Below, one piece after another: positions 1 through 64,000 of a stretch of DNA of 64,000 bases. The stretch lies in the NCBI GenBank assembly GCA_963281255.1, contig OY725494.1, positions 1,501,934 through 1,565,933 of the forward strand, written 5' to 3'. Source of the DNA: Aphrocallistes beatrix. Taxonomy: Eukaryota; Porifera; Hexactinellida; Sceptrulophora; Aphrocallistidae. The position numbers and the translations under genes are program-made. The stretch's first letter is position 1; each line of letters opens with the position of its first letter. The notes beneath the pieces are model-generated. The model was given only the letters and a program-made list of their open reading frames with translations. It did no database searches and was not told where the DNA came from.

Positions 1-1240
1 AGTAACTATTACAGCTATCTGGATACTCCTGAAATATCTAATGGACCCGATAACATTTACATTAGCAAATCATCAGCTTCTCCAGCCTCATTCGGAGCCG
101 AAGAGACAGTATTTGAAAAGATTATAGACCCTACCCAAATGAGGGAAACTATTCTAGATCAACTTTTCAGAATGAAATTCAGAATTATTGATTCGATCAA
201 ATTAAATTCCTAACTCTCTGACCTTCATAATGACCTCCATTTGGATATGTCTATTCGAGATTTGATAAAATGGAGAGCAGAAAATTATCTATCTACATTT
301 AAACGAGATAATGAAGGTTTTAAATTAGAAATATCATACGAAATCTCAAATATATTAGCAGAGTGGCATTTGGAAAGCAAAAACATCAAGATCCCTCAAT
401 ATCAGTACACTACTGAGGATTTTGAATTTTCTACAAGATGGTCTCATGAAAGCATGAACTATTCAACCGAAGTTCTTTTTCCAGTTGTGAGTGAGTTAAT
501 CGCTAATTCTTCAACAGAAAATATGTGTATCGTAGGGCTGTCACTGTGATGTTATTGAATTAACGAATACTTGTCCTGTAGACAATTTCATTACTATGTT
601 AAGTTTACATGCACGAAGAATATTTACAGCATTCACATTAGCAAGTATTTCTCCACCTCCAACTATTAAAGCAACGTTATCTATGATTCAATCATAAGAT
701 TTCGACAAGTTACGTTTCTGGTTGTCTCCTAAACTTGGCATTAAAATCATTAACTCACGGTGTAACTTCTTAGGATATGAAGGGAAGATGGTGAAACTTT
801 AACCGAATTGTCACTCTGTTCAGACATGTACATTATCATATTTCAATGTTTCAGCAGCTGCACTGAATCTGTTCAAAAACTGAACTTAACGTTGGTAGTT
901 GGATTCAAAGAGAACTGTCAAAAGACAATTGATCATCAAATTTATTCAAGTTTTACATGTCTTAAATGTCGGGATCCAAATGTTAACATTGTCCCTATAT
1001 CTCAAAGTTTTTTCAAAATACCTCCAATATTTATTCTCGAGGTCGGACATTTGACCAATTCTATTCCAATGAATAATATTGAGGAATATATTCACATCAC
1101 ACACACTAGAAGTCGGCTTTAAAAAAATGCACTAATCGGATTCACAGTCCATGCTGGACTGCACTTCTTCATGAGAACTTGTTTACATGGTGAATGGTAC
1201 ATATATGACTGAATCAAAAGTCCTAAACTTAGACAGATTA
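1..1240 (+). pseudogene. decayed mobile-element-type protein, C19-peptidase-like C-terminal region
   Basis: A continuous protein trace runs through several frames. Frame 1 is open from base 1 to a TAA at 211, resumes to a stop at 547, shifts frame with 'CDVIELTNTC' and 'PVDNFITML' near 545-610, and continues from 808 to 1122. The last part has a C-x2-C pair (CLKC), 'PPIFILEVGHL' and, after another frame change, 'LIGFTVHAGLHFF' and 'HGEWYIYD' near 1130-1200. A Cys box, a hydrophobic GH strand, then a His-rich strand and a YD ending recall the C-terminal half of C19 (USP-like) peptidases, but the catalytic Cys is not visible. Similar fragments occur at 17069 and 41290, so this is a repeated, probably transposon-borne gene. 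It carries at least four disruptions and is certainly non-functional. The 5' end lies outside the window. Confidence 0.5.
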
Positions 1241-1542
1241 ATAGTAAATATTTTTCTTCAGGAGGCATAAATTGTATAATTTATGTGTTGATTGATGTAT
1301 TGTTATCAGTAGTGTGTCGAAAAAGTTAAAATTCTAAACAAATGAATTTGATGAACAAAGCGATAGAAGTTTGAATATTGTAATTGTAAATTAACCTTAC
1401 AAGAGAATGACTGAAATTACGACACAAACAGCTAATGGTTGATACATTTTTCCTAGATACAGTATATGATAAATACACTTAGATCTCTCGGGCATTATTA
1501 AATAAACCACTTAAACTTATACTTACTTAGTTTTCATAAGTA
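1241..1542. other. AT-rich intergenic stretch
   Basis: About 300 bases between the decayed gene and the first Helitron-like copy. I see no open frame, inverted repeat or known element end here. Confidence 0.5.
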
Positions 1543-2541
1543 CAAGCGCGCTTCGCTTGCTTGCGCTGCTCAGCTGGCGGACACAAAATGTCCGCCGGAG
1601 GCTCCCTTCGGTCGCATGGGGTCACATTAGTTAATTATAAGGGAGATAGCATCTCTAAATATGTCTGTCCTATTGTGATAATCGATATCACTCGAAAAAT
1701 CACCAAATTTGTTAATTTTAAAATTTTTGATGCTTAATGATGACGTCATAACAAAGTGATGAGTCATCATGTATGTTAGTATACATCCTTACTATTAAAA
1801 CTCGATTAATGTTTATATATATATATATCTGTAACGAATTGATTGAAGAAACTGCCAGGCATAGAAAGCTAATTTTTGGCATGTGGGAGTATTTTGGCTA
1901 TGGCTCCAGTAAGTTCTGAGCTCAGACGAAAATGTCGACTCATCATGGAATTATGACGTCATTGTCACATTTTTAAAAGTTAAACAACACAGTTATTCGG
2001 GCATAACTCAGCCATTATAGGAGATAGAAGGCTGAAATCTTGATAGAATCTGTATACTAACACGTCTCAGATATGATGCAACTATCATCAAAAATGAATA
2101 CTCATCACTTTGCTATGACGTCATCATTACTCATCAAAATTTTAAAAATTGACAAATTTGTTGTTTTTTCGAGTGATATCGATTTTAAAACTAAGATGGG
2201 CATATTTAGAGATGATTTCTCCCTTATAATTAACCAATGTCACCTCCAGGCGACCGAAGGGAGCCTCCTGCGGAAACGAAGTGGCCGCCAGCCGCGCAGC
2301 GCAAGCAAGCGAAGCGCGCTTGAATTATATTAAAGTTTCAGCCTTCTATCTCCTATAATGAATAACTCTGTCGCTTAACTTTTAAAAGTGTGACAATGAC
2401 GTCATAATTCCATGATGAGTCGACATTTTGTTCTGAGCTCAGAACTTAGTGGAGCCATAGCCAAAAGACTCCCACATGCCAAAAATTAGCATTCAATGAC
2501 CGGCAGTTTCTTCAATCAATTCGTTACATATAGATATATAT
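1543..2541 (-). mobile_element. Helitron-like copy (outer), split by a nested copy
   Basis: The 3' terminus (CAAGCGCGCTTCGCTT on the plus strand) is at 1543. The body continues to 1785, is interrupted by the nested copy at 1786-2322, and resumes to the (TA)-rich tract at about 2541. The body has the family landmarks: the hairpin GGACA..TGTCC, the TGACGTCATAACAAAG block and the end-proximal TTCTTCAATCAATTCGTTAC. Its 5' terminus is missing because the next copy begins directly at 2543. It contains no reading frame for Rep or helicase, so it is non-autonomous. Confidence 0.7.
1786..2322 (+). mobile_element. full-length non-autonomous Helitron-like element, nested
   Basis: It starts TCCTTACTATTAAAACTCGA and ends with the palindromic GCGAAGCGCGCTTG. 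At 537 bp it is the cleanest full-length copy in the window. The flanks rejoin to the uninterrupted family consensus (…AGTATACA plus ATTATATTAAA…, matching GTATACATATTCTATTAAA at 4745), so the insertion is exact, between A and T, and without target duplication. These are Helitron hallmarks. The last bases are CTTG rather than the canonical CTRR. No coding capacity. Confidence 0.75.
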
Positions 2542-2542
2542 A

Positions 2543-3201
2543 CAAGCGCGCTTCGCTTGCTTGCGCTGCGCGGCTGGCGGACACTTTGTGTCTGCCGGAG
2601 GCTCCCTTCGGGCGCCTGGGGTCACATTGGTTAATTATAAGGGATATAGTATCTCTAAATATGTCTGACCTACTGATAATCGATATCACTCGAAAAATCA
2701 CCAAATTTGTCAATTTTCAAAATTTTGATACGTGATGACGTCATAATAAAGTGATGAGCCATCATTTTTTGATGATAGTTGCATCATATGTGAGAGATGT
2801 TAGTATACAGATTCTATTAAAATTACAGCCTTCTATCTCCTATAATGGCTGAGTTATGCCCGAATAACTGTGTTGCTTAACTTTTCAAAATGTGACAATG
2901 ACGTCATAATTCCATGATGAGTCGACATTTTCGTCTGAGCTCAGAACTTACTCGACCCATAGCCAAAAAACTCTCACATGCCAAAAATCAGCTTTCTACG
3001 TCTGGCAGTTTCTTCAATCAATTCGTTACAGAGATATATATATACATGTTGCAGTGCAAACCCGAGATTGGTGTGAACGCGTTCACACTGGTGTACACGC
3101 GTGTACACCAGTGTGAACGCGTTCACACCAATCTCGGGTTTGCACTGCAACATACACACAAAACAAACAAACAAACAATAATCGAGTTTTAATAGTAAGG
3201 A
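2543..3201 (-). mobile_element. Helitron-like copy carrying a 108-bp palindrome
   Basis: The 3' end (CAAGCGCGCTTCGC) is at 2543 and the 5' end (complement of TCCTTACTATTAAAACTCGA) at 3201. It sits in the (TA) tract of the copy to its left. Between the body and the 5' terminus, in the place other copies hold (TA)n, lies the perfect palindrome at 3046-3153. The apparent 92-aa and 66-aa open frames here are shadows of repeat sequence. Confidence 0.75.
3046..3153. repeat. perfect 108-bp palindrome
   Basis: Bases 3046-3099 are the exact reverse complement of 3100-3153, with no spacer and no mismatch. Within each arm is a smaller palindrome GTGTGAACGCGTTCACAC, and the centre is GTGTACACGCGTGTACAC. 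The outer parts read ATGTTGCAGTGCAAACCCGA and its complement. It lies in TA-rich sequence just inside a Helitron-like 5' end. No terminal motif of a known transposon was recognised. Confidence 0.95.
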
Positions 3202-3598
3202 TTAGTACGCTTTTGTATACTTAGTAAATTTCTACTTATTTTACCTAGTTTATTATTAGACTAAGTGTTACTACACTAGTTTTGGCTAAACTCAGTAATT
3301 ATACTTGTTTAGTTAATATGTCATTTTAAAAAATTTAAAATTGCAATAATTAATTTTTTGATTAGTTTTTACTTGGTTAAATCAATAAACCAAGTAGTTA
3401 TATATTTTTAAATTTTCTTTAAATAATTATATTATAGTAGTATACAATTATAATTTGGCTAGACCTTTCAACATAAAAAAATAATAAAATAATTTTATTA
3501 TGCATATAGTATACAAATAGAGATATTAATGTTATACCTTTCAAAATGCAAAAAACAGATTCTAGTACATCTCGAATTACCTATATAAGATCTGTTTA
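3202..3598. other. AT-rich spacer
   Basis: Very AT-rich sequence with several short CTAGT/AGTAATT-like runs. No gene or element boundary is recognised. Confidence 0.4.
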
Positions 3599-3623
3599 TC
3601 CTTCCTTACTATTAAAACTCGAT

Positions 3624-3747
3624 TAACCTTGAAAGCACTTGGGATTTTTCTATTTATAGTAGGTAACCCCAAACTTGTATGGCTTCCTCATTGAAAATGG
3701 CTTAAACCGGAAATGACGCAACACATTCAATGTGGCAAGCGTGGGTT

Positions 3748-3752
<5 letters not shown>
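3624..3752 (+). promoter_or_regulatory. TATA-containing module shared with 26705-26828
   Basis: The segment contains TCTATTTATAGTAGGTAACC and ends GGCAAGCGTGGGTTAAT. The same sequence occurs in reverse at 26705-26828, where no Helitron ends are adjacent. On the other strand the core reads CTACTATAAATAG, a plausible TATA box. Different TATAAATAG-containing segments occupy the same place in the copies at 8232 and 15552/13585. Function is inferred only. Confidence 0.3.
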
Positions 3753-3778
<26 letters not shown>

Positions 3779-3787
3779 ATATATACA

Positions 3788-4271
3788 CACTCGAACCTCT
3801 CTTATCCGGACCTCCGATATCCGGGCAGCCCTTTCGACATTTAGTCAATATGCATTGTCCTATTTTCAAGTCCATTATTAACCACAATTCCAGCAATCTT
3901 TATCATGTAATATTATTTAATGAACTTTGATAATGAATTTGGAAGATGATTGCGACATCTAATATATTCAGGGGTAAATACTGCTTAAAATGTATTAATC
4001 AATCGCAATGGAATAGTTTCTTTTCCTTTATAGAATATCTATTTTACAATCACCTCTCTTATCCCGAACTCAAATTTTGATAACCTCTAAGTTCCGGGCA
4101 CTAGATATTGTTTCCATTATACAAATTGACTGTTTTAACACTATAAACTGCTATTCAAGTTGATTTATGAGTTACGGGCACCTCTCTTATCCGGACCTCC
4201 GATATCCGGGCAAATTCTGTTATCCGGGCACCCTCCGGTCCGGCACTCCCCGGATAAGAGAGGTTCGAGTG
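3788..4271. mobile_element. pogo/Tigger-type MITE (484 bp)
   Basis: Terminal inverted repeats begin CACTCGAACCTCTCTTATCC at both ends, and the TIR-proximal sequence has repeated 'CCTCTCTTATCCGGACCTCC' blocks. It sits in a TA tract inside a Helitron-like element, consistent with TA target use. No transposase; this is a deletion derivative or MITE. Confidence 0.65.
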
Positions 4272-4480
4272 TATATATATATATGTAACGAATTGATTGA
4301 AGAAACTGTCAGGTCCAGAAGGTTGATTTTTGGCATGTAGGAGTTTTTTGGCTATGGCTCCAGTAAGTTCTGAGCTCAGACAAAAATGTTAACTCATCAT
4401 GAAATTATGACGTTATTGTCACATTTTAAAAAGTTAAGCAATACAGTTATTCCAGCATAACTCAGCCATTATAGGAGATA

Positions 4481-5655
4481 CAAGCGCGCTTCGCTTGCTT
4501 GGGCTGCGCGGCAGGCGGACACTTTGTGTCCGCCGGAGTTTCCCTTCGGTCGCCTGGGGTCACATTGGTTATTATAAGGGAGATAGCATCTCTAAATATG
4601 TCTGCCCAACTGTTATAATCGATACCACTCGAAAAATCACCAAATTTGTCAATTTTAAAAAGTTTGATGCGTAATGATGACGTAATAACAAAGTGATGAG
4701 TCATCATTTTTTGATGATAGTTACATCATATGTGAGGTATGTAAGTATACATATTCTATTAAAATTTCAGCCTTCTATCTCCTATAATGGCTGAGTTATG
4801 CTCGAATAACTGTGTTGCTTAACTTTTAAAAATGTGACAATGACGTCATAATTCAATGATGAGTGGACATTTTACTCTGAGCTCAGAACTTACTGGAGCC
4901 ATAGCCAAAAGACTCCCACATGCCAAAAATTTGCTTTCTATGACCGGCAGTTTCTTCAATCAATTCGTTACAGATATATATATTAGGGTGCTCCAAAAAA
5001 TACGAAAGTTTAAATCTTTAGATGCACACTCTTCAAATAGTTTACTTTGATCAACAAGTATTCACCATAAAATTTTCATGCAATTTGGGGATGGTTTAGT
5101 GATCGCGCAAAGTAGCTTCCCCCTCATGCTAATTTATAATGGGATATGTCCAGGTTGGGGCCAAAAGTTGTAAAAGTCGTATTTCTGATGTTTATATAAA
5201 CTAGTAACTTCATTTTTGTGAAATTTGGGGGTGATTTTATATCAGTTAATAATACATTTTAATGACCTAAAAGCTACCGGTTCGGAGATATTGGTGAAAA
5301 CAGTTGAGACCATTAATAATCTCAAGTATGAAGGCTGGTCCCAACTGTTTTCGCCAATATCTCGGAACTGGTAGATTTTAGGTTATTAAAATGTATTATT
5401 AGCTTATATAAAACCAAATATCACAAAAATAAAGTTACTAGTTTATTAAAACATCAGAAGTACGCATTTTACAACTTTTGGCCCCATCCCGGACATATCT
5501 CATTATAAATTAGCACGAGGGGGAGGCTACTTTGCGCGACCACTAAACCATCCCCAAATTGCATGAAATTTTTATGGTGAATACTTGGTGATCAAAGTAA
5601 ACTATTTGAAGAGTGTGCATCTAAAGATTCAAAATTTCGAATTTTTTGGAGCACC

Positions 5656-5691
<36 letters not shown>

Positions 5692-5719
5692 TACAATAAT
5701 CGAGTTTTAATAGTAAGGA
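4481..5719 (-). mobile_element. nested Helitron-like copy (inverse orientation)
   Basis: It begins CAAGCGCGCTTCGCTTGCTT at 4481 and ends with the complement of TCCTTACTATTAAAACTCG at 5719. The outer element reads GGAGATA before and TAAGGCAAATATTTTAATAG after, which rejoins to the consensus GGAGATAGAAGGCTGAAATT: an exact insertion between A and T. The (TA)n tract near its 5' end holds the foldback at 4986-5656. Confidence 0.75.
4986..5656. mobile_element. foldback element, arms about 325 bp, TA target duplication
   Basis: It begins GGGTGCTCCAAAAAA and ends TTTTTTGGAGCACCC, flanked by TA on each side (4984-4985 and 5657-5658). Almost the whole element is an inverted repeat: 4986 to about 5312 pairs with about 5337-5656, with few mismatches and a loop of about 25 bases. 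No coding sequence. The TA target suggests a Tc1/mariner-type mobiliser. Confidence 0.8.
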
Positions 5720-5757
5720 TAAGGCAAATATTTTAATAGAATGTGTATATTAATATA

Positions 5758-5946
5758 CAGTGAAGATTGGATAGAACGACATCGGATATAACGACAAATC
5801 GCAAATAGTGACCATTTTCCCTTGCCCAGAGCGAAATACTAAGCGTATATTGTGTGTGTGACCCTAAGATCGGATATAGTGACAGATCGCAAATAACGAC
5901 ATTTTTCTCTTGCACGATGGTACGTCGTTATATCCAATATTCACTG
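5758..5946. mobile_element. pogo-type MITE (189 bp)
   Basis: The TIRs are CAGTGAAGATTGGATAGAACG and CAGTGAATATTGGATATAACG, with TA on both sides (5756-5757, 5947-5948). Internal repeats of GGATATAGTGACAGATCGCA echo the TIR. It is inserted in the outer Helitron-like copy. Confidence 0.7.
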
Positions 5947-6144
5947 TATCTCACATATCCTACAACTCTCATCCAAATATGATCACTCATCACTCTGTTA
6001 TGACGTCATAATTACTCATCAAAATTTTAAAAATTGATAAATTTGGTGATTTTTCGTGCGAAATCGATTATAACAGTAGGACAGACGTATTTAGAGATGT
6101 TATTTCCCTTCAGCCGCGCAGCGCAAGCAAGCGAATCGAGCTTG

Positions 6145-7065
6145 TATTTCATTAATACTACCTAAGCTCCCTCAAAATTTTTATTTCTTGAATTCTGAGA
6201 CTATTTAAGAAGCAAAAAATTGAAAAATTTGAATTGTCCTTGTTTACCAATAACAGACCATAAGGACCTATTAAATAATTTGAGCTGAATAAAATGAAAA
6301 TTAGTGGCTCATGACTATCAGATTAATGGATTTATGAGGAAAGCAGATTGCAGGTCAATTGGGACCTATGAAGGTATAATAAATCAAACAAGAGAGATTA
6401 AGTAGTTTTTAATGTGCACGCATGTGAATAGTTATTACTCACAATATTGATGATTTGATTTTTATACTAACCTTTTGATAATTCAAGTAATCCATCCAAC
6501 TGGAATTCTAGGGCATTATTTTCTCAATAGTATTTGTCTGCATATTCAGATTATCATATTATACTTTATTAATGCATTTGAAATGTCAAAATATATAAGC
6601 CACTCTGTTATTTATTAATTATATGTGTAAATTTTACAAACTCGTGAATCTAAACTAATTGCTACAAAATGCATTAGTATTTATTTATAAGAAAATATTA
6701 AGTCAAATAACGAAAATCATCAAAGGATTCACTAACAAAACAAAACAAAATTGCAAGGGTCCATTTTTGACATTTCAATCTCAATTTTGTAGGGAGGTCC
6801 ATTTTTGACAAAACATGACGACATCTGAAACTACAATTTCAGCGGTATCCGAAATTTTTGAAGGTTTCATCCCACTTATTGTAGTTTCGAGCCTAATCAA
6901 CTCATAGTACACGAACACCTCTTTTTGAGTCGGAAGCTGTTCTAATGGTAGCTACTGCGGTTTGCCAAATATGGGATGAGTGGTTTGACTACATGTACTA
7001 GATTTCATGAAAATAGTAAATTGTTACAGAGTTTATATTTCAAATAGAAATCCTAAGTATACATA
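6145..7065. other. unassigned AT-rich sequence
   Basis: No credible gene. The phrase GGTCCATTTTTGACA occurs twice at 6758-6815. No element termini are seen. Confidence 0.4.
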
Positions 7066-7657
7066 CAGGGTGTCTCAAAAGTTCTGCAACAAATGTTGCT
7101 GATGCATTATACATAGACAAATAGATCGAATATCCGATACCTCTTTTTAATCAAAAAATAGGGAGGATTATCTTAATTATTTTGCATTCCCAATGGCCTG
7201 CTTTTCTCGATTTTATTTGCAATGCTGGATCATATATATCGTTGTCTAGTAAAGAATATTTTTTATCTCAATAAAAAAATTATATTCATGGTACATTTGA
7301 CGTCTATACTGAAAATACTCGCGTTCTTATAGAAGATTTCCGTTACATAAATCAAAAGTAATAATATTATTTTAGTATTATGAATCAATTACAGAATATA
7401 GAAGTGATTAATGTAATATTTCATCAGAAAAATAGTGATCTTCAAACTTGACACTTTTGAGCTCCAAATTTTGGAGTAATTGGTATGTAATTATTTAAAA
7501 TTTTATAAGAAACGTTTTTTTGCGTAATGAGTTGTGCTCATTTCTATGCAAGAAGGGTGCTAGATTTCATTTATGGAGGCTAATTTGGAATACAATCAAG
7601 TGATCTTAGTCTAATTAACAAAGTAAATTGGTTGTTGCAGAACTTTTGAGACACCCT
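7066..7657. mobile_element. Tc1-type MITE (592 bp), family shared with 47938-48521
   Basis: The left TIR is CAGGGTGTCTCAAAAGTTCT and the right end is its complement (AGAACTTTTGAGACACCCT). The interior has no transposase. The copy at 47938-48521 lies in the opposite orientation and matches inside as well (for example GAAGGGTGCTAGATTTCAT here versus GAAGGGTAGGTAGTAGATTT there), so the two form one family. Confidence 0.7.
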
Positions 7658-7984
7658 ATACATTCGTATTTTACAATTTTCAAAAGTGGAACGCATTCCA
7701 AAGGTAATCTGTATTCCATTAGGCAATACAACTAACCACCAAATTCCTTTTCCACTATAATTGAATTATTATTCGTGCATTAAATATCGGGATGGTCACA
7801 AGTGTCTTCTGTGTCTTTTTCATAAGCCTAGACTGATGTTTTAGATAATGCGAAAGAAATAACTTGACCAACTCAAAAGTTATAAAATACACTTATTCTC
7901 TAATTTAGGCATGTAAAGCTTTACAACCTGCATAACCAACTTGCTTCCGATACCAATATATTTTGTCGGAGGACATAAACTAGT

Positions 7985-8070
7985 GGAGCTAAAAGTCTTC
8001 AACATGCCAAAAATCCGTTTTGTACGCATTGCAGTTTCTTCAATCTCTTCGTATATATATAGATATATAT
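7985..8070 (-). mobile_element. Helitron-like fragment
   Basis: It matches the 5'-proximal body (AACATGCCAAAAATC and GCAGTTTCTTCAATC followed by TATATA). No termini. A fragment only. Confidence 0.55.
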
Positions 8071-8231
8071 ATTCTCAAAAATTTTTTTTTAGTAATCTGC
8101 ATTCAGATTGTTTAGGAGGGATGAAAATGAAGTACCGAGAGCCCAGAGACACTCATCATACCCCGTCCATGATTTTAAAGCGGGAATTTAATTGTTTGAA
8201 CTGGTTCAATGTAGTATATAGTATATATAAA

Positions 8232-8837
8232 TCCTTACTATTAAAATTCGATTAACCGCTCATTGACAATGGCTCTTGCTTGCTCATTTCCGGTTAAGAC
8301 ATTTTGAGCGGGGAAGCCATAGAAATGTGGGGTCCAAGCTATAAATAGAATGGACCCCAGGTCATTGATGAGTTTTAATGTTTGTGTATATCAATATGCA
8401 ACGAATTAATTGAAGAAACTGCGAGGTGCAGAAAGCTGATTTTTGGCATGTGGGAGTATTTCGCAGCACTAAGTTCTGAGCTCAGACGAAAATGTCGACT
8501 CATCATGTTAGTTTTTCGACTATAACTCTGTCATTTTATGTGATAGAAGTCTGAAAATTTAAGAGAATGTGTACATTAATATATTTCAAATATGATATAA
8601 CAATCGACAAAAAATGATCACTCATCACTCTGTTATGACGTCATCATTACTACAAAATTTAAAAAATGACCAAATTGGTGATTTTTGAGTGAAATCGATT
8701 ATAACAGTAACACAGACCTATTTTGTGATGCTATCCACAATATAATTAATCCATTTGCACCTAGGCGCATAAAGGGCGCTTTCGACAGACGTAAAACGCC
8801 CGCCATCTGCACACCGCAAGCAAGCGAAGCGCGATTG
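8232..8837 (+). mobile_element. full-length Helitron-like copy
   Basis: It begins TCCTTACTATTAAAATTCGA and ends GCGAAGCGCGATTG. The first 170 bp differ from most copies and include CTATAAATAG at 8339, with CCATTGTC/GACAATGG and GGGGTCC repeats around it. The body from 8400 is typical, but the TGACGTCA block is partly deleted. The GGACA hairpin is altered. No coding sequence. Confidence 0.7.
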
Positions 8838-8848
8838 TATGTATATAT

Positions 8849-9031
8849 AGTCAGGGGTCGCATAATCTCAACCACCAGGGACCAAAAATCTGTTGATAGT
8901 AGATATACTTCATATTAAGCGAACTTGTTTCAATATAAATCCTACCTAAACAATGAAACTGGGACCAGATGGTTAGTTCATAATAAACGAATGTTCATAT
9001 TCAGCGGGTTTATAATAAGCGACCATGACTG
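8849..9031. mobile_element. pogo/Tigger-type MITE (183 bp)
   Basis: The left end is AGTCAGGGGTCGCATAAT. The right end is the complement of CAGTCATGGTCGCTTATTAT. The TIR resembles the Tigger-remnant end at 9188 (AGTCAAGGTCGCTTGTTATG), so it is probably a short derivative of that element. Confidence 0.65.
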
Positions 9032-9033
9032 TA

Positions 9034-9187
9034 TGTGTAAGGAATTCATTGAAGAAACTGCCAGGCACTGAAAGACTCATCATGGAATCATGACGTCATT
9101 TCATCTTTTTTTAATTCGAAATTCCAGTTTTTCGCCCATAAAAAAAAAAAATTACAATTAAAGCTGAAATTTTAATAGAATCTGTAT
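9034..9187 (+). mobile_element. Helitron-like body fragment
   Basis: It contains GGAATTCATTGAAGAAACTG, CATGGAATCATGACGTCAT and GAAATTTTAATAGAATCTGT, which are body landmarks. It is cut by the Tigger-type end at 9188. Confidence 0.6.
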
Positions 9188-10970
9188 AGTCAAGGTCGCT
9201 TGTTATGAACACATAAGGGACCACGAAATTATGTTCATAATAAAAGAACTTCAACCTCCCTCAGTTATCTTATTGTCAATTAGATTTTATCATGTTCATA
9301 TTAGGTGGACGATACTAATCACGTATATAAATCTGTGTTTTAATAATATAACATTAATAATATAAGCACATACGTATCAGTAATAAACTATGTACGTACG
9401 ATGTAGTAAAATGATGGGCAAGTCGAAATAAGAGAGATGAAAATAGAATATAGGACGATAGTGGATAATAATTCGAAATCCACATACTAATTAGCTTTGA
9501 AGTAAGTTTCCAAATAGTTGTGATGAATATTATTGGACTTCACAATATGGGTGGGATCTTCAATGCTTTGAATATGCTGAAATAGGATATTTGAGCAATT
9601 TAATCCTTCTTTTAGAGAGTATTGAAAGAAATAGCGGATTTTTTTCGATGGAGCTCAAACACTATTGAAATGGGTGGCTCATCTGCCCCCGAATCATTGT
9701 TCTCATCTTCATCTTCACTATTTAAAAGAAAAACATCATCAAATTGAAGGTAGGAGTAGAACTAATGTCACTTGACCTGGTTACTAGTTGGTCATCGAAC
9801 GAGATGTAGTCATTTAGTGAGACACATCATTAGAAAGTAATCTTGATTCTACCATATGATCCCAAATTAAATCCAATTCGGTGGAAGAAAAGGATATATC
9901 AGTGGGTTGAGCACTAATCTTTTTGAAGCCTTTATGGTGAAAACAATTAGCAATGTGTGAAGATGGAAGCTGATACCAAGCGGTATGTATGAAGTTTAAT
10001 GCATTCAGTAAGTTTACAGAAAATTCAATTTTAGCATCAAAAGAAAGGATTCTTTTTCTGGTGAGGAGACGGCGATAATTTCCTTTGAATTGATTAATCA
10101 CACTTGCATCTATTGGCTGTGTTTTAGAAGTAATATTCTTTTGTAATCGCAACAATTCAATGGATTTTAAATTTGGTTAGATAGGATAGGATGCACGGGA
10201 CAATTGCAGCTTTCCTTTTATTTTAAAAAATTTCAAATCCAAATCATAGATATATGCTTCAAAAAGGTTTGTAGTCATCCATGCCCAGTGTTTTTTTAAA
10301 GCTAAATTAGAGGTCCCAAAAGGACCTCTAATTTCTTAACATTCGTAATGTACTGAATATCATAAAATGTAGTATTCCAGGTAAGGGACCTAATCTTTTG
10401 CAGGGCCTTCTGAGCAAATCCTTAAAAAAAAACCTGTCCATGCCGTTTTGAATTTCGATAAATAATGTTGTCTGGTAGTGATCGAACACTCTTAAAGCAC
10501 CTTGGCTTTGCGAACTTTCCAATAACAAGAATGGATAATTCATCATTACATGACATATTACTTTCAATCAGAATAGTTTGTTTTTTTCCTTGCTTTTTTT
10601 TACCACCGACACATTTTCTGTCTTTAAAGGTATGGGTTGTATCAGGGAGTAATTTCCAGAATAAGCCAGATTCATCTATATTGAAGATATCATTTTCATG
10701 AAATCGCACCAAAATATTAGGCAAAAAATAATATACCATTCGTTAGTCATTTCATCTGTGACATTGCCTGCTTCGCCAATCTTTCTTTACTAGTAGTTGA
10801 ATGAAATTTTTTCCAACGTTTGACCCAACCTGCTATCCTTGCTTCTTCTCCTATATATCTGACCTTTTCTAATAAATAAAGTTAAGTTTTTCCTTCTAGA
10901 TTATGATCGCAAGCAAAATGAACGATTTCAATAATTCGACTCCTACCCAATCCATTTATGAAACCTCTTA
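9188..10970 (-). mobile_element. truncated Tigger/pogo-type transposon
   Basis: One TIR (AGTCAAGGTCGCTTGTTATG) is at 9188 and a decayed DDE_1 transposase gene lies inside on the minus strand. No matching TIR is found at the other end, where the sequence passes into integrase remnants near 10985. I infer truncation on that side. Confidence 0.55.
9814..10960 (-). pseudogene. Tigger/pogo (DDE_1) transposase, decayed
   Basis: In reading order (high to low coordinates): a CENP-B-type DNA-binding tail 'AGWVKRWKKFHS' near 10830; the first catalytic Asp in 'DIFNIDESGLFWKLLPD' near 10680; 'GGKKKQGKKQ' and 'LVIGKFAKPRCFK' near 10500; 'NLFEAYIYDLDLKFF' near 10270; a 'NCPVHP' remnant of the second-Asp box near 10200, with the Asp codon lost and the frame broken; then 'TSKTQPIDASVINQFKGNYR' near 10110 within the 113-aa open part. 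This order is that of DDE_1 transposases. Several frameshifts and stops mean it is inactive. A short inverted repeat (AAATTAGAGGTCC / GGACCTCTAATTT) at 10303-10335 breaks the middle. Confidence 0.75.
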
Positions 10971-11059
10971 AGATCTGATCTAAAATCACCACTTCGTATT
11001 CGGGCGATGCTGAATACAGCACTGCTCACTCAGTGAAAGAGCACACGGTTCGTACATGG

Positions 11060-11485
11060 CAGGCATCGGAAACCCACAGATCAAGGAAACATTGAGCGAG
11101 CCAACCAGGATATCGAGGCTTCTCTTTGCCCGCCTCAGATCATTGAAAAAGCCAATAGACCAATGAGTGAGTGAGTTAAATTATGTTCAATATACAAGGA
11201 ATACTGTTAAACATTCTGCTCTGGGCTGTAGTCCATTTGAGGTACACTTTGAGGGTACCCCTTCTGAACTATCTGTAGATTTGAAGCTACAACAAGAGTT
11301 GATAGGCTCGCTCAACACCGAGGACGATGTGGAGAATGCTTGGCGAAATCATCGAATTCTCTACTCAAGCTACCGAGACTACAGCAGTTCCTGTCCCATG
11401 ATCGAGCACGCTTATTCTAAACCCACTCTCTCGCGTGACTCTATATCAGCCAGATGTGCCAATTCCTTCAGCCGATGTTTCTAAC
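11060..11485 (+). pseudogene. integrase C-terminal part, plus-strand arm of an inverted duplication
   Basis: Traces of 'QGNIERANQDIEASL' at about 11080 lie in a different frame from 'LNYVQYTRNTVKHSALGCSPFEVHF' (11173 onward) and 'QQELIGSLNTEDDVENAWRNH'. These correspond to the segment after the catalytic Glu of retroelement or Ginger-type (rve) integrases. Matching sequence is found in the opposite orientation at 12324-12500. Frame breaks at both ends; non-functional. This half has no rve core. Confidence 0.55.
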
Positions 11486-11917
11486 CAAGTGGAAAGAGAA
11501 CAACAGCCTCAGCAGTGTTCTTCATATAGCCTAGAACCTGTCCACGAGTACACCGAAGTTGAAGCTCCCTCCTCGCCTCCCTCTTCTACTGACGAGCAGC
11601 TGGATGAAGATTCTTACGACTTGGAGGTTAGACCGATTATTAGGACTGATATTACACCATTTGTTACCCCAAATGATAGAATTCTTCCTCCCGATGTCGA
11701 TCCCAAACTCCGATTTAACGGGAATGCTTGTACTAATTGTGGACTGAATGATGAGGTTAGGCCATTCGTAAAATGTTCCTACAGTACAGATGGCCTCAAC
11801 TTCCACATCACAGACTGTATAGTCAGTGTAGAGTCATATATAGACGTACAGTACTTTTGCTCAAGGGATGATTACTTGCACTATCCCCATATGGCTCTAC
11901 ACTGGCTCTACACATAG
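11435..11917 (+). pseudogene. downstream acidic/zinc-binding ORF segment of the integrase element
   Basis: A 160-codon open frame rich in Ser, Pro and Glu, with 'CTNCGLNDEVRPFVKC' near residues 97-112, which could bind zinc. It follows the integrase tail and is repeated in reverse at about 11905-12310, so it belongs to the same element. Function unknown. The final residues run into the junction between the two arms. Confidence 0.4.
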
Positions 11918-12320
11918 TCTGTGATGTGGAAGTTGGGCAATCTGAACAGTACATTTAACAAATGGCCTAACTTAATCATTGAGTCCACAATTAGCACAAG
12001 CATTCCAGTTAAATCGGAGTTTTGGATCGACATCGGAAGGAAGAAGTCTATCATTTGGGGTAACAAATGGTGCAATATCAGTCCTAATAATCGGTCTAAC
12101 CTCCAACTAGTAAGAATCCTCATACTGAACTAGTACTGGATGCAGCTCTTGAGAGAATCGCTTCATCCAGCTCTTCAGTAGAAGAGAGGCAAGGAGGGAA
12201 CTTTAACTTCGGTGTACTCGTGGACAGGTTCTGGGATATATGAAGAACATGGCTGAGGCTGTTGGTCTCTAACAACTTGGTAAGAAACATCGGCTGAAGG
12301 AATTGGCACATCATGACAAA
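11555..12320. repeat. inverted duplication joint of integrase element
   Basis: Sequence from about 11520 to 11840 is repeated in reverse complement from about 11905 to 12300. Examples are GGTGTACTCGTGGACAGGTT on the reverse arm against AACCTGTCCACGAGTACACC on the forward arm, and CACATCACAGACTGTATAG against TAGTCTGTGATGTGG at the joint. The spacer is about 60 bp. Divergence between arms is roughly ten percent by eye. Confidence 0.75.
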
Positions 12321-12323
12321 GAG

Positions 12324-13200
12324 TCATGAGAGAAAGTGGGGCAGGATAGGTATGCTCGATCGTAGGACAGGAACTGCTGTAGTCTCGGTAGTTTGAGTAG
12401 AGAATTCGATGATCTCGCCATCCATCTTTAGAGCGTTCTTCAAATCGTCCTCGGTGTTGAGCGAGTCTATCAACTCCTGAGGTTGCATCAAATCTACTGA
12501 GAAATCAGGGTACGAACCGTGTGTTCTTCCACTCAATGAGCAGTGCATGTTATTAATAAATTCACTTCGGCTATCTGTCTGGAAGATTGTAGGTGCTCCA
12601 TGTTCACAGAATATAGAGATCAGGTGTTCACACACCCCCACAGCTGATTTCGTTTTAAGCGCTCTCAACACAATAAACTTGCTAAAGCAGTCCTGGTAAT
12701 TGAGGATGTATTTGTACCCGTTATTCTCTTGCATTCGTGAATCTATCAGGTCAGACTGTGTACGCTGGTCAACCGTTGGAGGAATGGTTGGCTTGTGGGC
12801 AATCGTTTTCGTGGTCACCTTCTCCTTCTTCTCCTGGCATATACGGCAGAGCCTTAAAAATAATTCAAGATCGAGCGTAGTAATGTGGAGTTTATGCTTC
12901 TCCAAATAGGCCCACATTCTAAACCTCTCTGCATGACAGATCATGTCGTGTGCTACGCAGAGGGACTCATAAATATCTTCCTTGGCAACTACTAATGCGT
13001 GCTCTCTCTCTTCCTCGAAACTCCCCACCCTTCGTATGCTGCTGCACAAAATCACCAAACCGATAGACGCCGTACTTCTCAGCTGCCCGGAGGTCGGTGC
13101 CTTTGCCAAATCCGCAGAAGAATTAATAAACAAAATAATCATTTCTTCAATATCTCCCCGGGTTGAAGGCTGCTTGGATTTGGGGAGTTGTTCTAACTGC
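12324..13200 (-). pseudogene. integrase (H2C2 zinc finger plus rve core), catalytic Glu region deleted
   Basis: A 272-codon open frame. It has an H-x-H/C-x2-C finger: 'AHDMICHAERF' about residues 65-75 and 'LCRICQEKK' about 95-105. The rve core then has 'SDLIDSRM' (first Asp), 'YKYILNYQDCFSKF' and 'APTIFQTDSRSEF' (second Asp). After 'INNMHCSL' the protein jumps to 'SVDLMQPQELIDSLNTEDD', so the stretch with the third catalytic residue is missing, although that tail matches the plus-strand arm at 11270. The domain style resembles integrases of KRABD2-like or Ginger/gypsy origin. Open but internally deleted; probably not active. No protease or reverse transcriptase is seen nearby. Confidence 0.7.
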
Positions 13201-13584
13201 CAATAAATTGTTTGTGGTGTGGAAGTTCAATGGTGATATCAAGTACAGTCGGGCGGGATCAGCATTAAATACTGCAAAAATCTACTTCATACAACAGACA
13301 TAGTAGAAAATGAAACTAAAATTACTTTCCTGCAATTACTGAATCCGTTGCCAAGTACTTACAGTTGTCAAAATTTAGAATGTAGTTATGGACATTCCAT
13401 ACTCATTTAACCGGTAGTCATCGTTTAATTATCAAATCCACACTAACTAGACTGTAGTTACGGACTCGAAAAATTCATTAGCTGTTTGCTTGATTCAGAA
13501 CGATTGTAGCATTCTGTGAATGTGAAACTACTATTTCTTTCTAATAATAGATTTAAAGAGCTTATATTAGTTATTTAATGGTAA
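13201..13584. other. unassigned spacer
   Basis: AT-rich sequence between the integrase remnant and the next Helitron-like 3' end. No gene is recognised. Confidence 0.4.
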
Positions 13585-13855
13585 CAAGCGCGCTTGCTTG
13601 CTTGCACTGCGCGGCTGGCGGGCACTTTGTGTCCGCCAGAGGCGCCTGCGGACAGAATAATTAATTATAAAGGAGAATATATCTTGAAATATTTCTGTTC
13701 TACTGTTATAATCGATATCGCACGAGAAATCACCAAATGTTTCAATTTTTAAAATTTTGATGCGTAATGACAACGTCATAACCGACTGATGAGTAATCAT
13801 ATTTGGATGAAAGTTGTATTATATGTGAGATTTATTAATATACACATTATATTTA

Positions 13856-15204
13856 CAGGGTGTCTCAAAATTATTGCGGTGTTGTATTAGATCAAATATG
13901 ATGGAATAAGAACAGTGTAATTGGATACAGCTTCAATTTACTATTGCGAATTTTATAAGCCAACCTTGGTTAATGAATATTTTGAATTATTCCATAGAAA
14001 GTTGTAGTTATTTTTACAATTTTTAGTTTAGCTTAGAATATTGGCGAATTATTAGCAGATGAGTGTGCGATTGGACAAAGTTGAAGTCCGTAGCAGGGCT
14101 ATTGGGATGCTGCTTAGTGGAAAAACACAAAAAAACGTTGCTCTCTCTCTTGGGAAAGATGTTTCAACCATACAAAGATGGTGGTACAAACATAAAGCAC
14201 ATAAGAGCCTACAACATAGGAGGGGTGCTGGGCGTCCGAAAAAGTTATCCAGAGTCTCCAAAATTGTTATCGCGAAATCATTGGGTAAAAGACACAAGTC
14301 TACAAGATCTATGGCTAAGAAACTTACAAACATGGGAAATGCTGTTTCAAAAGACACGGTACACCGGTATTTGACCAAGGATTTAAAAGTTCACCCTTAT
14401 AAAAGACCAAAAACCCCCCAAATTAACAGAATTTCATAAGAAAAACAGGCTAACCTTCTGCATGGATAAGGTGAATTGGACAGTTGACGATTGGAAACGC
14501 ATACTCTGGTCAGACGAGTCTCCCTATGAGTTATTTCACCCATCGAATGCACAGAACGATCGAATATGGGCAAAAGACAATGCACAAGTAACTCCCCGCC
14601 AAACTGTTAAATTTCACGCAAAAGTGATGGTTTGGGGCATGGTGAGCTATCAAGCGCTTTCTACACTCCATATATTGCCTCAAAAACAGACAATAAATGC
14701 GAAATATTATGTAGACGAGATTCTAGAAGGGCTATGTATTCATGCGTTGCGTAGAACAGATGAAATCGGAGGGATATTAGAAAGGAAAATGATGCAAGAC
14801 ATGTCCAAGGCAATTTTTATGCAGGATGGAGCTCCGGCTCACACAGCTAGAAGGACTCAAGATTGGTGCAGACAGAACTTACCTGGGTTCTGGGAGAAAC
14901 AGAAGTGGCCAGGCAACTCTCCGGATCTCAATCCAATTGAGAATATTTGGTCAATCGTTCAGGATAAGATTGACAGGATGAAGCCTGCTGTCAACGTTGA
15001 TGGTTTGGAAAAAATGTTAGAAAATGCTTGGGCATCAATCGACCCTGATATTTTAGAAATATTGTATTTAGGGATGCCAATGCGCATTCAGAAATGTATA
15101 GAATTGTCAGGGGATTATATTGGTAAATAGAACGTTATTCTAAGTGTATTAATTCTAAAGTTATTGAGTATTTCACAACCCCGCAATAATTTTGAGACAC
15201 CCTG
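13856..15204 (+). mobile_element. Tc1-like transposon, 1349 bp, DD37E type
   Basis: The TIRs share an exact 24-bp start beginning CAGGGTGTCTCAAAATTATT, followed by GCGG at both ends. TA is on each side (13854-13855, 15205-15206). The length is typical of Tc1/mariner. The interior is almost filled by one transposase gene with a single apparent frameshift. It is inserted in a Helitron-like element, so it is younger than that copy. Confidence 0.9.
14059..15130 (+). pseudogene. Tc1-like DD37E transposase, one frameshift
   Basis: The first open part (14059-14439) holds paired helix-turn-helix motifs: 'AIGMLLSGKTQKNVALSLG', 'DVSTIQRWWYKH', the GRPR-like 'GAGRPKKLSRVSKIVIA', then 'AVSKDTVHRYL'. The second part (14462-15130, with its frame open further upstream to about 14415) holds the catalytic core: 'RILWSDESPYELF' (first Asp), 'KVMVWGMVSYQA', 'FMQDGAPAHTARRT' (second Asp) and 'WPGNSPDLNPIENIW' (Glu). 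There are 37 residues between second Asp and Glu, hence DD37E. The frame changes at the run AAAAACCCCCCAAA (14408-14421), and one base would restore it. It is otherwise about 345 codons with no internal stop. Related decayed copies are at 19068-19735 and 51543-53800. Confidence 0.85.
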
Positions 15205-15551
15205 TATATTTCAGGAATCACTTAAAATGGCTGAGTTATAGTGGAAAAACAGAAATTTCTAATTATAAAAAAAGGTGACAATGACGTCATTATTCCATGA
15301 TGAGTCGACATTCTCGTCTGAGCTCAGAACTTAGTGGATCCATAGCCAAAAGACTATCACATGCCAGAAATCAGCTTTCTGTGACTGGCAGTTTCTTCAA
15401 TCAATTCGATACGTATAATATATACTTGGGAATACTTTGGATCAAAGATATAAATAGAAATGACCCACCTTTCATTTTCACTTTCAATTTACATCCAATT
15501 AACTATCATTTTCACTTCAACATTCCTGGACGTGCCAGGGATATATATATA

Positions 15552-16068
15552 CAAGCGCGCTTCGCTTGCTTGCGCTGCGCGGCTGGTGGACACTTTGTGT
15601 CCGCCTGAGGCTCCCTTCGGTCGCATGGGGTCACATTTGTTAATTATAAGGGAGATAACATCCCTGAATATGTCTGCCATGGTGTTAAAATCGATATCAC
15701 TGGTAAAATCACCAAAATGGTCCATTTTTAAAATTTTTGGATTCGTAATGATGACGTCATAACAAAGTGATGAGTCATCATTCTGTTATGATAGTTGAAT
15801 TATGTGTGAGTTATATTAGTAAACACATTCTATTAAAATTTCAGCCTTCTATCGCCTAAAATGGCTGAGTTATAGTCGAAAAACTGAAATTTCTAATTAT
15901 CAAAAAGGTGACAATGACGTCATAATTCCATGATGAGTTGACATTTTCATCTGATCCCACATGCTAAAATTCAGCATTCTCCCCCTGCAGTTTCTTCAAT
16001 CAATTCGTTACAGATATATATGTACATATATACACACATACACATTAATCTAGTTTTAATAGTAAGGA
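15552..16068 (-). mobile_element. nested Helitron-like copy
   Basis: The 3' end CAAGCGCGCTTCGCTTGC follows a TATATATA tract, and the 5' end is the complement of TCCTTACTATTAAAACTAGA. The flanks are T/A as expected for insertion between A and T. It contains the GGACACTTTGTGTCC hairpin, TGACGTCATAACAAAG and GATGAGTCATCAT. Confidence 0.75.
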
Positions 16069-16078
16069 TATTTGTATA

Positions 16079-16262
16079 CAGTAGAACTCGCTTAGTACGT
16101 ACTCGGGATACAAAGTACTTCGGCTTAGTACGTACTCATTTCTCTGAACCAGAATTCATTTATTATATAGATTCCTATGCAATATCAACTCGGTTAGTAC
16201 GTACTTACGGATAGTACGTACTATTTTCCGCTTCAGGGTGGGGTTCGCACTAAGTTCTACAG
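16079..16262. mobile_element. pogo-type MITE (184 bp)
   Basis: The ends are CAGTAGAACTCGCTTAG and the complement of CTGTAGAACTTAGTGCG, flanked by TA. The interior repeats TTAGTACGTACT four times. It is inserted next to a Helitron-like 5' end. Confidence 0.65.
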
Positions 16263-16429
16263 TAGTATATCGAATTTTAATAGTAAGGATAAATTGATTA
16301 ATAACTTTTAGAATTAAATCGACAATGGTTCGTATAATTTTTTGTCAACCCATTATAATGTATTAGAATCTCATCAATTTTGGTTAACGAAACAATTGTT
16401 TGTTTGAGCCAAAAGTTTTCTCAGCAAAG

Positions 16430-16975
16430 ATTCTCTAAAATCTTGGTCAGTTTCCACTTTGGTCTATGACACATATACGTTAAAAGAGTACAGAAAGCAC
16501 TTTCTGTAATGGTTTAAGCTGGAATATCCTCACTTGGCCGGACTCCACTAGTTTTCATTCCATTTGGTGTCAAAATAAATGCTCTGACTTACCAAAACCT
16601 TGTATTAAAGCCTATAGTTAAAGATCTTAGCAAGTTGATGTTTAATGATTAAACTTTTTTGTTCCAACAAGACGGTGCGCACACAGCCAATAGCACTCAA
16701 TCCTGGCTTCGTACCGAAATTCCTGACTATATTTGCAAAGAGGAATGGCCACATCTAGTCCCGATCTTAATAAACCTCTAGACTTTTCCTTCTGGTCAAT
16801 ATTGGAAGCGAAGACCTGTTCTAACTCCCATAAAAATCTGGAAGCTATGAAAAGATTTTAGTTTGAGCTTAGTATGAAATCCCCCAAGATACCTTGCGAA
16901 TCGCAGTAGAAGCAGTTCCTACACGAATAAGGGCTGTAATTAAGGAAAAAGGGTGGATATATTGAATAAGCATGA
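16430..16975 (+). pseudogene. maT-like (DD37D) mariner transposase remnant
   Basis: Across frames: 'GRTPLVFIPFGVKINAL' near 16540, 'LFQQDGAHTANSTQSWLRT' near 16660, 'YICKEEWP', a broken SPDLN box, then 'FSFWSILEAKT' and 'HKNLEAMKRF'. Allowing for small deletions, about 37 residues separate the second and third acids, and the third is Asp (PLDFSFW), as in maT elements. No TIRs found. Many frame breaks. Confidence 0.6.
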
Positions 16976-17039
16976 TCTATTACTATCTTAATAATTTGTT
17001 GTTATTGTGTTAATATTTTAAGTAACTCCATTGACCCTA

Positions 17040-17640
17040 TATAAGCTTAGTTTCGTTGAAATTTAAGGTTGACGGAACTCTTGGTCGTTAGTCGCAAACT
17101 CCTCTCAAGTAAATGCAAATCTTGTGGGTCAACTAATTCCAACTTCGAAAGACAATCTGGCCAATTCAAAACCATTCCTACTCTACTAACAATTGAAATC
17201 GGACATCACCCTAACAACAACAAGGAACTTGCAATATCTGATTTCGACAAACATTTTACAATCTGCCATAACCATCAAACACGCACTACCGGCTTTTCCA
17301 TTTTACTCCAAACTCACTTCTAATCTATTCTCTACGACAACGAAAAATTCTATAAATCTGACGGGATGAGGATACCAACAACTGAGGCATGGGACTGTGA
17401 CAACTTCCTAGGACAATCAATACTGTATTCCACCTCTTGCACTATTCTGACTAATTCTTTTTCTTCTTGATCTGAAAGCGCTTAAAGGCAAAGTACGTCG
17501 AACCCTGTTAGGACCTCTGTTCGAGGTAATTCAGGCAAAGCAATCTCTATCATGGTGAGCCCAGATAAATACACGTGACCTGCAACAGCAAATCCTAAAT
17601 GCAGGAACAAAGTAACATTTCACCACCAGACATCCATCTC
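17040..17640 (+). pseudogene. C19-like fragment, second copy
   Basis: The 84-codon part has 'CKSCGSTNSNFE', 'PTLLTIEIGHHPNNNKELAI' and 'HFTICHNHQTR', followed after a stop by 'SILYDNEKFYKSDGM'. It shares order and wording with 41290-41960 and, more distantly, with 1-1240. A repeated element-borne gene remnant. The Cys box and the YD-like end suggest a USP-type fold, but this is inference from motif order only. Confidence 0.45.
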
Positions 17641-17707
17641 AAGTGTATTGTGGGAGAGGCAACGCAAATGACGAGTCCAAGCCGTGACGAAACACAAAAT
17701 CGGAACA

Positions 17708-18060
17708 GAATCGGACAAAAGTATTGGAATCCTTGCTCTTTTCTATCATAACTAGTTATAAAGTGGGTCTATTCATGGAGATAAATGTCATAAAACTGTA
17801 ACAGATACTGTAATTTCGATTTTAAAATTCATATTCAACACATTCGAATACCCCAAGTTTGAAGCTTTCTATTGTCATATTCATTTATGAGTTGAATTAT
17901 TATCTATATATGTCACTTTCTGCCACATTTCACTCCCATTACCATCGAAATTACAGCATCAGTAACAGTTTGATGACATTTCTCTCCATCAATATACCCA
18001 CTTTATAACTAGTTATGATGGAAAATAGCAAGGATTTCAAATACTTTTGTCCGATTAGAG
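17708..18060. mobile_element. Tc1-type MITE (about 353 bp)
   Basis: The ends carry AATCGGACAAAAGTATT(G) and its complement, with a long matching subterminal repeat (TATCATAACTAGTTATAAAG against CTTTATAACTAGTTATGATG). There is no transposase. The CGGACAAAAGTATT terminus is shared with elements at 28866, 31771 and 60870. Confidence 0.65.
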
Positions 18061-18073
18061 TACGTATATATAC

Positions 18074-18510
18074 ATAGACGTCGGACCCACCCGACCACCC
18101 GGAATGGGCCGGGCGGCCCTAAGGAGCTGCCCGGCACTACCCGGCCCATGCCCGGCTCTACCCGGGCTATGCCTGACTCTACCGGACTATGCCCGGTTCT
18201 ACCCGGCATCGTCGGTTATGGGCCGGAAAGGCCCAGAGGGCCTACCTGGCTGGGTACAAGCTTACCCGATACATTCCCAAAGTCCTAGAACCGTGTATCA
18301 TGCAGTTTAACTGCGCAACAAGCGAGCAGGTAGCTCAGTAGGGAGTTTCCCATCTTGGGAAAACACTATCGCAATACAGTTGAGTAGATTATGATTATAG
18401 TCGATTTCTATAGAGTTTTATTTATGTTAGTGAATTGTGAGTGTGATATTTATCTATGCCGTGAATGTAGCGGCCCCGAAGGGCAGGCGGGCCCATTTCC
18501 GACGCCTATG
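18074..18510 (+). mobile_element. GC-rich repeat element, first copy
   Basis: It begins TAGACGTCGGACCC and ends CCGACGCCTATG, giving a short TIR (ATAGGCGTCGGA). The left part has irregular tandem CCGGCTCTACCCGGGCTATG-like units. The middle has TAGCTCAGTAGGGAG, and the right part AGCGGCCCCGAAGGGC. It is far more GC-rich than anything around it. The reverse copy at 59291-59716 is close to full length. Class unknown. Confidence 0.7.
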
Positions 18511-19035
18511 TATATATACGTATACTTATTATTTAATTGTCTGAATAAGTAGTTTAATTAGTCTGGTGACTTATGTCTAGTGGGTATATCATAATCCGAA
18601 TTAAAATGTACTCTGTACAGTTTTGAAACTAATCGTGATCAATTCAGCTTAGATTAAGTATTCCTTATCCATACATAGCAGGATTATCTTGGAAACATAT
18701 TAGGAAAATATAGTCGACTCGAGCTTCGTCAGTACGAACACAGATAAGGCGTACCTGGATAAATACTAAGTAGTACACTTTTATATACAGTTGTGCACAT
18801 AAACAAGACGTATACCTTTCAAAGGTCAGGCGTACGTACTACGTACGGATAATCCTGCTATGTATTGATAAGGAATACTTAATCTAAGCTGAATTAAGCA
18901 CGATTAGTTTAAAAACTTTGTACAGAGTACATTTTAATTCGGAATATGATATACCCATTAGACATAAGCCACCAGACTAATTAAACTACTTATTCAGACA
19001 ATTAAATAAAAAGTATACGTATATACACATAGGTG
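18505..19035. repeat. foldback repeat, arms about 180 bp
   Basis: 18505-18690 pairs with 18847-19030. Examples are GTACTCTGTACAG against CTTTGTACAGAGTAC, and CATACATAGCAGGATTATC against GATAATCCTGCTATGTATTG. The spacer is about 155 bp. Both outer ends abut copies of the GC-rich element's CCTATG/CATAGG terminus (18510 and 19028). Confidence 0.75.
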
Positions 19036-19066
19036 TCGGAAATGGGCCCGCCGGCCCAAAGTAACG
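19028..19066 (-). mobile_element. terminal fragment of the GC-rich repeat element
   Basis: CATAGGTGTCGGAAATGGGC and CCGCCGGCCC match the end of the copies at 18510 and 59291. Confidence 0.6.
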
Positions 19067-19067
19067 A

Positions 19068-19735
19068 GGGTCGACCCAAATAAGCAAAACGACCGAGTTT
19101 GGGCAAAATCTAGTGTCAATGTCCTCCCTACTGAGAAGGTCAAATTCCCTGCAAAAGTCATGGTGTGGGGTGTGATGTCATATCAAGCACTCTCACACCT
19201 CCACATAATCCCCAAAGGGCAAATGTAACATCAGAATACTATGTAGAAATAATATTTAAACAATCTCTAACATCCACTATCCTTCAAACGAGAGATTTAG
19301 GGACTATTCTAGAGAAAAGATTGTTGCCAGATAGGCCCAAAGTGATATTAAGATAAGATGGAGCCCGCACATCCCTCTAAAAGAATCCAGGAATGGCTAA
19401 AGAACAATATGCCGGGATTTTGGAATAAGGATATATGGTCTGCGAACTCGCCAGACTTAAATTCTATTGAAAACGTCTGGGCAATTTTGCAAACCAAGCT
19501 TGATTCAATGGAGCGCGCAACAAACCTAAAAATGTTAGAAAATCAACTAATTGAAGCCTGGAAGTAATTCTCACCAGATACCATGGAGAAACTCATAGCA
19601 GGGATGCCTTCTCGCATTAAAAAATGTTTAAAATTAAATGGAGATTATATAGGAAAGTAAATAGTAATCCTTTCTAGTTTGCATTATTGTAATATGCATG
19701 GTACAAAATGGGACATCAATTTCTTAACACCCTGT
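19068..19735 (+). pseudogene. Tc1-like DD37E element, 5'-truncated, second copy
   Basis: Transposase remnants: 'VMVWGVMSYQALSHLHI' near 19160, then 'KRIQEWLKNNMPGFW' and 'WSANSPDLNSIENVWAILQ' (19358-19567) with the same acid spacing as the copy at 13856, and 'GMPSRIKKCLKLNGDYIGK' before a stop at about 19661. The 3' TIR TTTCTTAACACCCTG ends near 19733. An internal stop and the loss of the DNA-binding half show decay. It is closer to the copy at 51543 than to that at 13856. Confidence 0.75.
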
Positions 19736-19817
19736 ATATATACAATGTATTTACTATAATTATAGTATTTTTATTCGCCATTCTTTTTATTTGTCATTGA
19801 TTTTAGCTATTATAATA

Positions 19818-19884
19818 CAATCAATCCCGCTTAATATCATAGCCTCAGTGATCAAAAGTATATTATATTAAACGAGACCGACTG
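19818..19884. mobile_element. very short pogo-type MITE (67 bp)
   Basis: CAATCAATCCCGCTTAATAT at one end and the complement of CAGTCGGTCTCGTTTAATAT at the other, each followed by TA. Little lies between the TIRs. Confidence 0.45.
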
Positions 19885-20439
19885 TACTACGATTCATTAA
19901 AATATATGAAAGTTACCACTTTACTCCCCAAGTAACAATGTGACTGAGTGTATATCATTCAATAACTCCAAATATAAATATAGTATTAGCAAGGAGTAGT
20001 GGAATAATTCCAAGAATACATATTAAATGACCTGAGAAAAGTTGTATAGTACATGTGTGTTGATGTTGTCAATGATGCATCATATGACAATGCCTGTGAT
20101 CATGTATTTATCCCTGAGCAACGAGATACGACGTACTATCCATCAGGTTGGAAAGTAAAACACAACAGAATCCTCATGCTCAGTTCGCTGAGCTATATTA
20201 TACATATCTTCACTAGGCCATTCCCCAATGGGTCCCGACATCAACTGTTTCTTTTAAATCTGATTTCTAAGTTCGTCCGCACGAAGCAAGTAGTGTCCCT
20301 CTAAGGTCTGAGGTGTACCAATTGATCAACGGGAGTGGTATCGTAGTAGTGATCGGAGGTATAACGTCGTACAGGTACTGAGTGTGGGGCATGTTGCAGA
20401 GCAGGCGTACTGCACGGGATTAGATGGCGCTCCCTTCCT

Positions 20440-20740
20440 AACCAGTAGACTACGCGGTTTGTTAGATAGCGGACTTCCTCGCGTGACTCAATAACCTCTG
20501 AGAGGAAAAGCGCACGTACATTAGCAGTTCATGCAATTTTGTGGCTATTAATATGTCTGAGTTCAACATACAAGAAACGGCCACTATCTCGACATCAGAA
20601 GCCCATGTGTGATATTCTGTCATGGCGGACCTCTTCAAGTACGAGACTGGGGAATCATCCTTGCTGATCGTCCTAAGATATCGTTTGATGATTGATCTCC
20701 CATCAGTCACTAAATATCCACAGAATTCGGCTCGAAGCTT
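20440..20740 (-). pseudogene. OTU-protease-like fragment
   Basis: The minus-strand open frame reads 'TDGRSIIKRYLRTISKDD' then 'HTWASDVEIVAVSCMLNSDI'. The TWxSDVEI block followed by a hydrophobic strand is the mid-region found after the catalytic DGNCLF box in OTU domains of transposon-associated proteins. The same block follows the DGNCLF box at 63780-64000. The Cys box and the catalytic His are not visible here. Confidence 0.5.
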
Positions 20741-20822
20741 GGCATAATGCTTTTCGGTGCCATAAACAATCCTAGATATGCACCCTAATCAAAATATAAT
20801 AAAGAAATTAATCCTGTACACA

Positions 20823-20877
20823 TCCTTACTATCAAAACATCAAAAATCCAAATTATTTATTTATTTGCATATATATA
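20823..20877 (+). mobile_element. Helitron-like 5' end fragment
   Basis: TCCTTACTATCAAAACATC followed by a TA tract, with a pogo-type MITE inserted right after it. No body follows. Confidence 0.45.
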
Positions 20878-21066
20878 AAGTCGACTCCGCCTAATTGGGT
20901 CACTGTTTAATCGGGTCAGCCGCTTAATCGGGTCACTTTTGGTAGGACCAGAATAGCTCTTACACATAGAAGCTAATACAAAAATATTTTCGGTTAATAG
21001 GGTTCTCCACTTAATCGGGTCAAAATACCCTCTGACCGATGTGGCCCTATTAAGCGGAGTCGACTG
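20878..21066. mobile_element. pogo-type MITE (189 bp), family of two
   Basis: The TIR is (C)AGTCGACTCCGCTTAATAGG at both ends and TA follows. Internal repeats read GCTTAATCGGGTCA. It is nearly identical in structure to 38045-38232. The TIR-like repeats inside (three GGGTCA blocks) are typical of pogo-group ends. Confidence 0.75.
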
Positions 21067-21079
21067 TATATATATATTT

Positions 21080-22147
21080 TTGGATGCTCTACCTGGTAAA
21101 AACCTTGGTACTGAGTTTTGGCATTCCATTTACTGGAATACGTGGTCAAGGGTACGACGGTGCTTCAAATATGTCGGGGAAGAATAATGGTCTGCAAGCC
21201 AAGGTTATTGCTGAATATCCAAAGGCTTTGTATCTGTATTGTCTTGATCATCAGCTGAACTTGGTTAGCAAGATTCGTTTGCATCGATTCCACAAGTCAT
21301 TATCTCACTCGAACGAATGAATGCGGTCGTTCACTTTATAAAAAATAACCCAAGAAGTTGGATCGATTTCAGACAATGATGAAGGATGAGAAGCGATAAT
21401 CCGCAAGACAAACATTTACTACGTTCACTTTGTCCTACGCGTTAGGTAATGAGACTGCTCGTCGTTGAGGCGTTCCTAAATCACTATGCAGGAATACTCG
21501 CGTTTCTTGAGGCTATAGTAAACGATCAGAGTGAGACAGGAAAGAGTAGGGGGAAGCTGGATCCTATTTACATGGTCTTGAGTCTAAATTACTCCAACCT
21601 ACGAGTTATGCAGAGGTTTTTGCAAATTGTTCATCCTATCGACGTACAAAGCCAAGGAAGAAAAGCGACACCCGGCGAGGTCAGTTCATGGGTAAACACA
21701 TTAATTTTAACCCTGACCGCCGAAGGCCATAGTAAAGACGAAAGTGTAAAGATGGTAATAATCCAGGAGCTAGGCTTGGACCTGCCGCAATTGCCTAGGA
21801 CAAACAACATTGCTGGCTCTTGTGATACGGTTGGAGCCGCATTAAAGTGTACCGAGGAACCAATAAGGACATTTTACAAGGATCTTCTTCGAGATAGGTA
21901 TTCCAAGAACGATCTCGTTGTTGTCGAATTATTGAGAAAATTGCCTAGAGGACAGCTGCATGGCAGACTGCTGAGCTGAATACATCGGCTAAGTTCTATG
22001 CTGGGGAAATAGAACTGGATAACCTCAGCTTAGAGAGAAATATTTAGTTCGCCCGATGTAAGGAATGCACGACCAGCATACGATTGCAACATTGAGGGAA
22101 AAGCTAGTCGAAGAAGATGCATTTAAACTAATGATCCCGAATATGGA
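21080..22147 (+). pseudogene. hAT-type (ZMYM1-like) transposase remnant
   Basis: 'GQGYDGASNMSGKNNGLQA' and 'YPKALYLYCLDHQLNLV' (21140-21275) are the RNase-H-core blocks of hAT transposases of the ZMYM1/TTF type: the DGASNMSG box with its catalytic Asp and the C-x-DH-x-LNL box. Further fragments 'FLNHYAGILAFLEAIV' (21485) and 'KFYAGEIELDNLSLERN' (about 21990) continue in order. Stops and frame changes at about 21318, 21440 and 21977. The gene runs into a 200-N gap, so its end is unknown. No TIRs seen. Confidence 0.65.
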
Positions 22148-22347
22148 NNNNNNNNNNNNNNNNNNNNNNNNNNNNNNNNNNNNNNNNNNNNNNNNNNNNN
22201 NNNNNNNNNNNNNNNNNNNNNNNNNNNNNNNNNNNNNNNNNNNNNNNNNNNNNNNNNNNNNNNNNNNNNNNNNNNNNNNNNNNNNNNNNNNNNNNNNNNN
22301 NNNNNNNNNNNNNNNNNNNNNNNNNNNNNNNNNNNNNNNNNNNNNNN
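22148..22347. other. assembly gap (200 N)
   Basis: Exactly 200 Ns, probably a gap of arbitrary length. Sequence on the left is hAT-like and on the right Helitron-like, so the junction is unknown. Confidence 0.99.
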
Positions 22348-22355
22348 ATATTAAT

Positions 22356-22764
22356 CTATAGTTCTGAGCTCAGAGCAAAATGCCGACTCATCATGGAAAT
22401 ATGACGTCATTGTCACATTTTCAAAAGTTAAGCAACACAGTTATTCGAGCATAACTCAGCCATTATAGGAGATAGAAGGCTGAAATTTTAATAGAATCTG
22501 TAAACTAACACGCCTCACATATGATATCATCAAAAAATGCTGACTCATCACTTTGCTATGACGTCATCATTACTCATCAAAATTTTAAAAATTGACAAAT
22601 TTGGTGTTTTTTCGAGTGATATCGATTTTAAATTAAGATGGACATATTTAGAGATGATATCTCCTTTATAATTAACCAATGTCACCTCCAGGCGACTGAA
22701 GGGAGCCTCCGGCGGACACAAAGTGTCCGCCAGCCGCGCAGCGCAAGCAAGCGAAGCAGGCTTG
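22356..22764 (+). mobile_element. Helitron-like copy, 5' part lost in the gap
   Basis: The body landmarks TGACGTCATTGTCACATTTT and GATGACTCATCAC-like blocks are present, with the GGACACAAAGTGTCC hairpin and the 3' end GCGAAGCAGGCTTG. Confidence 0.7.
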
Positions 22765-24558
22765 TGGTTATGAAAGTGCTAATTCCCGTAATACAATGCA
22801 CAAGTCGAAAAATTATATTTTTAATTGCCTTTTAAATACAGATAACAACTCTATACTTTAGAAAATACCTAAGAATAATACATATAGGGTATCTGTCAGG
22901 TATTTTTGTTTTCAAAATGAACATAATTTATCAATGAACACTACTATTTACATCATATGAATGCAGTGTTTTTCCAGTTCTCTCAATCATTAGTATGGTT
23001 CATACTTAGTATTGAATCATATCCTGCTATCTGAATAGCCAGGACAAATATTTACCCGACAATCAAAATTCCACAAAGTGAGCTTTATACAACAACTAAA
23101 GTAGAATGATCAGAACATAGTAGGAATGTAGACTCATTAGTAAAGGTAGAGGATATTGCGAAGAATAATTGAAATAAATAATGAAAATATATTATAGAAA
23201 ATGTTACATACCGAAGATTTGAATTTAAAAACACATAAAATAACAGGTGATATTATAGAAAATGAAAGTGGGGTCATTTCCATTTATACATTTGACCCCA
23301 CGTCAAATTAGGGATTAATAATAATAATTACGAGTTTTAAATCGTTCTTATTGGTTGTGAAATCTTTTATGGAAATTAATATTTCAATAATAAACTATTA
23401 GAAGGTTTAAAATATCACAATCGCTGTTGGTAATTAGTGTTAAATTTGAAAAATAGAACTTGGATTGCCTTGCATAGTGTGAAACAAATAATTAATCATT
23501 AAATAAATTATTAAAAATGGTGCATCAGAAAAAAACCTGCAACTGTAGGTGCTAAAAAGTCTAGTGCGTGATGGGTTTGCACTAATGGATTTTGAGTTCA
23601 CACCCAATCTGGTTATTCAAAGGTGTTTCATTTTGCTCCTTGGTGTTGGATCGAAAATCGTAGAAATAGGTGTACTCTTGATGCTCCTATCCCCAGAATT
23701 TCAGACTATAATCTCTTATGGTTTGGACATAAGGGAAAACACTGATAAAAATAACATATTAATATAATAGCCACTAATTTCAAAAGCTGGTAACTATATC
23801 AGTATAGTCGGGAAATATAAAGAGCTTAGTTTATAGAAATGCTAGCCTTTGGTAAACAAATGTAGAAGAATGAACTAAGCGTTTCCAGAGGGTCGTGAGT
23901 AACTGAAAGATGACTTCCGGATAGGTCGCAGAAAGTCGCCGTAGCCAGGCTAATATAGCGAAAAATTCGACTTAGAGTAGAAAACCCTCAAATCATTTGG
24001 CTAGTTTGCTATGCATGATTTCAACCAGAGCTGCAGATTACGTTTTTATAAAATACTTATTGTGGTAGGAGTTCTCGAGTTGGTTTCAGATTTTAAAGAA
24101 AACGAAGATAAATTTCGTGCTGCATTAAGATTACGTTAAAGAGCAAGATATATTGTTTTCTAAAACGCACTGGTTTCAATTCAAATTATTTCAGTTCAAT
24201 GATCCAGAACGAGATCATCAATAATAGGAGAATGATTTGTCAAATTCACGCATGGAGCAATATCTAGTGAGTAAGGAGATAGTAAGACTTTCTATACCCA
24301 TTTTTTGCATTAATTGAGATCTAATTTTAGCGTATTAATTGATATATACACTTTGAATAGTATGTATTTATTAAATGCCTCTGCAAGATTTAATAAGCAG
24401 TTCCGATAAGTTTTCACGGACCATACTTGACTATCAAGATATTCATTTTATTGAACTTTAGTACTGTCACAAATGTATTGTTATTATGTAAAAGTACGTA
24501 TAGTTTAGCTCAGTAATAATCTCATAATATACTTCCCATTTTCCTTCAAGAATTGGAA
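22765..24558. other. AT-rich stretch without recognised genes
   Basis: About 1.8 kb. Open frames are short and unconvincing. GACCCCA/TGGGGTC phrases near 23275-23310 form a weak inverted repeat. No transposon ends identified. Confidence 0.4.
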
Positions 24559-24717
24559 CAGTGGCTCCCAACCAGGAATAACTGGACCTTAGTGGTCCAT
24601 AGAAGATATCTGGGCCCACAGGGTTCGAACTTTTTATTGCGGTTAATTGGAGGGGTTTCATAGAATATTGGAATATTCTATAGGGGATTCAGGGCCAAAA
24701 AAGGTTGAAAACTGCTG
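24559..24717. mobile_element. short hAT-type MITE (159 bp)
   Basis: The ends are CAGTGGCTCCCAACC and the complement of CAGCAGTTTTCAACC, typical hAT terminal repeats. The 8 bases outside (AATTGGAA and AATTAGCT) share half their positions, perhaps a decayed target duplication. Confidence 0.5.
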
Positions 24718-25127
24718 AATTAGCTAATCCAATCAAAATTATAGTATTAGTTATCCAGCATGGAAATCACATGATAAAATTTAGTCTGAAACTATATTTA
24801 AGTTAAATTTTACACTACTATGAATGTTGAATTCTTGGTGTAAAAAATAGCCTCAGCGAATTAGACATAGTTAAAAAACATAAAAAGTCGTTTTAAAAGA
24901 GTTAAAATTTCAATTATAAGAAAATTACAAACTCTGTTCATCCTTCACAGGCTTTCTGGGTGACATACATGACCGCATATAAGCAAGTCATTGAATATAT
25001 ACACAATTCTATCGCTGTAGTCATTAGTAAATTATTATGTTTTGGTGATTATCAATTAAATAAATCCTATATATCATAGTAAAACAGAGAATAATAAGAA
25101 AATATTTAGCATATTCTAAAATACACA
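24718..25127. other. AT-rich stretch
   Basis: Nothing is recognised. If the exon at 25128-25449 is real, this is intron on its 3' side. Confidence 0.3.
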
Positions 25128-25449
25128 CCTTGAATTTTGAAAATCACTGAGCTTTTTCAAAGAGGTTAAGGTGTTGTTCAGATCGTAACATTTATGAATT
25201 CCATCTTGAAGTCGCTTTTCCTCGGTTCTTAGGAATTCTTCTTCATTAACAATAATTTCTAACTCACATTTGATTATAGATCTAAGTTTAGGCTCTAAAG
25301 TGACATACTTGTGATTTAAATCTTTCAAAATATTCCCAATTTCATCAACTGATTTATACAAATCCTCGACTTCACTCTTTACTATTTGACATCCACGCTG
25401 TGTTGCATCAACCCTGATAAATTCGACAGAAACATGAAGATATTCGAGC
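25128..25449 (-). CDS. candidate coding exon, coiled-coil protein
   Basis: The minus-strand frame is open for about 107 codons between a good acceptor (TTTTTCGTTACAATGTAG at 25450-25467) and a good donor (AAG|GTGTGT at 25127/25128). The product is helical and charged: 'LEYLHVSVEFIRVDATQRG' then 'VKSEVEDLYKSVDEIGNIL' and 'RTEEKRLQDGIHKCYDLNN', with heptad-like spacing of hydrophobics, so probably coiled coil. The start phase is 0, compatible with the phase-0 end of the exon candidate at 40306. The end phase is 2. I do not recognise the family. No mobile-element similarity is apparent, so a host gene is the simplest reading. Confidence 0.4.
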
Positions 25450-26097
25450 TACATTGTAACGAAAAATATATAAAGAATTTTCTAGAACGGAATATCAAAC
25501 ATAATGATGATTTAAGTTCTGGGGCCGTATTCACTAACATTTAAGTTCATACTTAAGTTCGAACTTCGAACTCAATTTCATAACATCATTTGATGTATAC
25601 ATTTGATTCATGCCGGTATGAATAAAAATACAACATTTCTAAATTTATCAAAATTAAAGATCTACACAAACTCCACATCTAGCTATTAATTATTCAATAT
25701 TTTTCCCTTCTCAATTTATGATATGCTCTTGCTCTTCAATTAATTTCAGCTGCTCCGAGAACTGCCATTTGTCGATAGAGTACTACGCAGAGGGACTAAA
25801 ACGGGAGCTGTCAACCAAGGATGGATTCGGTTAACCGGTTAACCGCCGTCAATCTCAGTTAGGGAATCTTAGATTGGTTAGCCGATCTGCTTAATTTTCT
25901 AATTATTCACACTGATTTCTTTGTTTTTCGAAGGAGATTCAAGAAAATTGAACAAACAATCCAAAGATATTTTCCAATTTTTGGTGAAATCCCAAAAATA
26001 GTATCTAAAATTAGGCAAATTTCAAAATACTGTTGAAAAATTCTACTGAAGACTGCTTAGATTGCTTAGAATCTAGTCAGTTAACTAAAGCAATATA

Positions 26098-26521
26098 CAG
26101 AGTGTTTCAGCGATTGTATCACGAAAAGAATTTGAAATTACTAAGTAAATATTTTACAAATCATCTTCCCCTTTTATGATGTTGTTTAGCACCTTCTGAC
26201 ATTTGTGTGACAACAAAATGGACAAGCTAGATGACAAACAAAACAAGATCAAGATGGTAGAATTTTACCATAAAAATCAGCCCTATTCAAGACTACCCCA
26301 CACTTCTAAGGTTTACCCGCCCAAAATGACTAAATCGGAAATGAGTTATCCCATATTAATGATGTTATAAAATCATTTACATTTATTCCAACGGTTTGCT
26401 TCATTGTTTTTCATAAATGTCAAAGGATTTCCTTTCAAAAGCAACCAAAATAATTATATTATCTCAATCACAAATGAAATGAAAGCAATTTACTTTTGTG
26501 TGTAATCAATGAAACACCCTG
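26098..26521 (+). mobile_element. mariner-type deletion derivative (424 bp)
   Basis: The ends are CAGAGTGTTTCAGCGATTG and the complement of CAGGGTGTTTCATTGATTAC, with TA on both sides. A short open piece, 'KMVEFYHKNQPYS' near 26252, resembles the first helix of mariner DNA-binding domains, so this is a deleted mariner and not a foreign sequence. Confidence 0.6.
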
Positions 26522-26704
26522 TACTTACAATGGATTAAAGATACATCGCTTAATTAATAATATGGAACAACTCTTGAAATTTTCAAACCTCAATCTCAAA
26601 CCAATTTTGAAAAATTCTGTAAAGACGGTCAATTTTTGAAATTTTAAAGTCCCGAGATATAGAGATTTTAAGTTTAGATGGTAAGAAGAATGTAAAATGA
26701 GTTA

Positions 26705-26828
26705 TTAACCCACGCTTGCCACAGGAATGTGTTGCGTCATTTCCGGTTAAAGCCATTTTCAATGGGGAAGCCATATAAGTTTGGGGTTACTACTATAAAT
26801 ATAAAAATCCCAAATGCTTTCAAGGGTT
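26705..26828 (-). repeat. free copy of the 125-bp TATA module
   Basis: ATTAACCCACGCTTGCCACA at one end and TTTCAAGGGTTAAT at the other. It matches 3624-3752 in reverse over its full length. The core reads ACTACTATAAATATAAAAAT on the plus strand. No Helitron ends flank it. Confidence 0.55.
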
Positions 26829-26904
26829 AATAATGAACAAAAGCATTCACAGACATTTATTCGCATTTATACTGCTGATTTAGGCATATTCGAACCAAAT
26901 ATTT

Positions 26905-28000
26905 ACAAAAAATAGCAAGAGTACCCTGAAAATCCACGAATTTCCTTGAGGCCCCTAACCCCGAATATTTTGAGGTAATTGTATATAATAATTCATATTT
27001 CTGGCACTACGAAGTATAATCTATCAGTTTAGAATGAATAAAGAGCTTCCAAAAAGTATATTAGGAAGTTAGAACTTAAGAATTTGGGCTTATGTTTACA
27101 GAGATAGAGAGATATCTCTTTCTGGACCCTAAATGGGGGTTTTTTACCGAATCTGGGAGGTCTAAGGCCAGAACTTTCAAAATAAATATTAAAAGTTCTC
27201 CAATTTTTCTATACACATTAGTAAGGACAATTGTATTCATTATTTAGCATAATAGCCACATTTGGATACATATTTAATGATTAGATTCGCCATTTTCTAA
27301 TATATTCAAAGTTCTCCATAGAATTAAATCAATGATAAGTCGATAAGCATATTTATTTTTTGACAAAGGAATGTTTGAGGAACATATATGTTTTCGCATA
27401 TATCCTTTTATTTAAGAATATTATATATTATATATCTTCACTAGTTTTTAAGATATGACATCGGCCTCTTTTGGGACCATATAGAGATATTATGCCCGAA
27501 CTTTACCTATAATAAGCGATATCTCAAGAACAAATTGTCGGATCCGAACAAATTTTTTTTGAAACGATCAGAATTTTATTTCTGATCCAGTGATCGTTAA
27601 ATATTTGATATCAAACAGGCGATTTCCCGAGCAGTATATAAATGAACTCCATTATAGAGCTATTTTGTTTGGATTTCATTTGGCCATTTTTCTAAATATT
27701 TGTGTTATATAATTTCAAAAGGTTCCAAAACAATGTTAAGGTCCATATCATTAAAAAATATCAAATAAGTTAAAAACTAATTGGTAAATGGGTCAAAAAC
27801 TTCCAATAATTTTTCAATTGTAGTAACGGTAAACTTTAGGGAGGGTTAACTCATAAAAATCAAAATAAGTACCGTCCAACTAGTGCTATCAGATGGTAGA
27901 CCGTTCAGTAATACACTGAAATTAGCAATAAAAAATTTCGTGTTTTTTTACGCCAGGCAAGGTTTTTCGGACACTAAGAATGGCAATTGATTTAAAAAAA
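26905..28000 (-). repeat. dispersed repeat R1, copy 1
   Basis: It shares ordered blocks with 38740-39870 in reverse: TTTCCTTGAGG and CCCCGAATATTTTGA at one end, ACATCGGCCTCTTT in the middle, and GATGGTAGACCGTTCAGTAATA at the other. No open frame or terminal repeats. About 1.1 kb. Class unknown. Confidence 0.6.
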
Positions 28001-28865
28001 AAATTACTAGGAGTGAGCATAAAATTTCACTTCTACTATTTAAAATAAATTTTTAGCCCCAATCATACTCATTGAATATGCACCTACTAAAGGTGACATA
28101 ACGGTAAGACTACTTTGATTTTCAAAAGCTGTTTCGTACGAATATTAAAAATACATATATGAACTTAAAAATACACAAAACTTCAAATCCAAAATTTCAA
28201 AAAAAAATAGCTTCAGCGACCAGTACAGGCCTTAAAGCTTAGTGCAAAAATCCATACTTCAACCAATTAATACTGGTATCGGTTAACGGGTTAACCGCCC
28301 TGGAGGAAACCAAAATAACCGAACCATAAAATCGGCTAACCAACCCCAGCCTTGTGTCAACCTTGGCTGACCTTAGCTGAACTCGGAAGAAGCTTCACGT
28401 CTCCGGTTTCGACTTCGATTTGACTTTCACTGTCCCTGAATTCCCACTGAAAGATGGGCTCCTCTCGAACATTTGTGATATTATCTCGGTGTTTGTCAGA
28501 GTCTTGTCTGCAGAGAGGATGAATGTCTCAACTTCTTGAACGACACCAACATTAGTTAGAGCCACTTCCAGTACTATTAGCCTCCCTATGGCGATGGTTG
28601 GCATCAACTTTTCGGCTAGTTTGAGCTTGTTCCATTTGTTTTCACCTCATCAACCCCTCTATTTGTAAGAAATTTCCTTGTCAATCCACAGTGCCTGTTT
28701 TCTTGTTGATTTCGGCGTTATTACCTGACCCCCTAATCGAATCACCAGCAATTTCAATGCATTCAATCAATGTGCATTCCTATTCCTCCATCTAATTTTG
28801 TTTTCCACTTTTACTATTTCTTTTTTCGAACTGTTTATGATTTTTTGGATACTTTGATGTATATA

Positions 28866-29205
28866 CACTGAGCGGACAAAAGTATTTGAACACTTGATTC
28901 CTTCCCATACAAATAATACTAAATCGGATTTTTTCATGAAGGGTAATACGTTCAAATTCAAAGAGATACTAAAAATCTGATTTCAGATTCGAAATCTACA
29001 CATTCGAATTAGTCATAGTTGAACATAACTAATAAATTACCCAACTCAATGAACATCAATGCTTAGTGTATTTAGCCGTGTATTTTTGTTCGCTTGATTT
29101 TGGTAACTGTGTGAAAATGAATGTAATTGATGTCTTTTGAATATCATACTTCAAAGATATCCAGTGTTATTACTTGTTAGTACTATTTAATCATGTGTTC
29201 AAGTA
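28866..29205 (+). mobile_element. Tc1-type MITE, right end decayed
   Basis: It begins CACTGAGCGGACAAAAGTAT, identical in plan to the right end of 60870-61347, and shares subterminal CCATACAAATAATACTAAAT and the interior TTCGAAATCTACACATTCGA. The right end is only suggested by TGTGTTCAAGTATATTGA. Confidence 0.55.
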
Positions 29206-29292
29206 TATTGATAATAAATTTGGTACTTACGTAAGTTCGAACTTAGTTAAGTTCGAACTTTTGCTTAACTTCTTAGTGAATACGGCCCCTGA

Positions 29293-31721
29293 TTTTGATA
29301 AATTATTTAAATTAAATTAAATTATGTATATTGAGTTCATTATTAATACGGTTAGTGATTTGGTTTTCTCTTCATGGCTTAATAACCATTTTGATGCAAC
29401 CAATCTGAAACCCAGTAATTTGAAAAAATCAAGATATTCTCTACAATCGAAATACTCACCTTAGGGATAATTATTTATTAGCTAGTTTAATTCTCCTAAA
29501 GTTGAATATTCTCAACCTCTGCCACGTGCCACTAACTTATTATATATAATTGGGCATATAAGTCACGTGTAGGACAGGGCAACAAATGTTGAAATATTAA
29601 CTTTTGTGGAGAATACTCTAATGAAAGCTAAAGAAAGGCAATTTGAATGAAAAATACAAAATTTAAAATATATTCTTTGGGATAATATATTACTTCGTAG
29701 TAATTCTATTGATTCAAAACTAACAATATGATAATAAAGATATTGAATACTTGTATATCTTTTGATGACAAAATTAAAGAAATAATCATTTACCTTGTGG
29801 TTGAATTTTGAAGCAAAAGATGGTCGAATCTAGATTCACTCATTGGATTCTAGAAAATGAATCAATAGTGCATCCAACACTGTATGGACCATGTATAATA
29901 GTAGAGTTAGAGCGTTACACAACATGAAATAAATGTTTATTAGGTTCAAAAAAACCTTGGAAGTTTATCATCATCATTCGTCATTCAATTTTGGAAATGG
30001 TAAAGTTTGAAAATGGAAATCATAAATTTGCACGAAGGAGATGCTATAATTTGTAACACGAGAATAAAATACAAAATCGCCCTCTGGGGCTCCGTTTCAC
30101 TTAAAATTACGATTTGTTCAATAATTTCTAAATCCGATTTTTAGCTAAATTTCTTATTACAAAGAGATCGAATCTTCATTATTAGAAAGTTTATACATAT
30201 TCAAAGTGAAATAACTTTATCTATCAGATGAGTGGTCAATTTTTTTTTAGTGCGTTTAGAATCAAATGCCAGCGTAAATTTTTAAAAATACACTTTCGAA
30301 GTAGCTGGATTTTAGGTTAAACGAAGCCTTCAACCTTAAATGTGGCGTTTTATTAGTGAGCTAGTATTAATTTAAAGATCCTTTTTTAATCAAATAAGGT
30401 CCTTTGGGCAATTATCAATTTTGGGTATTTCAAAGAATTAAACAATAAAGGTGAACAAGAATTAGCCATTCGTATGGTAATATTTATTGGGGTCTAGCAT
30501 TTAGATCAAGTCCGTTATACACAAGCTGAACAAAAGTATTTGAACACTTCACAAGTGATAGAATCATTTGACGAATAATAAGATTATGTTACAGATGTGA
30601 TATGTTGGTATTATCGATGGTGGCTAGGATTTTGTTTACGTTCAAGACAAGGAAATTGGAAGTTCTAGTGAAAAGACAGCGATATCAGAACAGGTTGAAA
30701 GAGGTTGCTGTTGAAGTGAGCCATGCAGTGAATTCGCTTTAAGAAGAGAGATCGCTGGGCCTGACCACCCAGATTATTCGAAAGAGAATAGTTTTCGCGA
30801 TGCTTCAAGTTCTTAAGGAGTGTCACAACATTCAGCTCGTGTTTAAAATCAGTCAGATCCAAGGTCAATGAACATACACCACTTTCGATCAGCATTCTAT
30901 GATCTGCTAAGCTATTTTGATGGCCTTAGTGAATCAGGGGAGGCGATGACGAGTTAACATGGTTTTGTTCGAGAAGAGGGTGATAGTATAGATCGTAGGA
31001 TGAGTGGTGTTGCAAGGAATAAAGGTTCATCTAGTTCCAACAGGTGGATTTATAAGGCGATCAGTGTAGACGAACTCGGCAAAAAGAGGGGGAATTATAT
31101 TATCGGAGGTACGAAAGCTCAAGAGTGTTCCTTTTTAATGGGCTGCTGAATCAACATACTGACAAAAGACATTGATTGAAGGAGCACAGAGAATAGGACT
31201 GAATGTCGAGATGATATTGAAGTCGCCTGATGTGATTATTGGCTGCTTACATATGTGATGGGTTCTTGAAAATTGTATTCGTCAACCATAATAAGAGATC
31301 GTAACACATCCAAAGTGGTAAGAAAATATAAAGTAAAAGTACAAGCTGGGATGTAAATATAATGTGATAAGATATTGTACATTTTGGATAATATATTGAC
31401 GTGATTTGGAAATGTGAATATCCTGATTTCTGACAGCTTACAAATCTGAAACAACTAGATAGAAAATTGTCATTCAATGTCCGGCGTTGTCATACAATTG
31501 TCATTAAGTTGTCATTCAATTGTCATTTAATTGTCATTCAATTTCAAAAGGATGAAAGCAGTTTGCATCGGCACATCAATATCCTCTAAATTAGCTGTAA
31601 ATTAACAGTTTTTCTACTATTGGAGATAAGTCCTCTTAACGACAATATACACAAATGCAGTATCTTTGAGAATTAAAATCGAGTTGAATAGTTGCAATTT
31701 TGCATGGTGACCTAGGATTTA
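29293..31721. other. AT-rich stretch, one Tc1-type terminus
   Basis: ACAAGCTGAACAAAAGTATT at 30520 resembles the CGGACAAAAGTATT terminal family, but no partner end was found. The tandem phrase TTGTCATTCAATTGTCATTT occurs at 31485-31545. No gene is recognised. Confidence 0.4.
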
Positions 31722-31770
31722 TCCCTACTATTAAAACTCGATTAATGTTTGTTTGTTTGTGTATATATAC

Positions 31771-32165
31771 AGTACACGGACAAAAGTATTCGACCACCAC
31801 AGAAACCTCCATACAAATAGTTTTAAAGTGGGTATATTCATAAAGGAATATGTACTCAAAGCGTTAGGAATACTCTGTTTTTCATTTCAAATTCGCAACT
31901 ACAATTTCTAATTCCTCATAATTGATAACCTCAACTCAATTACTAACTCCCAAGTTAATAAATATCAATATTTGATACTTGATACTACTTGTCCCAAAGC
32001 ACAGCCATTATATCTGATGGCGATTAATGACACAAAGTGGCAGAGATTGATAATTTTCTACACAAGAATAAGTATTTGAGTTGAGACAATTTTTTGAATA
32101 GTTCTAATTTAATACTATTTGTATGGAAGTTTTCGTGGTGGTTGGATACTTTTGTCCGGGTAGTG
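31771..32165. mobile_element. Tc1-type MITE (395 bp)
   Basis: The ends are CAGTACACGGACAAAAGTAT and the complement of CACTACCCGGACAAAAGTAT. Both are followed by CGACCACCAC-like and CCATACAAATAGT sequence. It is inserted in a TA tract. Confidence 0.75.
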
Positions 32166-32184
32166 TATATATTATATATATATA

Positions 32185-32636
32185 CAAGCGCGCTTCGCGC
32201 TTGCTTGCGCTGCGCGGCTGGCGGACACTTTGTGTCCGCCGGAGGCTCCCTTCGGTCGCCTGGAGTCACATTGGTTAATTATAAGGGAGATAACATCTCT
32301 AAATATGTCTGTTCTACTGTGCTAATCGATATCACTCAAAAATCACCAAATTTTTCAATTTTAAAATTTTTGATGCGTAATGATGACGTCATAACAAAGT
32401 GATGAGTCATCACTTTTTGATGAAAGTCGCATCATATGTGAGGTATGTTAGTATACAGATTCTATTAAAATTTCAGCCTTCTATCTCCTATAATGGCTGA
32501 GTTATGCCAGAATAACTGTGTTGCTTAACTTTTAAAAATGTGCTCTGAAGTCAGAACTTACTGGAGCCATAGCCAAAAGACTCCCACATGCCAAAAATTA
32601 GCCTTCTGCGCCCGGCAGTTTCTTCAATCAATTCGT

Positions 32637-32704
<68 letters not shown>

Positions 32705-32726
32705 CATCGAGTTTTAATAGTAAGGG
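32185..32726 (-). mobile_element. Helitron-like copy with 64-bp (TA)n tract
   Basis: Its 3' end, CAAGCGCGCTTCGCGCTTGC, has an extra CGCGCTT duplication. It has the GGACACTTTGTGTCC hairpin, ATGACGTCATAACAAAG and the 5' end with a C-for-T change (…TTTTAATAGTAAGGG). The microsatellite at 32638-32701 is within the element. Confidence 0.75.
32638..32701. repeat. (TA)n microsatellite, about 32 units
   Basis: Uninterrupted TA dinucleotides inside a Helitron-like element, at the position that in other copies is split by insertions. Confidence 0.95.
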
Positions 32727-33107
32727 TATATATATATCTGTAACGAATTGATTGAAGAAACTGCGAAGCACAGAAAGCTGATTTTTGGCATGTGGGAGTC
32801 TTTTGGCTATGGCTCCACTAAGTTCTGAGCTCAGAGCAAAATGTCGACTCATCATGGAATTATGACGTCATTGTCACATTCTTAAAAGTTAAGCAATATA
32901 GTAATTCGAGCATAACTCAGCCATTATAGGAGATAGAAGGCTGAAATTTTAATAGAATCTGTATACTAACCTACCGCACATATGACTATCATCAAAAAAT
33001 GATGACTCATCACTTCGTTATGACGTCATCATTACTCATCAAAATTTTAAAAATTGATCAATTTGGGGATTTTTCGTGCGATATCGATTATTACAGTAGG
33101 ATAGACC

Positions 33108-34135
33108 ATAGCTTACTATAATAAGGCCGCAGAGTAACTTGCGAACTTGGCACTAGGGATGCAGTTGAAGATGGTTGAAGAAATACATGAGCTGCCTTAA
33201 ATCATTAACAAAGCACAATAGAGCTTAGGAATGCATTACCAGCATATATAAATATGGTGTCGAAGCACCCATATCCGTTGTTAAAATTTAGATTAGTCAT
33301 CAAATGATTGCGCAACAGGCAATATTTGGGTCAAATTTAGTGATTTTCAGAGGTCGTTTAAGGGCACTTCTAAGTGAAAATGTTAATACTAAAAATTTGG
33401 AATGTTTTAACGGAATGTTCTTACTTCCAGTGTTGCTATGGAAACGTGTTTTGGTCAGTTGGGCTATATCTTAAAAACAGCGATAGCTAGACATTCAAAT
33501 ATAATCCCATTTGATAGCAAATAGGCTACTTCCTATTTAGCTATAATACAATTTATATGTCTTAATTCAATAATTTACGAGTTATTAGACAATTTATCAT
33601 ATTGGTCACATTTGGTAATTTGTCGAATATCTCGTAAACCATTGAATTTAGACATAGAAATTGTATTATAGCTAAATAGGAAGTAGCCTATTTGCTATCA
33701 AATAGGATCATATTTGAATCCCTAGCTATCGCTGTTTTCAAGATATAGCCACAACTGACCAAAACACGTTTCCATAGCAATACCGGAATGTTTGAACATT
33801 CCATGAAAAAATTCCAAATTTTTAGTATTAACACATTAACTTCTCAGTTCTATGCGAAAAACCTTATAATAAAAACACGTAGAAGTGCCCTTAAACGGCT
33901 TCTGAAAATCACTAATTTTGACCCAAATATAACCTGTCGCGCAATCATTTGATGGCTAATCTAAATTTTAACAACGGATATGGATGCTTTGACACCATAT
34001 TTATATATGCTGGTAATACATTCCTAAGCTCTATTGTGCTTTGTTAATGATTTAAGGCAGTTAATGTATTTCTTCATCCATCTTCTACCACATCCCTGGT
34101 TAAGTTAATCTTAGGCCTTATATATAGTAGGCTAT
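33108..34135. mobile_element. foldback element, about 1.03 kb, 7-8 bp target duplication
   Basis: The left end is CATAGCTTACTATAATAAGG and the right end the complement of ATAGCCTACTATATATAAGG. GGATAGAC flanks both sides (33100-33107, 34136-34143). The two arms of about 490 bp are near-complementary (for example CATATATAAATATGGTGTCG and its reverse at about 34000), meeting around 33600 with a very short loop. No coding sequence. The 8-bp duplication suggests hAT-type mobilisation. Confidence 0.8.
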
Positions 34136-34284
34136 GGATAGACGTATTTAGAGATGTTATCTCCTTTATAATTAATCAATGGTGACCACAGGTGCCCGAA
34201 GCGTTCCTTCGGGGGACACAAAGTGTCCACCAGCCGCGGAGCGAAAGCAAGCGAAGCACGCTTGTATTCTTTAATACACAAGAG

Positions 34285-35207
34285 CATGGTCTACTACATA
34301 AAAGACTCAAAAGTAATTTGCAAATTTGGCCTAGGGAGCAGTGCAAGATAGTTGAACCTATTAGATGAGCTGGGTAAATCACTAAAAACGCAGAAAGAGC
34401 TTAGAAATTGATCATCAGCATAAATAAATAAGGTGTAAAAGTACTCATTCCATGGGTAAATTTGATTAGTCACCATATGATAGCGGAACGGGTCATATTT
34501 ATGATGAAATTAGCGATTTTCGTGGCCATTTTAAAGACACTTACTTATGAGTGTTACATAAATCGAGATTTTTCGCATAGAACTGAGTTGTGAATGGGTT
34601 GATGCGAAAAGTTTGGATTTTTTCAGAAAATATTGCCATATTCCATCGTCGCTATGGAAAAGCATTTTGGTTAGTTGGGGTCATATCCAGTGGTGTTTTG
34701 GGGGGGCGCGCTCCTTACCTCATGCTGAAAACCATTTTAATTTTAGCCTTAATGTATTACGTAAATGTATTACGTAGCATAACAAATTGAAATCAATTGT
34801 TGCCATTTTAAACTAACCATAATATTTTTCTCTTTCTTAATATCACCATTTCTATACCATCAGGGGATTAAAGTTACACGAAAAAAAATATAACTTTTTT
34901 ACGGGAAGGAAGCGCCCCCCCCACTTCTATTTTTGGCAAAACACCGCTGGTCATATCTCGAAAACCGCAATAACTAAGTATTCAAATTTGATCCAAATTG
35001 ATAGTTAATAGACTACTTCATAATTAAAGATAATATAATTTGTATGTCTGAAATAAATGTTTATGGTTATTAGATAATGTGTCATATTGGTCACAATGGT
35101 AATTAGTCTAATAAAATATATACTATTTAAAGATTTTAGGAAGATCAAGTATTAGTTCAAGCATCATCTACCGCATCTCTTGCACAGAATATGCGAGTTA
35201 ATCTAAG
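34285..35207. mobile_element. diverged copy of the 1-kb foldback, with nested hAT MITE
   Basis: It follows the same order of landmarks as 33108-34135 (CTTGGCACTAGGGATGC-like, then AGAGCTTAGAAATTGATCA, ATAAATAAGGTGTAAAAGTA and GAGTTAATCTAAGCCC at the end) but is much more diverged. It begins about 20 bp after the preceding Helitron-like end and is interrupted by the MITE at 34688-34949. Confidence 0.6.
34688..34949. mobile_element. hAT-type MITE (262 bp), 8-bp duplication GTCATATC
   Basis: The ends are CAGTGGTGTTTTGGGG and the complement of CAGCGGTGTTTTGCCAAA. GTCATATC precedes (34680-34687) and follows (34950-34957). The CAGNGGTG terminus and 8-bp duplication are diagnostic for hAT. Confidence 0.85.
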
Positions 35208-35869
35208 CCCTGTTTCATCGAAATTTGACACGCACCATGGATATTCATCACCTTTCGTAACTTGACACACTCTTGTAGTTGATCCCAGTAAGACATATTA
35301 GTCCCTTGTTTGTAGTGAATTTCCATATACGTATAATAAGTTATCTATAATAGCTTCTATCACATATATTATTTGTGTTTTATTCTTTTCAAATAGAGGT
35401 TCATGAGCATAAGAACTCAACTTCTTCTGGCTGGTGCATATCTGGTAGAAATTGAAATTGAAGATATGAACGGGTAAATTTACGATGGAATGCCTCATAG
35501 TTTCGGGTGGAAGGAGAAATGTTATACAATGGCCTATGTTGCTCCTTCGATATGGTTTGTCAAACATATGTGTAATGTGTATTTGAAACTTTAATTTGTA
35601 GTAGCAAGTTTGATTTGCAATCATATGGTTTGTAGAGAGAAGAGTTAATGGCTATCTACCAACTCTGGATACGAGAAGTTTATTCTGAACATAATGAAAA
35701 CCTTTCTATTCAGACTAGACACAGCATTGAATATGCCCACAAGGTCTAATGCCCAGTAGTAAATAAATGTACGATACCTTAATTAGTTAATTATTAAACA
35801 TTTAAAATGATGCAGATATTTTAAAATAAATAGTAAGCCTCTGGGTTACTATAAGTCACTCCTCAGATC
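35208..35869. other. unassigned stretch
   Basis: The 108-codon minus-strand frame at 35298-35624 has no recognisable motif. Nothing else is seen. Confidence 0.3.
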
Positions 35870-36680
35870 TGTTTTTTGACGTCTAGAAACCCAAAAGTTT
35901 GTAGGGTGCAATATCTGATGAATATGGCGGATGAGGAAGAGTTTGGATAGAGTTTACAGCGACAAAAAGTAAAGTTGCTATGGCTTTTTTGGGAACTTGC
36001 ATTGTCATGATGCCAGAAGACCTGAGATATGTATACATTCGATATATAAACGCGCAGTTACTGTCTTCTGTTCCAATAAAGTGATGTTAGCAATATGACT
36101 ACTTTCTGACATAAATGTAGCGACATTTCCTACTAATACATTAAGTAATACATTAAGTAGGCCATGGAAGGAGCATTTGCTTTACACCACTCCGGGTCAA
36201 TTAACCTTTTGGAGTGGAAACTCAACAGGAAACAACCAAACTGTTGACTCTCCAGATCTGAATTTGTAGAGCATAAATTTGCACCATTCCGCTCTTGTCT
36301 CTTTTTGCACTACAGAAACCCTATGAGGTATTGAGGTAACGGGCTGATACCTTCCTGAAACACAGATAATTCATGAAAGGATGGTTGTATTCGCATTTTT
36401 TTCCAATTTGGAGTTCTCTCTATTATCCCTTCAAAGATGATCCACCGATCTAACTTAATGACTTTCTTCAATGTGGCGAGAATTTCGGGTGTTGCAGCCG
36501 TTGCGGGACGTCCAAGACGCTCTTCATCGGACAATGATGTTCTTCCACTCCGTAATTCAGCATACCAGTTGAAAACTGTTGCGGGATGGCCCTTGATCTC
36601 TAGAATAGAATTAAGTTGAGTGAATAACTGTAATCGTAATAAATCATAGTTCTAAAATCACGCCGCTCGAATTCCATCAA
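35870..36680 (-). pseudogene. DD34D-type mariner transposase remnant
   Basis: In reading order: 'FERRDFRTMIYYDYS' near 36660, 'GHPATVFNWYAELRSGRTSL' near 36560, 'SDEERLGRPATAATPEILA' (36534 onward, the GRP linker typical of mariner), then much decayed core traces: 'EQKTVTARLYIECI' near 36080 and 'WHHDNASSQ' near 36010, followed by a broken SPD box. HHDN-A is the second-Asp box of DD34D mariners. Many stops; TIRs not seen. Confidence 0.6.
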
Positions 36681-36939
36681 AAAAAAAAAGAATAACGTTG
36701 AATGTCAGGATGATGCTATATTTTATTGTGGTAGCCACTTGAAATTCAACAAAGAGTTTCTGAACAAAGCAATTATGGTTTGATTGAAATTTAACAACAT
36801 TTGATAAATGATAAGTGTGGTCAGTCTAAAGACATCGGGCCTGACCCTCTTATAATCAATAATTAGAAAATAAATGTGCACTTCACACCCCTTAAAAATC
36901 AGATAGATGTATTTTTTCTGCAGCCAAGATGAATTATTG

Positions 36940-37540
36940 TATTATTGATTTCATTGTATTACTAAGTGGTCTACCATATTATCGTACTATTTGGAAGGTA
37001 CCTATGTTGATTTTTTTGAGTTTAATCGTGCTTCTAAAATTTGAAGATAATTGCTGGGCTTTTGAAGAATTTATCAGGTTTTTATATATTTGAAATTTTT
37101 TAAATGATATAAACCTCAAAAATTGTTTTGGACCCTTTGGAGATTATATAATGCATAAATCTAGAAGAAACACTATTAAAATCCCTTAAATATAGATCTG
37201 AAAGATAATTTTTTCCATAATTCTCAAGGAATGGCAGTTTAAATGGCAGATATTTAGTGATAATTGATCATTAGAACGAAAATTATAATCTTTTTCAAAA
37301 AAGGAGTTCAATTCCGACCATTGTCCGTGAGTTATGACTATTACTGGGTAATGTTTGGGCACAAAACCTCTCTAGGCCCGAAAAACCTATATGTCATATC
37401 CAAAAAGTATTGAAGATAGAATATCCATCAAAAAACAAATATTTCTCGACTTATCATTGACTCAATCGTAATACAAATCTAATGAAAAACTTTGAATAAA
37501 TTAGAAAATGGAGAATCTAATAAAGAAATATATTTATCAA
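36940..37540 (+). repeat. dispersed repeat R1, copy 2
   Basis: Contains TATTACTAAGTGGTCTACCA, CTTTGGAGATTATATAATGC and ATATTTCTCGACTTATCATT, all found in the same order in the copy at 38740. Confidence 0.55.
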
Positions 37541-37660
37541 TTAAAGTTCGATTGTATTCACACAATTACACTTATATTATCGTATAATATTTATCACTTC
37601 TTCTCATGTTTTCATTTATTAGAATTGTAGTCTGAAATCTAACAGTGGTCCGGGGCTCAA

Positions 37661-37975
37661 TGATTCTCTTAGAGGCCCTGCTCACATGGATCAATTATAA
37701 GGTAGATGACATCCCTAAATGCGTCTGCCATACTGTTATAATCAATATCATTCGGAAAAGCACATAATTTGTCAATTATCAATTTTGGAAGCGTAATGAT
37801 GACGTCATGACAGAGTGATGTGTCATCATTTTTTAATGAAAATTATGTCATATTATGTCATATTTGTGATGTACAAGTATTAATATACACATTCTATTAA
37901 AATTTCAGCCTTTCATCACCTCTGATGGCTGAGTTACAGTTTAATTATAAAAAAGGTGACAATGACGTTGTCCGA
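37661..37975 (-). mobile_element. Helitron-like body fragment
   Basis: Carries TTATAAGGTAGATGACATCC, ATGATGACGTCATGACAGAG and AGCCTTTCATCACCTC. It lacks both termini. Confidence 0.6.
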
Positions 37976-38044
37976 ATTGATTGATAATTGGCAAGTCGTA
38001 GAAGATATGAAAGTTGGCATGTAGGTATCAAATGATAATACATA

Positions 38045-38232
38045 CAGTCGACTCCGCTTAATAGGGCCACTGTTTAATCGGGTCAGCCGCTTAATCGGGC
38101 CACTTTTGGCAGGACCGGAATAGCTCTCACACATAGAAGCTAATACAAAATATTTTCGGTTAATAGGATCCTCCGCTTAATCGGGGCAAAATGTCCTCTG
38201 ACCGATGTGGCCCTATTAAGCGGAGTCGACTG
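38045..38232. mobile_element. pogo-type MITE (188 bp), second copy
   Basis: CAGTCGACTCCGCTTAATAG at the left and its complement at the right, with TA outside. It matches 20878-21066 throughout. Confidence 0.8.
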
Positions 38233-38435
38233 TATATGATTAAGTTCTAAGATCCAAGTGAAATTTTAACACCTTGGCAAAAATAAAATAGAAAACAACT
38301 TTCACACCTTTTCTATATAATAAACATGGATTCACTCTCAAAAGAGAAATCATTGTGCAGGACTACAATAAACTGTCATACTATGAATACTTCAAAGCAA
38401 TAACTAAAATAAGGAATTTTAATGTTATTAAAGTG

Positions 38436-38581
38436 TAGGAGCGGCGCGAGCTGGATACGACAGGGTGGGCACCGAATCTGACTGGGTCTGCAACTGAAAC
38501 TCATCAAAGTTTCTATTATTTATATCAAACTCCAGTAAGAATATCTAAGGGTGGGCATGCCCACCCCTATATCCGCCACTG
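38436..38581. mobile_element. possible hAT-type MITE (146 bp)
   Basis: The right end is the complement of CAGTGGCGGATATAGGGG; the left end TAGGAGCGGCGCGAGC is weaker. The flanks TTAAAGTG and TTATAGTA agree in six of eight positions. GGTGGGCA inverted blocks occur near both ends. Confidence 0.45.
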
Positions 38582-38739
38582 TTATAGTATATAGCAATAA
38601 AAAAGGTAATTTCTATATTTTCACAACCTTACATACACTTATTGACGAATTTTGAAAAATATGAAAGAGACTAGCTTCAAACGGTTAAGGATACTGCCCT
38701 CGAAAAACTTTGTTGATATAAAAACGGCAAAAAAAATTA

Positions 38740-39547
38740 ATATAAATTCCATTGTATTACTGAGTGATCTACCATCTAGTCGTACGGTATTTATTTTGAG
38801 TTAAAACCCTCAAAAGTTCAGCGTTACTAAAAATTGAAAAATTATTGGAGGTTTTTCGGCGCATTCATCAATTAATTTATTGCTTATTTGATATTCTTTC
38901 AATGATATGGACCCCTAAATTGTGTTTGGCTCCTTTGGATATTATATAACACAAAGGTTTAGAAAAAAAGGCAATATAATCCAATCAAAATACCTCTATA
39001 AGGGAGTTCATATCTAAAATGCTTCGGAAATGGTGAGTTTAATATCAGATATTTAGCAACATTTGCATCGGAAATAAAATTCTGATCATTTTTTTTAAAA
39101 ATTACTCAGATCCAACCAATTGAAAGAGGCCGATGTCAAATCTTAAAAACTATCGAAGATATATAATTAATTATAACCAAAAATGAAAGGATATATGTGA
39201 TAAATATACGTTTCTCAAACAACTCTTTGTCAAAAAACTAAATATTTCTCGACTTATCATTGACTTTAATATAATACAAATTCTATGGAGAACTTTGAAT
39301 ATATTAGAAAATGGCGAATATAATAATGGAAAATGTGTCCAAATATGGTTATTAAGCTAAACAATCAATACAATTGTCGTTTATAATGTCTACAGAAAAA
39401 TTGAGACACTTTTCATAATTATTTTGGAAGTTATGGCCTTGGACCTCCAATATTCGGTCAAACCCCCAATTAAGATTCAAAAAGAGATATCTCTGTAAAT
39501 ATATGCCCAAATTCTTAGTTCTCACTTCCTAAGATACTTTTTATAAC

Positions 39548-39586
<39 letters not shown>

Positions 39587-39870
39587 GCAAATAATTGCAC
39601 CACATCCTATGGAACGTAAAGTTGTTTTTTTTTTTTAGATTTTTATAATATGATGACGTAGCATTTTTCGAAAATCCTAACTTGGAAACTAGAAGTCGTA
39701 GACTCTCGTTCTAACTTCCTAATATACTTTTTAGAAGCTCTTTATTCATTCTAAACTGATGGATTATACTTTCTATCGCTAGCACTATAAATCATTATTT
39801 CCAATTGGTTCAAAATATTCGGGGTTAGAAGCCTCAAGGAAATTTGTGGATTTATAGTATACTTTGCTAT
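38740..39870 (+). repeat. dispersed repeat R1, copy 3
   Basis: The longest plus-strand copy. TATTACTGAGTGATCTACCA at the start, AAAGAGGCCGATGTCAAATC in the middle, AAAATATTCGGGGTTAGAAG and CCTCAAGGAAATTTGTGG at the end. Interrupted by a (TA)n tract at 39549-39580 and a T run at 39622. Confidence 0.6.
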
Positions 39871-40305
39871 TTTACCTAAAATTAGTTTGGAATGTATCTA
39901 AATCATCAGTATAAATGCGAATGAATGGGTTAATAAAATCAAAATTGAAAATGGATTTCGATATATAAATGTGGGTGCCTAACTGCTGATATGCTGGAAT
40001 ATTTTTGCCTGGCTCATTGATTTGAGTCACGAATGAAAACTCTTTTATTTTAAGTGAACATTGTAGAGTTGTTAATCATAACTTGACCGGCATTATATGT
40101 ATGGGTTAGAAAATAGGAAGTTGATCAAGTTATGAACTTTCACGAATTTCTTGAGCTAGTCAAAATACAGCAGTGTACCAATTAAAATAGGATGATGAAT
40201 AGCTTTTTCGTAATAAATGAAGGCAAATCAATATAGGTACAAGCGTTCTTAAAAATTGACATCAAAGAGTCTAGATCAGTGAATAGACGAATCATCAATT
40301 ATTAC
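39871..40305. other. unassigned stretch
   Basis: Nothing recognised. It would be intron if the exon at 40306 is real. Confidence 0.3.
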
Positions 40306-40590
40306 CTGGGAAAAAGCATATTGAGAATCTTCGAGATAAAAACTTTCGTTCTGGAAAAGTTTACACCTCTCCTTTCGAAATTCTGGGATGTTTGAGTTAG
40401 GTGGTATATTAAATTTCAAATTCTCCAAAGTTGATAAAATAACATTTGATTGAGTACGAATAAAATTTCTATAGCCTCTTTGAGAACAATGGATTTCTTC
40501 TTGGATGCACATTAAATATCCTCTAAGGTTATTTAAACAACTCGTTAGGAAAGAGGAGGACAGCAAAAGAGAATTAACACTGATTCTCGG
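40306..40590 (-). CDS. candidate coding exon, unknown protein
   Basis: Minus strand, open for about 95 codons between an acceptor (CCCGAGAATCAG at 40591-40602) and a donor CCCAG|GTAATA at 40305/40306. The product begins 'VNSLLLSSSFLTSCLNN', then 'QEEIHCSQRGYRNFIRTQSN', 'TLENLKFNIPPNSNIPEFRK' and ends 'EDSQYAFSQ' exactly at the donor. The start phase needs two bases from the exon before; the end phase is 0, matching the exon candidate at 25449. Not like any transposon protein I know. No family is recognised. Confidence 0.4.
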
Positions 40591-41270
40591 GAGTTCCTAG
40601 AATTTAAATATAAGTAATTAAATTAACTCCAGGGGCCTTTCTTATTAACTAAACTTAAAATTATGCTAAATACATAGTTTGTTTTACAAAGAGAATAAGT
40701 TTATAAACTTTTTTTCCAAAACTTTGCATAGTTTAAAAACGAGGTTAGTATTCACGAAGCCTAACTAAGTAAAGATACATATTTTTCCTCAGTTTAATTA
40801 AGTAATCATGGACTACGTGTAAATCACCGAGAAGGCCTAGGATTTTATCACTATCGAGAGGTAATGAGAAATCCAAGATAAATCAGAGAAAATTGAAAAT
40901 GAACATGTGAACAGTATTATTTCTTAGTGTTCATGATCTATACTTTAGAGTTATGCCTTAAAAATTCATTATTTGCTTCCATAGCAAGAAATGAATAAAC
41001 ATTTTAATTATGATGTTCAGATTTTTTGTATTAAGATCTTCCTATTGTTGACCTCTCAAAATATCAAGCATTAGAAATTCAGATAACATGTTTAATATGA
41101 GCTGGGGTAGCTGCGGTTTTCGCTCAATTACATAGCAAAGTAGTACGTATATTGTCATCACTGTCACTGGATGGTATAATGAATATCCTAATTCCCACCC
41201 TCTGCGAAAGTTAACTCGAGAAAATGAAGGATTACGATTCCCTCTCGCAGTTCTATTCCATGTAGTGATT
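40591..41270. other. unassigned stretch with an 'AGGGGCC' end fragment
   Basis: CCAGGGGCCTTTCTTATTAA at 40631 resembles the terminus of the 55543 MITE family. No partner end is clear. Confidence 0.3.
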
Positions 41271-41279
41271 GAGTAAGTC

Positions 41280-41970
41280 TAAAGAATCAGCAATGAACGC
41301 CATCGAATCTACACCATCATCACCATCTGAACACCTCGCCAGCGCTACAGAAGACTCATTAGACCCTATATACTCTAAATGAAAAGGCGTATACAACAAC
41401 ATCCTGCAACTTATGCACAACTTGCACAACTTTTTGGATCAGATTCTAAGTAAAATCAATTAATTTCTATGTACCTCGAATTAATGCAACGATCGATAAA
41501 TATCAACCTTTAAATGCCACCAATGCTCAAATCTTCAACACCACCTAGATGCTAGGCATTATAAACAATCTGGCTAATTCAAATCCATCCCTACTCTACT
41601 AACAATTAAAATCGGGCATCTCCATAACATCAACAAACAACTTACAATAATATCAGATATCAACAAACAGTTAACTATCAGTCATAACCATCAAACACTG
41701 ACTGCATTACCACTAGTTGGCTTCCTCATCTTACTCCAAACTCTATTCTATTCTATTCTCTATGGCAATGGAATATTCTATAAATATGACAGGATGGAGA
41801 CAAGAACAACTAAGGCATTGGACTGTGAAAACATTCTTGGGACACTCAATACTATAATCTACCTCTTCCACACTCCTGACTAATTCTTCTTCTTCATCTG
41901 AAATTGCTCAAAAGCAGGGTACGTGGAACCTCTGCTCGATGTTATTCATGAACGCATTAAATTTCTCCAG
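41280..41970 (+). pseudogene. C19-like fragment, third copy
   Basis: In order: 'MNAIESTPSSPSEHLA' (41297), a C-x2-C pair (CHQC) near 41515, 'SIPTLLTIKIGHL' near 41585, 'QLTISHNHQTLTA' near 41668, 'VGFLILLQTLFYSILYGN' and 'IFYKYDRME' near 41720-41790. Several stops. The layout matches 17040-17640 and the end of 1-1240. Non-functional. Confidence 0.5.
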
Positions 41971-42995
41971 GAGAAGAAGAGATGGATGAAGAAAATCATA
42001 GCCTACCAATGATTGATACAATCATAACATTTTTGACCGATAAATCCTTATATGCTTAAATCGACAAATTACACCGTCGAATATTCAAAAGTTTATCGGC
42101 CTAACTTAGAAATAATGAGACAAAAGATCTTCTCACACTCTTAGAGTAAAATCTTGGATGAATGATATTACAGGGAAAGTCATCATGAATCTGACCTTAC
42201 TTATTAACTTAATTATCTCCCATAACGACTAAATATTTGAATGGAAAGTGGATACTTTCATAAATTTTCATGCAAATATATAATAAATTAATTTAATTTT
42301 TCTTGATTGAAGTTAATTAATCAATCATTCAAAAAATTATCATGTTCGCTCGAGTTTAGACTTACAAGGTCTTATACCAAGTCGAAAGTAAATGTATTAT
42401 TTCTTAATTAATTATTAAAATTGAAGACATTAAAAAACAAATTTTTCAATATACTAGTTACTTAGTTATCATGTAACAAGACTTTATTGATGATTGCATT
42501 TTTAATGCTAACTTGGTCATTTTAAGTTATGTGCTTAAAAGGATATTGTATTGTCAGTCGCATTTATTGACGATGACTTGTATTTGAATTTTGCAGCCTT
42601 CCATAAAAAATGATAGTTTCATTTCATCACACATGTCAATTTTGGAAACTTATTTCTTTCAGAATCTACTTGTCGAAGCTTAATAATGATAATTATGTTA
42701 ACTAAATTTCAAACATAATTATCACGGCGATGAATTCAGTATCCTAAACAAGTGGAATCACTCAAAGTGAAACTCAACCATATCACAATACTCCCCTGGA
42801 TAGCTGTGAACACTTGTTATTCTAGATCATCCTCTGTTCTCAACCGATAAATAGAAATATCCACCATGTGAAGCATTTTGACATTTTTAAGACCTTGTAA
42901 CTAATTAGAGGTGCTTTTGATTGTGAAGATCGGGTGTTCATCCGAATTAGTGGAGTGTTTTGACTGATTGGATCGACGAAAATTTATTAATTAAG
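41971..42995. other. AT-rich stretch
   Basis: About 1 kb with no convincing open frame or element end. Confidence 0.4.
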
Positions 42996-43218
42996 TTTTA
43001 TAGCAGGCCTGTCCAACATACGACCCGGGGGCCAAATTTGGCCCCCAGACAGGATTTTCTAGCCCGCAAACCCGCAAACGATACCCATTCAAAATCCTTA
43101 GATATGTATCTGGTGTTTAATATGGAATCTTTCCACAATCTCAAAGGAGTGTGAATTTTCAAAAGAACAATTCATCAGGTTTGAGTGATATATAATTACT
43201 ACATGCGCGGTGATGTTA

Positions 43219-44616
43219 CAGTGTGTTTCAAAAGTATTGGCAGTAAATCTAAACACTAGTATTTCGAAACCTGAAATGATAATGCAGTTTCTAAAAATTG
43301 CATAATAGTAATGATACAATAATGTAACAATGTGCGATAAATCAATATTTTATCTTCTTCCCTTTCAACTTTATGCACATTTTCAGGCGTTTAGGCATAG
43401 AATACACGAAATTTCTAATAAAATCGGGGGTAAAGTCTCCCACTCTGTAAGGATAGCAGTTCCTAAATCTTGCAAATTATTGAAACATCTCTTGGATAAT
43501 CTCTGCTTAAGAACGCCCCAGATGTTATCAATAGGGTTTAAATCAGGCGAATAAGCTGGCCACTCCAATAATTGAAGGTTTTGGCTCTCTTTCCATGATT
43601 TACTGAGCTTGGATCGATGAATTGGTGAATTGTCCTCTTGGAGAGTCCAGCCATCTGGATAGTAAACATCAGCAGTTTCGATTAGGCATTCATTCAGCAT
43701 ATCAATATACATCTTAGAAGTAAAATTAACAAAAAAAATCTTTAGAATTGTGGTACCTCTGGATGAAATACCCCCCCCCCCATACATGTAGCTTCGGCGT
43801 ATGTCTCTGAACCTTTGAAATTGGATTTTCTTGAGACTTGGTCCATATTCCTACAGTCCCTCTATTTAACCAGATAGAGCATTCATCGGTGAAGAAAACA
43901 TTTTCCCATTCCCTCTTTTTATGAATTTTACACCATTCAACTCTCTTTTTTGCAGTTTCATCGGTAATGAATGGTCCAATAACAGGGGATCTAAAGTCAA
44001 ATCCACACGCGCGAGTCGCCCGATAGACAGTCGACATGGATGGGGTATCTGTGAACTTAGATAAAAAGGTTTGCGTGGAGAGAACGTGTGGACATCTTCG
44101 GATAACAGTTTAAAGTTCTTATAATTGATTGTTTTTTTGTGAATATGTAATAACTTTCGGCCGTCCACTAACACTCTTGTGTTGTAAGCTTTTCCCCTCA
44201 CGAACCATAGATTTTATGCGAAAAACTGTTCTTATCGGGTATCCGCGTTCTTCGAGAAATTTCAGTTGGGGATGTGATTCCTGCATCGATCAGAGTTTTT
44301 AGCTTCTTCCTCTGTTTTAATTGAGTCATTCTAAGGATTAATAAAGGTGAATGTTCTAAAAACATGCCAATTATAATCAAGTGATCAGCTTCGGCGAGCT
44401 GAAAAATCCAAATTGTACTTTTTAGTAGACACTCTTTTGGTTGATGGAGTATCTACTCAATTGGTATATAAAAAATTCAATTGAACTTGATAAATGTCAT
44501 GAGAAATACCATTGCATAAAACTTCAAGTGAAACAATGATTGAAAACTACATCAAATTCAATAGGCACACGATTCATGTTACTATCATTGACTGCCAATA
44601 CTTTTGAAACACACTG
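43219..44616 (-). mobile_element. Tc1-like transposon, 1398 bp, nested in the hAT element
   Basis: Perfect TIRs of at least 26 bp starting CAGTGTGTTTCAAAAGTATT, with TA on each side (43217-43218, 44617-44618). The transposase gene is on the minus strand. Identical TIRs suggest a relatively recent arrival, yet the gene has decayed. Confidence 0.9.
43383..44380 (-). pseudogene. Tc1-like transposase with an Asp in place of the catalytic Glu
   Basis: In order: a DNA-binding helix 'KLKTLIDAGITSPTEISRRT' (44310-44250), 'SMSTVYRATRACGFDF' (44040), 'FFTDECSIWL' (first Asp, about 43890), 'PKLHVWGG' (43790), 'LQEDNSPIHRS' (second Asp, about 43640), and 'YSPDLNPIDNIW' (43540), where the usual NPIEN reads NPIDN. 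There are 34 residues between the second and third acids. Frame changes near 44200, 44040-44100 and at a run of ten Cs at 43771-43780 (GGG codons). Close to intact otherwise. Confidence 0.8.
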
Positions 44617-44849
44617 TAGATAATTATCAAATTAAGTACGTATATGATAATTTACATAAAGATATTTATGTTAACATCAATTCTCGTTTACGTAATTAAT
44701 TTTTTACCAAATTATTATATACCCAAGTATAAAATCGATAATATAAATAAGGTATAAAATAAAAATCATTTTCAATTTAGCCCGCTATTTATTATTAGGC
44801 CTTTCAATTTGCCCCATTAAGAAATGAGTTAGGCAGCCCTGTTTTATAG

Positions 44850-45265
44850 ACTAGAATAAAATAATAACGCGTGTCAAGTTAAAATATATGCTGAATATTC
44901 ATGGTGCGTGTCAAGCTATGATGCGTGTCATGTTACAAAGAGACAGATATAGTTGTTAATCTTAGTTGTAACCAGTTTACACTCCTTTAGGTTATTATAC
45001 TTTGCGCCAGATATTCTAGATATTCTGCTTAAGGTGAAATAAGTAGCTTAGTCAATCGAAGTTCCTAAACAATGTTCATCATGATCAAGCAAAGGTGTTG
45101 AACAAATACAAAAGCATCGATGGTTTTAAGCATTAGAGATTATTCAATCACTGAACAGTCACTGATTTTTCTTTTAATAACCACTTGTACTATTTGTAGA
45201 GTATTTACTTAGATATATTGATAAACTGCAGATTATTTAAGTTCTGAACAGTGAATTATATGAAA
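44850..45265. other. unassigned stretch
   Basis: Nothing recognised. Confidence 0.4.
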
Positions 45266-45980
45266 TTTTTTATCGTTGATTTCATTATATTACTGAGTGG
45301 GCTACCATTTAATAATACTATAGGTAGTTAGACAGTAGCAATTTTAATTTTAATGGGTTTACTCCCCTAAATGTTAGCGCTGGTGAAAATAGATATTATT
45401 GGAGAAGGTTTTTAATGCGTTTATCAGTTAGTTTTTAATTATTATATATTTTTAAATGAAAAGGACTTGAAACATTGTTTTATCCCATTTGGAGATTATA
45501 TAAAGCGAAGATTTAGAAAAAATCCAGGGTTGATAAAAATCATGATTTTTTTTTAAAAAATCGGATTTTTTTTGATGAACATTGTTCACAATAATATGTA
45601 TGATCTTGATCTTGATCTTAATTCGAATAGAGTCAGTCTCGTTAATACGAATCAGGGAACCTTCAAAACTTGTACGTATTATCCGGAATTCGTATTACCC
45701 GAAGTTAATTTTATGCATTTGTACAGGCTGGGGAATCAAACATTGTTCGCTTTAACCGGTATTTTCCCTTATCCGTGTTCGTATTAGCGAGAGGCTACTT
45801 TACTTTATTATATGATTTAAATCAAACAACCCTGAAAAAATCTCAATAAAATCCCTTCAAAATAGATCTAAATTTGAATTCATTTCTATAATACTCGGGG
45901 AATGGCAGGTTTAATAGCAGATAATTGCATCTTATATATTAAAACGATAGGATTTTTATGCTTTTAGTTTGCCGACAATA
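45266..45980 (+). repeat. dispersed repeat R1, copy 4, split by a MITE
   Basis: TATTACTGAGTGGGCTACCA at 45290 and CCATTTGGAGATTATATAAA at 45487. It resumes after about 45830 with the AAAATCCCTTCAAAATAGAT block seen in copy 2. The pogo-like MITE at 45634-45797 and a T-rich patch separate the two parts. Confidence 0.5.
45634..45797. mobile_element. pogo-type MITE (about 164 bp)
   Basis: CAGTCTCGTTAATACGAATC at the left, and at the right the complement of CCTCTCGCTAATACGAACAC. Both are followed by AGGGAA. The 71-codon frame over it is incidental. Confidence 0.5.
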
Positions 45981-46443
45981 CTAGTTATAGTGGCCAACTT
46001 CTGAAATGAGTGGCTATATTCTTCTTTTATTTCTCGGTGATTTTCTTAATGGTCAAACCATAAGAGATTAAGGTCTGAAATTCTGGGTATAGGTGCCTTG
46101 AGAGTATGACATGTGCAACAAACTCTTCGACTTTCGATCGGACACCAAAGGATTAAATGAGACACTTTTGAATGGCCAGACAGGGTGTTGACTATAACAC
46201 TAATGAGTAGCAAGTGAGATTGTTAAAAGTATATTACTTAAATATCTATTTCCATTAATAGGAGTACATAGCAAATAACTACGAGTTCAGACTTGTCATT
46301 ATTAAATAGGAAAGGATAAAACTATACAGATTTTCAAAACTCCAACTAATAAATCTTCATCACATATCCTGACACCTTTTGATGGATATATTTGTAGTTA
46401 AGTGACGATGACATCTTGACAGTAATCATCCTTATCGACCCAA
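45981..46443. other. unassigned stretch
   Basis: No gene recognised. ACAGGGTGTTGACTATAACA at 46191 could be a transposon end, but no matching partner was found beyond 47316. Confidence 0.3.
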
Positions 46444-47316
46444 TTGATAGGGAAAATACAATTACTCATGGAAGGAAAGAAACACTCTCCGAAGGAAAAC
46501 AGTTCGATTGTGTGCGTGTCTATAGCCACCGTTTACAACCTGATCTTTCGAATGATGTCAAGAACTTCTCTTGTTCACAAGAATGGCGTAGGTAGACCAG
46601 GTAGACTCATTTTCAAAATCAATAAATATGTTGCTAGGACCGTCAACCTCAATCCCTCGATTTCAATTCGTAATCATACAGCTAGCTGTTCGGTTGAAGT
46701 AGGACGAGATAACATGAACCACTGCTTGAGAAAACTTAAATATTCCAAGCCTTATCCAACACGTGATCCTTTATTATCTGAAAAAGTCGACTCTATAGGA
46801 TCCAGTGGGTAAAGGAATCACCAATAACCAATGGCATATCCAGATGTGGGTCAAAATGGTGGAAACTCAGTGGGAACTCAGTCCACAGTAAAACACACCC
46901 AGAAGATTAATATATGGGCTGCCTTCTCCTCAATGGGGACTTTCCCGTTGTGCATTTTCTCGAAGATGCTGAATGCGGAATTGTTTATAAAAATAATAGA
47001 GGTTCATTTGCTCGCGGAAGCCCATGTCTTATACCAGGATGCTTGGTTCCTAGTTCAAGACAACGATCCCAAGCATACAGCAGAGTTAACGAAGGCTTGG
47101 ATGGTGGAAAATATGCCGAATAAAAAGATAGATTGGCCTAGCCAGAGTCCAGACATCAACCCCATCGAGAATTTGTTTGCTTGGGTTAAACTAAATCTAA
47201 TAAAAAGGCGTCAAAAGAATATTACAAAGCTGAAAGAGGAACTAACTGCCTTGTGGGAAAATATCAATAGTGATTTTCTAGAAAAATATTGGCTTTCGAT
47301 GCCAAGGAGATGCTAA
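46444..47316 (+). pseudogene. Tc1-like transposase, DD35E spacing, first-Asp segment lost
   Basis: The first part (46444-46812) has a DNA-binding domain: 'SPKENSSIVCVSIATVYNL', the GRP linker 'NGVGRPGRLIFKINKYVART', then 'NMNHCLRKLKYSKPYPTRD'. The second part (46831-47316) starts in 'TVKHTQKINIWAAFSSMG', then 'LVQDNDPKHTAELTKAWMV' (second Asp) and 'WPSQSPDINPIENLFAWVK' (Glu). Thirty-five residues lie between them. The region that should hold the first Asp (the FSDES-like box) is missing between the parts. The C-terminus 'LSMPRRC' is normal for the family. No TIRs were identified. Confidence 0.75.
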
Positions 47317-47479
47317 TTGGTCATTGATAATGATGGTCATAAAATAAATTATAAAATTTGTGGGTTTAAGTGTTATATTTTCACCAAAATGAATACCTTA
47401 CCTATCCCAATTCATTAAACATCGCAATTTTGAAAAATTCTAAATAATTATCTGACATACTAGCACAGATGTACTAGAC

Positions 47480-47684
47480 CATGGGTTTATCTAGGATTTT
47501 CCAATCCGGCACTTTTTTGGAGGTGATAAAAGCTATATGGCACCCAAACAGTGGTTTATCTTGTAATTCCAGGGGTGATAGCAACCCGGGACCAAAATCG
47601 AATCACACTGCAAGCACCTTGGCTCCTCGGACGATACCAGGCTGGCACCTATAAGTGCCGACCGAGCACCTAGATAAACCCCTG
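47480..47684. mobile_element. hAT-type MITE (205 bp), 8-bp duplication TACTAGAC
   Basis: The ends are CATGGGTTTATCTAGG and the complement of CAGGGGTTTATCTAGG. TACTAGAC flanks it exactly (47472-47479, 47685-47692). There is no coding sequence. Confidence 0.85.
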
Positions 47685-47937
47685 TACTAGACCCGTCTAC
47701 AAAAGTTGAACACTGTTGCTGAAGGGTAACAATATTAAAGTAAAGTTAAAACTAGGTAAAATTTGCAAATTTCAGACTTAAATTAAATTTAGAACAATTC
47801 AGACGAGCCAACCACTTAAAAGAGGCGACAATCCTATGATGATTTGCGAAAAAATAAAGAGAAAATTATGAAAGCTCGCTGAATTACAATGATGGTGAGA
47901 AGGATTGAAATCAAAAATTCTGTAAAAGCAATTTTTA

Positions 47938-48521
47938 AAGGGTTATCCAAAAGTTTTGCAACAATACATTTACTCATTGACTTGACTAGGATAATTTAGT
48001 TCAAATAGGTCATCTATGAAATCTACTACCTACCCTTCTAGTTTAGGAATGAACACTATTCATTGCGGAAAATATGTTTTATACATATTTTTGAGATATA
48101 CGTATACCTTGGACTCCAATAATCTGATCTCAAAATTGTTCGGAAATAACTTTCTTCCCCTGATTAAATATATTTATACCTTCCTATAGTCAACTATTAA
48201 TTCAAAAACTAAAATATGATAATTTATTTTGGTTTATATACCGGAAATCATCAATAAGAACAACAATTGTTAAAGTATAATCATAGAATGGACCTAGCAT
48301 TCGAGATTTTTTTCATTTAATTTTTCTCATTTTTTCTCAACAAACAAACATTAATGATCCACCTTATCAAATACGCGTATATTCGGAAATACCAGCATTT
48401 GGATTAAAAATAATTAAAATATTCTGTATAATTTTCAAGGAACCTGAAATGTCAGATGCTAGATCCACTTGTGTAAGTATAATACATCAGCAAAATATGT
48501 TGCAGAACTTTTGGAACACCT
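47938..48521. mobile_element. Tc1-type MITE, inverse copy of 7066-7657
   Basis: The left end AGGGTTATCCAAAAGTTTTG and right end the complement of AGGTGTTCCAAAAGTTCTGC are both decayed. Interior matches to the 7066 copy in reverse confirm the family. Confidence 0.6.
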
Positions 48522-50119
48522 AAGTTAATGAACCAAAGTGGGTATTTTATGTGAAATATAGGTCCGCAAGGAGGCAAAGTAGAGAAAAACATATATAATT
48601 ATTGTTTCGTCCGGAGTACGACTTTTATGGAATTTTGAATTGTGTGCTTTTGGGTATTTTGAACTTGGAAATTTCCTATCGATAATAAAGTTAATTTAAA
48701 TGAAAAATATGAAAAATCAACTTACAGATATTTTAATGGTGTGATTTGAAAGAAAACTGTTGGATAGAGAATCAAGATGGATATCAGTACACATACCACA
48801 TAACATTTCAATTTCATCATCAGAATTAGGAGATACAAAAATTATTGATTTATCAACAAGTTGGTTAGGATTATGAAGGATCTAAAGGCGGGTTCAAATA
48901 ATCTCATATATTAGATAAAAATAAATAAAATAAATAAAATAAACAGAATACTAACAGCGCACATCAGGGTATTATTCAGCTCCTCAAAGATACAGACCTA
49001 ATCTCAAATCACTAAATTTTCATACGCCTAAATCGATAAATAGTATTACAATAAGGGTAAATTGTGTATTATTCTGGATTTTCACGCTCCTAAACACTTT
49101 AAGACTTAAAATCATACGCCTGAAGGAGCGTCTCGCGCTCCTAGATAATCCCTTAGCGAAATTCAGTAATAGCCACAAAAGGGAGAGTGTTTACAAATTT
49201 ACAAAATTAAATCACAGTTAAATATACAAACTAGAAAAGTTATTAACTGAAATTAAATGACAATTGTTAATTCATCACCATCTTCATTATAACCATTATT
49301 GAACATTTGAATTTACTCGATGCATTCTTATAGTGAAACTAATCAAAGTAGACGCTGTAGAACAAATCTCTAGACACGAAGTATTTGTTACTATAAATAT
49401 AAAAAATGAATGTAAAATTATTGTTAAGGTTGATTCCTATAATAGCTAACTTTTGACTTTTTCAACCGATTCATTCAATTTTTTCAGTGCAGATTTGAAT
49501 CGCAGGGTTATCTGCAAAACTGCATTAATAATTGAAATAATCCAAACAATATAAAAAATTTTAAAAAAATTTGGGCAATTTACAAGGAACAAATCGGAAA
49601 CAATATTCCTACAATCTTTTAGAAACTTTTCAAATTCATTCATAAATCGATGATCTAACTAATGAACAGACAGATTTTTGAAATTTTGAAAATTGTTAAA
49701 AATTCACACCAAACACCCGAGGAATTTTATTTTTAGTAATTTTGACACTATTTTTTTAATAATTCTCTTTTTATTCCTAATATCAAAATTATGTCTGTTC
49801 ATTATGTTCTACTCTTCGAGATCTATCAGAAACCGTTGTTTTCGCCCCTATGTTGAATTTACAAAAAGTTATCACCTTTATAATTGCTGAAAAAAAAGTC
49901 TCATAAAATAGGATTTAGAAAATATTTATATATGTACCTCAATTTCCATTAGTTTTAACTGCTTTGGAATATTAAATAACATGCAAATATCCTTATTCGA
50001 CAACTTATAGCAGTGCTTAACTTCAAAATATGGTAGGGTATATCAAAATTTTCTCCATCAAAAGTGGGGAAAACTGGTCATTGCTGACTGGCCGCAAAAT
50101 AACCACATTCGATAGTGTC
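48522..50119. other. AT-rich stretch; one minus-strand 65-codon frame with a membrane segment
   Basis: The frame at 49446-49643 starts MNEFEKFLKDC and has a hydrophobic run, 'IFYIVWIISIINAVLQI', that could span a membrane, then ends at TAG. It has no homologue that I recognise and the AT-rich context makes chance likely. The rest is featureless. Confidence 0.25.
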
Positions 50120-50440
50120 CGCAGGAATCCAAGATCAATAACTTCTTTGAACCATGTCAGATCATCATTTTAATACTAAATTCGTGCTAAACACTAAATT
50201 TCCAAAAATTTGATATATATATTGACCATATTTGGAGAATTTTTGGATGTCCGTGCATAGCAACGGCCAGGAATTTTTTCACATTTCTGGCCGTTGCTAG
50301 GAACCCGCAGCCAAAGAATTTCTCCAAATATGTCCAATATATATATCAAATTGCTGGAAATTCAGTGCTGAGCACGAATTTAGCATTAAAATGATGATCT
50401 AACATGCTTCAAAGAAGTTATGGATATGATACTTTCCGTT
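50120..50440. mobile_element. long palindromic MITE, first copy
   Basis: Left arm AATAACTTCTTTGAACCATG… and right arm …CATGCTTCAAAGAAGTTATG pair over about 140 bp. The centre reads GCAACGGCCAGGAATTTTTT, then TTCTGGCCGTTGC. TATATATATTGACCATATTT lies in one arm and ATATGTCCAATATATATAT in the other. Related to 59725-59945. Confidence 0.65.
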
Positions 50441-50639
50441 TCAAAAATGTGTCCTTTTTTTGGCGACACCAGGTGGTAGAAGTGGCTCTAAGTGGCGAAA
50501 TATTAGCATTGAAATTCTAAAAATCGAAACTAATGTTAAGAACCCCTTTAGGGATCTAAAAATGATTAAAAAGGTCTTTCTGCAATATTTAGATATAAAA
50601 CAAAATGCCCATAGGAAAGGCCAACCTTAACTAAGGTAG

Positions 50640-51069
50640 CCACCTACATAATTATTCGATAAACCAGACTATAGAGATTTAGTGATCCAGAAATTTCATG
50701 AATTGGATTAGACCGATCTTTACTATGAGTGACTTTGATGCATTCCATTGGGAACATTTCTGTTAACTCATTTCCATTAATCATTAATTCCTTAATCAAT
50801 CCTAACGATAATAATTCCACTTTAGCATTTATATGAAAACATTCGATGAGGGAGGTGCTTCGAAACATCTATTCTATGGTATCCAAACTCAGGGTGGCGC
50901 AGATAGTTCTAAAGCACTATGTTTCCAGCATGATTATTCTATGAATACGACGTCATTTAGCGGCATATTTTTGAACGGGCTAAACCATAATTCGCCAAAT
51001 AATACCATCGTGCCAAATTTAGGATCCAGTACCCAATTTAATGACACAACTGAAAAAACAAATTATTAA
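50640..51069. other. open frames on both strands, unassigned
   Basis: The plus strand is open for 78 codons from 50833 (MKTFDEGGASKHLF…). The minus strand shows an acceptor-like TTGTTTTTTCAG at 51055-51066 followed by 38 open codons (including 'LNWVLDPKFGTMVLFGELWF') and, after frame changes, 74 more to 50644. I cannot tell which strand, if either, is or was coding. No motif recognised. Confidence 0.2.
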
Positions 51070-51542
51070 TCGTATCTAATTTGAAGGATGCTTGGCAAGA
51101 GGTAAACGGTAAAAAAAAAGGTGGATACTCTATTACATAAACGGTTCCAAAAATTATTAAGATCATTTAATATCAAATTTTGCAATAAATACAGCTTAAA
51201 ATAAAAACTAAAAATAAATCACTAATTAGTAAATTAAGGATGGATTACACTAAAGAGAGTTATATAGAATAGCTGTTAAACTAGAGTTGTGCACATTTTT
51301 GACAAAATATGAAAACTTACTATATTGCATCTACACATCATATGGTATGTTTTTAGATTTGGAGCCATCTTAGAACTGACTGTTGAGGATCATGACATTT
51401 TGGATTAAGTAATGAAGTCATAATCAGAATTTTAACATTATAAATTCCAGGTTCGACCTTAATTTTGCCATTATTGGTGATAAAAAGATACATTTTTATC
51501 ACAATTGTATAATTAAATAACTCACTTACAGATATCAAAGTA
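51070..51542. other. unassigned stretch
   Basis: Nothing recognised. Confidence 0.4.
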
Positions 51543-53800
51543 CAGGGTGTTAAGTAATTGATATCCCATTTGTACCATGCATACTACAATAATACAAACT
51601 AGAAAGGTGTACTACCGGGTGGGCCAAAATAAACAGAGCTCAAGTTATTTCAAGTACATTATGCCTATGTTTTTTAAACTAATGGATTAATTTTATAGGA
51701 TATGGTAGATATATAACCTAGGAGCATTTATGGCAAGCAGTGGAGCACAGAGAAAAGGATCTATTATGTCAAGCTCTACTACAAATTACACTCTGACACT
51801 TCTGTTCAGAAAAAATTTGGCAAGACTTCAACGAGCCAAAACCTCCCAACAAATCAGTTGTCTTTGGCAGGATCAAGAAGTTTGAACAGGAAGGGACAGT
51901 TAAGAGCCTCAACTGTCTGATGACCGCCTGAGCCACTCAGGGCGGAAGCCGTTCGTCAGTCCGTTCTCAACTATCTAAAGAGGTCAACAAGGAAGTGGTG
52001 CCAATTGGTGGGCTTATCACGCACTACACTGCGCAGGGTTCTTCATGATTACTTGAAACAATATCCATACGGTATACAGCTACCAGTAGCTCGCTACTGC
52101 TGACAAAGTGAAGAGATCTGAGATGGCGAACTGGTTACTGGATAAATTGAGGCTTCAAAGCCATTTTTGAATCACCTATGGACAACGGATGAGGCTCATT
52201 TTCATCTTGATGGGCAGGTGAATTCTAAAGACAACGTCTACTGGGGTTCAGAACGTCCAACAGAAGTTACAGAGTAACCTCTGCATTCTCAGAAGCTTAC
52301 AGTTTGGGCTGCGTTCTCAATAAGGGATCGTTAGTCCGCTGTTCGTAGAGGAGAGTGAAAAGACAGTGAAGATTCACACCGACCATTATCTTAGGATTCT
52401 TCAGGTCTTTTGGAAAGAACTTGAAGAAAACTACAGATGATACCTAGCCAGGTTCTGCTTTCAACGAGATGGAGCAACCCCTCATACCTTCAACAAAAGC
52501 CTGAAATGGATCACGAACCACTTTGGAAGCCGAGTGAACAGTCGGAGAAATGAACATGAGTGGGCATCTACTCACTAGATCTCAGTCATCCAGATTTTTA
52601 TCTCTGGGGGTTCCTGAATGACAGAGTGTATGCTACAAAGCCCAAGACACTCAGTGAACTCAAGACGAAGATCCAGAAGATGAGAAATATCTCAAGGACA
52701 ACTTGCAAATGCGTGATGGAGAACTTCCTTCTTCGCCTGGAAAAATGCGCGCAAATCTAAATGGACACCATCTCAAACATATTCTATAGATAAAAACTAC
52801 TTGAGTTAGGATCTCTTATATTATTGTTTTAAATACTTTAAAGTAAATAATAGTGATATGCTGATGCGCCACTCTTTCTTAATGAAAGTTGAGAAATATC
52901 ACTTTTGTTACGAGTGCTGTTTTTTTGGGCCACCCGGTATTTACTTTCTTATGGAATCTCCATTTAATTCTAAACATTTTTTAAGGCGAGAAGGAATCCC
53001 TGCTATGAGTTTATCCTGGATCTCTGGTGAGAATTCCTTCCAGGCTTCAATTAGTTGTTTTCTAACATTATTAGGTTTGTTACGCACTCCATTGAATCCA
53101 GTTTGGTTTGCAAAATTGCCCAGACATTTTCAATATTATTAAAGTTCGGTGAGTTCGCAGGCCATATATCATTAGTTCAAAATCCCGGCATATTATTTTT
53201 TAGCCATCCCTGGATTCTTTTAGAGGAATGTACGGGGCCCCATCTTGTTGAAATATCACTTTGGGCCTTTCTGGCAACAATCTTTCCTCTAGAATAGTCT
53301 CTAAATATCTCGTTTGAAGGATAGTGGATGTTAGAGATTGTTTCAACATTATTTTTACATAATATTATGATGTCACAGTTTGCACTTTGGGGATTGTGTG
53401 GTGTGAGAGTGCATGATATGAAATCTCACCCACACCATGACTTTTCCAGGAAATTTTTCCTTTTCAATCGTGGGGACATTGAAACTAGATTTAGCCCAAA
53501 CTCGTTTTGCTTATTTGGAGTGTGAGTCTTGTGGATTTCACTTTTTTACCGATTGCACTGGCAATGACAACTTCGGATACCATTGACGGAAGGTTTACTT
53601 CCAAAGCCCCTCCTGTTCTGTAGAGACTCACCAGCCTTGGACCTCAGCAAACGAAGCCGAAAGGTACGGACAGATACACCTATATCCTTGGCAACTTTTA
53701 AAATAAAAATCCCAGCTTATATCATGCAAACTGCACGTGTCCGGCGTCAGCGTAAATTGTCTAGTGAGTGCCTGGCCTTTGGAAACGGGAATCTAGGGTA
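51543..53800 (-). mobile_element. Tc1-like DD37E element, third copy, split by a mariner-like element
   Basis: The 3' TIR CAGGGTGTTAAGTAATTGAT is at 51543. The element's own sequence is 51543-51614 and 52938-53800. On the minus strand the transposase reads through 'GRFGSKPSVNGI'-like linker traces, 'KVMVWVRFHIMHSHT'-type core, a QQDG box with the second Asp near 53240, and 'NIENVWAILQTKL' near 53120. Stops and small deletions throughout. The 5' TIR is absent; the sequence changes to a different mariner at about 53805. Confidence 0.75.
51615..52937 (+). mobile_element. mariner-like element, 1323 bp, nested in the Tc1
   Basis: The TIRs CCGGGTGGGCCAAAATAAAC and CCGGGTGGCCCAAAAAAACA are flanked by TA (51613-51614, 52938-52939). 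Joining the flanks restores ACTATTTACTTTC of the host Tc1, as in the copy at 19660. The decayed transposase inside has 'TTDEAHFHLDGQVNSKDN' (first Asp, 52190), 'VYWGSERP', 'FQRDGATPHTFNKSLKWI' (second Asp, 52470) and 'HPDFYLWGFLNDRVYATKPK' (52580), with about 43 residues between the last two acids and Asp as the third. At least four frame breaks. Confidence 0.8.
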
Positions 53801-53804
53801 CTGG

Positions 53805-54320
53805 ACCTAACCCATCGAAAAATATGCAGTTTACATCTCCGGAGCACGGAAGTCGGACACACAAACAGCTGGGAGTACCTCTCCATTCTTCAGGCATACC
53901 CTGCCATCCTGCCATCTATTCGGTGTTTTAAGTAGTATCCATGCTTAGTCCCATGCTGCAATTTCTAACAAACATCTTGGCTCGCCCTGTTCATAAATTG
54001 CAAGGTTTTCTTTAGCCATTTGGAATCAAGCGGCCTTTTGCGGCTAAGTTTAGCAGTGGCACCCATCGACCTTCCTCAGTTCCAATTCCGTAGTCAGAAT
54101 CGTGTGTGCACCTCCAGTTGAAATGTTGACATGGTTAGCTACGTCTTCAATAGAGAACGGGGGGAAAGAATTTATAAAAATATTTACCTCATCCAATTTT
54201 ATCTGGGTTGTCGCTGATTTTGCCGGCCCAGGACGATGGGCATCTTCGACAGAGGTTTGGCATCGATATTTTTCATGGTTTCTCGTCCAAATTTTCCGGA
54301 ATTGGATCAACGGACGTATA
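53805..54320 (-). pseudogene. DD34D-type mariner transposase fragment
   Basis: The 86-codon part has 'RCQTSVEDAHRPGPAKSATT' (GRP-type linker), 'FSIEDVANHVNISTGGAHTI' (helix-turn-helix) and 'ELELRKVDG'. It is followed downstream by 'NLAIYEQGEPRCLLEIAAWD' and 'AWILLKTPN', the first-Asp (GDETWI) neighbourhood, with a stop in the box. It then passes straight into the Tc1 remnant. Only the N-terminal half is present. Confidence 0.65.
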
Positions 54321-54424
54321 TCAAATTTAGCACAATACTAGAAATCTCTCCAAAATTTATTCACGAAGAGTTGGTAACGGTATGTGGAGATGATCTGTTA
54401 TCATATTTAACGGTCAGGAGGTAG

Positions 54425-55020
54425 GTGAATATTTTTTAGGGAATGTAGAGAGGTAGGTCGAAAAAGCAATATCACTTGAGAAAGAATTGAGTAATCAACT
54501 CAGTCTAAGTTTTGTTGGAAATTAAAAACATGTTTTTATGCATCACTGGTAACGTTATTTTAGCATATTAATTGAAACATATAAAGTGATTAGTATTTAT
54601 TGAATGCCCCAGTGGGATAAAAGTCTGAATGCAGTAAAATATACTAATCAGGGAATATATATATAAGCGATATATGTCTGAATATTGCTGGATCACATAT
54701 ACTTAATATAGGTTTCAGATTAATATCTGATTGAGAATCGAACATACTCTTTTTAACAAGCATTTTAATAACCATATTTCTAGCAGACACAAGCCATTAT
54801 TTTCGACTCCTCGACTCCCTTCCCTCATGGCGAAAACTTGAAGATTTTGAAAGTCGCAAGGTAGAACAATGGGTAAAAGGGTAATATCTGAGGACACACC
54901 TAGGTATACTCGAATCCTTTCCGGGCCGCCCAATCGAGACTCCAATTTATTATATTTTTTCTAGAAAGAACCACTTATGCTTACTGTTTACCAATCGCTA
55001 AATGTTTCGTTCTGAAGCAT
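54425..55020. other. unassigned stretch
   Basis: Nothing convincing. The 76-codon minus-strand frame at 54715 has no motif. Confidence 0.35.
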
Positions 55021-55024
55021 CACA

Positions 55025-55535
55025 CCACCTCTATTCCTAACGATAATCCGATAATCCAAACGATAATCCAATCCAATCAATCGATATTTAGACAATCCAC
55101 AATCGAATTTGAGACAATCGATAATATTATTCACAATCCAATCGAAATCGATAATCGAGAATTTTATCGATATTTTTGGATTGTTTTCGATATTTTTGGT
55201 TTGTTTTTGGATTGTTTCGGATTGCCTTTGATCGTTTTGTCCTTTATTTCCATAATTTTCCGAGTTAGTTTTAGCGTCATTTTTATTTGAATTAAATTTT
55301 AAATATTAGCATTGTGGTTCAGTCAAAAGAAACACAGTTTGTATGCAAACTTCCGACTTTCTCTATAACCACAAAGATTTGTTTTGGACTCTTAATCATA
55401 TTATAAACGAGTCATAAACAAAATCAATGTGTTTGAAAAATCGATTAATATCCATCGATTGTAATCCAATCGACAATCCAATCGATGGAAAAAATAGCAA
55501 TCAACAATCGGACATCTATGGATTGGATCGGATTA
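55025..55535. repeat. AATCGATAATCC-rich repeat
   Basis: Dense irregular repeats of CGATAATCC, CAATCGA and ATCGATATTTTTGGATTG on both strands at 55025-55240 and 55430-55530, with non-repetitive sequence between. The two repeat clusters are roughly inverse to each other, so they may be the subterminal regions of one element. Confidence 0.5.
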
Positions 55536-55542
55536 GCAAACC

Positions 55543-55937
55543 TGGGGCCTTATTCACTAAGAAAACTTAAGATTTGCTTAACTTTTGAATCTTCAAAATT
55601 AGAAGAGATTTTTAAAAAATTCAAATAGATTGCATACTTTATTAATTTTAAGTGGTACAATTGAAATGCTTGACAAATTTTGACTCATTTGTTAAACTTT
55701 TCAGAAAGTTACGTAACATTTTAAGTTAAGTATGACATCATAATACTTAAGTATGACATCACGAATATTTCGAGAGTGACTTGGAATATTTCCAGTATTT
55801 AGGTAGTTTATATTTCTATTGGTATCATTGAACATCTATTTACCCAAATCGTGATGCAACTCTTCAAAATTTCCACTATATAAAGTTATATATAGTTAAG
55901 CAAATCTTAAGTTTTCTTAGTGAATAAGGCCCCTGGT
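55543..55937. mobile_element. MITE with GGGGCCTTATTCACTAAG ends (395 bp)
   Basis: The left end CTGGGGCCTTATTCACTAAG, continuing AAAACTTAAGATTTGC, is matched in reverse to the end at 55937 over about 40 bp. CCTGG stands at both outer edges and could be a 5-bp duplication or part of the TIR. Same family as the termini at 25520 and 29292. Confidence 0.7.
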
Positions 55938-55974
55938 TTTGTCAAGTAGAGACTAGTCTAGGCTTTTAATGTCT

Positions 55975-56545
55975 AGCCATAGCCTACGGTACATAAGGCC
56001 TCAAAGTAACTTGACTAGAGATGCGGTAGATGGTTGAACTAATACATGAGCTGCCTTAAATAATTAACCAAGCACAATAGAGCTTAGGAATGTATTACTA
56101 GCATATATAAATATGGTGTCAAAGTACCCATATCCGTTGTTATAATTTAGATTAGTCACCATATGGTTGCGCAATAGGTTATATTTGTGACAAATTTTGT
56201 GATTTTCAGAGGTCGCTTAAGGGCACTTCCAAGTGTTTTTATTATAAAGTTTTCAGCATAGAACTGAGATGTGAATGGGTTAATACGAAATTTTTTGATT
56301 TTTTTATGGAATATCGCTACATTCCAGTGTTGCTATTGACACGTGTTTTGGTCAGTTGGGGTTATATCTTGAAAACCGCGATAGCTAGACATTCAAATGT
56401 AATTCCATTTGATAGCCAATACACTATTTCCTATTAAGTGATAATATAATTTCGACGTCTAAATTCAATGGTTTACGAGATATTCGACAAATGACAAAAT
56501 GTGGCCAATATGATAAATTGTCTAATAACTCTAACCGAATATTGA
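55975..56545 (+). mobile_element. single arm of the 1-kb foldback family
   Basis: CATAGCCTACGGTACATAAGG, then the same order of landmarks as 33108-33600 (GAGCTTAGGAATGTATTAC, ATATATAAATATGGTGTCAA). It stops near the symmetry point, at GATAAATTGTCTAATAACTC. The second arm is absent. Confidence 0.65.
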
Positions 56546-56699
56546 ACTATTCGGTTGCAACCTTGTTATTTAGTACATCACAAAATACTGCGATTTTCTA
56601 CATTAAGAGTCTAAAGCTTAAAAATGGCGGAGTAATAATTGAAAAGTGAAATTTTCACCAGAGGTTCGAACATAGTGGATCAATTCCCAAAGACTTCAG

Positions 56700-56805
56700 C
56701 ATGCCGAAAATCAGGTTTCTGTACCTGGCAATATCTTCAATTGATTCGTTACAGATGTTGACATATATATTCACACAAACATTAATCGAGTTTTTGTAGT
56801 AAGGA
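56700..56805 (-). mobile_element. Helitron-like 5' end fragment
   Basis: CTTCAATTGATTCGTTACAG, a TATATA tract, and ATTAATCGAGTTTTTGTAG followed by TAAGGA. Confidence 0.6.
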
Positions 56806-56825
56806 TATACATCGTATATATTTGT

Positions 56826-57316
56826 ACCATTAAAATTCGATTAATGTTTGATTGAAGAAACAGCCAGGCACAGAAAGCTGATTTTTGGAGTCTTTTAGCT
56901 ATGGCTCAACTAAGTTCTGGTTTCAGATGAAAATGTCGGCTCATCATGGAATTATGACGTCACTGGCACTTTTTATAATTTTAAATCTAGTTTTTCAATT
57001 ATAACTGAACCATTTTAGATGAAAGAAGGCTGAAATTGTAATAGAATGTGTATTTAATATTCTTCACAAATGATACAACTCTTAACAAAATAATGATGAC
57101 TCATCACTCTGTTATGACGTCGTCAATACGCATCAAAAGTTCACGAATTGACAAATTTTGAAATTTTTCGAGTTTCGATAATAATAGTATGACTGATGTA
57201 TTTAGAGATGTTGTTGTCTACCTTATAATTAATCAAAGTGAGTTTATGCGCCCAAAGGGTTCTTCCGATAGACACAGTGTCTGCCAGCCGTTCAGCGCAA
57301 GCAAACGAAAAGCGCT
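56826..57316 (+). mobile_element. diverged Helitron-like copy
   Basis: It starts with a decayed ACCATTAAAATTCGATTAAT and ends GCAAACGAAAAGCGCTT. The body has ATTATGACGTCACTGGCAC and GATGACTCATCAC, and the hairpin reads GACACAGTGTC. No (TA)n tract; the 5' end leads directly into TTGATTGAAGAAAC. Confidence 0.6.
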
Positions 57317-58578
57317 TTTTTTTAATAACACCCATTTATCGTAGATATATTAATTTTTAAAGTACAAGTAAAATGCAGCTGAATAATCCTAGTTCAATCC
57401 AAAACTTCAGTCGATAACTTTATTCCAAAACTGGATATTCCAAATTAACTCATCGAGAAGAATATTAGATATTTCAAATAATTAAACAAATTTCGTGTAT
57501 AATGATCATCACTTACTCAACGAGTGTAAAATCTTTCGATTATTCAATGCAAACCTTTTGAAAATTGTGTCTTCACCTATCCAAATTAGAAGATTGTTCA
57601 TATAAAATCCCAATATAATTTTAATTAATTTTTAATCCGTTCTAGCTTGTTGACCGAATATTTTACAGATGTTAAACTGACTAGGATGGTAATAGCTAAA
57701 TGATTAATTTTCGAACCATTCAAATACAAAATTCAGGGGTCTGTTAGAGAGAAACAGTGGAGATAGGGAGAAATATTTTTCTATTTAGTATAAGTCTGAT
57801 ACATTAGGATTAAATAATTCATATTATTATATTATAATTCGTGATAATGTTGGATGATATGGATGAATCTATTTCAATGCACAAAAATATAAGCATATAT
57901 GGTCGCTCCCAATTATTGATAATCATCAAAGGAGGGAGGGAAAGATAATGCTCCATAGTGGCGAAATTTTATAGAAAAAGGCGTCGCATTTCGGGGAGAT
58001 TACCTACCTTTAGAGAAGGAAAGCACCCTCCCTACGCTAAACGAAGTAAGGAATGTCAAAAATTTTCGATATATATGGAGGACCCGCGATCCCATTCAGA
58101 GGTTGTGACCCCACGGTTGAAAACCTGGGGCAGCCCATGCATAATAACCGATAAGGATGGGTTGTAGTAGCGAGAAATTTATTGCTAAACATGGGTGCTG
58201 CTGACGAAATGTAATACGTACATCCTCGATAATTAGAAAAACCAGGGCCTTTCATATCACACTTACTGAATATCATATATTTTGAAATATTATATTTCCA
58301 ACATATGAAGCATATCTTTCACAAAAAATAAAGATAAAAAAGGATTGTATAAGTATCAAAATTATCTACTCTCCTGAAAAGTGTGTGGGGCACACACTCC
58401 AGCAACTCTGGCCAAGTATATGAACGTATGGATCCCTGAGTGGTATGGTGGGAATGTTTAAAGTAAAAATAGACTTGCTGACACTCTAGCGCCCAACCAT
58501 GGAACAAATAGTGTCATTTAAATTAAAATATAATGCCTCTGATTAATTAAAATAATATCTAATTTTATGCAACGAACC
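57317..58578. other. unassigned AT-rich stretch
   Basis: A GAGTAAGTG donor-like signal on the minus strand near 57520 follows a short open piece, but its phase does not fit the exon candidate at 58579. Otherwise nothing. Confidence 0.3.
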
Positions 58579-59016
58579 TGACAAAATGAAGTATTGGGAA
58601 ATTTTGAATAAAAAATTAGTGAATGTGATTTAGGAATATCAAATGCCTCTATAAAAGTGGATAATAACCATTCAAAGTTGGGAACCTTCGGTAATTTAAT
58701 TTGAATGATTAAACCTAAGTGTAAAAAATATACCACAGACTCTGAAAAATCTTGACTTGAAATTTTATTTTTCTCTAGCGATTCTCCATTATGTCTCTGT
58801 GTAAATGTACTTGGGTTTATAGAAAGAGAAGTTTGGAATGACTTAGAAGGTAAAACGCATCTATGTTGTTCAGAGAGTCCTACTGTTTCATTATTTAACT
58901 CCCTCTTAGCACTTAGGATAGAGAGAGTGTATTCACCAGAATCAGTATGACGACGTCTACGTTTAATAAAATTCTTTTGTGCAAAATATTTCAACTTACT
59001 CATCAAAATAAATCTA
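58579..59016 (-). CDS. candidate coding exon, unknown protein
   Basis: The minus-strand frame is the longest non-repeat open stretch here. It runs from an acceptor (CTTTAATTTTTTTAG just before 59016) through an ATG at about 59003 to a donor GTCAG|GTTCGT at 58579. The product from that Met is about 141 residues: 'MSKLKYFAQKNFIKRRRRHT' (basic, a possible nuclear signal RRRR), a polar middle, then a hydrophobic 'ESVVYFLHLGLIIQIKLPKV' and 'FEWLLSTFIEAFDIPKSHSL'. The end phase is 0. No family recognised, and it does not look like a transposon protein. It could be an early coding exon of the gene suggested by 40306 and 25128, or chance. Confidence 0.35.
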
Positions 59017-59290
59017 AAAAAATTAAAGTATATGTAAATAAGCATGAAGTCTTCCTCACTCATTTATCAAGAAAATATAGGTCAGATTTGTGATCGATAT
59101 CATAGTTTCTACAGTTTTCAAATGATTTGTACATTTTAATGCGCTGATTTGCATAATTGTTTAATAAAACACGGATTTAAAATTTGAAAAAATCAAAAAT
59201 CTCAGCGCCGAGTATTGGCCTTGAATGAATGATTCCAACTATTTTGAGAAATAATTTGGCAAAAATAGTAAATAAATAATCATTTTAACT

Positions 59291-59716
59291 ATAGGCGTCA
59301 GAAATGAGCCCACCGGCCCAAAAGGATCCGGGGAAGGCCCAATCGTTCCAGGGGCCGCTACATTCACGGCATAAATAAATATCACACTCACAATTCGCTA
59401 ACATAACTAAAACTCTATAGAAATCGACTATTATCATAATCTACTCGACTGTATTGCGATAGTGGTTTCCCAAGACGGGAAACTCCCTACTGAGCTACCT
59501 GCTCGCTTGTTGCGCAGTTGAACTGCATGATACACGGTTCTAGGACTTTGGGAATGTATCGGGAAAGCTTATACCCAGCCAGGTAGGCCCTCTGGGCCTA
59601 TCTGGCCAATAACCGACGATGCCGGGTAGAACCGGGCATAGTCCGGGTAGAGCCGGGTAGTGCCGGGCATCCCCTTAGGGCCGCCCGGCAAATGCCGGGC
59701 GGGTCCGACGCCTATG
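59291..59716 (-). mobile_element. GC-rich repeat element, second copy
   Basis: ATAGGCGTCAGAAATGAGCC at the left and GGGTCCGACGCCTATG at the right. It reads as the reverse complement of 18074-18510 nearly throughout, including the CCGGGTAGAACCGGGCATAG tandem part and the TACCTGCTCGCTTGTTGCGC block. Confidence 0.75.
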
Positions 59717-59724
59717 ATTTCAAC

Positions 59725-59945
59725 GCTGAATTCCGTGTACAGCACTGAATTGAAAGTGATTTGATATATATATTGACGTTATTTGGAGAATTGTTTGGCT
59801 GTCCGTCCCTAGCAACAGCAAAGAATTTTTCCACATATCTGGCCGTTGCTAGGAACACAAAGGCAAAACACTCCAAATATGGTCAATATATATATCAAAT
59901 CGCTAGAAATATAGTACTGGACACGAATTTTAAATAATGATCTGG
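59725..59945. mobile_element. long palindromic MITE, second copy, left-truncated
   Basis: TTTGATATATATATTGACGT and GGTCAATATATATATCAAAT face each other around TCTGGCCGTTGCTAGG. It matches 50160-50400. Its left arm is cut where the GC-rich element ends. Confidence 0.65.
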
Positions 59946-60173
59946 TATACCTAAAAGAGGTTATAGTGATGGGATTCCGGTGGATATTATCGGATGTGGT
60001 TTTTTTAAGCACCAGTCATGGTGACAGGTATTTCACATGTTTGAAAGTGTCATAGTGCTTAATATTCTGAGATACCATATTATGATGTTAACAGGGGGGA
60101 ATACGTATATCAATAAAAGTTCTCAGTAGAAACAATGCAAAAGACTCTCAACCTGAGAGGGTTCGAAATATTA

Positions 60174-60513
60174 CTGTCCGTTTTTTATCCGTCAGTTATC
60201 CGAACGGGTTGGGACCGAGGGGGTTCGGATAACTGAAGTTGTTATGTAATGATATAGGAAAGTTGGTCAGTAGTACGCAGTCATAATGATAAATATGGAT
60301 AAAATACATATTGATCTCGACCTTGTCAAAATTATCGCTAACTTTAGACTGTCTTAGCGCCTGAAATCGTTTTTCCGTTATCTGAGTATGCAGCACATTG
60401 AGTAGGACGGTGGTACCCATTGGTATGCCATCTGATCACTATCTGATTGTCATCTGAATGACTGCTTAGTTTGGTCAACCAAGGGGTTCGGATAACTGAC
60501 GTTTGTACAATGT
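60174..60513. mobile_element. pogo-type MITE (about 340 bp)
   Basis: The right end is the complement of CATTGTACAAACGTCAGTTA followed by TCCGAACC; the left end has CGTCAGTTATCCGAACGGG. CAGTTATCCGAAC occurs three times, direct and inverted. No transposase. Confidence 0.5.
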
Positions 60514-60639
60514 CTATATAGTAAGAAAATACATTCATGAGGTTATCTTGAAATTATAATACTCTTTCCAACTACAGGTTTGACGCTACATTAAGTTAAA
60601 GTCTAGTACCAATAATTTCCAAAAATATTGTCTAGTATA

Positions 60640-60866
60640 TATGTTAGGACAAATTTGCGAAATCAACAATTATGCATAATTGTCGACAATTTTGCATAAT
60701 TGTTGCTTTCATTTTAAACAATTATGTAAAACTGTTCATTTCACAACAATTATCCATAATTGTCGTATTAGACAAACAATTATGCATAATTGTTGTAAAA
60801 TGAACAATTATGCATAATTGTCGACAATTATGCATAATTGTTGATTTCGCAAATTTGTTCTAACAT
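60640..60866. repeat. multi-palindrome element, seven 18-bp units
   Basis: The outer inverted repeat starts TATGTTAGGACAAATTTGCG and pairs over about 50 bp. Inside are seven copies of, or close to, ACAATTATGCATAATTGT, itself a perfect palindrome, spaced irregularly and joined by CG, TTCATTT or TAGACAA. It lies in TA-rich sequence, abutting the Tc1 MITE at 60870. Confidence 0.85.
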
Positions 60867-60869
60867 ATA

Positions 60870-61347
60870 CACTAAGCAGATAAAAGAATTTCAACACTTG
60901 ATTCTTTCCCATACAAATAATACTAAAATGGGTCTATTCATGAAAAGAGATACTTCTAAACGGTATGGGATACAGCTAATCGGATTCCGGATTCGAATAA
61001 TATGCATTTAAATTAGTCACGGTTAATTTTTCTAATTAATCATTCATTCCTAACTTTTTGTAACTATCAATCAGTGCAACCTTATGCCACATACACCCAA
61101 TTTGACCACTATACATTATGGCAATGAAATACCTATGGTGGCTCAGACTGATAAGATTGTTCATTGAGTTGAGTAATTTATTAGTTATGTTCAACTATGA
61201 CTAATTCGAATGTGTAGATTTCGAATCTGAAATCAGATTTTTAGTATCTTTTTGAATTTGAACGTATTGCCCATCAAGAAAAAATCCGATTTAGTATTAT
61301 TTGTATGGGAAAGTATCAAGTGTTGAGATACTTTTGTCCGCTTAGTG
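60870..61347. mobile_element. Tc1-type MITE (478 bp)
   Basis: The ends are CACTAAGCAGATAAAAGAAT and the complement of CACTAAGCGGACAAAAGTAT, with a long subterminal match (TCCCATACAAATAATACTAA). TA outside. Related to 28866-29205. Confidence 0.75.
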
Positions 61348-61354
61348 TAGATTA

Positions 61355-61375
61355 AGCGAGTTTTAATAGTAAGGA
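61355..61375 (-). mobile_element. Helitron-like 5' terminus
   Basis: AGCGAGTTTTAATAGTAAGGA is the family's 5' end in reverse. No body, since it is preceded by the MITE. Confidence 0.5.
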
Positions 61376-61429
61376 TAATTCCATCATCGAATTCAATATG
61401 ATAATAATGACGTATGTATTGATAGGTGA

Positions 61430-62790
61430 GGACTTGCCATATCTGTCAAACGGGAGCTGCTTTATCACCTCAACCACAAAAGAAACTCTAACCTATCCCA
61501 CCGCTATCTCCCTTGGAAACACATAGGAATGGACCTTATTTGTGACCTCGAGACTGAGGAGGGTTATAAACATAATTTAGTGACTGTTTGCTATCTCAGC
61601 AAGTATGCTGTGACACGGCCTCTAAAATCGAAAACCTCTGAAGAAGTTGTCCATTATCTCAAAGACATTACCTAGATGTTGGGTTACCTAATATTATTCA
61701 GCATGATCAAGGTAAAGAGTTCACAAGTAATGTAAGTAATTTAGATAATATGATACCGCACTAAATTTCGATAGATACAACTATATTTTATTTATCTTCA
61801 ATGTATTACTTGTAGATGTCCCTGCAATTCCATCAGAAGCTACATGTTGATAATCGTAGCACTCGGGCGTACCACCCAATAGCAAATCGTTGAGTAGAAG
61901 CACACAATAAGATTTTCAAAAGGTATACTAATCTATTCATTACTCAGATATTACCAGATCTCTTGATGCCGTCCTTACTAATCTTATTGATGAGATTTTC
62001 ATTTTGGAAAGCTGGTTAAAATGGAGATCCAGACTGGAAATCATTGATCAAAGTAACAAGTCCACAACAATTTCAATGAACTCAACAAAGAAAAGGTCTC
62101 ATAGACAAATAGCGTTCAAAGTGATGCGGGGAAGGGAATCCAGTTATGCAGATCTTCTTTCCGCCATCAACAATCTGGATTATAATCCTGATGAGGATTT
62201 TGAGATGGAGGAAGCTATTCTTACAGAAGTGCTAGTTCCACAAGGTGATCCAGTAGAGATTGATATGTTTTCTCCACCGTCTTACCAACCCCAAGAAGAA
62301 GTTCGTATTCTAGAGGAATCTCGCGTAGCAACCCAGAAATCGGCTATTGATTCTATCTGTTTTGAATAGATAAAACAGAGGATACAATATAACAACAAGG
62401 TCAATGTAGGATGGTGAGTTTAAATAGTGTTGATTTGTTATAGTGTATTAGAAAATAATGTGTTCATGACCTTCTTATTATTCAAATACTTAGTTCCTCT
62501 CTGAAGAAAGATGATAAAATCCTTTATACGAATATGCCGAAACTAAAGCATTTACCTAATATAAAGAAATAACCCAAATATTTCGGACCGCTTACACTAG
62601 CAGAGGTAACATATAGTCATGTTACGGTTTCAAAGAAGGAATTAGAAACCAAACATGATAAGAAAATTCCCATCCATATCGTACGACCTTACTTTGAAAG
62701 ATCTGCTAAACCTCGAGGGAGGAAACGGAAAACTACAGATAATGTTAGCTGCAATAGAACTAGAATAACTAGAATTGACCAGGTAATTAA
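61430..62790 (+). pseudogene. retroelement/Ginger-type integrase remnant
   Basis: In order: a C-x2-C trace (CHICQ, 61439), 'HIGMDLICDLETEEGYKHN' (first Asp, 61525), 'VCYLSKYAVTRPLKSKTSEE' (61590), and after a frame change 'GLPNIIQHDQGKEFTSNVS' (second Asp, 61680). Then comes an insertion-like AT-rich patch, 'RSTRAYHPIANR' and 'VEAHNKIFKRYTN' (61860-61930), a 121-codon acidic frame from 62004, and a C-terminal 'HIVRPYFERSAKPRGRKRK' (62675). The segment that should carry the catalytic Glu overlaps the broken stretch. Decayed beyond function. A different integrase type from that at 11-13 kb. Confidence 0.6.
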
Positions 62791-63555
62791 ATTTTGAGGA
62801 TAGATGGATGGTCTTGAAATTATATTATGTTGTGTGAAGTACGATCTCTCTCATTTTCTAGACTCAACAACTTTTGGGATTTTCAAAAGAATCCATCTTT
62901 TCCCACCTAGCCAGCCTAAAAGTAAGATTGGCTTTCATCTTTTTTCTTTTGTAACATCCCAGTTCTATATACATCAATATTTGAGGTTTAACATTACGCA
63001 TATTACGTTTAATTACGATCATTATTACGAATAATTCTGCGAACTTGTCATCCAACTGTCAATTCTATACGATTACTTCTCACTAGGAAAATCTAGTGCA
63101 AAATAAACGAAATGGAACTTTCATGACTTCCTTACACGAACAATTGCACAGCATGCAAAATAAGTTTGATAAATATTGCTCAATGCACTCATGTTTCAGT
63201 TTCTGAAAGATGAAAGAAAAAGAAGATCGGCTTGTAAGTTCTAATAGCTATATGGAATATAAAAACTCTTCTTCTTTAAAACAAACATCTGTGAGTGACC
63301 AGTCACGGACCGAAAAATGCAAAATTTGCTTGTATACTTTAATAATATAATTTTTAAAAAAAAGAGTATACGTAATGTATAGAAGAGGGATATTATCGAG
63401 ACAGTGCTAGGATAGACTATAGATCTCTACCCTCACTTTACAGTACCCAGGCTGCTCGACATACTCATAAAGTATTGTACTTTGTGGTTTGTATTCACTA
63501 TGTTTGCCGAATTATTTTTTAAATTTTCAATCAATCAAATATGTATTCTTAGACT
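62791..63555. other. AT-rich stretch
   Basis: No gene recognised. AGTGACCAGTCACGGACCG near 63293 is a short inverted repeat. Confidence 0.35.
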
Positions 63556-64000
63556 ATGCAATACTCAAATACGATGATATGGGAAATTCTTTCCGATACA
63601 GATACTCATCTTCCAGATCCATGTGCTGATTTTCCTAAAATCGTCGTTATTGATGAGAGTTGGCAACGAAGTATGTGCAATTCCATAGGGCTAAACTTCT
63701 ACTCAGATAGCAAACAACCGTCTAATATTGCTGGGCTGCTTCTGAGAGATTATGAACCTTACGAAACTGATGACATCGTAGGTGATGGCAATTGTTTATT
63801 TCGATGCCTCTCGAAAATAATTATGGGTATGATATCTCGATCAATTGCGAGTGAGGGCACATCAAAAATGGATGGTATTTTAATCTAAGCAAACGACACC
63901 CAGTGAATATCTTCTTACTGAAAATCCTGTCCACCTCAAAGGAACTTGAGGAAGTGACGTCGAAATTATGGCCGCTTCGACTATTCTTCACCCTGATATC
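63556..64000 (+). pseudogene. OTU-type cysteine protease fragment, runs off the window
   Basis: The 110-codon frame has 'FPKIVVIDESWQRSMCNSIG', 'NIAGLLLRDYEPYETDDIV' and 'GDGNCLFRCLSKII' (residues about 75-90), the OTU box with catalytic Asp and Cys. After a frame change and a stop the trace continues 'EYLLTENPVHLKGT' and 'GSDVEIMAASTILHPDI' to the last base, the TWGSDVEI block. The catalytic His would lie beyond the window. OTU domains occur in host deubiquitinases and in proteins of several animal transposons. The second fragment at 20440-20740 favours an element origin. Confidence 0.65.

Follow-up and report, generated by a model that had tools for sequence, protein, structure and literature searches.

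A perfect palindrome of 108 bp without any spacer between its arms lies near one end of the window, the 64-kb stretch of Aphrocallistes beatrix DNA that was analysed here, and it raises the question of what kind of element it is and how such a symmetric structure was formed. The original prediction described two exactly complementary arms built from smaller palindromes, and we found both statements to be correct: the arms 3046-3099 and 3100-3153, of 54 nt each, are 100% complementary with 0 nt between them, GTGTGAACGCGTTCACAC is present at 3071-3088 and 3111-3128, and the centre is GTGTACACGCGTGTACAC at 3091-3108. The palindrome itself thus stands at 108 bp, but its outermost A/T pair belongs to a target-site duplication, so that the element is reduced to 3047-3152. 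We propose that it is probably a minimal non-autonomous transposon, most likely of the Ginger2 type, which would have been produced by the fusion of two terminal repeats at a palindromic module. The features of the locus are the following.

2733..3046, unstranded: host repeat, left part, ending in the (TA)n slot; the start at 2733 is provisional
3043..3046, unstranded: target-site duplication TACA, left copy
3047..3152 (106 bp), unstranded: probable palindromic non-autonomous transposon, TGTTG...CAACA, with 53-bp arms and no spacer
3071..3088, plus strand: 18-bp palindromic module GTGTGAACGCGTTCACAC, left arm
3089..3110, unstranded: 22-bp self-complementary module TGGTGTACACGCGTGTACACCA, presumed fusion point, equal to the longest palindrome found in the terminal repeat of the likely parent
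3111..3128, plus strand: 18-bp palindromic module GTGTGAACGCGTTCACAC, right arm
3153..3156, unstranded: target-site duplication TACA, right copy
3157..3201, unstranded: host repeat, right part, ending in TAATCGAGTTTTAATAGTAAGGA

No palindrome of the 64-kb window is longer than 3046-3153, and the runners-up are TA runs of at most 60 bp. When the window was simulated 30 times with a first-order Markov model, no palindrome exceeded 22 bp, which rules out a chance origin; the idea of an isolated oddity is likewise ruled out, by the relatives found elsewhere in the genome. Folded as a single strand, the 106-bp element forms one hairpin of -69.9 kcal/mol (z -20). Palindromes of this size had been called rare, which is too strong on size alone: the available part of a survey of the human genome gives about 180,000 spacerless near-perfect palindromes >40 bp and 718 >200 bp, counts that tolerate up to four mismatches (PMC7999016). 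It had also been suggested that the palindrome is maintained, but selective maintenance is not needed to account for it.

As had been noticed from the sequence, the element is lodged in an abundant repeat, at its (TA)n slot. Positions 2733-3044 align at 93.6% to the flank of another family member (L024), and 2947-3046 align to many copies. When the genome was searched with the two flanks joined, at least 46 matches were obtained with the best 40 of 2895 candidates scored, and at least 41 of them run across the join. The recommended look for an empty site in other copies gave a clear answer, since in all ten copies inspected (L054-L063) the (TA)n slot is uninterrupted, the element being absent. 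The length of the slot differs among these sister copies, so the duplicated TACA cannot be read off them once at a fixed place. L024 and L007, two other family members, occupy the slot in copies of the host repeat or of a relative of it, which adjoins L007 on one side only. Another palindrome (L040) is also located within a repeat, whose sister copies are empty in 4 of 4 inspected (best 40 of 60 candidates scored in the flank search); ACTC occurs once in these four empty copies and on both sides of the element at L040.

We then searched the whole genome (100.5 Mb, 28 contigs). The complete 106-bp sequence was observed at one locus only, that of the window, among the matches listed, together with many partial matches, these counts being lower bounds. 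A 24-base end pattern, allowed to differ at two bases at most, gave 74 genome matches (38 forward, 36 reverse), whereas its reversed control gave 0. By pairing these ends we obtained elements of 66, 106, 142, 162, 452, 576-588, 639-876, about 1390-1480 and 4259-4394 bp, with a few pairings running across nested copies. Identity to a 587-bp copy (L005) is 96-100% in its seven longest matches (itself included), the ends of this copy agree without difference over 145 bases, and two 4.26-kb copies (L033 and L034) are identical across 4261 bp. The description of the palindrome as very recent is therefore borne out for the family, by the matches to the 587-bp copy and by the two identical 4.26-kb relatives. 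With respect to the features of MITEs, the window element is short and non-coding and has inverted ends in common with longer relatives; in copy number, the 106-bp form, with one full-length match among those listed, stands beside a 66-bp sister form present at nine loci.

These nine 66-bp palindromes were detected with a core pattern and up to three mismatches, a search that also returned ten further three-mismatch loci, which are ordinary terminal repeats. Six of the nine are perfect, L041 and L030 are one base off the perfect form and L042 is two bases off. Seven are bordered by an exact duplication; that of L041 is off by one base, and L030 is composite and has no duplication. We found no flank similarity between the window and the eight loci compared with it (L030 left out), and among all 13 loci compared only the window, L024 and L007 have similar flanks. 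Private changes are present in three of the nine 66-mers, and relationships are not readable from these.

Target sites were examined at 36 distinct loci, which correspond to 39 input sequences, three of them overlapping others. An exact 4-bp duplication is present at 23 loci and one that agrees in 3 of 4 bases at L041; the other 12 have no matching duplication or are without an end, which counts against the transposon explanation. L031 and L032 were omitted from this count because they lie inside L034 and L033. At the 24 loci with a duplication, R is found at -1 in 23 and Y at +1 in 24, and the duplication itself is frequently TANA, giving the consensus R-TANA-Y. RTNNAY fits 18 of these 24 loci as compared with 2.7% of window positions, and it fits five of the nine palindromic elements considered (window and L035-L042; L030 left out). 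The presence of the window element in a (TA)n slot is thus due to the RTATAY-like target preference of the family.

The terminal repeats of longer copies indicate where the fusion may have occurred. The 4259-bp element at L034, with its duplication TGAA, interrupts a terminal repeat. Once joined, the two pieces of this repeat match the window element over its initial 64 bases and diverge thereafter. The 64 matching bases consist of the 53 of the arm plus 11, that is half of the 22-bp palindrome TGGTGTACACGCGTGTACACCA. Similarly, the left repeat of L033 agrees with the 66-mer over its first 44 bases (33 + 11, with the module TGGTGTACACGCGTGTACACCA again) and the L005 repeat over its first 42; the module shows a single difference in the inner right repeat of L033. 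No other position has as long a self-palindrome (22 bp) as the observed centre, out of 145 examined in each of the repeats of L033 and L034 and 110 in that of L005; this figure is to be taken as descriptive, since the coincidence of centre and module was recognised only afterwards. The runner-up self-palindrome (18 bp) was not used, though it is nearer the end in the window type. The likely parent of the window type is represented by the one interrupted terminal repeat at L034, and the 7.3 kb right of the nested element did not reveal a second end belonging to it.

Such a parent would have had long terminal inverted repeats holding short palindromic modules. A palindromic module has an identical sequence on either strand, and for this reason the copy in the left terminal repeat and the one in the right form a direct repeat as much as an inverted one. 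Annealing or deletion between module copies, for example during post-excision gap repair or replication slippage, could then remove the interior wholly and leave end-module-end, a perfect palindrome without spacer. The fused product would retain both ends required by the transposase, and one such product would now occupy an older repeat, within its (TA)n slot and flanked by a 4-bp duplication. As to what happens after fusion, we lean slightly to the view that the 66- and 106-bp palindromes are mobile units and that the point of fusion, and with it their size, is determined by the longest module of the terminal repeat.

It is also possible, if unlikely, that each palindrome was formed where it now stands. 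A full-length element would have been inserted, and repair, which in this scenario might be triggered by excision or by replication trouble at the site, would have annealed both modules and kept the original duplication, so that the palindromes would be separate and immobile scars. Perfect arms, kept duplications and the central module are accounted for equally well, and since the terminal repeat has no longer module, convergent collapse is expected. We observed no movement of a palindrome, and every one of them could be an in-place collapse. The target sites are of little help in this respect: T..A is present in 5/9 palindromes and 13/15 longer copies, a difference that is not significant (Fisher p 0.15), so that jumping and collapse are not separated by them. 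In addition, the available part of a study of Galileo ascribes its defective copies to abortive gap repair and template switching (PMC4168063). Nevertheless, collapse would have to take place at the same exact point at eight or nine loci, the perfect palindromes among the paired ends are only of 66 or 106 bp, and short derivatives with other junctions exist (L022, L016 and L024).

If fused palindromes are themselves mobile, as we prefer to think, the transposase must pair ends 66 bp apart, for which two copies, sharp bending or an extruded cruciform may be needed. How miniature elements originate from full transposons is an old question, and here likely parental repeats, products and fusion point are visible together. 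The rule of fusion at the longest palindromic module is open to testing across genomes, and perfect palindromes may arise in genomes without selection on symmetry.

A candidate transposase is present in the 4.26-kb copies (L033 and L034). Their 472-aa open frame has Pfam matches to Znf_SCAND3 and to rve, the latter with 33.7 bits (cut-off 32.6). The best 60 of 110 PDB hits include integrases of HIV and of foamy virus, with an E value of 5.7e-11 for the foamy-virus enzyme. The putative catalytic residues, identified by eye, are D91, D159 and E197, with 67 and 37 residues between them. A putative zinc-finger His pair and Cys pair, also seen by eye, are in different frames, and a stop is located ahead of the His pair in its own frame; the 4.26-kb copies may therefore be defective or spliced. 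The Pfam listing for the transposase frame contains no H2C2 family. As the transposase looks interrupted in these copies, they are only a possible source of it. A 68% identical relative with a 537-aa open frame lies 1.9 kb right of the 4259-bp element at L034. A reading by eye for the GPY/F and YPYY motifs, which are absent from Ginger2, showed a GPRN string in the frame of this relative and in a 148-aa frame. A genome search with the transposase yielded at least 91 matches when the best 90 of 782 candidates were scored.

According to the available part of the description by Bao and colleagues, Ginger2 elements have TGTNR ends, 4-bp duplications in metazoan families, the target RTATAY and terminal repeats of 50-180 bp (PMC2836005). 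The TGTTG of the window element agrees with TGTNR, the consensus R-TANA-Y with a 4-bp AT-rich RTATAY target, and the longer relatives encode a transposase of the Gypsy-integrase-like DDE type, as judged from Pfam rve and the retroviral integrases. Ginger2/TDD and this family would thus have in common TGTNR ends, 4-bp duplications, an AT-rich R..Y target and an integrase-type transposase, as well as terminal repeats of 50-180 bp (same part of PMC2836005). In the same source the non-autonomous Ginger2-1N1_NV has 252 bp, whereas the smallest forms here, of 66 and 106 bp, are fully symmetric and have no interior. That the family belongs instead to another integrase-like superfamily, namely Ginger1, IS481EU or IS3EU/GingerRoot, seems improbable to us. 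TGTNR ends and 4-bp duplications are also given for Ginger1 there, but its duplications are CCGG or CCGT/ACGG, in contrast to the AT-rich R-TANA-Y that we observed. The available text on IS481EU reports ends of TNT or TGT and, in part, 4-bp duplications (PMC10045372); these elements are from parabasalids and have 4-, 15- and 25-bp duplications, again to be compared with R-TANA-Y. An assembly artefact (such as a spacer collapsed by the assembler or an inverted join made in error), which had been raised for this palindrome and is conceivable as it is known here from assembled sequence alone, is scarcely credible in view of the 4-bp duplication, the host repeat continuous on both sides, the empty sister sites and the nine 66-bp palindromic relatives assembled elsewhere.

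That a near-palindromic element is able to spread is shown by MADE1, an 80-bp relative of Hsmar1 (PMC1784062, as far as its available part goes). Like the elements described here, MADE1 is a nearly perfect palindrome of two terminal repeats, 37 bp each with 6 bp between; unlike them, it is mariner-like and retains this 6-bp interior, and the available part of that paper does not mention a central palindromic module. The 66-bp form is smaller still, which brings back the mechanical question of end pairing. Galileo, of the P superfamily, resembles this family in its variable terminal repeats, its many defective copies and the gap repair invoked for them; it differs by 7- or 8-bp duplications and a different transposase, and fused perfect palindromes are not mentioned in the available part of PMC4168063. 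In the titles and starts of abstracts listed, mostly outside subscription journals, we found no earlier description of such elements, which does not imply their absence from print.

Some other observations were made in the genome and in the window. At L033 (993-5386), L011 and L013 the terminal repeats of the family occur in tandem or nested arrangement, and L033 has an outer right end with the duplication TTTA. The end motif TCCTTACTATTAAAACTCGATTA of the abundant repeat, or its complement, was found with up to four mismatches at eleven window sites (1786, 3179, 3603, 5697, 8232, 16046, 16267, 31722, 32704, 56783 and 61353). A T directly follows the repeat end AAGGA in 9 of 10 genomic copies read, which we assume to be compatible with a Helitron-like TC end; the end motif is in this respect compatible with the Helitron-like host of the original prediction. 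The window also contains a relic of an integrase-type transposase at 12324-13142 (minus strand), which scores 32.1 bits with Pfam rve, just under the cut-off of 32.6, and has 40% identity to the L033 frame over 117 residues. Finally, two window frames on the plus strand, 14462-15130 and 46831-47316, match Pfam DDE_3, and we take them to be Tc1/mariner-like.
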